Assembly: GCF_048128805.1 (NCBI RefSeq)
Contig: NC_136010.1
Span: 18,356,980-18,420,979 of the forward strand
Source of the DNA: Centroberyx gerrardi
Lineage: Eukaryota; Chordata; Actinopteri; Beryciformes; Berycidae
DNA length: 64,000 bases
Direction of reading: 5' to 3'
The first letter of the stretch is position 1, and every line of letters starts with the position of its first letter. The translations under genes were made by a program, and so were the position numbers. Below the pieces are notes generated by a model that was not told where the DNA came from, ran no database searches, and saw only the letters and a program-made list of their open reading frames with translations. Positions 1 to 64,000 of this stretch are shown piece by piece.

Positions 1-2278
1 AACTAATCCTTACTTCTTTTGAATTTGAATTGTGCCTCCTTTGATGGTAAAAGTGTGACTAAAAACAGGGTTCCCGCATTCACTTGGACACCAAATTCAA
101 GGACTTTTCAATGACTTTGGTCTTAGTTCCCTGAAATTCAGGGTCTCTAAATTGTCATGTTTTGGGGCAGACATGATGTTGGTCAAAATTAGACATCATA
201 GAGGCCTGATATTTTACTCCTGATCTTGTAGAGTCAAGAAATACTGGTGAAATCATCCATTTTAAAACTGCTGCTATATTAATGCAAATCTGCAGGTTTT
301 TCCTTAGGATGTGAAGTATTGATGCTAAGGCAGGGAGAGGTCCAGAGAGAAAACCAAAAAACCTTTAAGGCCTTTTTTTATTTTTCTCAAATTCACAAAC
401 ATTCAAGGATTTTAAGGCTCATGGGAACCCTGTGAAAATCACCATCAGTGTATGTGGAGTTAGGGAGTACACTCAGTAATATTTTGTGAATGGGCACGAA
501 GACACCATGGTGTTGTTGTTGCTGTTATTGTAGAGTATTTTGCCTCTGAATTGGTCATGGCTGACACTGTTCATTCTTGTTTATGATGCTTCATAAAAAG
601 CGACCCTCCTGAGAAGAATCACTTCAGCCTTGGGCAAAGCCTCTGCTCTCCGCTGCCCTGATACACTGTGCATGCTGCTGGTTTATCTATAAGCCCAGCG
701 AGATCACACTGTCATTATGTTGACCCGCGAAAAAAATGTAAGTGATTGAAAATGGCTTCCATAACAAGAGGCTGTGATATAAAACGCCCTTTAGCAGAGA
801 TCTTCTTCAATCAGCGGTGCAGGTTACAAACAACTGTGTTGGGCTACAGACCAATCTCAGCTAAATTTGAAATGGCTGCATCAAATCAATTTCAATGTCC
901 TGCCCGGCGGCAATTAAAAGGTAATTGCACCACCAGTTTCATGACACAGCGTGCAAAGACCAACAAGAGAGATTCGGTTTTGTGCCGCTTTTGTCAGTGT
1001 TCAAAGCCTTTAGGAAAACGATGATCCTAGTTCACTTCTGTGAACCAAGTGCTATTTCTCACAAAAGCTGCTGTTCATAAATCCTGGTGGAGGGCGCCCA
1101 CTTCCCTCCAGCTACCTGTTTCACTGCGAGACAAGACCTGTGTTTATGTGCAGAAATAAGGCTATCCGTCATCCAGTCCCAGAGAAATGGTCAACAACTG
1201 GGACAAAACGGCACACAACTTTAGATTAATTGCTCCTCTCCTTGGTTGCCCAGTGAATGTGACGTTACACTGAAAAGCCACACTGGATAGACAAAAGTAA
1301 ATTTGTGAAGGAAATAAGAAAATGTCTGTTTACCTTTTGATATTGTGCATTGTTGCATAAATTCTAATGCTGATGAATCTAATTGTTCTGAATCTAATTG
1401 TGTTGAGATTGCATTCTTTATCATAATGGAAATAATTGGTTGACTATAATGGGAAAGAAGACAAACTGTGCAAAGACAAAAGAAAAGGGAAAAACACTCA
1501 TCTGAAAAGCCCCCAGACTTCATGCTTCCTGAGAGCACTATAGTGCTAGAAAAACAACAAACTCCCCAGGGGAACTATAAACCCTTATAAATGTCAAGTA
1601 AGTTTTAGTAATGTTGTGCTCTGCAAGCAGCTATTTCGTTTAGACAGTGCCTCTCAACATTAAAAACCACATTACCTACCGAGGTCTATCTGTAGCTAGA
1701 GGAGGGTGGGGCTCACTGAAGACCCTGGTTAACCTTGAAATTCAGGCGACAGACCTTTGATTTTCAACTCTGTTTTTATATCATTTGGTGTGTGCTACAC
1801 ATCTGTACTAAACCAATACTAGAGTACCTCTTAAAACAATACTCTCTTTCTTTTCTAACAGTATGCTATGATTTGGAGGTCAGAAATGGGCGAGAATGAA
1901 AACTGCCCGGCCTCTTCATGGACTGCAGAAGTGAGAAACTATTCAGCAGAGGCTGGATGTTTTTGTACTTGTGATGCGGTCAAAGGTATTGTAGGACAAA
2001 TGATAGACAAGCCGCAAGTGGCGAACAGAGTGGCTGCTCATGGGGATCATTCACCTTCAAATCGTCAGTGAACTCCATTACAAGCAGGCCCAAATCTTGG
2101 AAACCACTGCGCCATTAGTCAAACACAGACTGAGTCTGACAGCTAACCTCTCATGACGATCCACTTGCACCACATAAAAACTGACTTTCATTACCGCATA
2201 ATCACGCTGCATCATGGAAATCACAGTCTCGCTGCACAGTTATAGGTAGACCTAGCACAAAACAGAGACACTCTTTTT

Positions 2279-2314
2279 TTGTTATCACATTGTCTTTTTT
2301 ATATGTGATAACAA
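2279..2314. repeat. 12-bp perfect inverted repeat (hairpin)
   Basis: The arm TTGTTATCACAT (2279-2290) is followed after 12 bases by its exact reverse complement ATGTGATAACAA (2303-2314). The spacer is T-rich. It could be a decayed miniature transposon end or a chance hairpin. Confidence 0.6.
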
Positions 2315-5300
2315 GCTTTTTGACAAATCTGTGAAATAGAATAACTTGAAGAAACCGTAAAATATAAGAGAATGTGGCTTGAAGTTAGAGTAACGAAGGA
2401 ATTTTAAAGCAATGTGATGAAGGTAAGAAAATGCTGAATTCATAATGACATTTGAAATGGCTAATAAGGCTCAACCTTCTGCTTTTCTATTTTCTAAATG
2501 TTTGATGCTGTTATATGGCACCGAATAATACAACTAATGTGCATATTATTGACAATTTCATGTCTGTCTTGCGAGACTGATTCTTATTGTCACTGAGGAA
2601 CTGGCCTTATATTGCTGTGCATAGAATCTGTACTGATGCATACAGCTGAGCCACAACATTATGAATTGAACAATGCAGTGTACAAATACCTGGGCTTTCA
2701 CAGGCTTCCTTTGGGTTGTTGATTCCCACCATAATAATGATCTCTCATTTAAAGCCTGTACTGTTGACATCTAACACCTTTGTGGGTGAAAATTGCTGGA
2801 GTGTCAACAGGACAATATGTTCTTCCCCTATTCTGAGGACTCATTCAAATGTATTGTATATAAAAGAGTGGTGAAGTCACTTTTTGAAAATGATGCTATT
2901 CATTTTCAACACATCTCTCCTGTGTCTTCCTGGAGTCAATGTCTCTAGCCGAGCGATGCAGAGATTTGACCTAAGCACATTGTAATAATTAACTATGAGA
3001 TCAATTGTAAAGTAGAGGAAGAGTCTTTTTCAATTAAGCATTCATTAAAAACTAAATTAAGTGCTGACCTTCGAAACATACTAGCACAGGGAAGACTACA
3101 GAAAGGCAAAGACATGTGCTTTAACACATCTCTTTCTAATTAAAATGAGTGTTATCTTTCAAGGGTTTCTCCTACCATTACGCCTCCATACAACATCACC
3201 AGTCTGAATTCCAAAAACATTATCTGTAGTATCAATACTTTCTCAGAGACAAATTTGATTGGCACCACCTGTATATATCAAAATATCTAAACAATGTGAA
3301 TTTGTCGAATTTGTATTTGTCAGGTACAGAGAGCAAATGTTATAGCAGAGAGATTGCATAGATGTCTTATGTGGTCTATAAACCTAAAAGGTAAGTTAAC
3401 CCATGTCATGGATGAATACCCTGAATCGTCCTGAGGCATGTGGCTCCTCTGTGTTGAGGTCCAACAATAAGTCCCATCATTGAAATTCTCTATGCAATGT
3501 GTAGAATAGAAATAAATTATTCAAAACCATCATAACGGAATACCTCACAGTGATCAACTCCACAGTAGGTCATATTTATTTATGCGAAAAGATGTGCCAA
3601 CAAAATAATGTTTGACTTTCACTCATACGGACACAATGTGAGAGACGAGAGGACGCACGCAGCCAGACGCTGAAGTATTATCACCTGCCCTCACATAGCC
3701 TTGTAATCTGAGAGCTGCATCAACAATCAATGGAGGGAGGGGAAGAGAAGACAAGACCAATCGATGCCCGTTAGGAACACTACGGTAATTGTGCACTTAT
3801 CAGTTTCCAGCAGCAAACAGCTATGAACTTTAAGGTGCCTAAATTGGATGACTATCCAAAGATAGCATTAAAGTTCATGTTCAAAATAACCATTATGAGA
3901 TTTCACATTTCTGTAGAGTCAAAGTGAGTGCTTTGTCCCTTTTTGCTCATCTATTTTATATTCTGCTGGTATTGATGCTAAACCTGCTTTATTTTCAGGC
4001 TGACAGTGACATTCAGTATCATCATCATGATCAACGGCCATTTTTCATTACACTTACTGTAATAATATCCATTTAATCTTCTTGTGTACAACAAGGTGTA
4101 GCCTTTAGTGTAATATGAGCAGTCAATGGAATACGACCATTAATTGCAAGAGTCACTTGAATCAATATCAACACAAATCCATATAAAGACAGTTAACCTC
4201 TTACCCAGTCCCACTGTACACCCACATGTGGACACTAAATTCAGCTAATCACAGCAGTGCTAGTTGTATCACCAGGTGCAGGTGATGAGAACGTAGCACC
4301 TGCATAGAAATGTGTCAGTTCAATCTGGCGCTCCCTTTAAAAAGATAGAGCACTTTGTTTCCAGTGGAACAGATAAAAGATCTGATATTTTGTTTTTAAA
4401 AAACAGATACCTGCCTGCAGCCTATGTACTGTACCACACTGGAGCCACCAGACTTTGTTGGCAGCCAATGTCAGTTGGCTAGAAAGCACAAACAGTTTAG
4501 GGGCTTGGCTAGTAAATATTCCAACACCTTGCAGCATGTGACTTCTCAGCCAAAGTGCATTGTGAATTCTCCAGAAGAGTGACACTCACTAGAGGTCCAA
4601 TTTATGAGCCCATCCACTCACCCCAGCAGGACGGTGCACGAGTAACATGGGAGGCAAAGTTCTTTGGGAAGGGCATAATAAACATCACGGACATGGCCAT
4701 AAAGTGTCCCGATTTGTTGCTTTTCTGTTTAAGTCATTAAATCACAGTTTTGGAACTTTGCTCAACTGCAGCCCCACATGATGTAATTACTCCAGCCAGA
4801 GGGGCTCAGGAGACAAGACCTAAACATTATAAATCACTGTTCCACTGTTTCTCTGCCTCTTGAAGTCAAAATTGCAACACCTTTATTTGCCTTGCTGACA
4901 ATAGCAAGCCATGGTTTTAAGACCATGTTAACCATTATGTAATGTAGTGTAATGAATGCAAGTAATTCATAAAACATCCAATTCTCTCCAAAACAATCAT
5001 TGCTACTAAATTCCTGTCTTTGTCCATCCCCTGGTTTATAACTATGACCATAACATTACTACATTACTTTAAATCTGTTTTCATCATCAAAGTAACCGTA
5101 ATTTCTACCTCATACTGCATCATAACAGATGTGAGCTAATGCACAATTAAAAATCAGAATGCCATGAAGAAAACACAAAATATACGGCAAATCTTTCCAC
5201 TCCATTGACAATATGTGGAATACTATACACACAACTGACAGTATTCTATTAATTATTCAGGAGGAGAAAGGCTTGCAAAAAATACTGCACCCCCGGCTAT

Positions 5301-6409
5301 GCAGCAGTAAATCAGTGTACAGCACACCATCTGCTGCTTGTCAAAGCCAACGGTTGCTGTGTGCACAGGAGTACAGAGAAACACTGATCCTAAAGCTTGG
5401 CTCGATTTCCACTGTGAATCATAGATTAGAAAGTGTAGGTAAAGTGATGTGCGGGTCAGAATGAAGAAAATGAAGAAAACACATGGTATCTAAAGATATT
5501 TATATTGGCCCTGTTACATTCTGTCTCTCACGTCGGCCACAGTGGTGCTACAGAGAAAACATTGCTCTGGATGCTACTCTGAAAAAGACAGTATAAAAAA
5601 GCATCATTAAATATTGAGCCTCCACATGAAGGGAGGAAAGGGTGATTTTGCTTCTGGTCTATGGGTCCTTCTCCCTGGTTGGTGTTTATAAGCTTAGCCT
5701 ACAGCTCCTGCAGAAACTAAATGTCCTGTATTTAGACTTTAATACTCGCCTTGGCTCTGAGGGCTAAAGGCTCATTTCGCTGACATCTGACTAATCGCTG
5801 ACAAAGCCTTGGATTCAGTTTGCACACGCACTTTGTGCTGACTCTTTCTGTGCTATTTTGAAATAAGCAACGGCATTCACTTGCAATAATTCACTCATTA
5901 CACGCAACATTAATTAAAACAACCGGCATGCATTTTAAAACAGTAGATGTGAATATAAATAAGGACTCGACGTTAAGTACAAATTGAACCTTCCAAAATG
6001 AACTTGGCTTTTCTGGGGTCTTGTACTTTGTGATAGCTTTGATTAATTCACTGTCTTCATAGCACATTCGATATAATTAATATTACTTCCCTTTGGTATC
6101 TGTCAAAGGAGTAATGGCTTCATCCAATATTAACTCAGCCGTTCCAAGAACTCATCGAGCTATTTAAGGAGTGTGTTGGACCAGCGCAAAACACAACAGC
6201 CACTGTACGGTGCTGAGGAGACTGCATTATGTCCCAAAATGGCTGATATGTCACAAGAACCAAGTCACTGTGGGTTCTCATTATGTTGTTGATGATCAGT
6301 TATTCTGCATGTCAAACTCCATATCGTGTCTTGTCGTTCACTCTGTCGAAGAATGACCGCTCTAATTATTTGCTATGTTGACAACGTGGAAACTTGTGTT
6401 GCATTTCAT

Positions 6410-6410
<1 letters not shown>

Positions 6411-6442
<32 letters not shown>
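6411..6442. repeat. (CT)n microsatellite
   Basis: About 15 uninterrupted CT units, seen directly. No associated gene. Confidence 0.95.
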
Positions 6443-6443
<1 letters not shown>

Positions 6444-9400
6444 GGCATTACAGTCATTGCTGTCTCTTCCTGGTGTGAAATGTCCAATAAAGCAGACAGA
6501 TATTAAGATAGATATTAGATATTTTAACAAGTTTTGAAACTGAGAGGTTTGTCAGAGTGCTCAGTTTAGTAGTTTAGTAGTTTTTCAAAGTGCTTAATCC
6601 ATTGGTTTAACAAAATATGTTGTCCCTGATTCAGTTTGATTGTCCTTGTCTGGTCAAATAAATTGATTCTTTACTCTTCAGTTGCTCAAGCCAATAGCCC
6701 AGTTTCCATCTTATTCACTAAGAACGTTTTTGCAAATCATTGTGCTGTAAATGTTCCTCAAGAGTCCTCTGCACCCAAACAGCACCACTTCATCATTAGT
6801 TGCAGGCACATTCTGCACACTGCATCTTTAAGACTAGCACCCTAGGGGCTGGTAGGGTTTAATGTCACTCAACATTTCCATTAAATAAATATTGACATAT
6901 CTCCAAATGATTTCAGTTTCAGAAAGTTGGAAGAGAAATAATCCTGGGTGGTATACCATCGCTCATGCTTGCCCGCCTGACTTGTGTGAGATGATGCCTG
7001 TGTATGGAAGCAATGATGGCAGCCATTTTAAAAAGCTCAATTGCAAAAGATGTTATTTGTGCTACTTCAGGGTGCCGTGTGCAAAAAAACATGTTTTACA
7101 TCTGCATGACTAGCATAGGCAAAATGTGGCTGTATTTGTCTGCTAGTGCTACTAGGCATGCTCTTCACTCATTGCACATTCCGACTGAATAGCATTGCAT
7201 TCTGATTTTGTCATTTTGGAGATTATGCAAACTCTACACAAAGTGCAAATGCTTCATGAATCTGGGGCTGTGTGGAGCATCTACTAAATGCTCCAATATT
7301 ATGTTGTGTTTTCAGTGACAGCTCAGCTGCCAGCACAAGCTGCATTTCCAAATATTTATGTTTAATAGTGTACAAATAGATAATGCACAGCTACTGTAAC
7401 TTCCACAGTGAGTTGCTGTTTAGCTTTTCCATTTTGGGTTCATTTCCTTCCATTTTGTAATATGAAAATGGAGAGGCTGCAAAATGAAAAGAATGTTTAA
7501 GAGATTCTTAAACATTCCAGCAGTGTGCTGGGAAACTAGATAAGGAGGAAATGTCAATTTCAATGTGTGTAAGTTAAGTACTATACTCTATAATGGCACT
7601 GTGCAGTTTAGAGTCTTACCGTGCATTCAGACTGTGAATGAAAAACTAGCCAAAAGTCTATTTATTTCCTATAGAGCTGAGCGACCAGGAACCCGGCCAA
7701 TGTGAGGTCGGTCAACAAGCTTGTTGGCCCCAGCTGAACTTTTTACGGTCATCAGATTTCCGCGCTTCCTTGTTTCTCTAGTGATGTGATTTCATTCTCT
7801 GAACAATAGTTCTGCCTGGCAAGTGCAAAATGGGCAAGAAGTCGATTCCAGCCATGCAAAGCTTCCCAGTTCTCAACAACTTTCATTTGAAAGACTACAG
7901 GAATAAATATCTCTAAAACGATGCTTGGAGCATGGTTGTATCCATCATTGGGGTCGATGGTAAGCTTGAAAGAAATTTTATTGACTTTTTTCCTGGTTAT
8001 TTTTTTATTAAAGCTGCCTAATTAGCGTTTGCCCGCTAGCAATGTTAACACGTTAAAACAATGTAGCATTATGACAGGCAGTACCAGAGCAACAAAAAAT
8101 ACATGATCTGCATGTTCAAAAGTACATAGATGCAATCAGAGACTCTTGCACCGCCCACAGTCAGAATAGAGCGACCCATCAACAACGTTGCTCGTAGTGT
8201 GACTGTTATTCCTAACGGGTTTCACATATTTGAGTTCACCAGGTCAATATCTGCGGAGAGCGGCACAGTGTTTACAAATGAATATGTAAGCCTACACGTC
8301 CGTGAAGATGGAAGGTGGTATCACCGTATCACTATCTGCAGCACAGAACATTTCTGTTTCTGAGACATACTAAGTGGATTTTAACAACGAAACTGAACAT
8401 TTGAGTGTCTGTTTTTCACTTACATCTGTTTTGTATACTGTATGCTCACAGAGGAAGCCATTAGAAAGAAAAGTGATGATGCTAATTAGTGTTTTGGTGT
8501 TCCATTTTAACTTCTACATTCTCATGAATTGCAACGCATTCTAGTTCTTTTAAATCATGATCTGTGTTGGTCTGCCATTTCAAGAAATTCTCAATTATCG
8601 TGGGAAGAAGATAACTTGAACAAATTGTTAAATGTATTCCCTGTGTTCACTCGCATAGATTTTAAGGAAAATTCATAGACTCTACTTGCCATGCCCACTG
8701 TTAAAAACTGTCCACTGATGTCCACTGCCACATTGTTGCATCATATACTCAAAATGATCTCATTGGTCAATCCTTATGAGATTCATACTCCAAACTAATG
8801 CATGCACAGTGATCAAAGGACATGACAAATCAACAGAGATGAAAGGCTTGATGTAAGAAAGGCATGATATCAGTAAGAACGGGGGAAGTTTCAGCACACT
8901 ACTTTATAGTCGGCCTTCAGGCAAATGTCATTAGGACCACGGTGCTTCCCTCAGAGTCACATCTCTCTCAGCACATACACACACAAATCAAACATGATGG
9001 CATGTAGGAAATAACAACTATCAACATCATCGACATGCATAATGTGCACTTATCATACTACTAATGTTAATAGACAAAAACATGTATTTCTGAGAGTGGA
9101 ATGGCCAAATTAATTATTCAGATTTCTTTCTTAAATAATGTCCACTAAGCCAAGGAGGATTTCCTCAAAAACAAAAAGACTAAGAGAGAAAAAAAAACAA
9201 AAGATCAAACTCAAATTCAAAGGCCCCTTGAAGCATTTTCAAGAAGGGGGCATGAAACCCAGCCATGTCCTGGACAAATGGCGGCCCACACAGCCATTGG
9301 AAGACCATTTCAGGCAGTCAGGATTGCATAATTAGCAACCAGGAAACAATAGATGGGGGTGCATATCACTTTCATGGCCCCATATAAGGGTTTCAATCCA

Positions 9401-12400
9401 AAATGCGACCAAAATGCTAAATCCATCAGTATATATTTCAGAAAACACAGATGATTTTCTCCTCCAAAACACAGGTCTCAAGATGACTCATAATGTTATT
9501 AGTAACTCATAACATGCTTTAACGTGCCGGCAATGATTTTGTAAGAGTAGGCGTCAATTTGTTTTGTTTTGGTTTATTTTTGTTGTTTTTCTTAAATGGT
9601 AGATATCTCATTTTGGAATATGGCTCTCCATATATTCATCCAAATGCTACTCTATGTAGACTGTGAAACTGTGTGGAGACTAACCGGTCTAGAGCAAAGC
9701 TTTAAACACTGACACAAAAATACTGTTGAGGAATACCTTTGATAGAGTTTCTAATTATACAATCATGTAGTAATTAATTTCTGAATTGCACTGTCCCTTA
9801 GTTTTCCTCTCCAGGAAGGGATCAGGTAAGATACAGACTTGAATCATTTGGACAAGGCAATGCATGGGAGAAAATGCAAAGAGTTCCTGCTTTTATGATT
9901 CACTAAACCAAGTGTGGAGAAAGATGTGGTTATGCAAGACTAATGATTCACTAATGCCTCAAATTGGTGCATGGTTCCCTCCAGCATAGAATATGATACA
10001 AGGGCACTAGAGAGGCATCTTGATTTTTGTCCCCTCTTGTTTATCTATTTTTGCCTCCTGAGCTGTCAGACATTATACAACTGCTCTCAGTTGCAAGCTC
10101 TTGACAATTTAAACAGCCACACTGCAATAAACAAAGCGCTCTTCTTTAACCATACAACAATTTGGCACACAGTAGGTAAAACCAAGAAATGATATCCAGC
10201 TTAAATCAAAGTGGAAAATGGACACGCTTCAAGATATTCAGGATGAAGATTATAAAAATGTATTCAGGAAGGCGAGTCAGCAAATGCTTGGGAAGGCTCT
10301 CCAGATGAACATGCTCTGAGAGGGTTTATAGAACATGACAATGGGATGGGAGCGATTATTTTGATCAATATAGTAGAATGAATATCGTGTCCCTCTTGCA
10401 AGGCCCAACTATTACCAGCTCTAGCATGGGAGGAAATAGATTCCCCCCTCCATGCTCTTGGAGACCAAGACCCTGACCAATTTGTCGTCAGGTCGATACA
10501 AGTGTTAATCTGTCTGGGAGAGATCGAATTTGCAAGATTTCTCCAAGTTGGCCGGAGTAAAACGCAGGCACACACACGTCCAAAAAGAACGAACTGACAA
10601 AAGCATAAGACGTATTCAAACATCATACTGTGCGCTTTTTAAAATCCAAGAGAAGTTAGATTATTAGATCATTATTTCTGGTTGTAACAAAGTACTCTTA
10701 ACACACTACAGCCTGAAACAAAATACTTTTGCTGGGTACAAATGAACACCAGGAATCTATTATTCTAGGACTGGCAGTAGCACAATGACCAGAGACAGAG
10801 TGAATGGAGAAGATAGCTCAACACTCAGTGAAGCACCTTCAGCTTCACAAAACACCATAAGTGACCTGTCACTCACACAAGTTGAGTTGTTCATTTAAGA
10901 CACCAAACTCCTGTCCCGCATTGGAGGTCAAACCCTTCTGCGAAGAATGCACCCTCCAGGGAACCGTGCTATTAACCTTGTGTATGCTGCATTACATCTT
11001 TAGTACTGATGAGTCAATTTGGTGTTTCTTTTGCCATTTCTCCATACAGTATACCGCACAATCTTACCCTGATCTCTTTGACATCACAAGCCCAAACAAC
11101 ATGTTCCACAACAAGTAAAATATGTCTTGAGGAAATGCGCCCATACCTCACAGTGCAATACAATTCATTCCTGCATGAGTGAAATATTTTATCTTTACCA
11201 TCTTATGTTTTTTTTTTCATTCTACCTTTGATATCTCTCAGTTCTACCACAGGCAATGTGACAGCGGTCTTGTTGGCGCCCCCAGGATTTTCTCTGTATG
11301 CTACGTCCTTCGCCTGCTCGCTAACCTCCAAAACTGAGGTAAATGAAGCAACCTTCAAGTTTAGCACCTACTCACAGTTCTTAGAAGAGCTATTCTCTTT
11401 CCTCTCCCCTCCTCGCACCCCTCTCCTTCTTTCTCTCTCGGGCAAAAATTGCATTACACAGTGTTCCTTTTGTCCATTCCTTACCAATGTGTTTCTCTGA
11501 TAAAACATGAGTCCCTGAATACTTCTGATTTATATAACAGAGTCACACGTTGCACAAGTTCTCAAGTTGCATGAAACAACCAGATTCTGAATTCCTCACA
11601 ACTGCAGCACATGAGAGCAGACTGCAGTGGAACTAATTTCCGGATATTTCATAATATGACACCTACTCAAAAAAATTTCAAAGCCTGAGTTTATTTTAAA
11701 GGAGAAAAAAAAACATTTGTCAAGATTTTCTGTTGATGTTAGCACCGCTCCTAGCATTCTGAATGTCAGATGGGCGGATCCTCACTTGGCAATGCTGAGA
11801 AATGGCAACTCTGTTCACATACTGCAAAGCCCCTTGGGAATGGAGAGGGAAAAAAAATGTCTCTTCATTTCTTAGATTTCAGGGGACAGAAAAAATACAT
11901 TTAATGAGCATCTGTGTTGTTTTGTGAGCATAGAAACTTTGGATTAAAAATGTACTGTCAGATGCCTTTTAGTGTAGGCTAGGCAGAAGGAAAAATATAG
12001 AGGAAAAATAGATATAAAACCCTTGAACTACATTTAAAATACATTGAGACCCTGCAGGCATATTTTGTCAGACAACAGGCATTATTGGCTGGCTGCCATG
12101 AACTCCACCATCATGGTTCAGACAGATGAAATCACAGCATCCCCACAAGCTTTATACTGCAGATACGATACACCTTGCACCTTCCTGAGCACTCCACCTG
12201 TGAGGTTCAATTGTATCAGGATTTACTTGTACTTGATAATGTTGGGGTTGTAATTTAAGTCTGATTTCGTGGCTCTCGGGAGACTGGAATGCAACTGCCT
12301 TCATTACCAGCTTCCCAGCTGTGCGCGGGGAGGCTCGGCGCAGACACAGGGCGCATTTCAAATGCCTCTGTGCCGTCCCTCAGCCCCTCTGAAACACACA

Positions 12401-14275
12401 GAGCCCCACCAGTAGAGGTTGGCAGACACATCTCAAAGACGACTGGAAGCGTTTCATGTAAGATGTAGTATTGCCTTGAGTTAAAAAAAAACCCAAAACA
12501 GATTGATGTAAAACATATCATTTTTCAATCAATTCCTGGTTTTGTTTGAAGTGAAAATGTATGGAGGATACTGTGACACACTGAGAGATATTGCTTACTT
12601 GTGGTTTCATTTTACACACATCTAAAACCACAGATTTTAAAGCAGTGAAGACATGAGTGCTGGGCATTCTGCATCAGAATAGATGAGATGGGAACAGCTA
12701 CTGTGATGGTGGGGTTAGGTGACGGGGGTGCAAGCGGAGCATTATGATATGGATGTGGTCACTGGTGATGTCATCCTCAGCTCTGACAGGGCCGGAGAAT
12801 AACTCAGATACACCGTAGCAGCAGCCTGACCGCACTAACCAAACCCCTCAGTAAAGGCACGTATGCATGAACACACACCTATTCACATACGAGTGATCAT
12901 CACAGACCCCGACTCCATCTTTGTCAAACACGTACACATTTGTATGCATGTGCACGCCTAAACACACATGCACATTGCTTGCATGTGGAAGTGCCAGGCT
13001 GAATAAATGGTTGAACGGGCAGACATCTGTAACGCAGGGAAGCGGTGTTTAAAAATAAAACATGAGGAGAAAAGAGGAGAGAAGACCAAAGATCGTCTCG
13101 GCTGTGTGAAAGACAAAAGAGCCTAAAAACAGTATCTCTCATGTATGAAGGCATCTCCTCTTAGAAAGTACCTCGCACAGTCTCACCGTGTAGACAGCAC
13201 TGAACAACAACCCAGAATCTGCAAAGAGGCTGACTAAATATAACGCAGGTCCACAGATTAAAGCCACTCCTCCTTTCCCATGGCCCAATTCAGATAGACC
13301 GGATCAGAGTTACACCAGATGTGTCATATAGGAAGGCATTTTGCTACAAATTGGATGATTAACAGAGTCAGAGAAGCCAGCATTGAGGCAGTTGGCTGTG
13401 GTGCGCAGCTCAGTGGAGAGTGATTGGCTTTGAGGGCCGAGGGAGCAGATGGGACAGGGACACGGAGCTGGACCAAACAGCTGAGTGTGCTTCCTTTGAA
13501 TATTCATCCTACATTACCCCCCTCTGCCTCTTCAAGTCCTCTTCCATTCTCTGTGATTTAACATGTCGCATTAGCGCCGGGCTCGGTTTCGCTTGTTTTT
13601 GCATCAAAATATCACAGTCACTGTTACATACGGTTCTGTGCTCAGCATGCTTTCTCAAGAGTCATTTCATACAAAAATAGGCTGGCTCTGTTCCAGCAGT
13701 ATTGCAGCGGCTTGCTCTTCATAGCAACTTATCCCCGCCTTTGGCTCCGCCCCCTCAACATTAATTATGCAGCTCAATGCAGCACTCCGAATCCCCACTG
13801 CAGCTCACCCACACTACAATACTCTACCTCTTTCTCCCACTCTCTCCCTCTCGATCTGTCACAAACACACACACACGCGTGCACACACACCACATAGTGT
13901 TTCTCTGACTATATTCCCACAAATCCACACTCAAGCACAGCATATTTTTCCCAGCATAACCATGTGACTAGAGAGCTATTGCATGGACTGATGCCGTGAC
14001 TATAACAATTCTCTTACTGTTTCTCTTTCAAGAGACTTGCAAGGTAAAATGTTCCCACAAAATGTCCTTTTTTTTATTTTTTTACAAAAGATAAAATGCT
14101 TGCAATAGCTGAGATATTGCTTGGAATGGTACCCATCAGACAATAATCACTAGAGATGTGAAACAGAGGATAAAGAGAATAATAAATCTATTTCCAAACC
14201 ATTTCCTGTTTTCAGTGTACTCTATATAAGAAGCCATACTCCAGACATCAAAGGACTTTATCAGATTCATATGTA

Positions 14276-14314
14276 TACATATATAAATATATATATGTAT
14301 ATATGTATATATAT
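14276..14314. repeat. (AT)-rich microsatellite
   Basis: Alternating TA/TG run (ATATATAAATATATATATG type), seen directly. It produces a spurious tyrosine/isoleucine-rich reading frame on the minus strand. Confidence 0.9.
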
Positions 14315-15359
14315 GGATGCATTTGCTATGATCATGAGTTGGGTTAATATTTTTTGTTGCAGATTGCCTCACTACCAGTGGATATTCCTCCCTTATCATT
14401 ATCAAAGCCTACTGCTGATTTCAATGCAAATCAGAGGCAAACACTAAGATGAAAATGAGGAGCTTAGTCTCGTGTGGTGGGGTAAACACACTTAACAGCT
14501 CAAACTCCTGTCTGACAAGGTGTAATTGACTCGACTACTCCTAAAAACACAGCGAGAGACACAACATCAGACCATGTCACAGGGAGTAGTAGAGTCTACG
14601 CACCACACAATCTGAATCAGCTACATCAGCAAAGCAGAGGGAAACCAGAGAACATACAACTAGGGAACCTCTCACGCTTCAACCGTTACCCCCCGGGCAG
14701 GCAGTGGGACGGAAACGCAGCAACTGTTTATGGAAGCAGAAACGTCCTCCTCCTTCATTTCCTAGAGCCTTCACATGATTAAGACTCATTTCAAATCTGC
14801 ACGCGTGTGTTTGTGTGGTTGCCTGCATGTGCATGTGTGTGTGAGAGAGAACTTGCTTGGCCAAAGCAGGATTACTATAATGATTTATATTATTATATAA
14901 TTAATCCGACTGAATTTAAGTGTGAGGCTATGAATAATGCATGTATATATATATCGCCTGCCTGTAAACTGAACAATTATAGTGTTTGTTTTTTTCTCAC
15001 TTGGACCCACAACGGGTGACCGTGTTCACAGTTATCCATGTGATCAGTGTCATTATATCTTATAGGCCACAGAGCATCATCCACAATGGGTCAAACCAAA
15101 AGCACACAAACACCGGCTTTTTCAGGACACACGCTGTTTGCCCCTCTATTGTGGCCATTTCAGTAAGTTCAATAAAGTGTCTGTCTGTGTTTGCAAAGAC
15201 GCTGCCTCTGGAACAAAAGCAAACAACGGGGCAGATGTTCCTAATGAGGAAAACATGGACAGGGAAGGTGGGACCATTCAGCCAGTATCGGCTGAGGTGA
15301 ATGTGCTGTACGCTTACATAATCCAGGAGGAGGGTGAATTGACTACGCGCTCCCTCTCC

Positions 15360-15700
15360 ACATGACAATGCCCCGGGTTGTCTCTTTTTGTCAAGAATAC
15401 CATGTGTTTTCCGTCATTCCTTAAAACCGGCGCGTCATCGGGCGCGCAGAACGCCTCGGTGGCGGGTCAAAAGCTCTTTATTGGGTTGCTGTTCATCAGC
15501 AGGCAGCCCTCTGTGCCGTGCGGCTCGGCTGCTGCAGGGGTCTTTTCAGTGCATGGAACCGGATGGTGAGCAGAGAACACAGCGGGGGCTGGGCACTGCA
15601 ATGTACTGCAGTGCTCGCAGCTCGGCTACACACACCCACTCTCTTCCATCCTCGCTCTCTCCCTCCGACAATCTCTCTCTCTCTCTCTCTCTCCCTCTCC
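15360..15700. promoter_or_regulatory. GC/CpG-rich patch, possible promoter
   Basis: This is a local rise in GC and CpG within AT-rich surroundings, with several CG dinucleotides in 15,425-15,475 (for example GGCGCGTCATCGGGCGCGCAG near 15,430) and a GTGAGC donor-like site at 15,566 after CCGGATG. It is followed by a (CT)n tract at 15,670-15,700. It could be a CpG-island-like alternative first exon, but no transcript direction is fixed by the sequence. The 138-codon frame across it reads like non-coding DNA. Confidence 0.25.
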
Positions 15701-15849
15701 CGTCCATACTTGCATCATTTGTCTTGCCTTCCACTCTTCACTTTTTTCTCATTTCTTTTGTCCTTCCCTGTGATTTCCATGTCCATTTTTCTCCACCCTC
15801 TTAAAGCCGACTTATTCCTCGCTGCCCACTGAGTCTCTTACACTGTCTC

Positions 15850-18800
15850 TTGCATTCTTCATTTCAACCCTCTCTCCTCTGTCACTCACATGCACTAAGA
15901 CATGCACACTTACAAACACACTGACACAATCACGCACATAAATACATACAGTAACCTTTCCCCAGAGAGTGTGATGAAGTGCCCTCTTCCTGGTTATGAG
16001 GAAGGCACACCTGCGCTGTCCTTCCTGCACACCAGTGTATTTGTCAAGGTGTCATGCTGTTGCACCCAGGAGGCTATGTTCACCTTACACATCGGCAATG
16101 TCCTCTATTTCTTCTGTGCAACCGATACAACACAGATCCGTTTTCTGTCTGTCCACAGCCATCCAGAAGTAACATTATTTGCATTTGTTGGGCGAGTTAT
16201 TCACAGTATCTCTCCTTTGTCTGACATAGAGAGTTTTGGGATTGTTGCTAACTGTAATATGCCACAGTGACAGCCGTTGCGGCTCCGCTATGTTGCCTAC
16301 ACCATCATTTACAGGGGCACACTAAACGCCCTGTGTCGCACAGTCTGGGACAGGGGGTGTCATATTCAGAGGATGAGCAATGACAAGCCTCACATCTGCT
16401 CTCCTCCTCCAACAGCCCAAACACTGAGAGAGAGTTACATAATGCACCTGCATAGGTGCAGAGGAACAGACGACACCAAGATAAACCTTGAAAAGCAACT
16501 TGACAGTGAACTTCTCTCACCAGTATTCTCTCTCCCAGCATTTATTAAAACAAACTATTTCACACGGACACAAGTGTTTATGTTGATTTTGAAAACTCAG
16601 ACTCAAGTAGCTATTAGAACACTGAATTAGATTCAAGATTATGCAAATCACAAGATAGGCCTATCTATTTAAACCTGCCGTTCTCTCTAATGAGAAGCAG
16701 TTAAACCTCCTCTGTGTCTCTCTCTCTCTCGCTCTGCGTTTCCATCTTAAGGAGGATATTGGCTAATTCTGGGGAACAGCGAGGAGCCTCATTTCCGCTT
16801 GCCATTAAGAACTGAGGTTTCTGATCATCACTATCTGAATGAGTTTCTCAGTATGCCGGCTGCGTCCTGCTGTGACACTTTCCTCCTCATTCTCAACCAT
16901 GACACGAAACAATGCTTTGTGACACAGCAGGTGTCGATACTGTATGGCTCTAGTCATAACATATTTTACATGTTCTTTTGACTGATTTTATGGTCTCCTC
17001 CTCCTCACTTGTTTTATGATTAATTTGTGGGAAATGTTGCTAGTTACTACTAGCAGACATGACATCTAAATTCTGCACATTTACGAATATCACCCTTGTG
17101 ATTTTGTGTCATCACACAAATAGCTCTCTGCAACAAATCCATGTCAAACCTAAGTGATTTTGCTGCTGCAGTCAATTTTATCCCACGGTTTGATATGTTA
17201 TTTCATGCACCGTGGTGAAAAGGAAGGTAGAATAAAACCATGGAGCTGACTGTCTCACAAGGTGCAGACAGTGATGATAAAGATAGAGGAGGACAGGACA
17301 GGATATTTCAAAATAAAACAGATAGGAGCAGATGATTCAGTGAGTCTCTTTGAAACACAGTTCTCTTTAAGATGTTCTAGAAAAGGCAGGCTGCATGAAT
17401 AATGAAAATTGTTTCCTCCATGTCTTCAACTGATATAGTGAAAGAATAGATACGAACAGCCAGCTGCAATATCAAATCGGGACTCAGAAATGTCAATAGA
17501 AAGTCACTTTACTAGATCAGTTAACTAAACATAGTGGGAACAATCGGGTTTGCCCTAAACTGTCCTAATCAACAAGAGACTTGGTGCTGTGTGCTCTGTC
17601 CATGGTGTTGAATTTGGTTACACTTCCTTCCCAACCTTATCCCTATCCCTGAATATAGCTCATACTCCATTTCTGGATACATTATTTAAAAGCAACGGCT
17701 CAGATCAGTGATTTTGTTCAGTTTTGTATGTATTCTGCTTATATCTAGTATCTGAGGGTGAAACCTCTTACTATTATTTATGAGCAACGTAAAAACACTA
17801 TTTATCCCTTCTAAGGACAAACACTTATTGACCTGCCCACACAAAATATACTAAGTCCATCCGTTATTTCCTCCCGTTCTGCAGCAGGCCAGTGTTTCCA
17901 GACATTTGCTCTGAGAGCTTCAACAGAGAAAACAGACAGTGCCCACTGCTGGCCGGTATCAAATCTTCAATCACAAATTATGAAGGTCAGACTTACAAGA
18001 AAAAGACAGTGTGATGCATCAACTGTGAATGTGCTTAAAGAAAGCTGATGAAAATTGCATACATAAAAAACACCAGGTGTTAAAAGCATGAATCACCAAA
18101 GGCTTCGCTCTCCTTTGCTGCCTGAGCTAATCTTAGGATGGTACATACACCATCTCTCCAATGTACAAATACACTAATGAAGGTACAACAGACAATTTTT
18201 TTTTTTTCCGTTTCATAGAGTGCGTCCTAGTCAGTAAGCCCAGTTCACCCAAACAGAGGTTACTTTTGCTACAGGCACAGACTGAGGGAAGTCCCAGAAC
18301 ACCAGATAAACAAAACAAAACTCATCATTAGGCTCGGCCCCTTTCAGACCCAATTCACTCTGTTATCTAAGCAACGCCAACTAAGCAACCCCAACTGATA
18401 CACAGAACACACTATGAGAGTGTGCACAACAGAACTAAAAAATGGGCTGCAGTCTCCACACTGAGCTTGTCAGTGTGCACTGTATTTACAGCATGAGGAT
18501 GGGGGGGGGACTTCAGTCCTATCCTAGCCAGGGTTAGGAAAGTAACCCTAATAATAATGACCATCATTTTGGACTAGCTGGTATGTCAGGTTCTGAACCA
18601 CTGTAGTAGGTTGTAGTCCCTCTGCCCGGCACTGGCTGGATGCTGAGGCAGCTCCGCTCAGGGATGTAATGGGATACTGCAGCACTAGAGAACCGTGTGC
18701 ACAGAAACTTGCCTAGAAGCATCAGGGAGTCCCGCACTAACCTTCCCCCTCCCTCCCCCTCCCTTCCTCTCCCTCTCTCCTTTCCCGTCAAGTCTTGATA

Positions 18801-19000
18801 ATGTAAAAGAAAAAAAAAAAAAAAGTGCAATTAATGAAAATATAAATCCCTATGTAGCTATCATATATGGAATTACATATGGGAAACTGAGGAGGTGGGG
18901 GGGATAACCCACCGCAAAGACACTGACAAAGGGGGGAAAAAAAGAACTTCAAAAGTGTAAAAAGCCACCGTGCCTATAATAGTAGGAGGAGAATGTAGCT
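15850..19000. other. gene-free region
   Basis: I see no supported exon. Contents are low-complexity CT and CA tracts, homopolymer T at 18,197-18,208 and homopolymer A at 18,811-18,824. It may be intronic to a leftward transcript starting near 19-20 kb. Confidence 0.5.
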
Positions 19001-19006
19001 GCTTAC

Positions 19007-20100
19007 CTTGAGTGCAGGTTGCTCTCCCCTGGACACCGGGCTCTTCCCCTTCTCCACAGGCTCCGAGACACTTTGAGATAGAGAGAAAAATAATCAATCT
19101 CCTCTTACTTTCTCTTATTTCCAGTTTTAGCATGAACAAGTCAGGACTCTTAACACAGCCCTCTAGACACACCTTTACTCTGCCTTCCTGTAAACCTTGC
19201 CACGTACACACACACAGACACACATTCAAATGCACCCCAACACTGGAGTACCCAAATTGATAAAGATCTGCTCAGGGGAGGGATAAAAACTACACACACT
19301 CACACACTGCAGTTTTTTTTTTCCCTTCTTCTTCTTGCCCACTCGCTCTGCTGCTTTTTTCCTGCTGTCTTTGCCTGCACTGCCTTCTCATTGGCTAAGC
19401 TGCTCTTCAATAACATAAGCTCTCTGCTTTAATTGGAAGGGGGGCAGTTATGTGGTGCATCAGAACCCCTCCCGCCCAGCTCATCTTTTTTTTTTTCCTT
19501 TTTTTCAAATTTTTCCCTAAGTGCCTGTGGAGAAGAATGCTGAGCTCTGCAATTTCATACGCAGCGAGCAAAAAAAAGGAATGGAGGACAGAGGGAGGGG
19601 GAGCATGTAGGAGAAAAGAGGAAGAGAGAGTGAGAATGGGGGAGAGCCTTAGGAGGCAAATCAGTGGACTGCAGCAGGACAAGCAGAAACTGCACGGGAA
19701 CAAAGAGGGGGACTGCATGGTGGAACAAAGGTGGGGCGAGGGCAGATTTGAACCACGGTGCAGCGACTGCAGGACGGACCGATGCAGCACGGAGAGGTGT
19801 GACAGCAGGTCAGATAAAAGGGAGATTTCCCTGCGCTCACTGCAGAGCAGCTAGGTGGCTCTGCTGCAGTGTGGAGTCTAATTGCCAAGCAGGAAGGGGG
19901 ATGGGAAGAGAGGAGGAGGAGGAGGAGGAGGAGGAGGAAGAGGAGGCGGGGGGTTGGTTGCAGTGATGCCGAAGTACAGTCTTCCAGGCAGCCAGGAATA
20001 CGGAGGGAAATGGGCAGGCAGCCGCAGTGTACACAGCAGCTAATGCCTTCTCCTCATGAATTATTGAAGGTGCCCCAAAGGGAAGGCATGGGTAGTGGGC
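19007..20100 (-). promoter_or_regulatory. candidate leftward promoter and non-coding first exon
   Basis: On the minus strand a good splice donor, CTCAAG|GTAAGC, ends a possible exon at 19,007. Upstream of it (higher coordinates) is an inverted CCAAT box, seen on the plus strand as CATTGGCT near 19,390, within a GC-richer, purine/pyrimidine-skewed stretch to about 20.1 kb. No coding frame precedes the donor, so the exon would be 5' untranslated and its intron would run left through the gene-free region. LRFN2, which lies near OARD1 in mammals and has untranslated first exons, is one guess from synteny. I cannot confirm transcription. Confidence 0.3.
19911..19947. repeat. (AGG)n trinucleotide repeat
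   Basis: About twelve AGG/GAG units with one interruption, seen directly. It explains the poly-Glu, poly-Arg and poly-Ser reading frames here, which are not genes. Confidence 0.9.
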
Positions 20101-20149
20101 GGGCCAGAGGCGGCAGACTACTGAGCTCGCTGTTCAGACCGTCTCCCTG

Positions 20150-20940
20150 CTTCCTAGGTTTATGATAATTACTAACATCTGAAGTACATGATTGAATTGT
20201 AATTCCTTTCCTTGGTTTGTTCAAGTACACTCATTTATAAGGATGCATTGAATGAAATACAATAAAGATTGTGTACATGTGGCTCTCTGTGATCGACTCC
20301 AGTTTCATATTGACTTATGTGTTAAAAGGCTTTCCCATCCTGGAGAAAATGAATTTGTGGGTTTGACTTTGTGGTGTCAGGTTCCCCGCCCCTCTTACAT
20401 CTGGTACCTCCATTGTCTCTCAGCTGCATTAAAGTACAATACGCTGGGAGATCAATAATAGATCATACAATACCACAGCCATCTGCAGCGGTTACAATGG
20501 GTACTCCAGAAGTTATATGATGCCCATATAGAAATGCAAATATACTGTTTGCACAACCAACATCATAATTGCCTGGTGGATGAATAGGCAAACAAAGAGA
20601 CACCCGATATTTCAAGTACATTTTCCAGTGTAAAATACATTAAGCCATGTTAAACAGTAAGAACTGTATGTCAGACAGGTGAACAAATCTCAGAAACATT
20701 TGAAGAGATACTGAGGTCATTAAACCAGATTAGCATGTTTAGGAAACAATAATTAGGCAGCAATATTCATCAGTAATGAGTCAATTACCCAACCCCCACT
20801 CTGACTAATAATAGAAAACTAGTAATGTCAGGGGTGACCTGCTGCAGATACAAATAATAGATGGCCAGTAGAATTAGGTTATATTTCCTCATCTACTTTC
20901 ACAAGAGTACAAAAGTCCAGGTGACTGATGTGCAAAATGT
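20150..20940. other. intergenic, nothing recognised
   Basis: AT-rich sequence with no supported exon, lying 3' of oard1. Confidence 0.6.
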
Positions 20941-20941
20941 A

Positions 20942-20947
20942 TTTATT
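20942..20947 (-). terminator. oard1: poly(A) signal, oard1
   Basis: Plus-strand TTTATT is AATAAA on the minus strand, about 140 bases after the oard1 stop codon. This fits a short 3' UTR. Confidence 0.6.
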
Positions 20948-21085
20948 TCAATTTAATCCATAACATAACATTGTTTGTATAACAAAACCATAAAGTCTGG
21001 GATCATACAGTAGGAATACAGAGGAAAGATGGATAACAACTTATCCTTGCATAGTGAATATTAATCAACGTAGTGAACATCTCTA

Positions 21086-22061
21086 TCATCTGCGCAGGTG
21101 CTCCTTCATCACTGTGGTCTCCTCTTTCTCAGGAAGGCTATAGACTGTGATGGAGATATCAGTGCGTCTGAAAACCTCTTCCAGTATCTCAGACACTGTC
21201 TCCCACTTTAGTCCATCAAGGCCGCAGCCAATGCTGTCAGATTAGAGAGACAAAAACATACTGTTGAATTACAACACCAATATATCCCATTATTTAATTA
21301 TATAGATATGTTAAATTAATTTCCTTGAGCCAATGAGCAGTGAGTTTTGAGGTTCTCTCATGAACCAGGTTTGACAAACTACCTCTTAATCATTTTAAAT
21401 TACACATACCGAGGCATTGATATCCTCCTTACTCCATTCATCACACAGTGTGACTTCATGTCCTCCAAGCTCTGTTCAAGGCTTTCATAAGTGGGTCTTT
21501 GGCTGGCCTTTTTCTTTGTGATCTGCAATAAAGTAGGAATGCAACAATAATGACCACAACAATAGCTTCTAAAATAATTTGCTTAATTTTCCTAGGGGTC
21601 TTGTCCTGTGTTGATTGTATATCTTTACCAGATAGTACACAAAACGTCTGTCTCTCTTCAGTACAGCACACTGTCCCACCATCTTTTCTGTTTGGATACA
21701 AAAAAAAAACAATATCCACATATCTCAGTCCAAGCTACGAGTATTGTGATTCTTAATAGGCTTCTTCTAAAAACATAACCACTTGAATGATCCCCCAGGA
21801 GTCAACCCAAAAAAAGACATCTTCACTCCTGATGAATGTTTTATGAAGGGCTGACTCACTCTGCTCCTTCAACTCCTCCACTCCCCTGAACGTCTTCTTG
21901 AACATCACTGCGATGCCTGCCCCCATGCGGCAGTCCTCACTGATACAGTGGGCCAAAGCCTCATCCTGAGGGCAGGAGAACAGGTCCCCGCTGACATACT
22001 GCACGCTCCAGCTGTCTTCTGCACACTGGCCAGGAGGGGGCAGCATTACGCCGTGTGACAT
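21086..22061 (-). CDS. oard1: O-acyl-ADP-ribose deacylase 1 / terminal ADP-ribose glycohydrolase (TARG1), macro domain
   Basis: This single macro-domain enzyme removes ADP-ribose from glutamate/aspartate on proteins and hydrolyses O-acetyl-ADP-ribose; the human protein is nuclear and nucleolar. Four coding exons join cleanly: 22061-21860, 21687-21629, 21522-21410 and 21233-21086, giving 173 aa (human 152). Visible motifs are VSGDLFSCP (residues 23-31), the ADP-ribose-binding run [15 protein letters not shown] (38-52), ITKKKAS with the catalytic lysine at K90 (human K84), and [10 protein letters not shown] with the catalytic aspartate at D131 (human D125). Compared with human, the N-terminus is a few residues longer and there is a charged C-terminal tail of about 15 residues ending HLRR. 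The start has a weak Kozak context; M6 is an alternative. In mammals the gene lies at 6p21, near the GUCA1 genes, matching its neighbour here. Confidence 0.93.
22030..22044 (+). promoter_or_regulatory. CTCF-like motif inside oard1 exon 1
   Basis: CCAGGAGGGGGCAGC fits the CTCF core consensus (CCASYAGRKGGCRS) at nearly every position. It falls within coding sequence for the Pro-rich N-terminus of oard1. Occupancy is unknown. Confidence 0.45.
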
Positions 22062-22477
22062 AACAAGGAAAATAGTATCCTTTACATGCGCTGTTTCCGC
22101 TAGTGCTAAACGAAGATAAAATTAAAAGAAAGTAGGGCACAAAAGGGTCTTGTTAGTGTTAAATGTACGCTTTACCTCGGCTGTATCACAGCTGAGTGGC
22201 TTTTCAAGTTCAGCTGACATTAACATTGGTGGCACAGAGCACTTGTACAGTCAGTAGATGCGGCGGGAAGAGTCGTGCACACCTTAAAACAGTATGGGTT
22301 TATCTGTATTCAGCCGTCGCAGCAACACCATATTAACTACTTTATCATGAAAGAATATAACTTACTGGCTGTTACAACTTACAAACAGCTGACTGTCACT
22401 GGAGGTGGCGAATTAAGTTTAGTTTCGCCTGACACGCTAGTCATCAGTCGGAAAGACAGTACACGCCCACCAAAACG

Positions 22478-22566
22478 TCTTCTTCGTCTTCTCCTTCTTC
22501 TTCTTCGTCTCTTGGTTAGTGGCGGACCGCAGCCAACAGAGGTGCATGCCGCCACCTACTGTACCG
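22478..22566 (+). repeat. dispersed teleost repeat copy
   Basis: The sequence is a TTCTTCTTC-rich head followed by a GGCGG...GTGCATGCCGCCACCTACTG...GGAGTGTG block. I recognise this as a very common interspersed repeat in teleost genomes, but I cannot name its family with certainty. It lies about 0.4 kb upstream of the oard1 start. Confidence 0.5.
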
Positions 22567-22990
22567 GAGTGTGTAGGATCATGACTATACCTACTTCTAT
22601 TTATTGACCTATATTCTATCCCCATACCCCATAGAAAGTCAAAAAGCCCCCTACTCCATTCCCATACCTTGTCGCCCTTTCCTAGACCCCAGTGCAAATT
22701 CCATTCCCGTCCAATCTCTTATCTAGTCATAGAATGTTTCTCTATCTACGTCATATTTCCTAAATTTCAATGCTTTACATCTTCTGGAGCATTACATTTG
22801 TTAAAAATATGATGTAATTTGTATCAAGATTCTTTTGGAAGTAGTGTCTTTGTATTCCATAATTCTATAATTACATATGCCTACCAGAATAGATCAGATT
22901 CCCATTAAATAAAATACACACTATTAAATTAAATTGGACACGCTGTCATGACAAGTCACAGACAAGCTCATGGATCACATGACACCCCCC

Positions 22991-23027
<37 letters not shown>

Positions 23028-23028
23028 C

Positions 23029-23072
<44 letters not shown>

Positions 23073-23280
23073 TACGTACACACCCACACACACACCCATC
23101 CCCCACACGGAGACATTGAAATAAACTCAAAAGAGCACAAATGTTCCATAAATCTTATTTTTAATAAAGGCTAGATACAATCTTACCAAATGGGATCCAT
23201 GGTCCAAGCATCCAAGTAAATCCAATCCATTTAGGCGTATCCAATTCTTTGGTGTTTACTTATGGGAGCATTTTAATACA
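22567..23280. repeat. intergenic with long (CA)n microsatellite
   Basis: About 80 bases of CA repeat, interrupted by CCCCCACAT, occupy 22,993-23,070 after a C9 run. Nothing else is recognised between oard1's upstream region and the guca1b 3' end. Confidence 0.85.
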
Positions 23281-23286
23281 TTTATT
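23281..23286 (-). terminator. guca1b: poly(A) signal, guca1b
   Basis: Minus-strand AATAAA about 400 bases after the guca1b stop codon; the intervening stretch is presumed 3' UTR. Confidence 0.5.
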
Positions 23287-23687
23287 TTGATGCTCATTGC
23301 TCAAAAACACAAAACAAGAAAGAAATGTGCCTTATGCAGCATCTACAAAATGTAGAACAGACCTATAAGGCCATAGGCAGTCACAGTGCAGCCAGTGTAA
23401 GAACGCCCAAACTAAATGTTACTGTAGCTCCATCGTCTATTTGCAAATGCAATACATTAATGTGGGACTTGAAACAAAATGAATGAATAGATAGCCTCAT
23501 TGCAAGCATAAAATAATAGAAAAAAGCAAACTTTCCTGTTGTCACATATTGTAATCTTATACAACAGCAATACAATGCCAAAAATGATGACTGCATTCTT
23601 TTTATAAACTGCAAGGGGTACAAAATCAAGACATCAGTCACACACAGGACGTGTGTACGTGACAGAACGACAGTCCATGCTCCAGCC

Positions 23688-24993
23688 TTAGAAGTCACCG
23701 CCGCGTCTTCGATCGCCCATCCAGTCCCCAGGATTGACATCCATCTGCAACATCTTCATCACCCACTTGTCCCTCCGTGCCCCGTCAATGAACTCATCCA
23801 GCGAGAGCTCGCCTAGGAGGGGAGGGAGAGCCAGAGTCATTCTCTCAACAGCCGCCTTTTACATGCCTTTTCTCCACAATTCTGATATAAGACCATAATA
23901 CAGTTAATACCCACCTACTCATCCAACTACATCCACACAGGCAGGCACATATACACAAGCATGAACGTACACACACCTGCACGTGCATCAACACCCCACA
24001 CAGCCATAACAGCATCCTTACACAGGCCTTTTAAATCACCCAAGCAGCATTTTAAGCTGTCACATTACTGGTACAAACACTCACCATCTCCATTTTCGTC
24101 CACCAGTTCAAATATCCGGTCAACCACTTGGTCTGGAGTCAGCAGATTGCATTCTTCATCCAGCTCTCCATGGCAGGCTTTCTTCAGCCGATAAATAGAC
24201 TGAGTGACAGGAAAGGACATTTCATTTTACGTCATTATCGTCCGTTGATCTATCCTGGAAATGTTTTATAAGAAAGATTTAAAAAGTTATACAGATCAAG
24301 AATTCTATTATTGTAAAATAGTAAATATTACCTCCACAATTTCAAGAAGCTCTGTTTTGTCAATGCATCCACTTCCGTCTTTGTCATACATTTTGAATGT
24401 CCATTTGAGTTTATGTTCCAATTTTCCCCTCAAGACCAAGTTCAAGGCTGCCACGTACTCCAGAAAATCAATTGTGTTGTCCTGTGTGCATGTAGAAAAT
24501 AAATATGAAGTTTCATTTTGAGAGTCATTTTGAAACAGTTAATAAACACAGTTTCTACATTTGGTAAATTTATCAAAATGTCTTGTATTGTAATGTAGAT
24601 ACAAACAAAATAGAACAATAAATAGTATATCCCCACATTATGGATAGTAAGCCCACTTATCACAAAACACTTCTAATTAACTACTTTCCTATTATTGTAG
24701 CAAGTTTAGCAGTGTCAATACTAAAATGAGGCAAATTGCTATGACTAAGGCATAGTTATACTTCCATACATACAGAAGTTTGTACTTACTCCATTCTTGT
24801 CGAAGGCTCGAAACATGTTTTCAATGTAATCTGCAGCCTCCTTGTTATCAGTGACGCCAAAAAAGCTCTTGAACTCGTGCATGAAGAGAGTTCCACTTGG
24901 GCATTCCACCACAAATTTTTTGTACCATTCCTGCAGCTCTGCGACATCGATTTCCTTGTCTGGGTCACTATCCTCGCTCAGACGCTGACCCAT
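23688..24993 (-). CDS. guca1b: guanylate cyclase-activating protein 2 (GCAP2)
   Basis: This is a calcium sensor of rod and cone photoreceptors. At low calcium it stimulates retinal guanylate cyclases and restores cGMP after light. Four exons, 24993-24790, 24481-24332, 24199-24085 and 23812-23688, give 197 aa (human GCAP2 200). The start is MGQ, an N-myristoylation signal. EF-hand 1 is degenerate, with the family-typical CPSG at 31-34. EF2 [12 protein letters not shown] (65-76), EF3 [12 protein letters not shown] (101-112) and EF4 DENGDGELSLDE (152-163) keep their calcium ligands. The run [11 protein letters not shown] (18-28) is close to human GCAP2 and separates it from GCAP1. All splice sites are GT-AG with phases as expected for the family. 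It appears intact. Regulation is presumably retina-specific but I see no decisive site. Confidence 0.95.
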
Positions 24994-26440
24994 TCTGGAA
25001 ATATTCCCGCCAAAACTGTTTGGTTGCGATTGAAATTGTCTCTCACATTACACAAAGCTGTAACTCTCTGTTTCTCTTGGTCTTTTTTTTTTTTTTTTCT
25101 TAAGCTGCCCTCTATACTGGACAATCCATTCATGCGTTACTTCTCTGTTACCTATTACTGGAACTAAATTGATACAAATCAATCTCCAATCCCCAAAATA
25201 ATAACAAAGCCAATACAAGGTGAATTGATATTAGGCTCTCTAGTGTGGTAGTTCCCTACTAAAAGCGAGGATAAGACAAAGGCTGTTATGGATCACATGA
25301 TTTAGGGATTAGAAATAGACTTGTCTAAATCAATTAGTTCAGAGAGATCATGAGAGGATTTTCCTCTTCCCATGCCTCCTACCCATCCTAAACAAAGTTC
25401 AAATTCTGCAAAGCACATCTGTTAGCTTTGTAGAAACACACTCAATACTGGGTTTTGAGCAGCTGTATGGTATGACGGCCCTTTGATTTGTTAACACTGT
25501 AATTACAATGTTATATGAATATATATTTGCATAAGATGACACAAAGCATTATTGCCTTTGTGTGAAGGTAAAGCATGTCAAACTGAACGTAACATATACC
25601 ATAGTGAAGTCAAATGTGAAATGTGCACCAGCGATTTATGCATTGTAATTGAGAAATAGAACACAAACTTGAGCTTTTTAAGTGCAATCTGTCTGGTGAA
25701 AAGGAAAAGATTAACCAGACATGAGGTTCAGGTCATGCACACTATTACTTATGCTAACATCAAGCTTTACTAACTCAAATTGCAGGTAATATACCACACC
25801 TGCTCCACTAACCTAGTGAAATATAAACACATTCATGTCAACAACAGGGTCAGTTAAGCAATCCTCCCCAGCATGGGAAGCTCCTGATCAACCTGATGAA
25901 TCACACAGGCCAAGCATTTAGTAATCCTGTAGGTGCCATGTTATTTATAGAACCTTTACTGCTAGCCTTTGTAAACATTATGTTCCTGCTCCAGTCATGT
26001 TGAGGCATACTGCAGATGTGTCGCTTTAAAAATCACTAATGGAGTACATTAAATTACTTCTTATTCAGGTATTGGGCAATCGAGTTGATTAAGGCAGTTT
26101 GTTTTGCAAAGTTACTGTACACTTTTTCTTGAAGAAAAAAATGTAATAAAATAAAAAATAAAATTGAGTGTCTTGTTAGACACTGGCAGTCAGTGTTTAC
26201 AGGTGAAAGCCTGGCCTGGCCCAGAAGCTTCCTGGTCCACGATATCTGCTGACAACAGGGATACGGATAAGTAATCTTAGGCTTTAAGTGTCAAGGCCAT
26301 CAGATGACTCACTAAATGTTATCCTCACACGATTAAAATGATTCACACCTTCTGTTCTTATAAGAGATGTTGTGACTGAGACAGATAGTTTTCCTTTCTA
26401 AATTCCAATTTAAGTTATTTTCCATGCTTTGCTTACTTGG
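24994..26440. other. intergenic, nothing recognised
   Basis: This stretch lies upstream of guca1b and is AT-rich, with a T-run at 25,083-25,099. It should hold the guca1b promoter; no photoreceptor element is clear enough to call. Confidence 0.5.
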
Positions 26441-26464
26441 AGCAAAGTGTGGTGGAGTTTCTCT

Positions 26465-26745
26465 CTTGCATCCAGTGATGGTTAAGACTTGTGTCTCTGG
26501 ACCGGCAGGTGCCCCTGCTCCACAGGAGATGGGGTTCAATTCCCACCAGAACCTTCTCTTGTGCCTCCACTACTCTGTATCCCTGTCATTTTCCCTACTG
26601 CAATTTGTGATAAGCTGCGAGCAGCTTGGTGCTTGGGGAAGCCAGTGTGCATGAAGAATACGGTCATGCTAAATGGACTCACTCAAGATTAGGACCCAGG
26701 ATCTCTGGCATGGCAAACTTACGCTTCACCAACCGAGCTAAACTC
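26465..26745. mobile_element. tRNA-derived SINE-like pieces
   Basis: On the plus strand an A-box-like GATGGTTAAGACTT (from 26,478) and a B box GGTTCAATTCC (26,533-26,543) are spaced like a long-variable-arm (Leu/Ser-type) tRNA. On the minus strand TAGCTCGGTTGGTGAAGCG (26,740-26,722) is a classic tRNA A box. Two opposing tRNA-like ends suggest one or two SINE copies. No intact cloverleaf suggests a working tRNA gene. Confidence 0.5.
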
Positions 26746-27924
26746 CAATCAGCCAATCAACTGACAGAGTGACTTATACGAGCTGCTAGAAAAAAAAAAT
26801 CTTCTCCTGACTCAGCTGCTGTCATTATACTCCAAGTGTGTGAAGCATAAATGGATTTGTAACTAAAAGTTACAACTTTCTTGACATAAATTATGCATAC
26901 AACGCTTCAAAATGTTAGCATTTATTGCTTTTCATGAATACTATGATGCAAGCTCAAGCATTCAATTTCCAGCGATTATCTGTTTACAAAGGCAGTGGAC
27001 ATGTATTACAATTCTACAAAAACTACTTTACAGATATGTACTGTAAAAATCCTAGCTATCAAAAAGGGACAGTTGCGCAACTAAGGTATGGCATACAGAA
27101 AATGAAAAATGAAAGTACCATGTGTTCTTTTGACACACTTTGATGCACTCATGGCTTTGCTTTTAAACTGAAAAGAATGTTCAATCCATCTAAGTTACAT
27201 TTTTGTGTAACTGCTTCTGAGTAGGCCTGATTCTGGAAAAACTTAAGTAGCTCTAGCAATAAATGAAACTGAACTTGAGTGACCCAAATCAGTTACTACA
27301 GGCAAAATTCTGTATTGTTTAACTGGTTTCATACAGTTACAAAGTAAAACTGTGACATATTTTCCACATTTTTCCAGGGGTCAATGCTAACAAGTGCAAG
27401 GTAATGCTACCAAATAAAATACATTTTACGGTATGTGCTTCATAGAAAAAGCAAACAGACAAATAAAAGTGTTGCTTTGCATTCTTGATGGTAGGTGTCC
27501 TCAGGTCACAGATGATCAGAACAACTATGCCCAAGCCAAAACACAACACAAGCTGTCCAATTTATAATTTTTAGAAATACATGCCAAATAACAGACAACT
27601 GCTTGCTGTCAAATTATTGAATACATCAGTTATCAAGGTTAAATGATCACGCTCAAATATAAAAATCAGGGGAAAAGATTAGAAAAACTTCAAGAAAAGT
27701 CAAAAGGTATTTTAGTCAACGGTGAAAAAAAAGTCTCCATGATCTCGTTTAAATCACTTCCTTCCAGTTGAAAGACCAAGTGATGTGTGGTCTTCTTTGA
27801 GGAACGTGAAGCTCCACATCTCTCCTGGTCCTGGAGTCTAGAGGTCCACAGTGCTACAGAAATACCCTTGGTGTGGTATCATACAGTGTAAAAAAAAAAG
27901 TCAGTTGGCCAGCTGGGCCTCATA

Positions 27925-30900
27925 TTAGTCATGTTCCCCAGGCTCATTTGCAGTTTCTGTGCTGTCTGAATTATCAGCAGTGCCCTCTGTTGACAAGTCA
28001 GCTGTACTACTAGGAGAGGTGGGGGCAGGCTTGTCGCTGGGTGGGCCCTCCCCGTCACTGCTGCTGCTGCTGCTGCTGCTGACTCGGCTGCTGCTCTCCT
28101 CATTGTCCTGCGCCTCTGAGCTCGTACTCGTCTCTGACAGAGCTGGCTGCTCTGGTTGGTCCATAGTGCTGTCACTCTTTAGGCTGAGAGCGGCCCCTCT
28201 CTCCGATGTCTCTTCTTCCCTTTCAGAAGTCTCTGTCTGTGTGCTGCTGGGCTCTGAGGGGCAGAGAGGACAACATTTCACAGTTACATTCTAAGTACCA
28301 AAGAATATAAATTTGTTAATAAATTAGCCCAAGGAATTCCTTATTGGACGGGCCTTTGTAATACATATAAAGTCAGATTCAGATGGCTTCAAAACTGAAT
28401 TGGAACATTTCAGTATCATCACTAAATAATGAAGAAACTTTTCTTGATCCCTGAGAGGAAACTGGGTACATGGACTTTAAAAACTCCACCTGTTAACAAC
28501 AAAGTGCTGTGATAGCACAGTGTTGTTGGAACTATGGGAATCGCTGAACAAAACATTTAATTCATGTGTTGAGGTAGCCACTACCATTCAAATTACTGAG
28601 CTACTTCCTGGTATGTGGATGTACAGCGCACCAGCCTCCAGTTGGTTGATGCTCGTTTGAGTTCTACCATATTGTCTGATCACACTGTATTTCCCTCATG
28701 CAGGGCTCTTAGGGCTCTGTGATGCCTAAAGGCTGATTTAAGGTTCTGCATCGAAGTGTTGCCATTTCTATGGTGGTGCTATGGCAGTGTGAGCATTTAT
28801 ACATCTGCATTGGTGATTCTGTGCAAAGACCACCGAAACACTAGATGGCAGCGTTGTGGTTTGGTAGCACAGCAGTAATAACAGAAGAAGTAGTAGTGTT
28901 TACATTCTCCGAAATCCATGTTCTAAGCCATTTCTCATCACGAATTCAGTGACATCTGGTAATCTTTATTCTTTGGGGATGAGGTGTCATACAAATGAAC
29001 ATATTTGCGAACCACCTCAGCCGGTCTCTCTGCGATCTGCTCATTGTTGTCTTCACTATCGACGTTAACGGGATACAGGTAGGAAGAAATACGAAGCGGG
29101 CCAACCACAGTTCTTGCGGTCTTGCATTGCCTTACGCGCAGTTACATTTTTGGGGAGGTGCACGTATGCTACACCGCAAAGATCCTACGACGTAGCTAAG
29201 GTGGCACTCAGACGCATGAGTGTAAATTGGCCTTAAACAGTGCATACTGTAATTCCCCTATACAGTGTGCATGGCAAAAAACACTGAATGAACGTACAAG
29301 CAAACAGACAAATGCACACACAGAGCCTGGCTCTCATAGAGGTGATGAGTTAACACCTACCATGATCCTCTGAGGTGGTAGGTGTGTCAAAAGACGTGCC
29401 ACTTTTGTCCTCTTCACAGGCATCTTTTGAAGATTGTGGTGTTTCTGGTAAGCTTTCTGACCCTTTAGAACAAGGTGGCTCCTTCTCCTCACTTTCCTCT
29501 TCCTTCTCACCAAACTTGAGCCTCTTGACCTCGTGCTTGTCCGCCTCAGTATCGTCCTCCTCCTCGTGATGTTTGTTCTTTATCCCGCTGCTTGGTGTAC
29601 TTTCACCTTCTGATAGTGAGGAATCGCTGAAATAAAAAACGGAGGGCGTCAGTTCAATCATGTACCTGCTCCGGATCAATTTATTGTATAGCCCACATGC
29701 ATTTCTTTCAAAGATGAGGGCCTTTAGAGGATCTACTTGAGTGAAAAGGCTCTGCTCCTATCATCACTGGCTATCTATACTATCTTCCTTTCCGTTTCCC
29801 TACTGTTTGTCTCAATACTGCGTGGACTGTGTGGACTGCCCACTCTCCTTTAAAAAAAAAAAAGTGTCCCTTCTGACTCAATTGTTGTTGTGGAACAGAT
29901 CTACACCACCATATACTTCTTACAATTACCTGACATGATGCTCCCCCTCCTCCTCCTCTGTGGTCGGCTCTGGCTCTTTGCTGATTGTAGAGTCAGGGAG
30001 GCCATTAGTAGAGAGTGAAGTGGTCAGTGATAGCTTTGGTCTGTTGAGAGGCTTTGGTGTGCCTGGTCCATTCACATTTCGACTACAACAGAAGGAAAGA
30101 ACCATTGCTTATCCAAGTCAAATCACTAAGTGCCTGAGCAGCAAAACTACCAAGACACAAACTAATAGGCAAGATAGAACGCCACTTATTATTCCCTGGT
30201 GGTTTTTTTGGGCATTTGGCTCTTGATGAAAAGACTTAATTTGACCTTCCAGTCGCTGATTTCTGAGGCAATTTTAGGTTTGTGGAAGTCAACCATTGAC
30301 AAGTATGTAGCTCCCACCTGTCTGAATATACAGAGGAGTTGCCAGGGAACATCACTCCATTCATTCTGTTTACACTGGTTGCCCCATTTTTCCTTCAAAA
30401 GAAGTAGAGAGGCACAAAAAATAACTGGCTGTTAATTGCACCTTTGTTAAGTGTGGCTCTGAAGGAGCTAGTTCAAGGGAGCTGTCAATGTGTATTTGAA
30501 GCAATTCAGTAGAAACACTGTGGTCAACAAGGGGAGCAACAGCTTAACAGGTGATGTACTTACTCCGATGTAGGGTAAACACAGCTGACCACCATTACAT
30601 TCTGAAATACATAAACAGCAATCCACATCAGTATTCAATGTAAGTCCATGCAAACTGAATTTCAAACAATGAGGACAAACATGTATAACTACAATCTTTG
30701 GTCTTGGCTGCCTGTATATATCCTTAAGAAAATCTTTGATGATATGATAATAAATAAACAAAGCAGTGCAGAGTAGTGCTTACCTTCTCCACACCCCGGA
30801 GGAACTTGTCCGTTCCTGTATAGTTTCTCTTAGGGTCCGTAACCAGTTCACATAGACGCTGGATAGTGAACGGGATGCTGGAAAAGTTATCAAGAGATGT

Positions 30901-33900
30901 ATTTATCTCTAGGCTAAAATATTGAAGAACAAGTTATATACTCGCTTGACTCCGTGACAGCGCCTTACGCCTTGTCTCCACTCGCCAAAGTTTAGCCACA
31001 TAATAGCCTGTCTGGCTCACAGCCTGCATCACCACTGTCTTTGAAACCTCGCCAAACCTGGCAGCACCGCAGCTGAACAAGCAAAAACGTATCAACCTGG
31101 CTAGACCTGGTCATAGCCGGCCATAAGCTACTGCATAAAAGATTAACCGTTATTCTTAATGGAATGTTTCCTATATGCTGGGGAACATTTTCACGCCACT
31201 TTAATAGATGGAGGTACTAAATTGAGATCTGTCTCACAAGTGACTGGGAGAAACATAATAATGAAAAGTTGTTCCTGAATTGCTTTGTCAATAATGTATG
31301 TAACTCAAATCCATCCTGCCATAAATTTTGATCTGGCCCACATATGAATCTGGGTTGTCAGTTCATTCTGGCCCAGTCCAAAAGTTGTGGTTAGTGGGAA
31401 TACAAGTCCCAGACGACCTTTTTAGCTTAAAATGGCAAAAAAAAAAACTCAGTCTTGATAATGAAGGCACATAGTTTCAAAAGAAGTGGGAGACTTTTTT
31501 AGTGGGTGTATAGAAAAGTCTATGTCTCATTTGCCATGAGGAAAAGCACTGCACAGATTCTACAAGATGTATGAAGAAATTGCTGAGCTTGAGGATGAAA
31601 CGTGATTATGCGACTAGGTTTTTGGGAGAGCCAAATGCAAGAGAGCAACTTGGCTCACTTTCTGACTTGTCTGTCAGTGGCAAACACGCCGACTGCCATT
31701 ACTGAGAGAGGAATATGTGCAAAAACTGAAGCCATTCAAAGCAGAATATACTGTAGCAAGACATTTTCTGACACTAAAAAACTTTTTTTACAAATCCAAC
31801 TCTCCAAATTTCAACTGATGTGAAGAGAACACCAGAATACTGGCAGATAGTACTGAATGAATGACAGTGCATACAGGCAAAGTTTGATTTCCTTGGGGCA
31901 AGGGAGTTTTCCCCTTTAATCCCCGACACAATGCCAGAGCTCTGTATTCATGTCGTCCAAGGGCTGAGTATGCGCCATAGCACCTTTCTGTGTGAACAAA
32001 TTCTCTCCACGTTGGTCGAGGATCATTAGCTGTGCTTAATTAAAAGATAATTAGGAATAAATATACAGCCTTCGGCTTGATTCTAATTTCTCAATGTGGT
32101 CATCACTGAGATTGAGTTTGACATCCCTGTGTTAACGGCTTTGTTCTCACATATGTCAATGTGAAATTTTTATGAAACTATAGGGAAAATTGCTTCTGTG
32201 GATTTTCCAGAATTTTGACCCTGACTCTTCTTCACACATGATCCCTAAATGGAAAAGTTCCATAACATTTATGGAAGTATTTGTGTGTGTGAAAAGTGTT
32301 TTTAGCTGCCAAAACATGGCATATAACAAGTCAAGTAACAGCACCTATTTGAATAATTTTTGGCTCATCAAAAACAAAACAACAACAAAACAAGCCAGAT
32401 CAGTACCCCTATTGATTGAAGACCAGCTTGCCATCTTTTATATAATTACATCTGTCTTTATTGGGAGTTTTTGTTTTCATTCATTTGATAATGTGTGAGA
32501 AGAAGAAGAACACTGACAGATGTTGCTGAATAAAGAATGAATTGCAGGGCATTATGTATTTTTTTACAGATGCGGAGTGAGAGAGCAATGTTCGCATTTT
32601 GCATCATATAACTATAGAACCAGCCAAGAGTGTATGTGTGACTCCTGCAATGATTTGCTGTGGGCAAAATAGCTCCCTTCTAAAAATGTGTGAATTCAGT
32701 TCATTTAACAGCTTTACTCACCCATTGTACCCATCCACTATTTTTAAGATCCTCTTCTTCATCTCGTCAAAGGGAATATACTCTACATTGGGATTATGTG
32801 GTCCTCTCTGTTCTGGTGTTGAGGCGTGGAAATCATCCATGACTTGTTCCAGCTTAAACAGGAAGTATGTTTTGAACTGTGACCATGGGATCCTGAAAGA
32901 CATTGGAAATCTGCATATCACCCACACAGAATGATTAAGTCCTGGGCCCCAACTTACAAAGCATCTTGACAAGAGTGACAAAATAAGTTCACTGAGCAGA
33001 TATGGTTGGAGGAAAAATGTATCCTATCAGTATTCTCTGTGACAATATGAATGGGTCTTGTTCTATATGGTAGTCGTTGTCATTGCCACTCACATAGTCT
33101 CCCCCGTCTTAGCGACATGACACAGGAATTGCTCTAGAACAGAGCAGGTGTCTTTCTTCCCTTTCTTCTCAAAATCTGTAAATAACCACATGAAAGCAGG
33201 AAAACAATTTAATTTATCGCACACAAGATACACATTACTCAAACCTATCCAAAAGCACTTTTTGTGCCAGAGTAACCTTAACCTGAAGGTAAAAAAAAAA
33301 TCAAGATAACCTAGAAGCATATGACCAATTAGAGTAAAATGATTCTAGAACTATCATTCTAGAACTATGACAGACAAATTTAATTTATGGAAAAAGGCTG
33401 AATCCTGTTTATGGCTAACTAATTAATTGCACGGTAGGCTAGAGTAATTGTCAGTTGACTAGGAGGAAACATGTTGTGATATGTAACGATGTAATGTCAA
33501 ACACATTAGCGTTACTTTTTAACATACATGAAAACTAACTTGTATCAGAAAATCGTCTAACGTTAACTTGCACCAATTTCGATTAACTGAATGTTAATGG
33601 CCATGCTACCAAGTTGTTGTGGAACTTATTAAGTTACCAGGCTAGCTGACTGAATGTTCACTAGCTACCAATGTGGGGATAAACAGGCCAAAATGTCAAA
33701 CAAAACGAACATCTTTCCTGTCATGGATAACATTATAACTAGCTAGGCCAGGCAGAGTATGTCTATATGCTTCTTCTAACCGCTAGTCGTTGGCAAGCTA
33801 CGCTAACCTAGTTAGCAAATATTAGCAGTTGTCGCTAAGGGCATCAAAACAAATTATCAATCTCTCTATCTAATATTAAGTCAGTCATTTAGATAATTGT

Positions 33901-33942
33901 CAAAGTACCTTTGAAAGCTTCCAACACCGCGTCGATGTCCAT
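27925..33942 (-). CDS. ppp4r2: protein phosphatase 4 regulatory subunit 2
   Basis: This is the regulatory subunit of the PP4 phosphatase (PP4C-R2-R3), which acts in DNA-damage repair (gamma-H2AX dephosphorylation), centrosome function and snRNP assembly, in nucleus and cytoplasm. Eight exons join in frame: 33942-33909, 33175-33094, 32892-32722, 30877-30784, 30601-30564, 30082-29930, 29626-29361 and 28253-27925. The product is 388 aa (human 417). The conserved N-terminal domain includes [38 protein letters not shown] and [20 protein letters not shown]. It is followed by [15 protein letters not shown] and then a long acidic, Ser/Glu-rich disordered tail containing [15 protein letters not shown] and an S8 run, ending GEHD. 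The tail is shorter than human. The short first exon (34 coding bases) faces eif4e3 across a probable shared promoter. Confidence 0.95.
28838..28851 (+). promoter_or_regulatory. CTCF-like motif in last ppp4r2 intron
   Basis: ACACTAGATGGCAG matches the CTCF core except at the first consensus C. This is a single motif match only. Confidence 0.3.
28860..29235. mobile_element. possible transposon remnant in ppp4r2 intron
   Basis: The stretch is CpG-richer than the flanking intron. Blocks such as TTTTTGGGGAGGTGCACGTA and the tail TGAGTGTAAATTGGCCTTAA look like fragments of a fish interspersed DNA element. A 66-codon frame (28,995-29,195) has no recognisable domain. The family is not named. Confidence 0.3.
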
Positions 33943-34451
33943 AGTTGTGTCCAGTCAGTGGCAGGAAATACTTGCTAGCTAATAGTAGCAGTAGCAACTC
34001 AACAAAGCTGGTGGCGGCTACGACTGCGCATGCGCACCATGTCCCTTCTTGCGGAAGATGCGTTCCAGTTAATCAGAGTAGCGACTGAATGCTCCTGCAG
34101 CAATGGAATAAGTAGCACCAAATTAACTAACTTAATTGTTTGATTTACTACGCACTTAACTGCATTTTTCCATCAAAGTATTTGTAGGCTGCTGGCACAG
34201 AGATTGGCTTAGCTCCCATGTGTTGACAAGTCGACATCGCTCTCTCGCGCTGTACCGCAGACAGTCGGCGGGCGTCATCATTTTTCTGTTGTTGTGACGG
34301 CGCAAACCGGTGAAGCAACCAATGAGTCAGCAGCTGATCGGGGTCAATTTTACCTAAATACCTAGATAACGTTAACAGCTCTAACGAGGACGTTTGCCCA
34401 GAGATTTGCTTGATTTCAGAGAACCAGTTATCTTGGGTTTCAGTCGTAACA
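33943..34451. promoter_or_regulatory. bidirectional promoter between ppp4r2 and eif4e3
   Basis: Only 509 bp separate the two divergent start codons. A perfect palindromic NRF1 site, TGCGCATGCGCA, is at 34,025-34,036. An ETS-like GCGGAAGAT lies at 34,051, and a TGACG half CRE (TGTGACGGCG) near 34,295. No TATA box is evident. This is the usual make-up of housekeeping, CpG-type bidirectional promoters. Confidence 0.75.
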
Positions 34452-37575
<3,124 letters not shown>

Positions 37576-39750
37576 CACATTTTGCACATCAGACACTTTT
37601 TTGCTTATCAACGTGTGTAGGACCATAATATTTGGGCAAATTTTGAAGCAGTGGAGTTCAAATTCCTAGTTGGCTTGATGGATCATCTACATTACTTCAA
37701 AATGTTTCCCATGTATTGTGATCTTCAATCGATGGAATTTCCCCATCCTCTGAGCACTACTGTCATTCATAAATATGATATCCAAAATACTTTTATTTGG
37801 GCAGAAAGCAAAAAGCATTTTGGTTTCATTTTTTAGCTATGGCTGTGTTTGTATGTTTTTTATACTACAACATTTTGCAAATCCTTAACCAAAATACAGT
37901 AGATCATGTACAGTCAGATTTTTTTTAGATATATAATAGCATATTTTGGGCAGTTTCCTGAGCACAGACAAAGCTAGGTCTTTGAATTCCATCTCATTTT
38001 TGGATCTAAGAATAGGCCTAGTTCCAGAAAGCAAACCTTTATCTTGACAATGCAATATAAGGCTTTTCTACCCGTTCTTTTCTCTGTTTTGTATGTTAGA
38101 GCCTACGTATTGCTGTCTATACTGGAGAAAATTAATATTTAGTATGTCGTTATGCTAGTAACATTTGAACAGAAAATTGCACATTCTCGTTTTTGATTTT
38201 ATTCTTTAGGATGTGAGTGGATTGTGAAAGAAATATGTTCTTGTTATAATAAAACGAATTCAGTACACAAAAGATCACATATAGTTGCTGAGAAATATAT
38301 GCAATCGTTTCCATTCAGTGGATTTTTTTTGGGACAAATTTGCAGTGTTATGGTTTTTATTTCATTTATGCTTTTGTCCTAAATCAAGCACTTTGTTCCT
38401 TATGTATAAGGCATCAGACAGTCCCTCCAGGATGACATGGAGTTTATTTGTGATTACTGAGACCAAACAGTGGCTTTTCTCATCAAGTGAAAGACTTTTT
38501 TTGTTTGTTTTTTACAACTTGTGAGTGACAGGAAAAAGTTGAGATGATGCTCTTTGACAAATATTGATTGGACAATTGTGGTGAAATTGTATGAATTTGT
38601 GAAATCCAGCATTTTTAAAGCACATGAGGATTTTTTTCTTAGTAAAAGTGTGATGAATAAAAAATACAAGCTCTTGCAGTATTTGCAGCAATCTGCCGGG
38701 GTGGAAAAAAAAAAAAGAAAAATCTTGCAATCGCAAAATCTCATTCCTGGAGGGACTGATCTGGGCCTATTTTAGTGTATTTGCATAAATTACTAGAGTT
38801 TAATAAACTGATCCATTCACTGTAACAGGGTCAAAACTGTATGAAACATATCCCTTAATCATCTAAATTGTATCTGTGAAAAGAGGAGAGAAAGAGAAGA
38901 GAGATTGCATGCCACTTCAATACAAAAACACATTGTCACTGCAATCTCTCTAATCCATAGTTTGAAAGCTTTGCTTTTTTGTATGTTCTTATATTTAATA
39001 GGCTGTTTGTATTGTTCGAATTAAAATCAAATTAAGAAAATACTGAAATTTAGGATTGGAACTGGAAACTGGATTATGGTGTGCTTCACATCTCACCAAA
39101 GGCGCCTTTCCTGTGTGTGTACGTGTGTTTGTGTGTGTGAGAGTGTGTATGAGTGAGTGGAACAAAGACTTCTCCAGGCTGCATACAGTAGTGCAGATTT
39201 CCATACTTATAGGTTAGTGCCATAATAATAATACTAGACATCTGAGGTCATTTCTACAGAGGTGTACAGTATGCATTGAACATCACAGAAAGACCATATG
39301 ATTTAGTAATGACTGTAAAAACCAAGTTGAATGTTTTAAAATGTTAAAGTATTTGCAATGCTGGTGGCCTGGAGTGTTCTCTGTGCCAAAGCAAAAAAAA
39401 AAAAATGTGCACAGGAGGGAAGTAATAAGTTTAAGTGCATGAACTTTGCCATACTTGTTAACATTGCTTTGTTATTGAAGTCCCTATCCTGCTCTGTTGT
39501 TCATGTAATAATGTTAAAGCACATACTGTAGGATAAGAAATTAACCGTACCCTTGCACATGCAGCTGAACTCTCAGCTAGGAGTTCAGACCTTGTAATTG
39601 ATTGTTTATCTTGGAATGGTGCCTTGTGTTTACCAGCAGTTTAGAATGTTACGTTCATGTGTTCAACCTGTTGGAATTGTATCCAATTATGTTTCTCTAT
39701 TAGGTTTACACACATGTTGGAAAAAAACAATAAAGTACTTCCACCTACGC
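37576..39750 (+). other. eif4e3: probable 3' UTR of eif4e3
   Basis: About 2.1 kb follows the stop codon without any supported exon and ends near AATAAA at 39,729-39,734. An earlier AATAAA-type signal (ATAATAAAACG near 38,248) could give a shorter form. The stretch is AT-rich with A and T runs, typical of UTR. Confidence 0.5.
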
Positions 39751-40231
39751 TGCTGGTTTAATGTCCACATGCAATAAGAATGTCAATAGTTTATTGAATA
39801 AATCCCAGCATATTATTTTAAACCATAGATCAAAACAAAAAAAACAGAATTCCCATTTACATCTTAACGTTTTTGAGGATATCACCTTTTTAACTTTTTT
39901 TTTTCTAGAAAAGATGGTCAAATCATTTTCAGACCCTGATAATTAGCTGAATATTCTCTGAGGTTTTTTGCAGTATTTCAAGATAAAGTTGTTTACATGT
40001 GTTTGACCATTTTCCATTAGCACATATCACAAATTGTATCAGTGAATCAATATAAATTAATCAATACAATATAATTAGTAATGTATTTGTCATGCAATTC
40101 AATGATGGCCCTGGATTTTGAACTGAACCAAAAATTAAAACGTTCACTGAAAGACTGCAAAGTGGGGGGCGGCCCAAAAAAAACACTGGCACCTTCCCTG
40201 TTGTATCATTTCATATTACAGAGTGGCTCGT

Positions 40232-40247
40232 GTCGCCCTCTGGTGGG
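40232..40247 (-). promoter_or_regulatory. CTCF-like motif between eif4e3 and foxp1
   Basis: The plus-strand GTCGCCCTCTGGTGGG reads CCCACCAGAGGGCGAC on the minus strand, a strong match to the CTCF core. It lies about 0.5 kb after the likely eif4e3 poly(A) site and 1.2 kb before the foxp1 promoter, a plausible boundary position. Confidence 0.5.
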
Positions 40248-41214
40248 TGCTTCAAAGCTCAGAGACACAGGCAAGACTTCAGGTAATTTCATCAAAACCC
40301 TTTTTCATTGTTTTATTGAGTGAATCTCATACTTTTTTAAAAAAAATCTTAGCCTATTAAAAATCGAATGTTCTGGTAAATGTCCATGCAGTTAAGTGCT
40401 CATGAGAAATTATTTTGTTTTTGTCAATGAGAAAATTAATGGTGATTTTCACGGGAATTAGGGCGAGAGTTGTCACCCACACCCATGGTAACTCTCTATA
40501 AAAAGTATCTTTAATGGACACGTTTCACATTTGTTTAGTTACATTTCCGGATATTCGTGCACATATGATCTAGATTATCATGTAGGCCTACATTTTTTTC
40601 CTACACATTTGCACAGTTGTCCTGCTTGCACAATCTGATCTGCATCTTTGCACCAGATCTGCTCATAGTACTGAGCAGGCCACCGTGGATCTACTTAAGT
40701 CTGTGTATGGTCTGTGATACAGGGAGAGAAGATTTGCTCACCCTGGCCTGCACATAAGCCCTTGCATTGGACTATATAGCCTCCCTTCATGTGTGAATCG
40801 GGTAACCGCAATCCTTGTAGGCCTATCTGTAAAGAAAATATTGGCAGCAAATATCTTTACCTATCCTTATCTTTACCTTACCTTGATTCACTGTATTATT
40901 AATTCTATCATTATCATTAAAGCTTCAATAACAAGTTACAGCGATGACACTAGGCTACTTTTCCCGCTGTAACAAGCAATGTAGCGGATTATTATTTAAA
41001 TACTAATATCATTACTAATTCTTACCAGTAAGAAAAAGTCGTTATACTTTTGTCACGAAGTCCCACCCCCTCCCCCAATTCATTTTTATTATCCTGTCAC
41101 ACTAAAGCTTAGATGTGAAAGGGCAGAAATTGCAGCCTACTTTCTCTGGGTGAGAGTGGTCCCAGATGAAAAGATGACATTGGACATCAATGGATCCCTG
41201 ATCAGTTCATAGAA

Positions 41215-41360
41215 GAGGTAACTGAACGTTGAGGGTAACGGAGAAGTAATATAACGAGTAGTGTAAGGAATTGCTGCTCCAAGGGAATAATTAATAAAGC
41301 AATTACACTACTTTTGAAATACGTGACGAGTAAAGAGTAATGCATTACTTTTTGCGAGCT
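41215..41360. mobile_element. probable non-autonomous DNA transposon remnant
   Basis: Repeated GTAACG/GAGTAATATAACGAGTA and AATTAC-type words on one side, with GTGACGAGTAAAGAGTAATG on the other, resemble the AGTAACGAGTAATG...TTACTTTT repeat that is widespread in teleosts (often annotated as hAT-like). It lies just upstream of the foxp1 promoter. Confidence 0.4.
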
Positions 41361-41379
41361 CTAGTTTCCCCGGAGTTGC

Positions 41380-41565
41380 GTCAAGATTCAAGACGATCTG
41401 AAACCGTCCCACATGTGAGCATGACGTCACCATTGTTTACTTTTACCTAAGCCCCGCCTTCTTCTGTTAGCAACTTGTGGCTAGCTGGCTACCTAACAAG
41501 GCTCTGCTCCGAGGTTTACTCTCCAGACACCACCCCGACCCAAAGATTGTCCACATTTTTTATCG
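41380..41565 (+). promoter_or_regulatory. foxp1: foxp1 promoter and untranslated first exon
   Basis: A full palindromic cAMP-response element, TGACGTCA, is at 41,422-41,429 and a GC box, CCCCGCC, near 41,452. A strong donor, TATCG|GTAAGT, closes a non-coding exon at 41,565. The start-codon exon begins at 44,928 after TTCCCAG, so intron 1 is about 3.4 kb. Distance, direction and the absence of a coding frame support a 5' untranslated exon of foxp1. The exact transcription start is unknown. Confidence 0.6.
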
Positions 41566-44500
41566 GTAAGTAAATGTTAATTCAATAGTGCGCCGAAAGT
41601 CGTTAGAGTGAATTTCTAATTTCGCTTCACTGTTATATCGCCGGGTGGTGAAGCAACGGGAAGAGAGAAACGTTTGCTGTAAGCTAGCGTTTAGGTGAGG
41701 CTGCTAGCTTTTGTTGTACTGATAACGTAAACGTTACCAGCAAGGTTTGGTCGAAAACTGTTTTCCAGTCTAGCTAACAGAGGTTAACAAGGACAGCGCA
41801 TATATAAATGAGCTGTACAGTTGGCGTGCTAGTCGTCACTACATCTTTTATTCCGTTACAATATAACTCTGGTTTTCTCGCATCTCTACCTCAAGTTGAG
41901 GCTCAAGTCCTACCAACGCAAATTTTAATTAGCTCAGACCAGATGGCAAATGTAACTGGATAACGACTCCACTCGTGTTATAACGTCAACTTCAGGATAA
42001 GTTGCATGGCTTTACCCACCAGCACTACATCAGATGTTTTTTAAATGAGTATAACGTTATATGTCTTGGCCCAGTGGATCGTGAACTGGTCAGATGTGCA
42101 CAGTGCTTAGGTGGTCGGTGTAACATTATTGATTTTGAACCCACCTTCCTATATGTCACTTATTAATAGGACTGATAGGTAGATGTACTTGCAAGTACTC
42201 CACCAGACAAGTGAGTGTTTCTTAATCTGACATGTCGCACCCAGTTGTACACGTTCACAGTGAGATAGCGTTACTGAGAGTGGACTTTCGTTGTCTCTCA
42301 AGGAAACATAAATTACCCCTTAAATCTGATTAAAGTGTCCTCTCTTCATTCTTCCTCCTACATTTTTCCTCATTGCGAAACTTGCCATTTCTGGTAGTTT
42401 TCAGTTATGCAAAATTAGAGGCCGTTGTTCAAACTGAATTTAGCAGAGATTAGATCTTCCTGTAATCTAAAATCTTGATTTACATGGGTTGAGTCAGTCC
42501 ATTGCTTCTGAATGATAGCACTGGTGATCATCATCAGGCCACCGAGAAGAAAGCTATGTTAGACCTCCAAACCACCTAATAATTTGCAAAATTGGCTGTG
42601 GGCATGTCAAAACAATTATAGACATTTAAGGGCTTGGATCTAGGCAAGGAGAAAGTTAACAGGCCATAAATATTGGGCAAGCACTGGCTGGATGTTGGGA
42701 AACAACATGTCGGCAACAACATGGTGTACATGGTGATATTTCTTGATACCATTTAATAATTAAATAATGAGTCAATAGCAGTGGTCCAGTCCAGTTTTTC
42801 CACACTGAAAAACGTGGTATTGGTAAAGGTCATGAATGCTCAGTCAGTACTAGTAGAATGTTTTTGATTATGCTGACATTATGTTTAATTCCACTGCAAA
42901 AAAGAATTGTGTTTTTTATTTTATTACATTACAGATATCATTGTCAAAATCTGTTGTTGTGAGTCTTAAAATTGGTTCTCGGTATCGTGTTAGTACTTGG
43001 TCAGCAAATGTTAACATAGAGACCTCAAGTTCATTTTGATAAATTGTGGATAATTTAATGAATTTGGTATATCCGCTTTTTCAGTATTTAAGCATCATTT
43101 ATTCAAGAGTGTGACTTGGTATTATTGAAGGGGATTTCATGATTTATGCTATTCTTCTAAGTAACCTTAGCCATTTTGATGGTACATTTTACTTTCAGTA
43201 GCTGTGAGATAGACCTGCATAACACTAGTTTTTTAAAAAATATATATATATCTCTGAAGTCTACCTGGAGAGAGGAGGTGGATGTTGTTTGCTCTGCCAT
43301 AAGGAAAGGCCTCTTGGCAGTGTTTCCTTTACATTCATTGAACAGCGGTGGCCCCCACAGCGATAAAAATGGAAATACAATGGAAAATTCATCATATGGG
43401 TTTATTTCTCAGCCTGCCGAAAAAAATAACAGTTGCATTGCAGTGCAGCTGTCCATTTATCATGATGGTAGTATCAAAATAATAACCTTTTTTAAAAAAG
43501 TATAACATATCCTGGAACTGATCTGGAATGGGCCCAGGAGTGAACGTGGGTCTTGCAACCGAAATTATCCCCAACACGGACAAAAAGTTATACAGGAAAC
43601 ACTGCTCTTTGTCTATATAGACATCATCCTGAAACCAAAAGTAAACAGAATGCTAGCCTCAACACTGATGGCCTTTGACAGGATAGGTTTGGGTTTGAAT
43701 CAGCAAGATATAGGATCATTTTAACAGTCTACATAAAAAGTGTCTCAATGAGAATGTTATAGAGCTCTCAGTCAATCAGTTGTTAGACCTAATCTACTAT
43801 TTAACATCTCTAACAAAGTAAAATTCCTTTCATCATGAGATATTCAGATAGTTATTTTTCTAGAGACTAACAGTTATTAGATAACATGGGTAGCCTAAGG
43901 ATTATTTTAGTTTTTTAACTAAACCATTTATTTCTTTTTTCACATAGTGCATAGAATACCCTTAGGCTAAACGGCCATCTGTCAATCACTGTGAACAACA
44001 GGAAATATCCATGAAACTGTTTTTCTCCTGTTTGTAGCTAAATGTTTGTACAATTTTAAGAGAGATTTCAAGAAGTTGAGTTGTCCTTTTAGTCTGAATC
44101 AGTTTCTCTGAAACTGATATGATATTCTTGATCCTTACTGAGCTATTTGTCAAATTTAGGCTAACTTTTTATGCTGGCTTTTAAGGATGTCTTACACTCA
44201 TTGGTTGATTTTTATATTATGGTAATGATGGTAGGCTATACTTAAAACGTATAACATTATCCTTGAGGCAAAGTGGTCTGTTCATATCGGTGCAGGATCA
44301 CCCACCAACAGTTTCTGCCTGTAGATTTCCATCAGCTCACATTAATTGTTTGCCTTCTTTATTTACTTTTGTTTATGCTGCTTAGCTTTTGACTCAAACA
44401 CTCCCAAGCTGTATACATAAAAGCCTACTTTTGCATTGTACTACCTGCCAGAGCCGTTTATCGCACCACCTGGTTAATGGTAAATTGTTCCAGAAGGAAG

Positions 44501-44942
44501 ATGTGTTTGCACATAAACACGGACCCAGGGCCCCTGTGTTTACAGTAGTCATGGCAGCAATCGGTTATTCAACAAATAGACCTAGCGTGTTCTTCTCTCA
44601 CTTGTAGAGGAGAATGTTTATCTTTGTGGGGAGAACTGTTCAAATGTAGAGCTTAACTTTTAGTGCTGTAAACACTGTCATATAACAGTAAAGTTTTTTT
44701 TCCACATGTGGATGACTACATTATAGGCCCATTCCAGAGATAATATTGGATAAGGCTGTTTAATTGTGCGTGGGGAATGGACCTATCTTATGAAACTGTG
44801 TTGTAGTACTAGCCTTGTAAGAAAACATCCAGAAGGTGGAAGATGTTAGGTTCGTCTGCTTTCTATATTTCATTACATTGTACAGATTTTTCCAGTTGTA
44901 TTAATTTGCACTCATTTCCTTTCCCAGGTCAGTGAAGTCCAG

Positions 44943-47900
44943 ATGCATGAGTCTGGGTCAGATCAGACAAGCCACACCAGCCCAGCTATTCAGACAGAGA
45001 ACGGGAGTAATACTGAGAATGAAAATCGACTGAGCAACAGCCAGACTCCTCCTCCAGAGGCACCCAGGGTCAGTCATTCCCAGCTGCACCAGTTCAACAC
45101 TATTTCACTGGTTTATCCTGCATCAAATTAGCATTGGTTTCAAAAATGTCATTTTTACAACTATAGTATGTAGGACTGGCTATTGGTAAGAAGTGTAAGT
45201 GTTTAAAGAACTGCTGGCTTAGCCTTGTTTTAACATTAGTTTGGTACTAAAACTTAGAGCCTGCATAAACAGCCTAGGTTTTTTGAAAAAGTACTTGGTT
45301 GGCCTAGTGTTAACATTATTTGGTAGTAATGCTCACACACTTACCCTGAAGGTTAGAGCAGGTAGCTGGTGAATGTTGCTGCCTGTCTAATGGTCCTGTA
45401 GACTGATGTTTGTTATAGTCCTCATTTGCATGGTAGTATATCATTCTGTTCAGCTCTGAATCAGGCCTCTATATGAATGCTCACCTTGGATTATGGCACA
45501 GGGGGTAGTAACCTCATCCTGTGTACTGGTAAATGTAAGAATATTATAGGTTTAGTAATAATGCTGTGCATATCCAGTGGTTTTGAGAATATTACTATTC
45601 TCAATGTAGTGGGATTTGTTTTATTGCTGATTTTACAAATCAGAAACAGAAAAATGATTCATCTTCTGAAAAACAGTTAGTCAAGATAAGCATGATTGGA
45701 TTTTTTTAAACTTTGGTGAAATTGAAAACCATAAAAAAAAAAAAAAAATGGTTTTGTTATGATCTTGGACCGCTCGGTCTTGATTTCTGAAGATGGACGA
45801 GTTTCAACCCCGACACAAGCGAGCCAAGACTTTCTTGATGATGCCATTAAGAAACAAATCCTGGAGCATTGGCAGTGAATGGAAGGCAAAATTTTGTGGG
45901 CACTATTATGGTACCCAAGATGGTTTTATGGCTCATGCCTCTAAGTGCTTTAGTGACAGGAAGCTTATTTTTATGTACATTTTTATTTTTATGTGTTTTT
46001 AAGCTCAAGTAGACATTCGATGAGTCCATAAATTCTGTAATTTATTGTTAAGCTGCAAGTAGTGTCTCAAATTAAAGCTTCAAGCTTAAGAAAGAAGTTG
46101 TTTTTAAAAATATTGATTGAACTATATCGATCTAAAATCATAAGCATAACACTATATATTACATTTATTTTTAGATTAGATTTTTGCATAACATTACATT
46201 TCTAGATATACTGGTAGAGTTTTGGACTGCTTTATTTTTCAGTTTTAGCTGTTAGGAAAAGTGCTAAAACAAATACAAAAAACACTTTTAGAATCATAAT
46301 GGGGAATGCACAATTTAACTATTCAGATACATCAGAATTTTCTTTTTTAAATGCACCAAAAAAGAAAAATCAAAGATAGAGTCCTATGGTTACAGTCGCC
46401 CCTCTTGTTAGCTTGCTCATTGGGTTGCAAAATAGCATGAAAATACTGAAACAAATTATGTTGTATGCAGAAAAACATATCTTTCTGTTGGTGAGCACAA
46501 ATCTGTAAGTTTGTAACATTTATACCAGCCTTACAGCTGCATAGGGGCTTGTGTAAATCAGTGTAAATACTTGTTCTTAAGGTTACTAATTTATGTGGTG
46601 CAACTGCTCTATTTTAGTAATGTGTGACTCAGAATTTATTAAGTACTTGTGTTTATAATTGTGCTACAATTTGAATTTATGTGCAGCCGGTATAACCAGA
46701 CCCTAGTCTCATATCCAAACATCATATCTAGTGTTCATGCAGATTCCAGGTTGATAATGATCTGGACTCTGGACCCATAGCTTACTTTCATTTGAGAATT
46801 TAGGGCACTCTTGAGACGGCTTTGTTTTGTTGTCATATAAAAAAATAACTACCTCTGGACCTCTCAACTCGTCTGTCTCATCTTCTCCAAACTGCGGTGT
46901 TTGTATGCCTATTCATATTTATGCTGTAGAAGAAGGATGTGGGGCGGGGGGTTAGGTTAAGCTCTGTTGAAGGGGGAGGGAGAGCAGAACTCCTGCTGGG
47001 CGGGTGGATCAGTGTTATTTGTTAGTTTTGTTTATGCTCACATCAAGTAGGTTAGCGAGGCTCTGTCGGACTGCCAGGCAGCACACTCTTGCTGAGCAGC
47101 ACTTGTTCTCGTCCCAGCATTGGTCCCCAGACATACTTTTAAATGGAAATTATCAGGTTTGTCCAATTCTGTCTTTATTATTATTGTGAGGTTATGCTAG
47201 CAGGCTATTTTTAATCAGGATTTAATGATCTGCTTTGTTGAAAGGCATATATGTGTGTCTGTTAAGCAATGTAATCACGTGTCTCTGTGCTTGTGTATGT
47301 ATTCTAGTCATTTTATCTCATTCTATTAAGTCATAGGTTGAGTGCATTACCAAGCATGTGTATTTTTATGCATGATTTACCACTCTTTTCTAGGCTACAC
47401 TAATCAGGACTTATTAGTCTGTATTGTATCTCATCAGGGTAGGGAAGGCACATTATATTTGTTTTTCAGCAAGCCTTGTCAGCCTTTTCTTTTCACTGTC
47501 AGTCATCTCAGAGTTCACAAGACCAGTCTTGCGAGAACAGATCCGTGTTTACACTCTGTTGCTCACTAGTATGACTTTCGACAATAACAACAACAGAAGA
47601 TGTTTGGACTTGCTGGCTGCCATGGCAACAGGGATTAGGCAAAGGCTGTTGTTGTGTTGATGGTGTCCACAGAAAAATAGAGGGGCCAACTGGCTCTGTC
47701 TGTGGGATAGGCCTATTTTCATTGCTTTGGTGGCCACCTCTGCAGCATTGAATTTCATAAGAAAGGACAAACTCGGAAGCAATCATCTGTTATTGTTAGC
47801 CCAGAGCCTCTGTGAAATTCGCTGTCAGTTTGTTTACCCGATCCAAAACAGACTCGGCCTTGGAGAGAAATGTTTGTTTGTGGTTCAGACCTTAATTAAA

Positions 47901-48382
47901 ATACGAGTCTCAAGTTCTGTTTTCGTAAACATGCTCTGTATGCTTTTTTATTCATTATTTATATCTCTATGCAACTTTGATTACGCTGTTTATGTTTACT
48001 GTAAACATCCCTCGAGCTGTGAGCGCTTGACAGTCAGGGGGAGGGTGTGGTAATTGCTAGATGCCTAGCAGAGGTTGTTGTTGTTGTGGCAGTGGCTGTT
48101 GTTGTTTTGATGGAGCTCTAATTCCCCCAAGACACCCAGTGTTGTTGTTTTTCTGTTTGCTTTATTTTTAGTTTAAACCACAGCAGTGCCCAGTTTAGCT
48201 AAACTGACCAGTCTACTGTGTGGGGATAAAGAATACATATATATATATTTTTGAGTTTGACCAAGAGGTGCTAGTATTTTTGATTCCTGGTTTAGTTAAG
48301 TACATGCCTCAGTTCAATGAATGTTTTGGCTGTGTGTATGCTTCTTCAACATCTTTCCAACATTTTCAATCTCAATGGTAGC

Positions 48383-48427
<45 letters not shown>

Positions 48428-49386
48428 AGAGAGCGAGAGAAAACCCTACATATCTTGTGACTGTGATTTGTTGTTTTTCTTGTTTGTAATTGGAATGTTT
48501 GTGTCCTTTTTATTTGCTCTATAAAGCGCTCTGTCACAGACTTGTTTTGAGAAAAGCACTTGGTAAATTTATTTCATTTGACTTGATTTTTGCCTTTGGC
48601 TACCAGAGAGTGGGTTGTTTTTTTCCGTGGAATGGATTTTGACTTCCCCGTCTGTATTGGTGTGTGGGTGATGCAGGTCCCAGCGTCACTATCCATGATG
48701 ACCCCTCCAGCAGAGGCTCCACAGCAGCTGCAGCCGACACCACAGCAGCAGATCCTCAATCCTCAGCAGCTCCAAGTCCTGCTCCAGCAGCAGAAAGCAC
48801 TCATGCTACACCAGGTAAATATGTGTGTTTGGTCAAGTTACGTGTTTGCCTGTACAAATCCACATTTAACACAGTGTTTTTATATCTCTTAACTGAATTT
48901 TATTGTCATGTCTGCAGCAACAAATTCAAGAAGTCTTCAAGAATCAGCAAGAGCAGCTCAATATACAGCTGCTACAACAGAAGAACACTGGGATTGTTAG
49001 TCAAGAGGTAAAGCTTCATTATTATGGCAATATTTATTGTGCAACAAGTGTGATCAATTGCAGCATTATAGACGAGTCTAATTCAATTCAGATAGTTCTC
49101 AAAGTTAAAAGAAAATGTTGTAACAGGCAGTGAATGCATTCTTAATTATTTTGTCATATAATTAATGACAAGTCTAATTCAATTCAGATAGTTCTCAAAG
49201 TTAAAGGAAAATGCAGTAACATAGGCAGTGAATGCATTCTCAGTTGTTTCATCATCTGATTAATGACAAAAATTATTTCGTCATTTTCGTATTTCATCAT
49301 TTTGAATCAAAACTACAATACTATTGACTCCAACCCAGGACAAATTGTATCTTCTGTGGGGAACGGGGAAGTCGTTTATTGGCTAA

Positions 49387-49417
<31 letters not shown>

Positions 49418-52400
49418 TGTCGTCCCGCTGTCACAGCTGACAGCCCAGCAGATGGCCATCCAGCAGCAGCTCCTTCAGGTGCAGCAGCAACATCTCCTCA
49501 ACCTGCAGAGGCAAGGCCTGCTCTCTGTCCTTCCCACCAGCCCCGCCGCAGCCCCGGGTATGCTGCGCTCCTTCATCCATTTCTCCAAAGAGTTTATTGT
49601 TGAGGAAGTTCAGCCCTTAAGTGAAATCATTTAGTTTAATAGTCGTGTCTAGTAGTGCTTGACGACATTTTCATGGCACACTTAGGCAAGGCACAATATA
49701 AATTGTGAAACTTTCTAGGTGTGGTTTGGTATATGCTGGACAAAAAGACAAAAATGTGTTAACCTGGAGAAAACATGCACGATATCATGCTAATTTGGTT
49801 GACCTTAATAAACCATAGCTAACTCAGTATATATATGTGCGTGTGTAATTTCAGGCTGTGAGAATGGTATCAGTCTGTCCTCTGGTGGAGAGACGAGAGA
49901 GTCTTCCTGTCAACAATCCAGCACCAATGGGCATCATGCGGTCCTGAAGAAGAAAGAAAGGTGCTTTACCCTCTACCCTCTGGCTAAACTTTAATCTCTA
50001 TTTTTGTTTGTGCTAGAGCAGCACTGCCATGTCATTAATGGTGCCATTGTACTCTTTGCAGTGGGTCACTGGATGATCACACACAGAATAGCCATCCTCT
50101 GTATGGAAACGGCATGTGCAAATGGCCCGGCTGTGAGATGGTCTTTGGAGACTTCCAGGCATTTCTCAAGTGAGTGGTGAAGTCTTGCATGCCCGTAACC
50201 TGGCTTGATGTTTATTCACATGTCTATCAGGATGTGCAGTGGCATGGATATACAGTATTATGGACTCAAGAATGAAATTTGCATATTCTATCACTCTCAT
50301 TTGCATGTACACACAGAAGCTAAGCAACTATCACAGTTAAGTTTTCTACCTTTTGTGGTGCAGACCTTCAATTTTAGTTTAAACCACACAAAAAATGAAA
50401 ACAAGGTCTTCCTAATTACAATGAAATTATTCCTGAGGTGATTTGACATTATGATAGTGTTTCTGCAAATTTTATTGAATTAATTACATATATTACATAC
50501 ATATTAATTACATATATCATTATTATACATGTTGTTATATGAATTACATTAGAGCATATAATGATTTTGACTTTAACGTGTTTCTCTGCAGACATCTGAA
50601 CAGCGAACATACACTCGATGACAAGAGTACAGCACAGTGCCGTGTGCAGATGCAAGTGGTCCAACAGTTGGAATTGCAGGTACATCTTTGGTTTATTAAC
50701 AGTAGTCTACTGTTGTGAAGATAGTTTACCCGTTGTTTGGTAGTGTGGGGTACCTAACATTTCCATTTTTAAAACTCTACATTGAAAAGGAAAAGCCTAT
50801 GAAAAACTCTGCAAGTGAATGCCTAGCAAAAGCTTGGGGTGGTGTATGTTCACACCCGGCCTAGAAGCATAAGTGACAACTTTGGATAATTACACTTCTT
50901 CACAGGATGCCAGGAACCAAGCAGTTCTCACACTTATTCTTATTATATTTTGTCATTTAACACAAAACATGAACTACCTCTCAACTTCCATTTTGGTCTT
51001 CTCCCCTAACATAGTTGAAAAAGGACAAAGAGCGACTGCAAGCTATGATGGCTCATCTCAAGTCGTCTGAACCCAAACCAGCACAGCCTGTAAGTATAGT
51101 TGTTTCCTCCAATGAAACAAATGTTGTTTTGTCTGTGGTTATATTAGAAGTTTTCCTGATGTGACTATCTTTATTATCTTTATTTTTCAGGTGAATCTGG
51201 CATCTAACATATCCTTCTCCCAGGCAACATTGGGTAAAGGCCCTCCTCCTATGAGCCTGTCCCAGAGTGCCACAGCACCCTCCACCCCCCTGACACCGCT
51301 GTCTGAGTCCCCTTCAGTCCTCACACCTAATAGCATGTTCACTGGAACCCCTGTCCGGAGGCGATACAGCAGGTCTATGAGCCAAGGTATTAATGGGATC
51401 ATGAACTGTTACCAGTCAGTTATTCACATGGCCTTGATACTTTACTGCTTCCAGGTGCTGGTCTGACTGAAAGCACTGGGACACGGTGCAACGTGGTGAT
51501 GTTATATTTATAAATCATGTTTGTCATTGTCTTTAAACAGATATCATTGACAATAAGGAGTTCTACTTGAGCACAGAAGTTAGGCCTCCATTTACATATG
51601 CATCACTCATAAGACAGGTAAAGTGTCATTTTACACTTTCAATGCCATAGAAATATTGAAATACTGTAGATTTGCATCATGACAGTTTCAGTTTTTCGAA
51701 TCGGACTGTTGCTGTTGTCTTTTTGTCCCCAGTAATTCTTGTATATTCTATCTCTTTTAGGCAATATTTGAATCACCTCGCAGGCAACTGACTTTAAATG
51801 AAATCTACAACTGGTTCACAAGAACCTTCGCATATTTCAGGCGCAATGCAGCTACTTGGAAGGTATTAACTCTACAGCTTTGAAGAATATTAATGTCAGT
51901 GAATTTTAGGAATATCATATGGATGCATTTAGCTGACATTTACATTTAGTGTTAGCATTTTACATGTGATACATACAAGTGATAAATATTGCAAGATAAA
52001 TTTGAATGTGGCTTTTGCTCGTCCCGAAGCTCTGTTGACGACGGGTCCTTATTTTGTTCTTTCCCATAATCCTCTAGAATGCTGTGAGACATAATCTCAG
52101 CCTCCATAAATGCTTTGTCCGTTTGGAAAATGTGAAGGGAGCTGTGTGGACAGTGGATGAGATTGAGTTCCACAGAAGAAGGCCCCAGAAAACCACTGGC
52201 AATGGGTAGGTGTAACATGGACGTAAAGCCAGCACCCTCAAGAGTGTTTCTAGGTATTACCAGAAGTCAGATACATGACATTAAAGTTATTTGACCTTGT
52301 AGCTCCACCTCCTAACCACACAGAATATTTACCCCAAATAAGTCTTAAGAATACGATGCTTATCTCTGGCCCGACTGGTGTTAACACTAAATAAAGTATA

Positions 52401-53492
52401 ACTTGTTTCATTGTGCACTGTACCAACAGATCCCCTATGCTGAAGAACCCTCAGAACCGTCATGGTCAGAGCTTAGTCACGTCTGCTCCCCAGGTAAGAG
52501 AAGTGCAATATTTCAAACTCTGTGGTAGCATAGTTTGAAGTAAGATAATGTATAATTTAAGCTGTAACAGTGGAGGGGGGAAATGTGCATAGAGAGAGCA
52601 GCAGAGACAGCTGTGCATTGTTTTTAAATGTAAAAAAATAAAATGTCAGTAGCATGTCTAACTGCAGTATGTCTCCTAATATTGCAGTAGCATGGAAATT
52701 GTTCAGTAAACACCGATTCCTTTCTATAGGAAATATGTGTCCCTTTTTTTTTTTTATCTTGTTGCAGTGGTATAAATCCTAATAATGTTGCTTTTTTTCA
52801 GAGTGGTGGTCCAGACTGCAACATCCCTCTATACAATCCAGCCTGTATGGGCAGCATCCCCATGCACTCCCTGCCCCATGTTCTCCAGGAGCAGGTGAAC
52901 GGAGCCCTCGCTTATGGATGCGGATACCAAAGTGACAGCAGTGCAACACAGTCCCCTCCGCAAGCTTTGTAAGTGTCACGTCCGGCATCAAGTCCGCCCA
53001 CCCACCATATTCACTTGCCTGTTAACAGATATTTGGCCTCTTATATCAGAATCAGAATCAGAATAATTTTATTGGCCAAGTGTATTTGCACATACAAGGA
53101 ACACAGACAGAAAAGAGTAAAAGAACATATAAACCAATAAAAACAACATTAAAAAAAACCCCAAATAGAAACAGTAGAAGAAAAAGAAAGAAAAAGTAAA
53201 CAATATTTTAGTGCATTTGGCTCAGTGGTAATGTAATGTGATGATGATATGATATGATACGTGATTTGTGTCATATGATAATGACACAAATCTTAATTCT
53301 ATATTTTTTCTGCATGTTTATCAAACCAGCATTAAAGAAGAGCAGGAGGATGAGGAGATTTGTGAGAATTTTCCCTACGAGTCTCCGGAGAGCACAGATG
53401 AGCACAGTCACAGCCCAGAGATGAACCAAGATGAAGACAACGGCAGCCCACAGAGGCCCAACCTTCAGCTTGACCGTGTGCCTTCTCTCTGA
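44943..53492 (+). CDS. foxp1: forkhead box P transcription factor, FOXP1-like (short form)
   Basis: This is a nuclear repressor that dimerises through a zinc finger/leucine zipper and binds DNA by a forkhead. Fifteen coding exons join in phase: 44943-45068, 48677-48814, 48918-49007, 49437-49557, 49855-49960, 50062-50169, 50592-50679, 51015-51089, 51191-51386, 51541-51617, 51761-51862, 52078-52205, 52430-52493, 52802-52968 and 53330-53492, giving 582 aa (human FOXP1 677). Features are a Gln-rich region (53-150), a C2H2 finger with C213, C218, H231 and H236, a leucine zipper (about 246-275), a forkhead (364-446, [12 protein letters not shown] to RRRPQK) and a C-terminal SUMO-type IKEE (530-533). 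The forkhead is closest to FOXP1 ([12 protein letters not shown]), and EIF4E3 adjoins FOXP1 in mammals. The polyglutamine exon (ALQVARQLLLQQ in relatives) was not found in the 3.6-kb second intron, and the C-terminus lacks the usual NEDME-like end. It is possibly the diverged foxp1a ohnolog. Confidence 0.9.
48384..48424. repeat. (CA)n microsatellite in foxp1 intron
   Basis: About 20 CA units followed by GAGAGAG, seen directly; about 250 bases before the VPASLSMM exon. Confidence 0.95.
49073..49268. repeat. two-copy tandem duplication of about 97 bp
   Basis: The words AGTCTAATTCAATTCAGATA, GCAGTGAATGCATTCT and ATTAATGACAA each occur twice with a spacing of 96-98 bases. This marks a recent intronic tandem duplication with roughly 85-90% identity by eye. 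Confidence 0.85.
49387..49415. repeat. (TG)n microsatellite before foxp1 exon
   Basis: Fourteen TG units end about 20 bases before the acceptor CTGTCACAG of the exon starting at 49,437, so the repeat lies close to or within the branch-point region. Confidence 0.9.
53045..53200. mobile_element. common teleost interspersed repeat in last foxp1 intron
   Basis: ATCAGAATCAGAATCAGAAT is followed by TTTTATTGGCCAAGTGTATTT and ACATACAAGGAAC. This is a repeat I recognise as widespread in teleosts (usually seen as a LINE/SINE 3' fragment). The exact family is uncertain. An A-rich tail follows. Confidence 0.6.
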
Positions 53493-54215
53493 CTGTGAGG
53501 TCCCGCTTCTCCACTGCAAGGCGCCCCGCTCACAGCCTATGCGACTTTCTATTACCAAAAGACTCAAAAACAACTGCTTCATCTACATAACCAAACGTGT
53601 TACTTCTGGGGGGGGGGGGGGAGTACATATTTTTTTGTATTTATCAGCATTTCTTAGGTTATTTTGTGTTCTTAATCTAGCTCTGAATTCTTATCCGTAC
53701 AGTAGAGTGAGACCACAAAAAGGCCTATGTGAAACTGTCTGTTGTTCAAAACATAGTCTCATGATGTATCTTATTTTATATCTGTACACGGAAGGACCAT
53801 GATGACCAGAGAAGCCAAAGGAAAGGGAATATTTATGGTTAGCACTTGACAATGAAAGATTTTCCCTCTATACGTATGGCTGCTTCATGCTACGTTGGGG
53901 CCACACAACCTGATTTTGTTTTCATTTTCACAATATTATATGAAATTCTGTTTGTAGAGAAAGTTGAAATGTTGCTTTAAAAATGTAAATGTACACTGCC
54001 AACATGATCTGGTATATTTGTACTTAACATATAATCAATTGATAAAAAAAAAGATTAAGTATCTTCTTTATATTTGTCTGTCTTTTTCACCCCAACCATG
54101 AACATTGCTGAATTTGCTCTAATTGAGCTTGTAATAGTAGATGTTATAGTCTTACCATGATTGTAAACCAATACATCTCTATGAGTAATAAATTCCTCAT
54201 GTAAAATGTGTGTAT
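53493..54215 (+). other. foxp1: probable foxp1 3' UTR with poly(A) signal
   Basis: A gene-free stretch after the foxp1 stop codon ends near AATAAA at 54,187-54,192. It includes a G12 run at 53,610-53,621. Confidence 0.55.
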
Positions 54216-55195
54216 ATCTCTTCGATCTGGCTTGATGTAGCGCTAGGCATTCATCATGGTTTTATATGGCGGTGTAAGTTATGACTTGATGCTGTGTTTT
54301 AACCGTGTGATAATAGCCCCACTTCTCCCGGTCAATGGTAATGACCACTTAATGGACGGGGATGGAAGACACATGGTTTGGGAGGGAAAGTTTCCAATGT
54401 ATTGTGGTCTGTCCACTTTTGCTTCTCTGTAGATAAACCAGTCTGCTGCCTACAGATGTGGGATAAAAAATGGTTTACAAAACCATTGTGGTATGAAGAG
54501 CACTCATTGAGGCAGGATAATAAAACAAGTGGTAAGATAATTCTATGTAAGTCTTGTCTGTCATTAATTACTTAATCCAGATGTCTGATGAGGAATGAGT
54601 GCTCTTGACTAGCCTGTAGCTTGACAAGGCTTTTCTATTGACCTAATGGCATAATTGAGTGGATCTTATATGTGTTATGCCATCATAGATTTGTAGATTT
54701 GTGCTTCCCGATTGGCCAGTATCGATCGATGTGGAGTCTGCACACACTGTGGGTGTGTGCATGATGATGTGAGGTGCATGAGCTCAGACTCAGAGAGCTT
54801 CAGCTGCAGATGCTACAGTTTCCACTGCTGGATTGTTGTGTTGCCAGTGCAGACAGGTACTTTTTTAAAGCAAATTATTGGGCAGAATTCACTAAGGACT
54901 CATTGCTTTTTGTTTATCTCCAGCTATCTTAGTTCTGTTGTCTCATCATACAGTCACCTTGTTGGGTAAACTTATTTTTTCTTGCATGCTTCAGGCAGTT
55001 CTAGCACTTGGAGGAAAACAGCATGTTGCAGTGATAGTCTGTTATTATTGTCTGTGTAAGATGACAACTCTATCAGGTTGCTGTGCTTATCTAGTTGAGG
55101 TTTGCATGAAATGAGCTGTCATGGTTTGGATGTTGTAATGCCATTGTGCAAGCACTGCATTGCATTTCTATTCCATTCACTCTACTCTGCATAAG
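54216..55195. other. intergenic / mdfic2 5' region
   Basis: A Cys-rich open frame (about 54,712-54,856) ends at a donor-like ACAG|GTACTT. It could be an upstream exon of mdfic2, because the mdfic2 start codon directly follows a pyrimidine-rich stretch ending ATAAG. This is unproven. A near-copy of the start-codon context (TAAGATGACAACTC) occurs at about 55,057. Confidence 0.3.
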
Positions 55196-56709
55196 ATGAC
55201 AACTCCTTCAAGGAATCCTGCAAACGATGGTGATTGTTTCAAGCTTGAAAACTCAGGGAGTCCTGTGTCTGAGGGTATGTTTTTCCATTCACTCCATTGT
55301 CTCCATGTTTGATTAGGCCAAGTAACTATTGCATTGTTACTAACTGCTATCCTGAAAGTAGGGAAGTTGGAACTGCAGAATGTTTGCTTATGGACTTACA
55401 CTGATCACTGATTGATAGATGTTGATCATGCCAAGTAGTCTAGAATAGCCATGAGAGAGAGTACATTTTCACACAGTACATTTTTTTTCCTCTGGCCCCA
55501 TTCAAGCCGGGAAACTAGATCCAAATAAAAGCTTGCAAATCAATAACCTCTCCTCATTGAATTTATATGGAGCAAGCTTCCTCTATTGTGCACTTTACAA
55601 GTCTCACCTCCCTGACGTATTCCATGTTAATGGTGCGTTGAATAATTAAAAATCTGCCTTGGAGAGGGTTTGATTGAGTAACTTGTCATATGGAGGCTGG
55701 ACTGGGTGTTGAGACAACATCGAATTCTTCTAACATCAATAAGATGTAAAATCCAATTAAATGAATGGCTATAACAAAACTCCATCCACATGACACACTT
55801 TTCCATGACTGCAATATGGTCTAGATATCAACGAAAGCTATAAAGTGATATGGAAATATGAGAAAATGTACTTTGGATTTACTTTTTAACATATCTTTTC
55901 TGTATTGCTTGTATTGTCCTTTTAAAGGATCCATCCCTAACCCTGTTGGCCATCCATCTAGAGTGATGGGCAAGTCGGTGGTGGTCAGCGTGCGCAGGCT
56001 GAGCACCATTTCAGAGCAGGAACCAGACAAGCTGGATACTGATCTCAGTTCCCAGGATCCCCTGGGTGGCAGTGAATGGGGTGGATCCAGTTTCTCCTTG
56101 TGTTCTGACAGCAAGTATAAGAACAGTAGCAGTCGCTTTTCCTCTGATGCTTCGTATCAGCCCGACTCTGGAGGTATTGTCTGACTGAAAACAGTTAATG
56201 CTATAAGGGTTACATAAAATTGTTTGATTAAATTGGGAAGCCCTGACACTGCAGCATTAATATTGAAACCAAATTTACGAATGTTGTAGTGCTGAAGTTG
56301 ATTTAATTTGTGGTCAAAGGTGCAGTAGATGACATTTTTAGATGTCCTGCTGCTATTTCATTAAATGCAATTTGTGTCTTTGGCTAAACATTTCCATTGA
56401 TTTCCATTTCTTTCCTCTTTTTGATTTCCTTTGTCACTATCACCAGATGACTGTGCAGCTATTCTGCTTGCCTGTCTGCATTGTCGTTTCCATGACTTAA
56501 TAGTCATGCTGCCAGACACATGTGAAAGGGCAGTGAGCCGCTGCTTCCCTTCATACAAATACGTCAAGGCATCCAGTGAGAAGGACCAGCAGGGAAGGGG
56601 CTGCTGCAGCTGCAACCTGGAACTGGACTGTGGCTGCTGCAGCTCCTGCCAGGACACAGCAGAACTCCTGGAGCTGGCCATGGAGATATCAGAGATCTGC
56701 TATCGCTGA
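55196..56709 (+). CDS. mdfic2: MyoD family inhibitor domain-containing protein 2
   Basis: This is a member of the MDFI/MDFIC family. MDFI and MDFIC sequester myogenic bHLH factors, and MDFIC-type proteins act as auxiliary subunits of PIEZO channels through a lipidated Cys-rich C-terminal helix. Three exons, 55196-55274, 55928-56173 and 56447-56709, join in phase 1 to give 195 aa. Exon 1 encodes MTTPSRNPANDGDC. The middle is Ser-rich and probably disordered. Exon 3 begins DDCAAILLACLHCRFHDL, the family hydrophobic segment, followed by a Cys cluster CCSCNLELDCGCCSSC (about 165-180), and ends MEISEICYR, parallel to the family's LEICMECCGICF end. FOXP1 and MDFIC2 are neighbours at human 3p13, which supports this paralog over MDFI or MDFIC. 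The N-terminal exon is inferred from phase and the splice donor only. Confidence 0.85.
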
Positions 56710-56807
56710 GGAGTTCCCTCCGTCTTCGTCTCTGACCCTGCTGTAAAATCCAAAGGCCTGTCGTGTCCCAAACATCACAATTCTCAAAAAAAGACTGCAT
56801 GATACTC

Positions 56808-56813
56808 AATAAA
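56808..56813 (+). terminator. mdfic2: poly(A) signal, mdfic2
   Basis: AATAAA lies about 100 bases after the mdfic2 stop codon, so the 3' UTR is short and the transcript should end well before the EEVS gene. Confidence 0.6.
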
Positions 56814-57038
56814 CAACTTAACTCAACTCTCACTTCATTGCTCTCTTATGCTGTAAAGTCAATCGCAAATATGTTATTAATAAATCGCACGCACTACAAA
56901 GGGTTTCTTTATATCAGCCTTTTGGTGATTGCCACATGTTCTGTAGGTCTTATGACAGGCAACACCTACCACAGTTTGAAGCAGTGGTAGAGTTGCTTGT
57001 TATTCTAAAAGAAAAAAAGCCCACAGAATATTCCAGAA

Positions 57039-57248
57039 ATGGACCAGGTGCAGAGAGATGGCAGCCTCCTAGTTTGTTGTTATGGACACACTGGTCCCAC
57101 AATGCAAAGTACCCAAATGTCCACATGCAGTCCTGCCAGGATGGAAGAGAGGACAGAAGGAGCAGAGAGAAGGCAGAGGATGATAGAAGAGGATGTGCTG
57201 GAAGAACTAGATGACTTCAATCCAGTAGTCCACATACAGAACATATAG
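57039..57248 (+). other. unassigned small open reading frame (69 codons)
   Basis: An ATG-initiated frame between mdfic2 and EEVS ends in an acidic helical-looking segment (RQRMIEEDVLEELDDFNPVV) and then HIQNI and a stop. The C-terminal half has coding-like character. I recognise no family. It could be a small gene, an exon relic or chance. Confidence 0.2.
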
Positions 57249-57627
57249 GCTACTATGTGGCAGCTGATTAGTTTGATGTCATTACTTTTTGTATACCAGT
57301 CCCACAGTGTGTAAAAATGTAAAGCAAAAATATAAACAATTTTTCTGTCAGACATCAATTCATCATCTCCGGCTTGTTCACAATGCAACAGTGAGGCTTT
57401 TAAGAGAATTTGGATCATCTTTGAGTATTTATTATTGATAATATTGAGAAGGCTACTGTATTTGGCTAATTGGAATACATTTAACTCTTAATTTTAAATT
57501 AATAGTAATCCGTATCTCTGAAAGCTGTTGACTACACTCTCCCATTTCAACTCGATCACGTTGCACCTGTTGAGCCGTGGTCACAGTCAAGTTCACTGAC
57601 AGTTTTTTTGGCTTCACTCCATAAAGA

Positions 57628-57639
57628 ATGAGAGAGTGA
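57628..57639 (+). promoter_or_regulatory. short upstream ORF before EEVS start
   Basis: ATGAGAGAGTGA encodes only three residues and ends 17 bases before the EEVS ATG at 57,657. If it is within the transcript it could dampen translation. The transcription start is not known. Confidence 0.35.
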
Positions 57640-57656
57640 GAGAGTAGGCTGAAAAT

Positions 57657-60168
57657 ATGGGAGACAAATGTTCTGAAAGCATGCTTTCTAACAACTCAAG
57701 CCAGCAACAAACAGAGTTCAATCTGGTCCAAGTGAACAGAACATGGATTCGACAAAGTCAGCACTGCCAGCAGGCAGAGGGAAGGTCATCAGCTGCTAAA
57801 ATGTAAGTAGGACAACACATGGAGAGAGACTAACAGTTACAAGCTTTGCATATAACTATGCATAAAAAAAAATGTATTTTGTAATTCAGTTTGAGAGATT
57901 ATTCTACAATATGTAATATTAAGTCATACAACTTGGCAACACAAATGGGTTTATATGTTCAGTGGCAATATAATGTATTTAACCTGTTACACAAATTAGA
58001 TCACATATTCAATGATCGAACGTCATGCCTATAATTTGCCCTCTTTATTAAAACATGTTTTCATTTGTAATTTGTTGACGTGAATGGGTTATAAGTTCAC
58101 TAGAATGCTCCTTAGACAGGGAGAGCTGAAATACCTTTCTATTTTAGACACTGAGGTCATTCCAGTGTGAACATGCTGTTGCTTACACTGAGTTACAGTA
58201 TGTGATGGCATGTTAGCAGTTGTTTCTGTCTGTCCCTCTCTAACCATACACTGCATCCAACTTTAAGATGGGGTATATACAGTATATTAATTGTATGTTT
58301 TCTTTCTATTGCTTTATTGTGAATTATCCTCAGCTATGAGAGCAAGTCAGACCATGGACTCTCCTGGACAGTGGTCAGCCCCATCGTATTCACCTATAGA
58401 GTTATTCAGTGCAAAAACATACTGGATGCCAGAAATGACACACTGCTATGGGGTCATTTAGGAGATCAAGAACTCAAAGCCACGATAAGTAACTCCAAAC
58501 CTGTTAAGCGTTTTGTTGTCATCGATGAGACTGTCAATCAGCTGTATGGCTCCCAAGTTACTCAGTACTTTGAGGCCAGAAAGGTTGTGCACAAGATCCT
58601 CCCTCTGCCCACCACTGAAGAGAACAAGTGTATGGCGCTAGTGACCAAGATCCTGCAGGAGGTTCATAGCTTTGGTATTGACAGGCGCTCTGAGCCTATC
58701 ATAGCCATCGGTGGAGGGGTCTGTCTGGATGTGGTGGGCTTGGCGGCATCTCTCTATCGCCGGAGGACTCCTTACATTCGGGTGCCAACCACTCTGCTGT
58801 CTTACATTGATGCCAGTGTGGGGGCAAAAACGGGGGTCAACTTTGCCGGGGGCAAAAACAAGCTGGGAAGTTACGTCCCACCAGTGGCAACGTTCTTAGA
58901 CCGCTCATTCGTCCAAACGCTCCCGCAGCGCCAGATCTCTAACGGGATGGCAGAGATGTTGAAGGTGCTCATCACTGCATGAACATAGAGGGCTTTTATT
59001 GTACGCCACCTCTGGCAGCCATGTTGGAGGTCCTCAGTTCCTGGCAACAAAGACTGAACACAGCTGATTGCATTTCTAAACTTATGACTCGGCCCTCTAA
59101 ACAGTATTGAATAGTTTGTGCTCTTTTTGACTGGAACTGATAACTTCATCACTGATCGATTTTGTGTTTGGATATAACTAGTTAGCCTAATTTAATTTGC
59201 ACAATAGCTAATATATCAAGTAGATGTTAGTGTTAGTAGTTGTATGTTCACATTTACATCAGTTGCTTTGCAAAATTAGGCTGCTGGCTAGTTAGCTAGC
59301 TAACAAAGCCAAAAACCAACAGTTTGCTCAGGCTAACTGAGCTATAACTCAGAGTGTTCTGGAGTACCTCTTCAGACAATTGGATTACTTGGAACATCAC
59401 TGAATGGACATACTGTATATCTCTGTTCTAACCAGGTCATATATTTATACATTATTTTGTGCACAGCCAATCCTTCTTTGGTCCTCCATGATGGTGCAAG
59501 CTGTGGCTGATCGAGCTGTGACCTAACTGCAAAGCCTCTATTGGTTTCTACTAGCCAACTACCCCAAACTAGGGGCAGATTGTGATGCATGTACAGAAAG
59601 CCTCCTGCACCCATAACACCACAGAACCTCTTATGCATGTGAGTGTGATTATCACATCCCAGTCCTATGGGTAGGGACATTCTAATTCACTTTCCTTAGC
59701 ATTTTGTCTCCAGCTAACCGTGTCGATCATCCCCCTGTACCTCAGATGGCTCTGATGAAGCACCGCGGTCTGTTTGAGCTGCTGGAGGCTGAGGGCAGGA
59801 CGCTGCTCCAGTCCAAGCTGCAGTCCTGTGAGAGCAGCGAGCGCTCTGAACAAGAGGACAGCGCCACAGCATCCACCCGCATTGCCATAGAAACCATGCT
59901 GGAGGAGCTGGCTCCCAACCTGTGGGAGGATGATCTGGACAGGCTGGTGGATTTTGGTCACCTGATCAGCCCTGAATTAGAAATGGTCAAGAAGCAGCTT
60001 ACATTTTTATTTATATATATATTAGAAGAATTGAGATACCAGGCCATGGAAAGTCTCTAAACGAGCCTATAAAGTCTGTAAACTAAAAATTAGCTCAAAA
60101 CTAAATTGAACTATTATGTAAAACCTTTTAAACTAGTTATAATGTAGTTTTAAAACTTTTTTTTTAAC

Positions 60169-60223
<55 letters not shown>

Positions 60224-61050
60224 GTCTGTCTGTCTGTTTATCTAATCTAAAGCATTAGTATAAACTTTTTAAACTATTTAAAAATAGTTAAAAACTAGTT
60301 TAGATCTAGTTTATCAAGATATTTTTTAGATAATAGATAGCCATTTATAATCAAGTTATAATGCTCTATAAGGTAAACTAATTAATTCATATCTAGCATT
60401 AATTGTGGATACAAACAGTTAAAATTTATTGATGAATTTTTGAGAGTTTCCCTTCCCACAGAAATCCATAATCTGTATATATTCCTAACCCGTCTATCTT
60501 CTTCACACACTCACAGAGCGTGTTGCCAGCGCTGCTACACGGGGAGGCGGTGAACATCGACATGTCCCTCATGGTGTATGTGGCCCAGCAGAGGGGGCTG
60601 CTGACAGCAGAGGAGAAGGCCCGCATCATCCAGTGCATGCTGGGCCTGCAGCTGCCTGTGTGGCACCAGGACTGCACCCTGGCCCTGGTGCAGAAGGCTC
60701 TGAGCGAGCGTCTGAAGCACTCTGCTGGTTCTCTGAGGATGCCTCTCCCCACAGGACTGGGATCTGCAGGTATGAGAACGGATCATAAAACCTGTGTTTG
60801 TTTTCAGCCTGTTTATCCTTTACTCACACTTACAAGTCTTAAAGAGTGACGACTTTCACATGACAATCTTTTGTTTTGAGCTTAGTAAATACAAGCAAAT
60901 CACATTTTGTCTGTCATGTAATATGCTCTGACTTATTATTTATCTTTTGTCATTGATTTTATAGAAATCTTCCATGACATGAGTGAGGATATCCTCTGCA
61001 AAGCTTACTGTAAATGGACTGATGAGCTTTCTTCTTCTGGAAATAAATGA
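57657..61050 (+). CDS. 2-epi-5-epi-valiolone synthase (EEVS), sugar-phosphate cyclase
   Basis: EEVS cyclises sedoheptulose 7-phosphate to 2-epi-5-epi-valiolone, the first step of gadusol (UV-screen) synthesis in fish, amphibians, reptiles and birds. It is related to dehydroquinate synthase and uses NAD and zinc. Five exons, 57657-57802, 58334-58964, 59746-59985, 60517-60769 and 60965-61050, join in phase to give 451 aa with no stop or frameshift. Visible motifs are the NAD-site AIGGGVCLDVVG (GGG at 175-177), RVPTTLLSYIDASVGAKTGVN and GGKNKLGSYVPP. The metal ligands are E256 (GMAEMLK), H331 (DFGHLISP) and H347 (LLHGEAVNID); the 16-residue His-His spacing equals that of dehydroquinate synthase. 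The exon 2 donor, AAG|GTGCTC, is weak but is the only one giving the family junction MLK-MALMKH. The gene appears functional. It lies 0.95 kb after mdfic2 on the same strand. Confidence 0.93.
60170..60236. repeat. (TCTA)n/(TCTG)n microsatellite in EEVS intron 3
   Basis: About 13 TCTA units are followed by three to four TCTG units, within an AT-rich intron containing repeated AAACTAGTT/TTTTAAACTA words. Confidence 0.95.
61042..61047 (+). terminator. poly(A) signal overlapping EEVS C-terminal codons
   Basis: AATAAA lies in the codons immediately before the TGA stop. No other plus-strand AATAAA is seen until about 61,826. If this signal is used the 3' UTR would be only about 10-25 bases. Confidence 0.35.
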
Positions 61051-64000
61051 AAACATCAACCATGACATGTGCCACTTTAATTTTATTTATCTATGAATAT
61101 ATGAACCAAGAACAATGGCTTCAGATTCCAACCTTTTGTAGCCTGTAATTTATTATTTTTAGAAGTTGTTGTTCATAGTTGAACAGAAAATTGCTGCAAT
61201 ATTCAGTTACTCTTTACAATTTTGTTATTCCAGTGTATTAACTTGTGAATTGACCCATGGAAAAGTATTGTAATTACGCAGTAATACTCATCAGAAGTAT
61301 TATAAGTACTGAATGATAACTTCTCTGATACATAATGTACCAATGAGGAGGTAACATCAGGGTAGAAGTGTGCAAACAAAATGTACTAAAATTACACAGT
61401 TGCAGCACCTGACATAAGTCTTGCTAAGCAATGTGTTGATTCTCACTGTTTTCTTTGCTGAAATTATGTCTCATTGAGCAAAGGCGCTAGGCTATAATAT
61501 ATGAGGTGATACATTACACAAGCTCAAAATAATTTAGACCAAATGTTTCCATACTTTTTTTTTTTTTACCAAGGTTGTTACTGAAGTTGTATTCATTCAT
61601 TTTTTGTCCAGTAGCAAACTGGTTACCCATAATTAAGAATGATTCATGAGAACTGAAACTCTTTCTGCTTTTAGTACATTTTAGCACTCATTTGTAGAGT
61701 TGGTACTTACATTGTGTTGTTACAACGTTGTGTACTTGCATTACGTACTTTCAGAGAGAAGAACAGAGAGAACAGAGAGAAGAACAGAGAGAGAGAAGAA
61801 CAGAGCAAACTATATGAACATTCAAATAAAACTTTTAATATTTCTCACAAGATAGTTTCCACATTGAGTACCAATGAGTTTGAGTTCACCAATCTGAAAC
61901 CAGTGCATAACTATTGCTACATTCATCTCTCATATAAATTGTAATTATACGAACGGTAGCAACATCAGCAGAGAAAGTGTCTATATGAACCATAGGAATG
62001 AGAATGAGTAGAATAGATGTAAATTGAACCAACATGGTTCTGTATTAGTGGTTTACCCATAATGTGCCATATTTAACAGCTGGAAGATTCAGCATGACCA
62101 ATCAACAATATATGATAGCTTTAAATTAAGTGCCACCACCACATTTAATGGTGATGTCCATTCTAACCACTCACATTTCAGGGTCTAGGAGATTAATCCA
62201 TCAGAAAATAAGCTGATTTGGGTTCAGTTAAAGGGCAGCGGCCTGGGATCAGTGAGACCGGATGGGTCGTTCTGCAGTCCACCGAGGCTGGACTTGACCA
62301 GTTTGTGCTTTACTTGTGGCCTGATTGCCATTATTCTTAAGTTATTGCTTTATGACTGAGGCGGAAAAACACCAGTTAACAGGTGCATCAGCTAAACTGT
62401 TCATAACATTGCTACTTGCGTCTTTGCGTAATCTAAACTTCAACTTCATTTTGGCAGTCAACACTGTGAATTACATTCAGGCAAAAAAAAATTGGTCTCA
62501 AAAAAAAGCTGAACATTCAGTAAAACATTGGGATTGTTGCCTTCGATGTAGAATTTTGACCTTTATGAAACATGAAAAACAACCTACACGAAATGCATGG
62601 CTGAGACGGAGCCTTTCTTACAGTCCAGTGTTAAATCCCACATGGGTCTGAGAGGCCCATTGTGTTACTGTCAAAAGGCCCTTTCCTACTGCTTCCCTTA
62701 GGGACCCTGCAGCTCTACAGTCACTCCACAAAGCACCAAACACCAGGAAAAACATCAACAACTTACTGTATCAGTGTCTACGACTCCTCTAACATCACCA
62801 TGGTAACAGAAACGACTGTAAGGCACTTCAATCAATGAACAGAAAATCACTTGGCTAGATCAGACTAATCACTACGACATTGTAAGGAGATCACCAGCTA
62901 AAATTGTCAACTGTCCCGTGAGAAAGACATGATACTGCTCTACAGGCACAACTGTAACCATTGCATAGTTCCACAGAATGGAGGCTGAGTTGTAGCAGGG
63001 CTCTCAATGTATGGCAGGTAGTTATTAACAAAGGCATATTTACACAATGTGCTACAACTGTTAGAACTGTCCAAATATACAACCACCGTACATCTTAAAG
63101 AAACTACAATCAATCATACAATAGTCTGTATGCATTTGAAAACCCAAATACAATAGTTAGTATATGCTTAGATAAAAAAAAAGGTGAACAAACCACTTTT
63201 CAATTTACGGACATCATTCCAGTGTTTTGACAATGTCATGCATTTCATACAAAATCCCATAGCAGTCTCCTTATATTCCTTGGCAATATAAATGTTCACA
63301 TAATGGAAAAAGAAAACAAAAAAAAACAACATCCTGAATGCAAAATGGATTGACAGTCATGTGACACAAAGGTGTAACAAAATACAATAATTTAGGAAAT
63401 GGATGGACAATATTAAAAACAAGTATTTCACTGCAACACATTTCTGAAGTATTACAATATACCGTATGTGCTGAAGCAGTAGCAGTTCTACCGGTATTAC
63501 CAGTCTGACAAAACATGCTTTGCACTGCGTTCTCCTTTAACCAAAAGAGGCAACTGAGACTGAAACTAAATAGACTACAGACAAGAAAACACTGAATCCA
63601 TTCAACCTGCGTGCATTAATCACATAAAGACTTATAGAATCATATAATAATTATCAACTTTCACAGATTGAGTTTGGCATCAGGTTCTTTATGTATGTGT
63701 GTGTGTCATAGCCTTTACAATTACTATTTTAAGTTTCAGATGTGATTCTAATAGTTTTTAGACTTCTGTGCTTCATAAATGTTTCTTTTTAGTTTGTATT
63801 TATTTAATTATTTGAGTTTTTCAGTGGTCGTGGCAGTGAGGAATGTATTAGTATCTGTCTGGAGCACACACTGCTAGATAAATTGGCTTTGGATGGGGTT
63901 TGTATCAATGTAGTGATAGTTGACTTTGCTCATCCATTCTCAGAGGATTGTTGTGCTACTTCTCTCTCATTATAGCACAGATCAAAAGACTAAAACTAGA
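61051..64000. other. downstream region, no confident gene
   Basis: No complete exon set is seen. Contents are a GAGAACAGA-type purine repeat at 61,757-61,806 and T and A runs. A minus-strand AATAAA (plus TTTATT at 61,082-61,087) would suit the 3' end of a leftward gene. I looked for the methyltransferase-oxidoreductase (MT-Ox) that usually accompanies EEVS, and for MITF or FRMD4B exons, and recognised none. Confidence 0.5.
62224..62320 (-). CDS. possible 3'-terminal exon of a leftward gene
   Basis: On the minus strand, after an acceptor-like CAATCAG, an open frame reads KHKLVKSSLGGLQNDPSG and then LTDPRPLPFN before TGA. Codon choice is GC-rich at third positions, unlike the AT-rich flanks, as expected for real coding sequence. 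The polypyrimidine tract is poor and no upstream exon was found within the window, so it is only a candidate. I do not recognise the family. Position and orientation would allow the C-terminus of a convergent neighbour of EEVS. Confidence 0.25.

Follow-up and report, generated by a model that had tools for sequence, protein, structure and literature searches.

An eevs-b-type EEVS gene, found without a neighbouring MT-Ox, in a duplicated FOXP1-MDFIC2-EEVS-MITF block of Centroberyx gerrardi

Gene content of the window

Here we describe a sugar-phosphate cyclase gene in the Centroberyx gerrardi genome, together with the genes around it. The window is the whole 64,000-nucleotide stretch of DNA that was analysed (C14:18356980-18420979), and the genome searched comprises 779 Mb in 278 contigs. 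Exons of FOXP1, the last coding exon of an MDFIC2-like gene and a complete EEVS gene follow one another on the forward strand. In window coordinates, the features are as follows.

50099..50170, + strand: FOXP1 zinc-finger exon (aligned part)
50569..50682, + strand: FOXP1 exon from zinc finger to leucine zipper (aligned part)
51582..51617, + strand: FOXP1 forkhead exon a (aligned part)
51761..51862, + strand: FOXP1 forkhead exon b (aligned part)
52078..52191, + strand: FOXP1 forkhead exon c (aligned part)
56425..56709, + strand: last coding exon of the MDFIC2-like gene, a stop-to-stop frame with an approximate left border (Pfam MDFI, 1.2e-13; 51% identical to its C5 paralogue)
57657..57802, + strand: EEVS-b exon 1, with the start codon; ends in phase 2, has a C5 homologue and a strong donor, gtaagt
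58334..58964, + strand: EEVS-b exon 2, NAD-binding region with GGG 175-177, E256 and K259; PF01761 match in the whole-genome search
58965..58970, + strand: weak donor of intron 2, gtgctc (log-odds -0.4; C5 counterpart gtatgt, 5.7)
59746..59985, + strand: EEVS-b exon 3, with D328, H331 and P335
59986..59991, + strand: weak donor of intron 3, gtcaag (log-odds -2.4; C5 counterpart gtaact, 2.7)
60517..60769, + strand: EEVS-b exon 4, with H347, E349 and H407
60965..61050, + strand: EEVS-b exon 5 with the stop codon, homologous to C5 exon 5

The five exons of the window EEVS (57657-61050, + strand) join to 1356 nt encoding 451 amino acids plus a stop, and neither a premature stop nor a frameshift interrupts the joined frame. 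All intron borders are GT-AG, and the exon phases recur in a second EEVS copy on contig C5. The first-pass annotation had read a complete five-exon cyclase here, which the open frame, the borders and the 451-residue product bear out, and the residues it named (E256, H331, H347 and GGG 175-177) all lie where it placed them. Its description of the gene as intact is borne out for the coding sequence only, since two of the four splice donors are weak. Intron 3 contains, 3' of its weak donor, roughly 20 tandem copies of TCTA (60169-60249). Rfam at the gathering cut-off gave no match anywhere in the window.

The encoded protein is assigned to the EEVS class

The predicted protein matches Pfam DHQ_synthase (3.5e-32) and DHQS_C (2.3e-19), both above cut-off. 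In a search of solved structures, 19 distinct sequences matched it (E up to 1), led by the bacterial EEVS ValA (PDB 4p53) at 323 bits. This score and the two Pfam matches rule out a chance resemblance. The next solved relatives are 5tpr at 215 bits, DHQS at 142 bits and lower, and 2-deoxy-scyllo-inosose synthase at 90 bits. We take 5tpr to be of the DDGS type, its database label being 3-dehydroquinate synthase, and 1dqs to be the DHQS of A. nidulans.

All 15 rows of a family alignment, built from solved-structure pieces and translated relatives, agree at E256, H331 and H347; in this alignment the solved-structure rows are aligned pieces rather than whole chains and the L001 row is an untrimmed long frame. 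The bacterial relatives in it were hand-picked (eight plasmid records among the 30 listed of 115 with a match). Other positions discriminate between classes, and those compared are the ones visible in our own alignment, as distinct from the 14-site list of Osborn et al. D328, P335, E349 and H407 of the window protein are the same residues as in ValA. The DDGS row reads A, P, H and T at these positions and so differs at three of the four, and the solved DHQS rows read N, H and E at 328, 335 and 349, with V, S or no aligned residue at 407. Taken singly, these sites are not exclusive: D328 and H407 are found also in L007, which is annotated as a DHQS, and in L001, and position 407 is R in L004, whose annotation is sedoheptulose 7-phosphate cyclase.

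A first tree of 15 rows, built without the C5 copy, grouped the window protein (96/93) with ValA, DDGS and three cyclases carried on plasmids. When L001, L007 and L008 were dropped and the C5 copy was added, the resulting 13-row tree paired the two fish copies (100/100) and split ValA, DDGS, the plasmid-borne cyclases and both fish copies from DHQS at 100/100; this tree carries a long-branch warning, which concerns L004 and the DHQS rows. Branching inside the cyclase group is not settled, so the tree alone cannot part EEVS from DDGS.

It is extremely unlikely that the protein is of the DDGS or DHQS class instead of EEVS. Nine curated bacterial models match it and the two with the highest scores, 206 and 203 bits, describe 3-dehydroquinate synthases, which would favour such a class, with none of the nine reaching its cut-off. 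Against it, the lead of ValA is 108 bits over the DDGS-type structure and 181 over the best DHQS, and the residues at 328, 335, 349 and 407 are consistent with EEVS; on these grounds we rejected a DDGS or DHQS identity. We therefore assign the gene, by its sequence, to EEVS rather than to DDGS or DHQS. The first-pass annotation had proposed the same class and had looked to the best match among cyclase classes as its test; that match is ValA by score, with DHQS and DDGS lower. A scan of bacterial and archaeal genomes returned one distant relative.

Two EEVS loci in duplicated gene blocks

A DHQ_synthase profile search of the genome scored three candidates that fall in two places, the window gene and a gene on C5, giving at least two loci; whole-genome searches here score best candidates only, and copy numbers are lower bounds. 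The C5 gene (EEVS-a; C5:29253174-29256366, - strand) has five exons and encodes 454 residues, and 306 of 447 aligned residues (68%) are identical between the two copies.

The gene order on C14 is FOXP1 (+), MDFIC2 (+), EEVS (+) and MITF (-), with MITF past the window end. On C5 it is MITF (+), EEVS (-), MT-Ox (+), MDFIC2 (-) and FOXP1 (-). The two blocks match in gene order and orientation, MT-Ox excepted. Spacing on C14 is close, with a gap of 947 bases between MDFIC2 and EEVS and about 3.8 kb from EEVS to the last MITF coding exon. We identify the window gene, from this arrangement, as the eevs-b duplicate within a duplicated FOXP1-MDFIC2-EEVS-MITF block; the a and b names are assigned by gene order and not from the tree.

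The neighbouring genes have diverged to different degrees. The MDFIC2-like gene is present in both blocks, with 46-51% identity between copies. FOXP1 in the window (50099-52191) is more diverged than its C5 counterpart: against a mammal-like query, identity over the two larger forkhead exons is 88-89% in the window and 95-100% on C5, and over the zinc-finger and zipper pieces it is 71-87% and 88-100%, respectively. The C5 FOXP1 also has a second, alternative forkhead exon (C5:29348287-29348421, within L027), which presumably resembles the mammalian FOXP1-ES exon. Searched against the window, its peptide matched the standard forkhead exon (52078-52191, 54%) and otherwise gave only short, chance-like matches.

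MT-Ox pieces adjoin the C5 copy

Of three MT-Ox pieces on C5, two match Methyltransf_3 and one matches adh_short_C2. EEVS-a and MT-Ox are divergent there, lying head to head across C5:29253174-29270379. Six C5 MT-Ox exon peptides searched against the window and the next 30 kb found nothing better than E 0.26. For the first three (E up to 10), the best values were 0.62 in the window and 0.26 in the next 30 kb; for the second three (E up to 5), the best was 3.7. An MT-Ox hidden in the window or just past its end was rejected on this six-peptide search.

Genome-wide, a 161-residue MT-Ox query gave four matches, of which two were strong and both on C5 (a lower bound). One of these overruns an exon start across two stop codons because the query joins two exons. 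The weak matches, on C20 (E 3e-6) and C15 (E 7e-6), are taken as other O-methyltransferases. The block of FOXP1, MDFIC and MITF that characterises the vertebrate gadusol pair is thus found on C14, and the adjoining MT-Ox, likewise a feature of that pair, is found in pieces beside EEVS-a on C5 and was not found on C14. The first-pass description of the window gene as one for gadusol synthesis is accordingly not supported as written. With no MT-Ox found in the C14 block, gadusol from the window EEVS would need the MT-Ox of C5.

Splice donors and protein constraint

Donors were scored with a weight table. The lowest two of the 18 scores, -0.4 and -2.4, belong to introns 2 and 3 in the window EEVS, and correct splicing is consequently not assured. 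In this set, the donor of a neighbouring gene is the highest-scoring GT close to an aligned exon end, which biases those scores upward; one FOXP1 exon end without a GT was dropped, and two MT-Ox ends are uncertain. The intron 2 donor matches the consensus at 6 of 9 positions and the intron 3 donor at 5 of 9. Among the 3732 GT dinucleotides in the window they rank at the 88th and 75th percentiles, so many random GT score at least as well as the intron 3 donor. Donors 1 and 4 are strong, and the acceptors all end in AG behind pyrimidine-rich or ordinary sequence. In the C5 copy, all four donors score 2.7 or higher. Intron 3 might conceivably be recognised through an unusual U1 pairing.

The protein itself is about as conserved as its C5 sister. 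Between the copies, dN is 0.244 and dS 1.82 by NG86, and 0.236 and 1.32 by LWL85. One-sided changes against ValA are 15 in each copy over 376 columns, and against three plasmid-borne cyclases they number 17:12, 16:20 and 19:17 (a:b). Among the 110 columns in which four bacterial cyclases are invariant, 92 are retained in b and 88 in a, and the end branch of b in the 13-row tree is shorter (0.19 against 0.28). Had b been unconstrained throughout, with its branch dS assumed to be 0.6-0.9, some 29-44 stop codons would be expected; none is observed, which, with these assumed branch lengths, leaves room for neutral drift in only about the final 7-10% of that branch. The protein of the window copy has been under long-term constraint, and conservation equal to that of the sister argues for retained function. 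The synonymous distance between copies is near saturation, so a recent loss of constraint would not be visible.

Function and retention of the window copy

The window protein most probably works as a cyclase that depends on NAD and metal and converts sedoheptulose 7-phosphate to 2-epi-5-epi-valiolone. Its product would become gadusol only in cells that also make the C5 MT-Ox, a supply in trans required by the lack of any MT-Ox found in the window block. A division of labour with the C5 copy, in place, time or amount, is the likely reason for retention. Taken together, that the window gene is eevs-b, a working EEVS whose product reaches gadusol through the C5 MT-Ox and which has been kept by such a division, is the reading we consider probable.

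Early decay, in which the frame is still open and weakening of the intron 2 and intron 3 donors has already cut or ended production of full-length protein, is unlikely. The two donors contrast with those of the same C5 introns (-0.4 and -2.4 vs 5.7 and 2.7), no MT-Ox was found in the window block, and zebrafish is given as being without the eevs-b block in PMC8294118. Yet the window protein is conserved like the C5 copy, with the shorter end branch, its 1356 nt hold no stop or frameshift, its acceptors are normal and donors 1 and 4 are strong. Alternatively, the window gene might be a stand-alone EEVS feeding a non-gadusol product made by enzymes other than MT-Ox. A gene kept and conserved in a block in which no MT-Ox was found would suit this, as would the mt-ox-free block that PMC8294118 describes in 12 teleosts, zebrafish excepted. 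It is nevertheless improbable, since the genome has an MT-Ox able to act in trans, and no partner enzyme was identified near the window copy in a search limited to named genes. There is correspondingly only a slim chance that the second teleost EEVS is kept for 2-epi-5-epi-valiolone or a derivative serving a non-gadusol purpose, which would amount to a second vertebrate cyclitol pathway.

We favour an active eevs-b that would depend on the C5 MT-Ox for gadusol. Since 2015 vertebrates have been known to make gadusol, and why many teleosts retain a second EEVS in a block without MT-Ox is a fair question. It is sharp in this genome, which has two EEVS loci, strong MT-Ox matches at one only, and a partnerless copy that is about equally conserved. 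The weak donors also make the window EEVS a candidate place for early gene loss. The gene is soundly identified as one of a known kind, and what adds interest is the retention of a partnerless copy.

Comparison with known systems

Zebrafish EEVS (LOC100003999) makes 2-epi-5-epi-valiolone, and MT-Ox converts this product to gadusol (Osborn et al. 2015, PMC4426668). That paper also reports that animal EEVS agree with ValA at 14 sites and that mammals are without the gene, in agreement with the first-pass annotation on the latter point. The zebrafish and window genes both belong to vertebrate EEVS, and that of zebrafish has MT-Ox as its partner whereas the window copy is unpaired. The identity of 68% between the a and b copies falls within the 60-72% given there for animal EEVS-like proteins. 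Another source, PMC6173838, gives the EEVS/MT-Ox pair as tail to tail, unlike the head-to-head C5 pair.

ValA, the Streptomyces EEVS, shares 168 of 376 aligned residues with the window protein, along with the same metal ligands and the EEVS-type residues. Unlike the window EEVS, it is bacterial and serves validamycin (PMC4426668).

A described counterpart comes from Xu et al. 2021 (PMC8294118), where a foxp1a-eevs-b-mitfb-frmd4Bb block without mt-ox is common to 12 teleosts, zebrafish excepted; the same section gives two eevs-like copies in all 12, which is inconsistent with that exception. A block so widely shared means that the presence of the gene, which the first-pass annotation thought informative for lineage, says little about it. 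No eevs-b function was reported in the titles or abstract openings found, a scope that leaves out most subscription journals. Teleost eevs-b and the window copy are alike in being a second EEVS between FOXP1 and MITF, with five exons and without MT-Ox. The window block differs in retaining an MDFIC2-like gene, which is absent from the b cluster as written in PMC8294118. Within this genome, EEVS-a and the window copy share 306 of 447 residues and the same five exons and phases; EEVS-a differs in its adjoining MT-Ox pieces and in having no donor below 2.7. A second EEVS has already been reported in other teleosts (PMC8294118), and the window gene is of this known kind.
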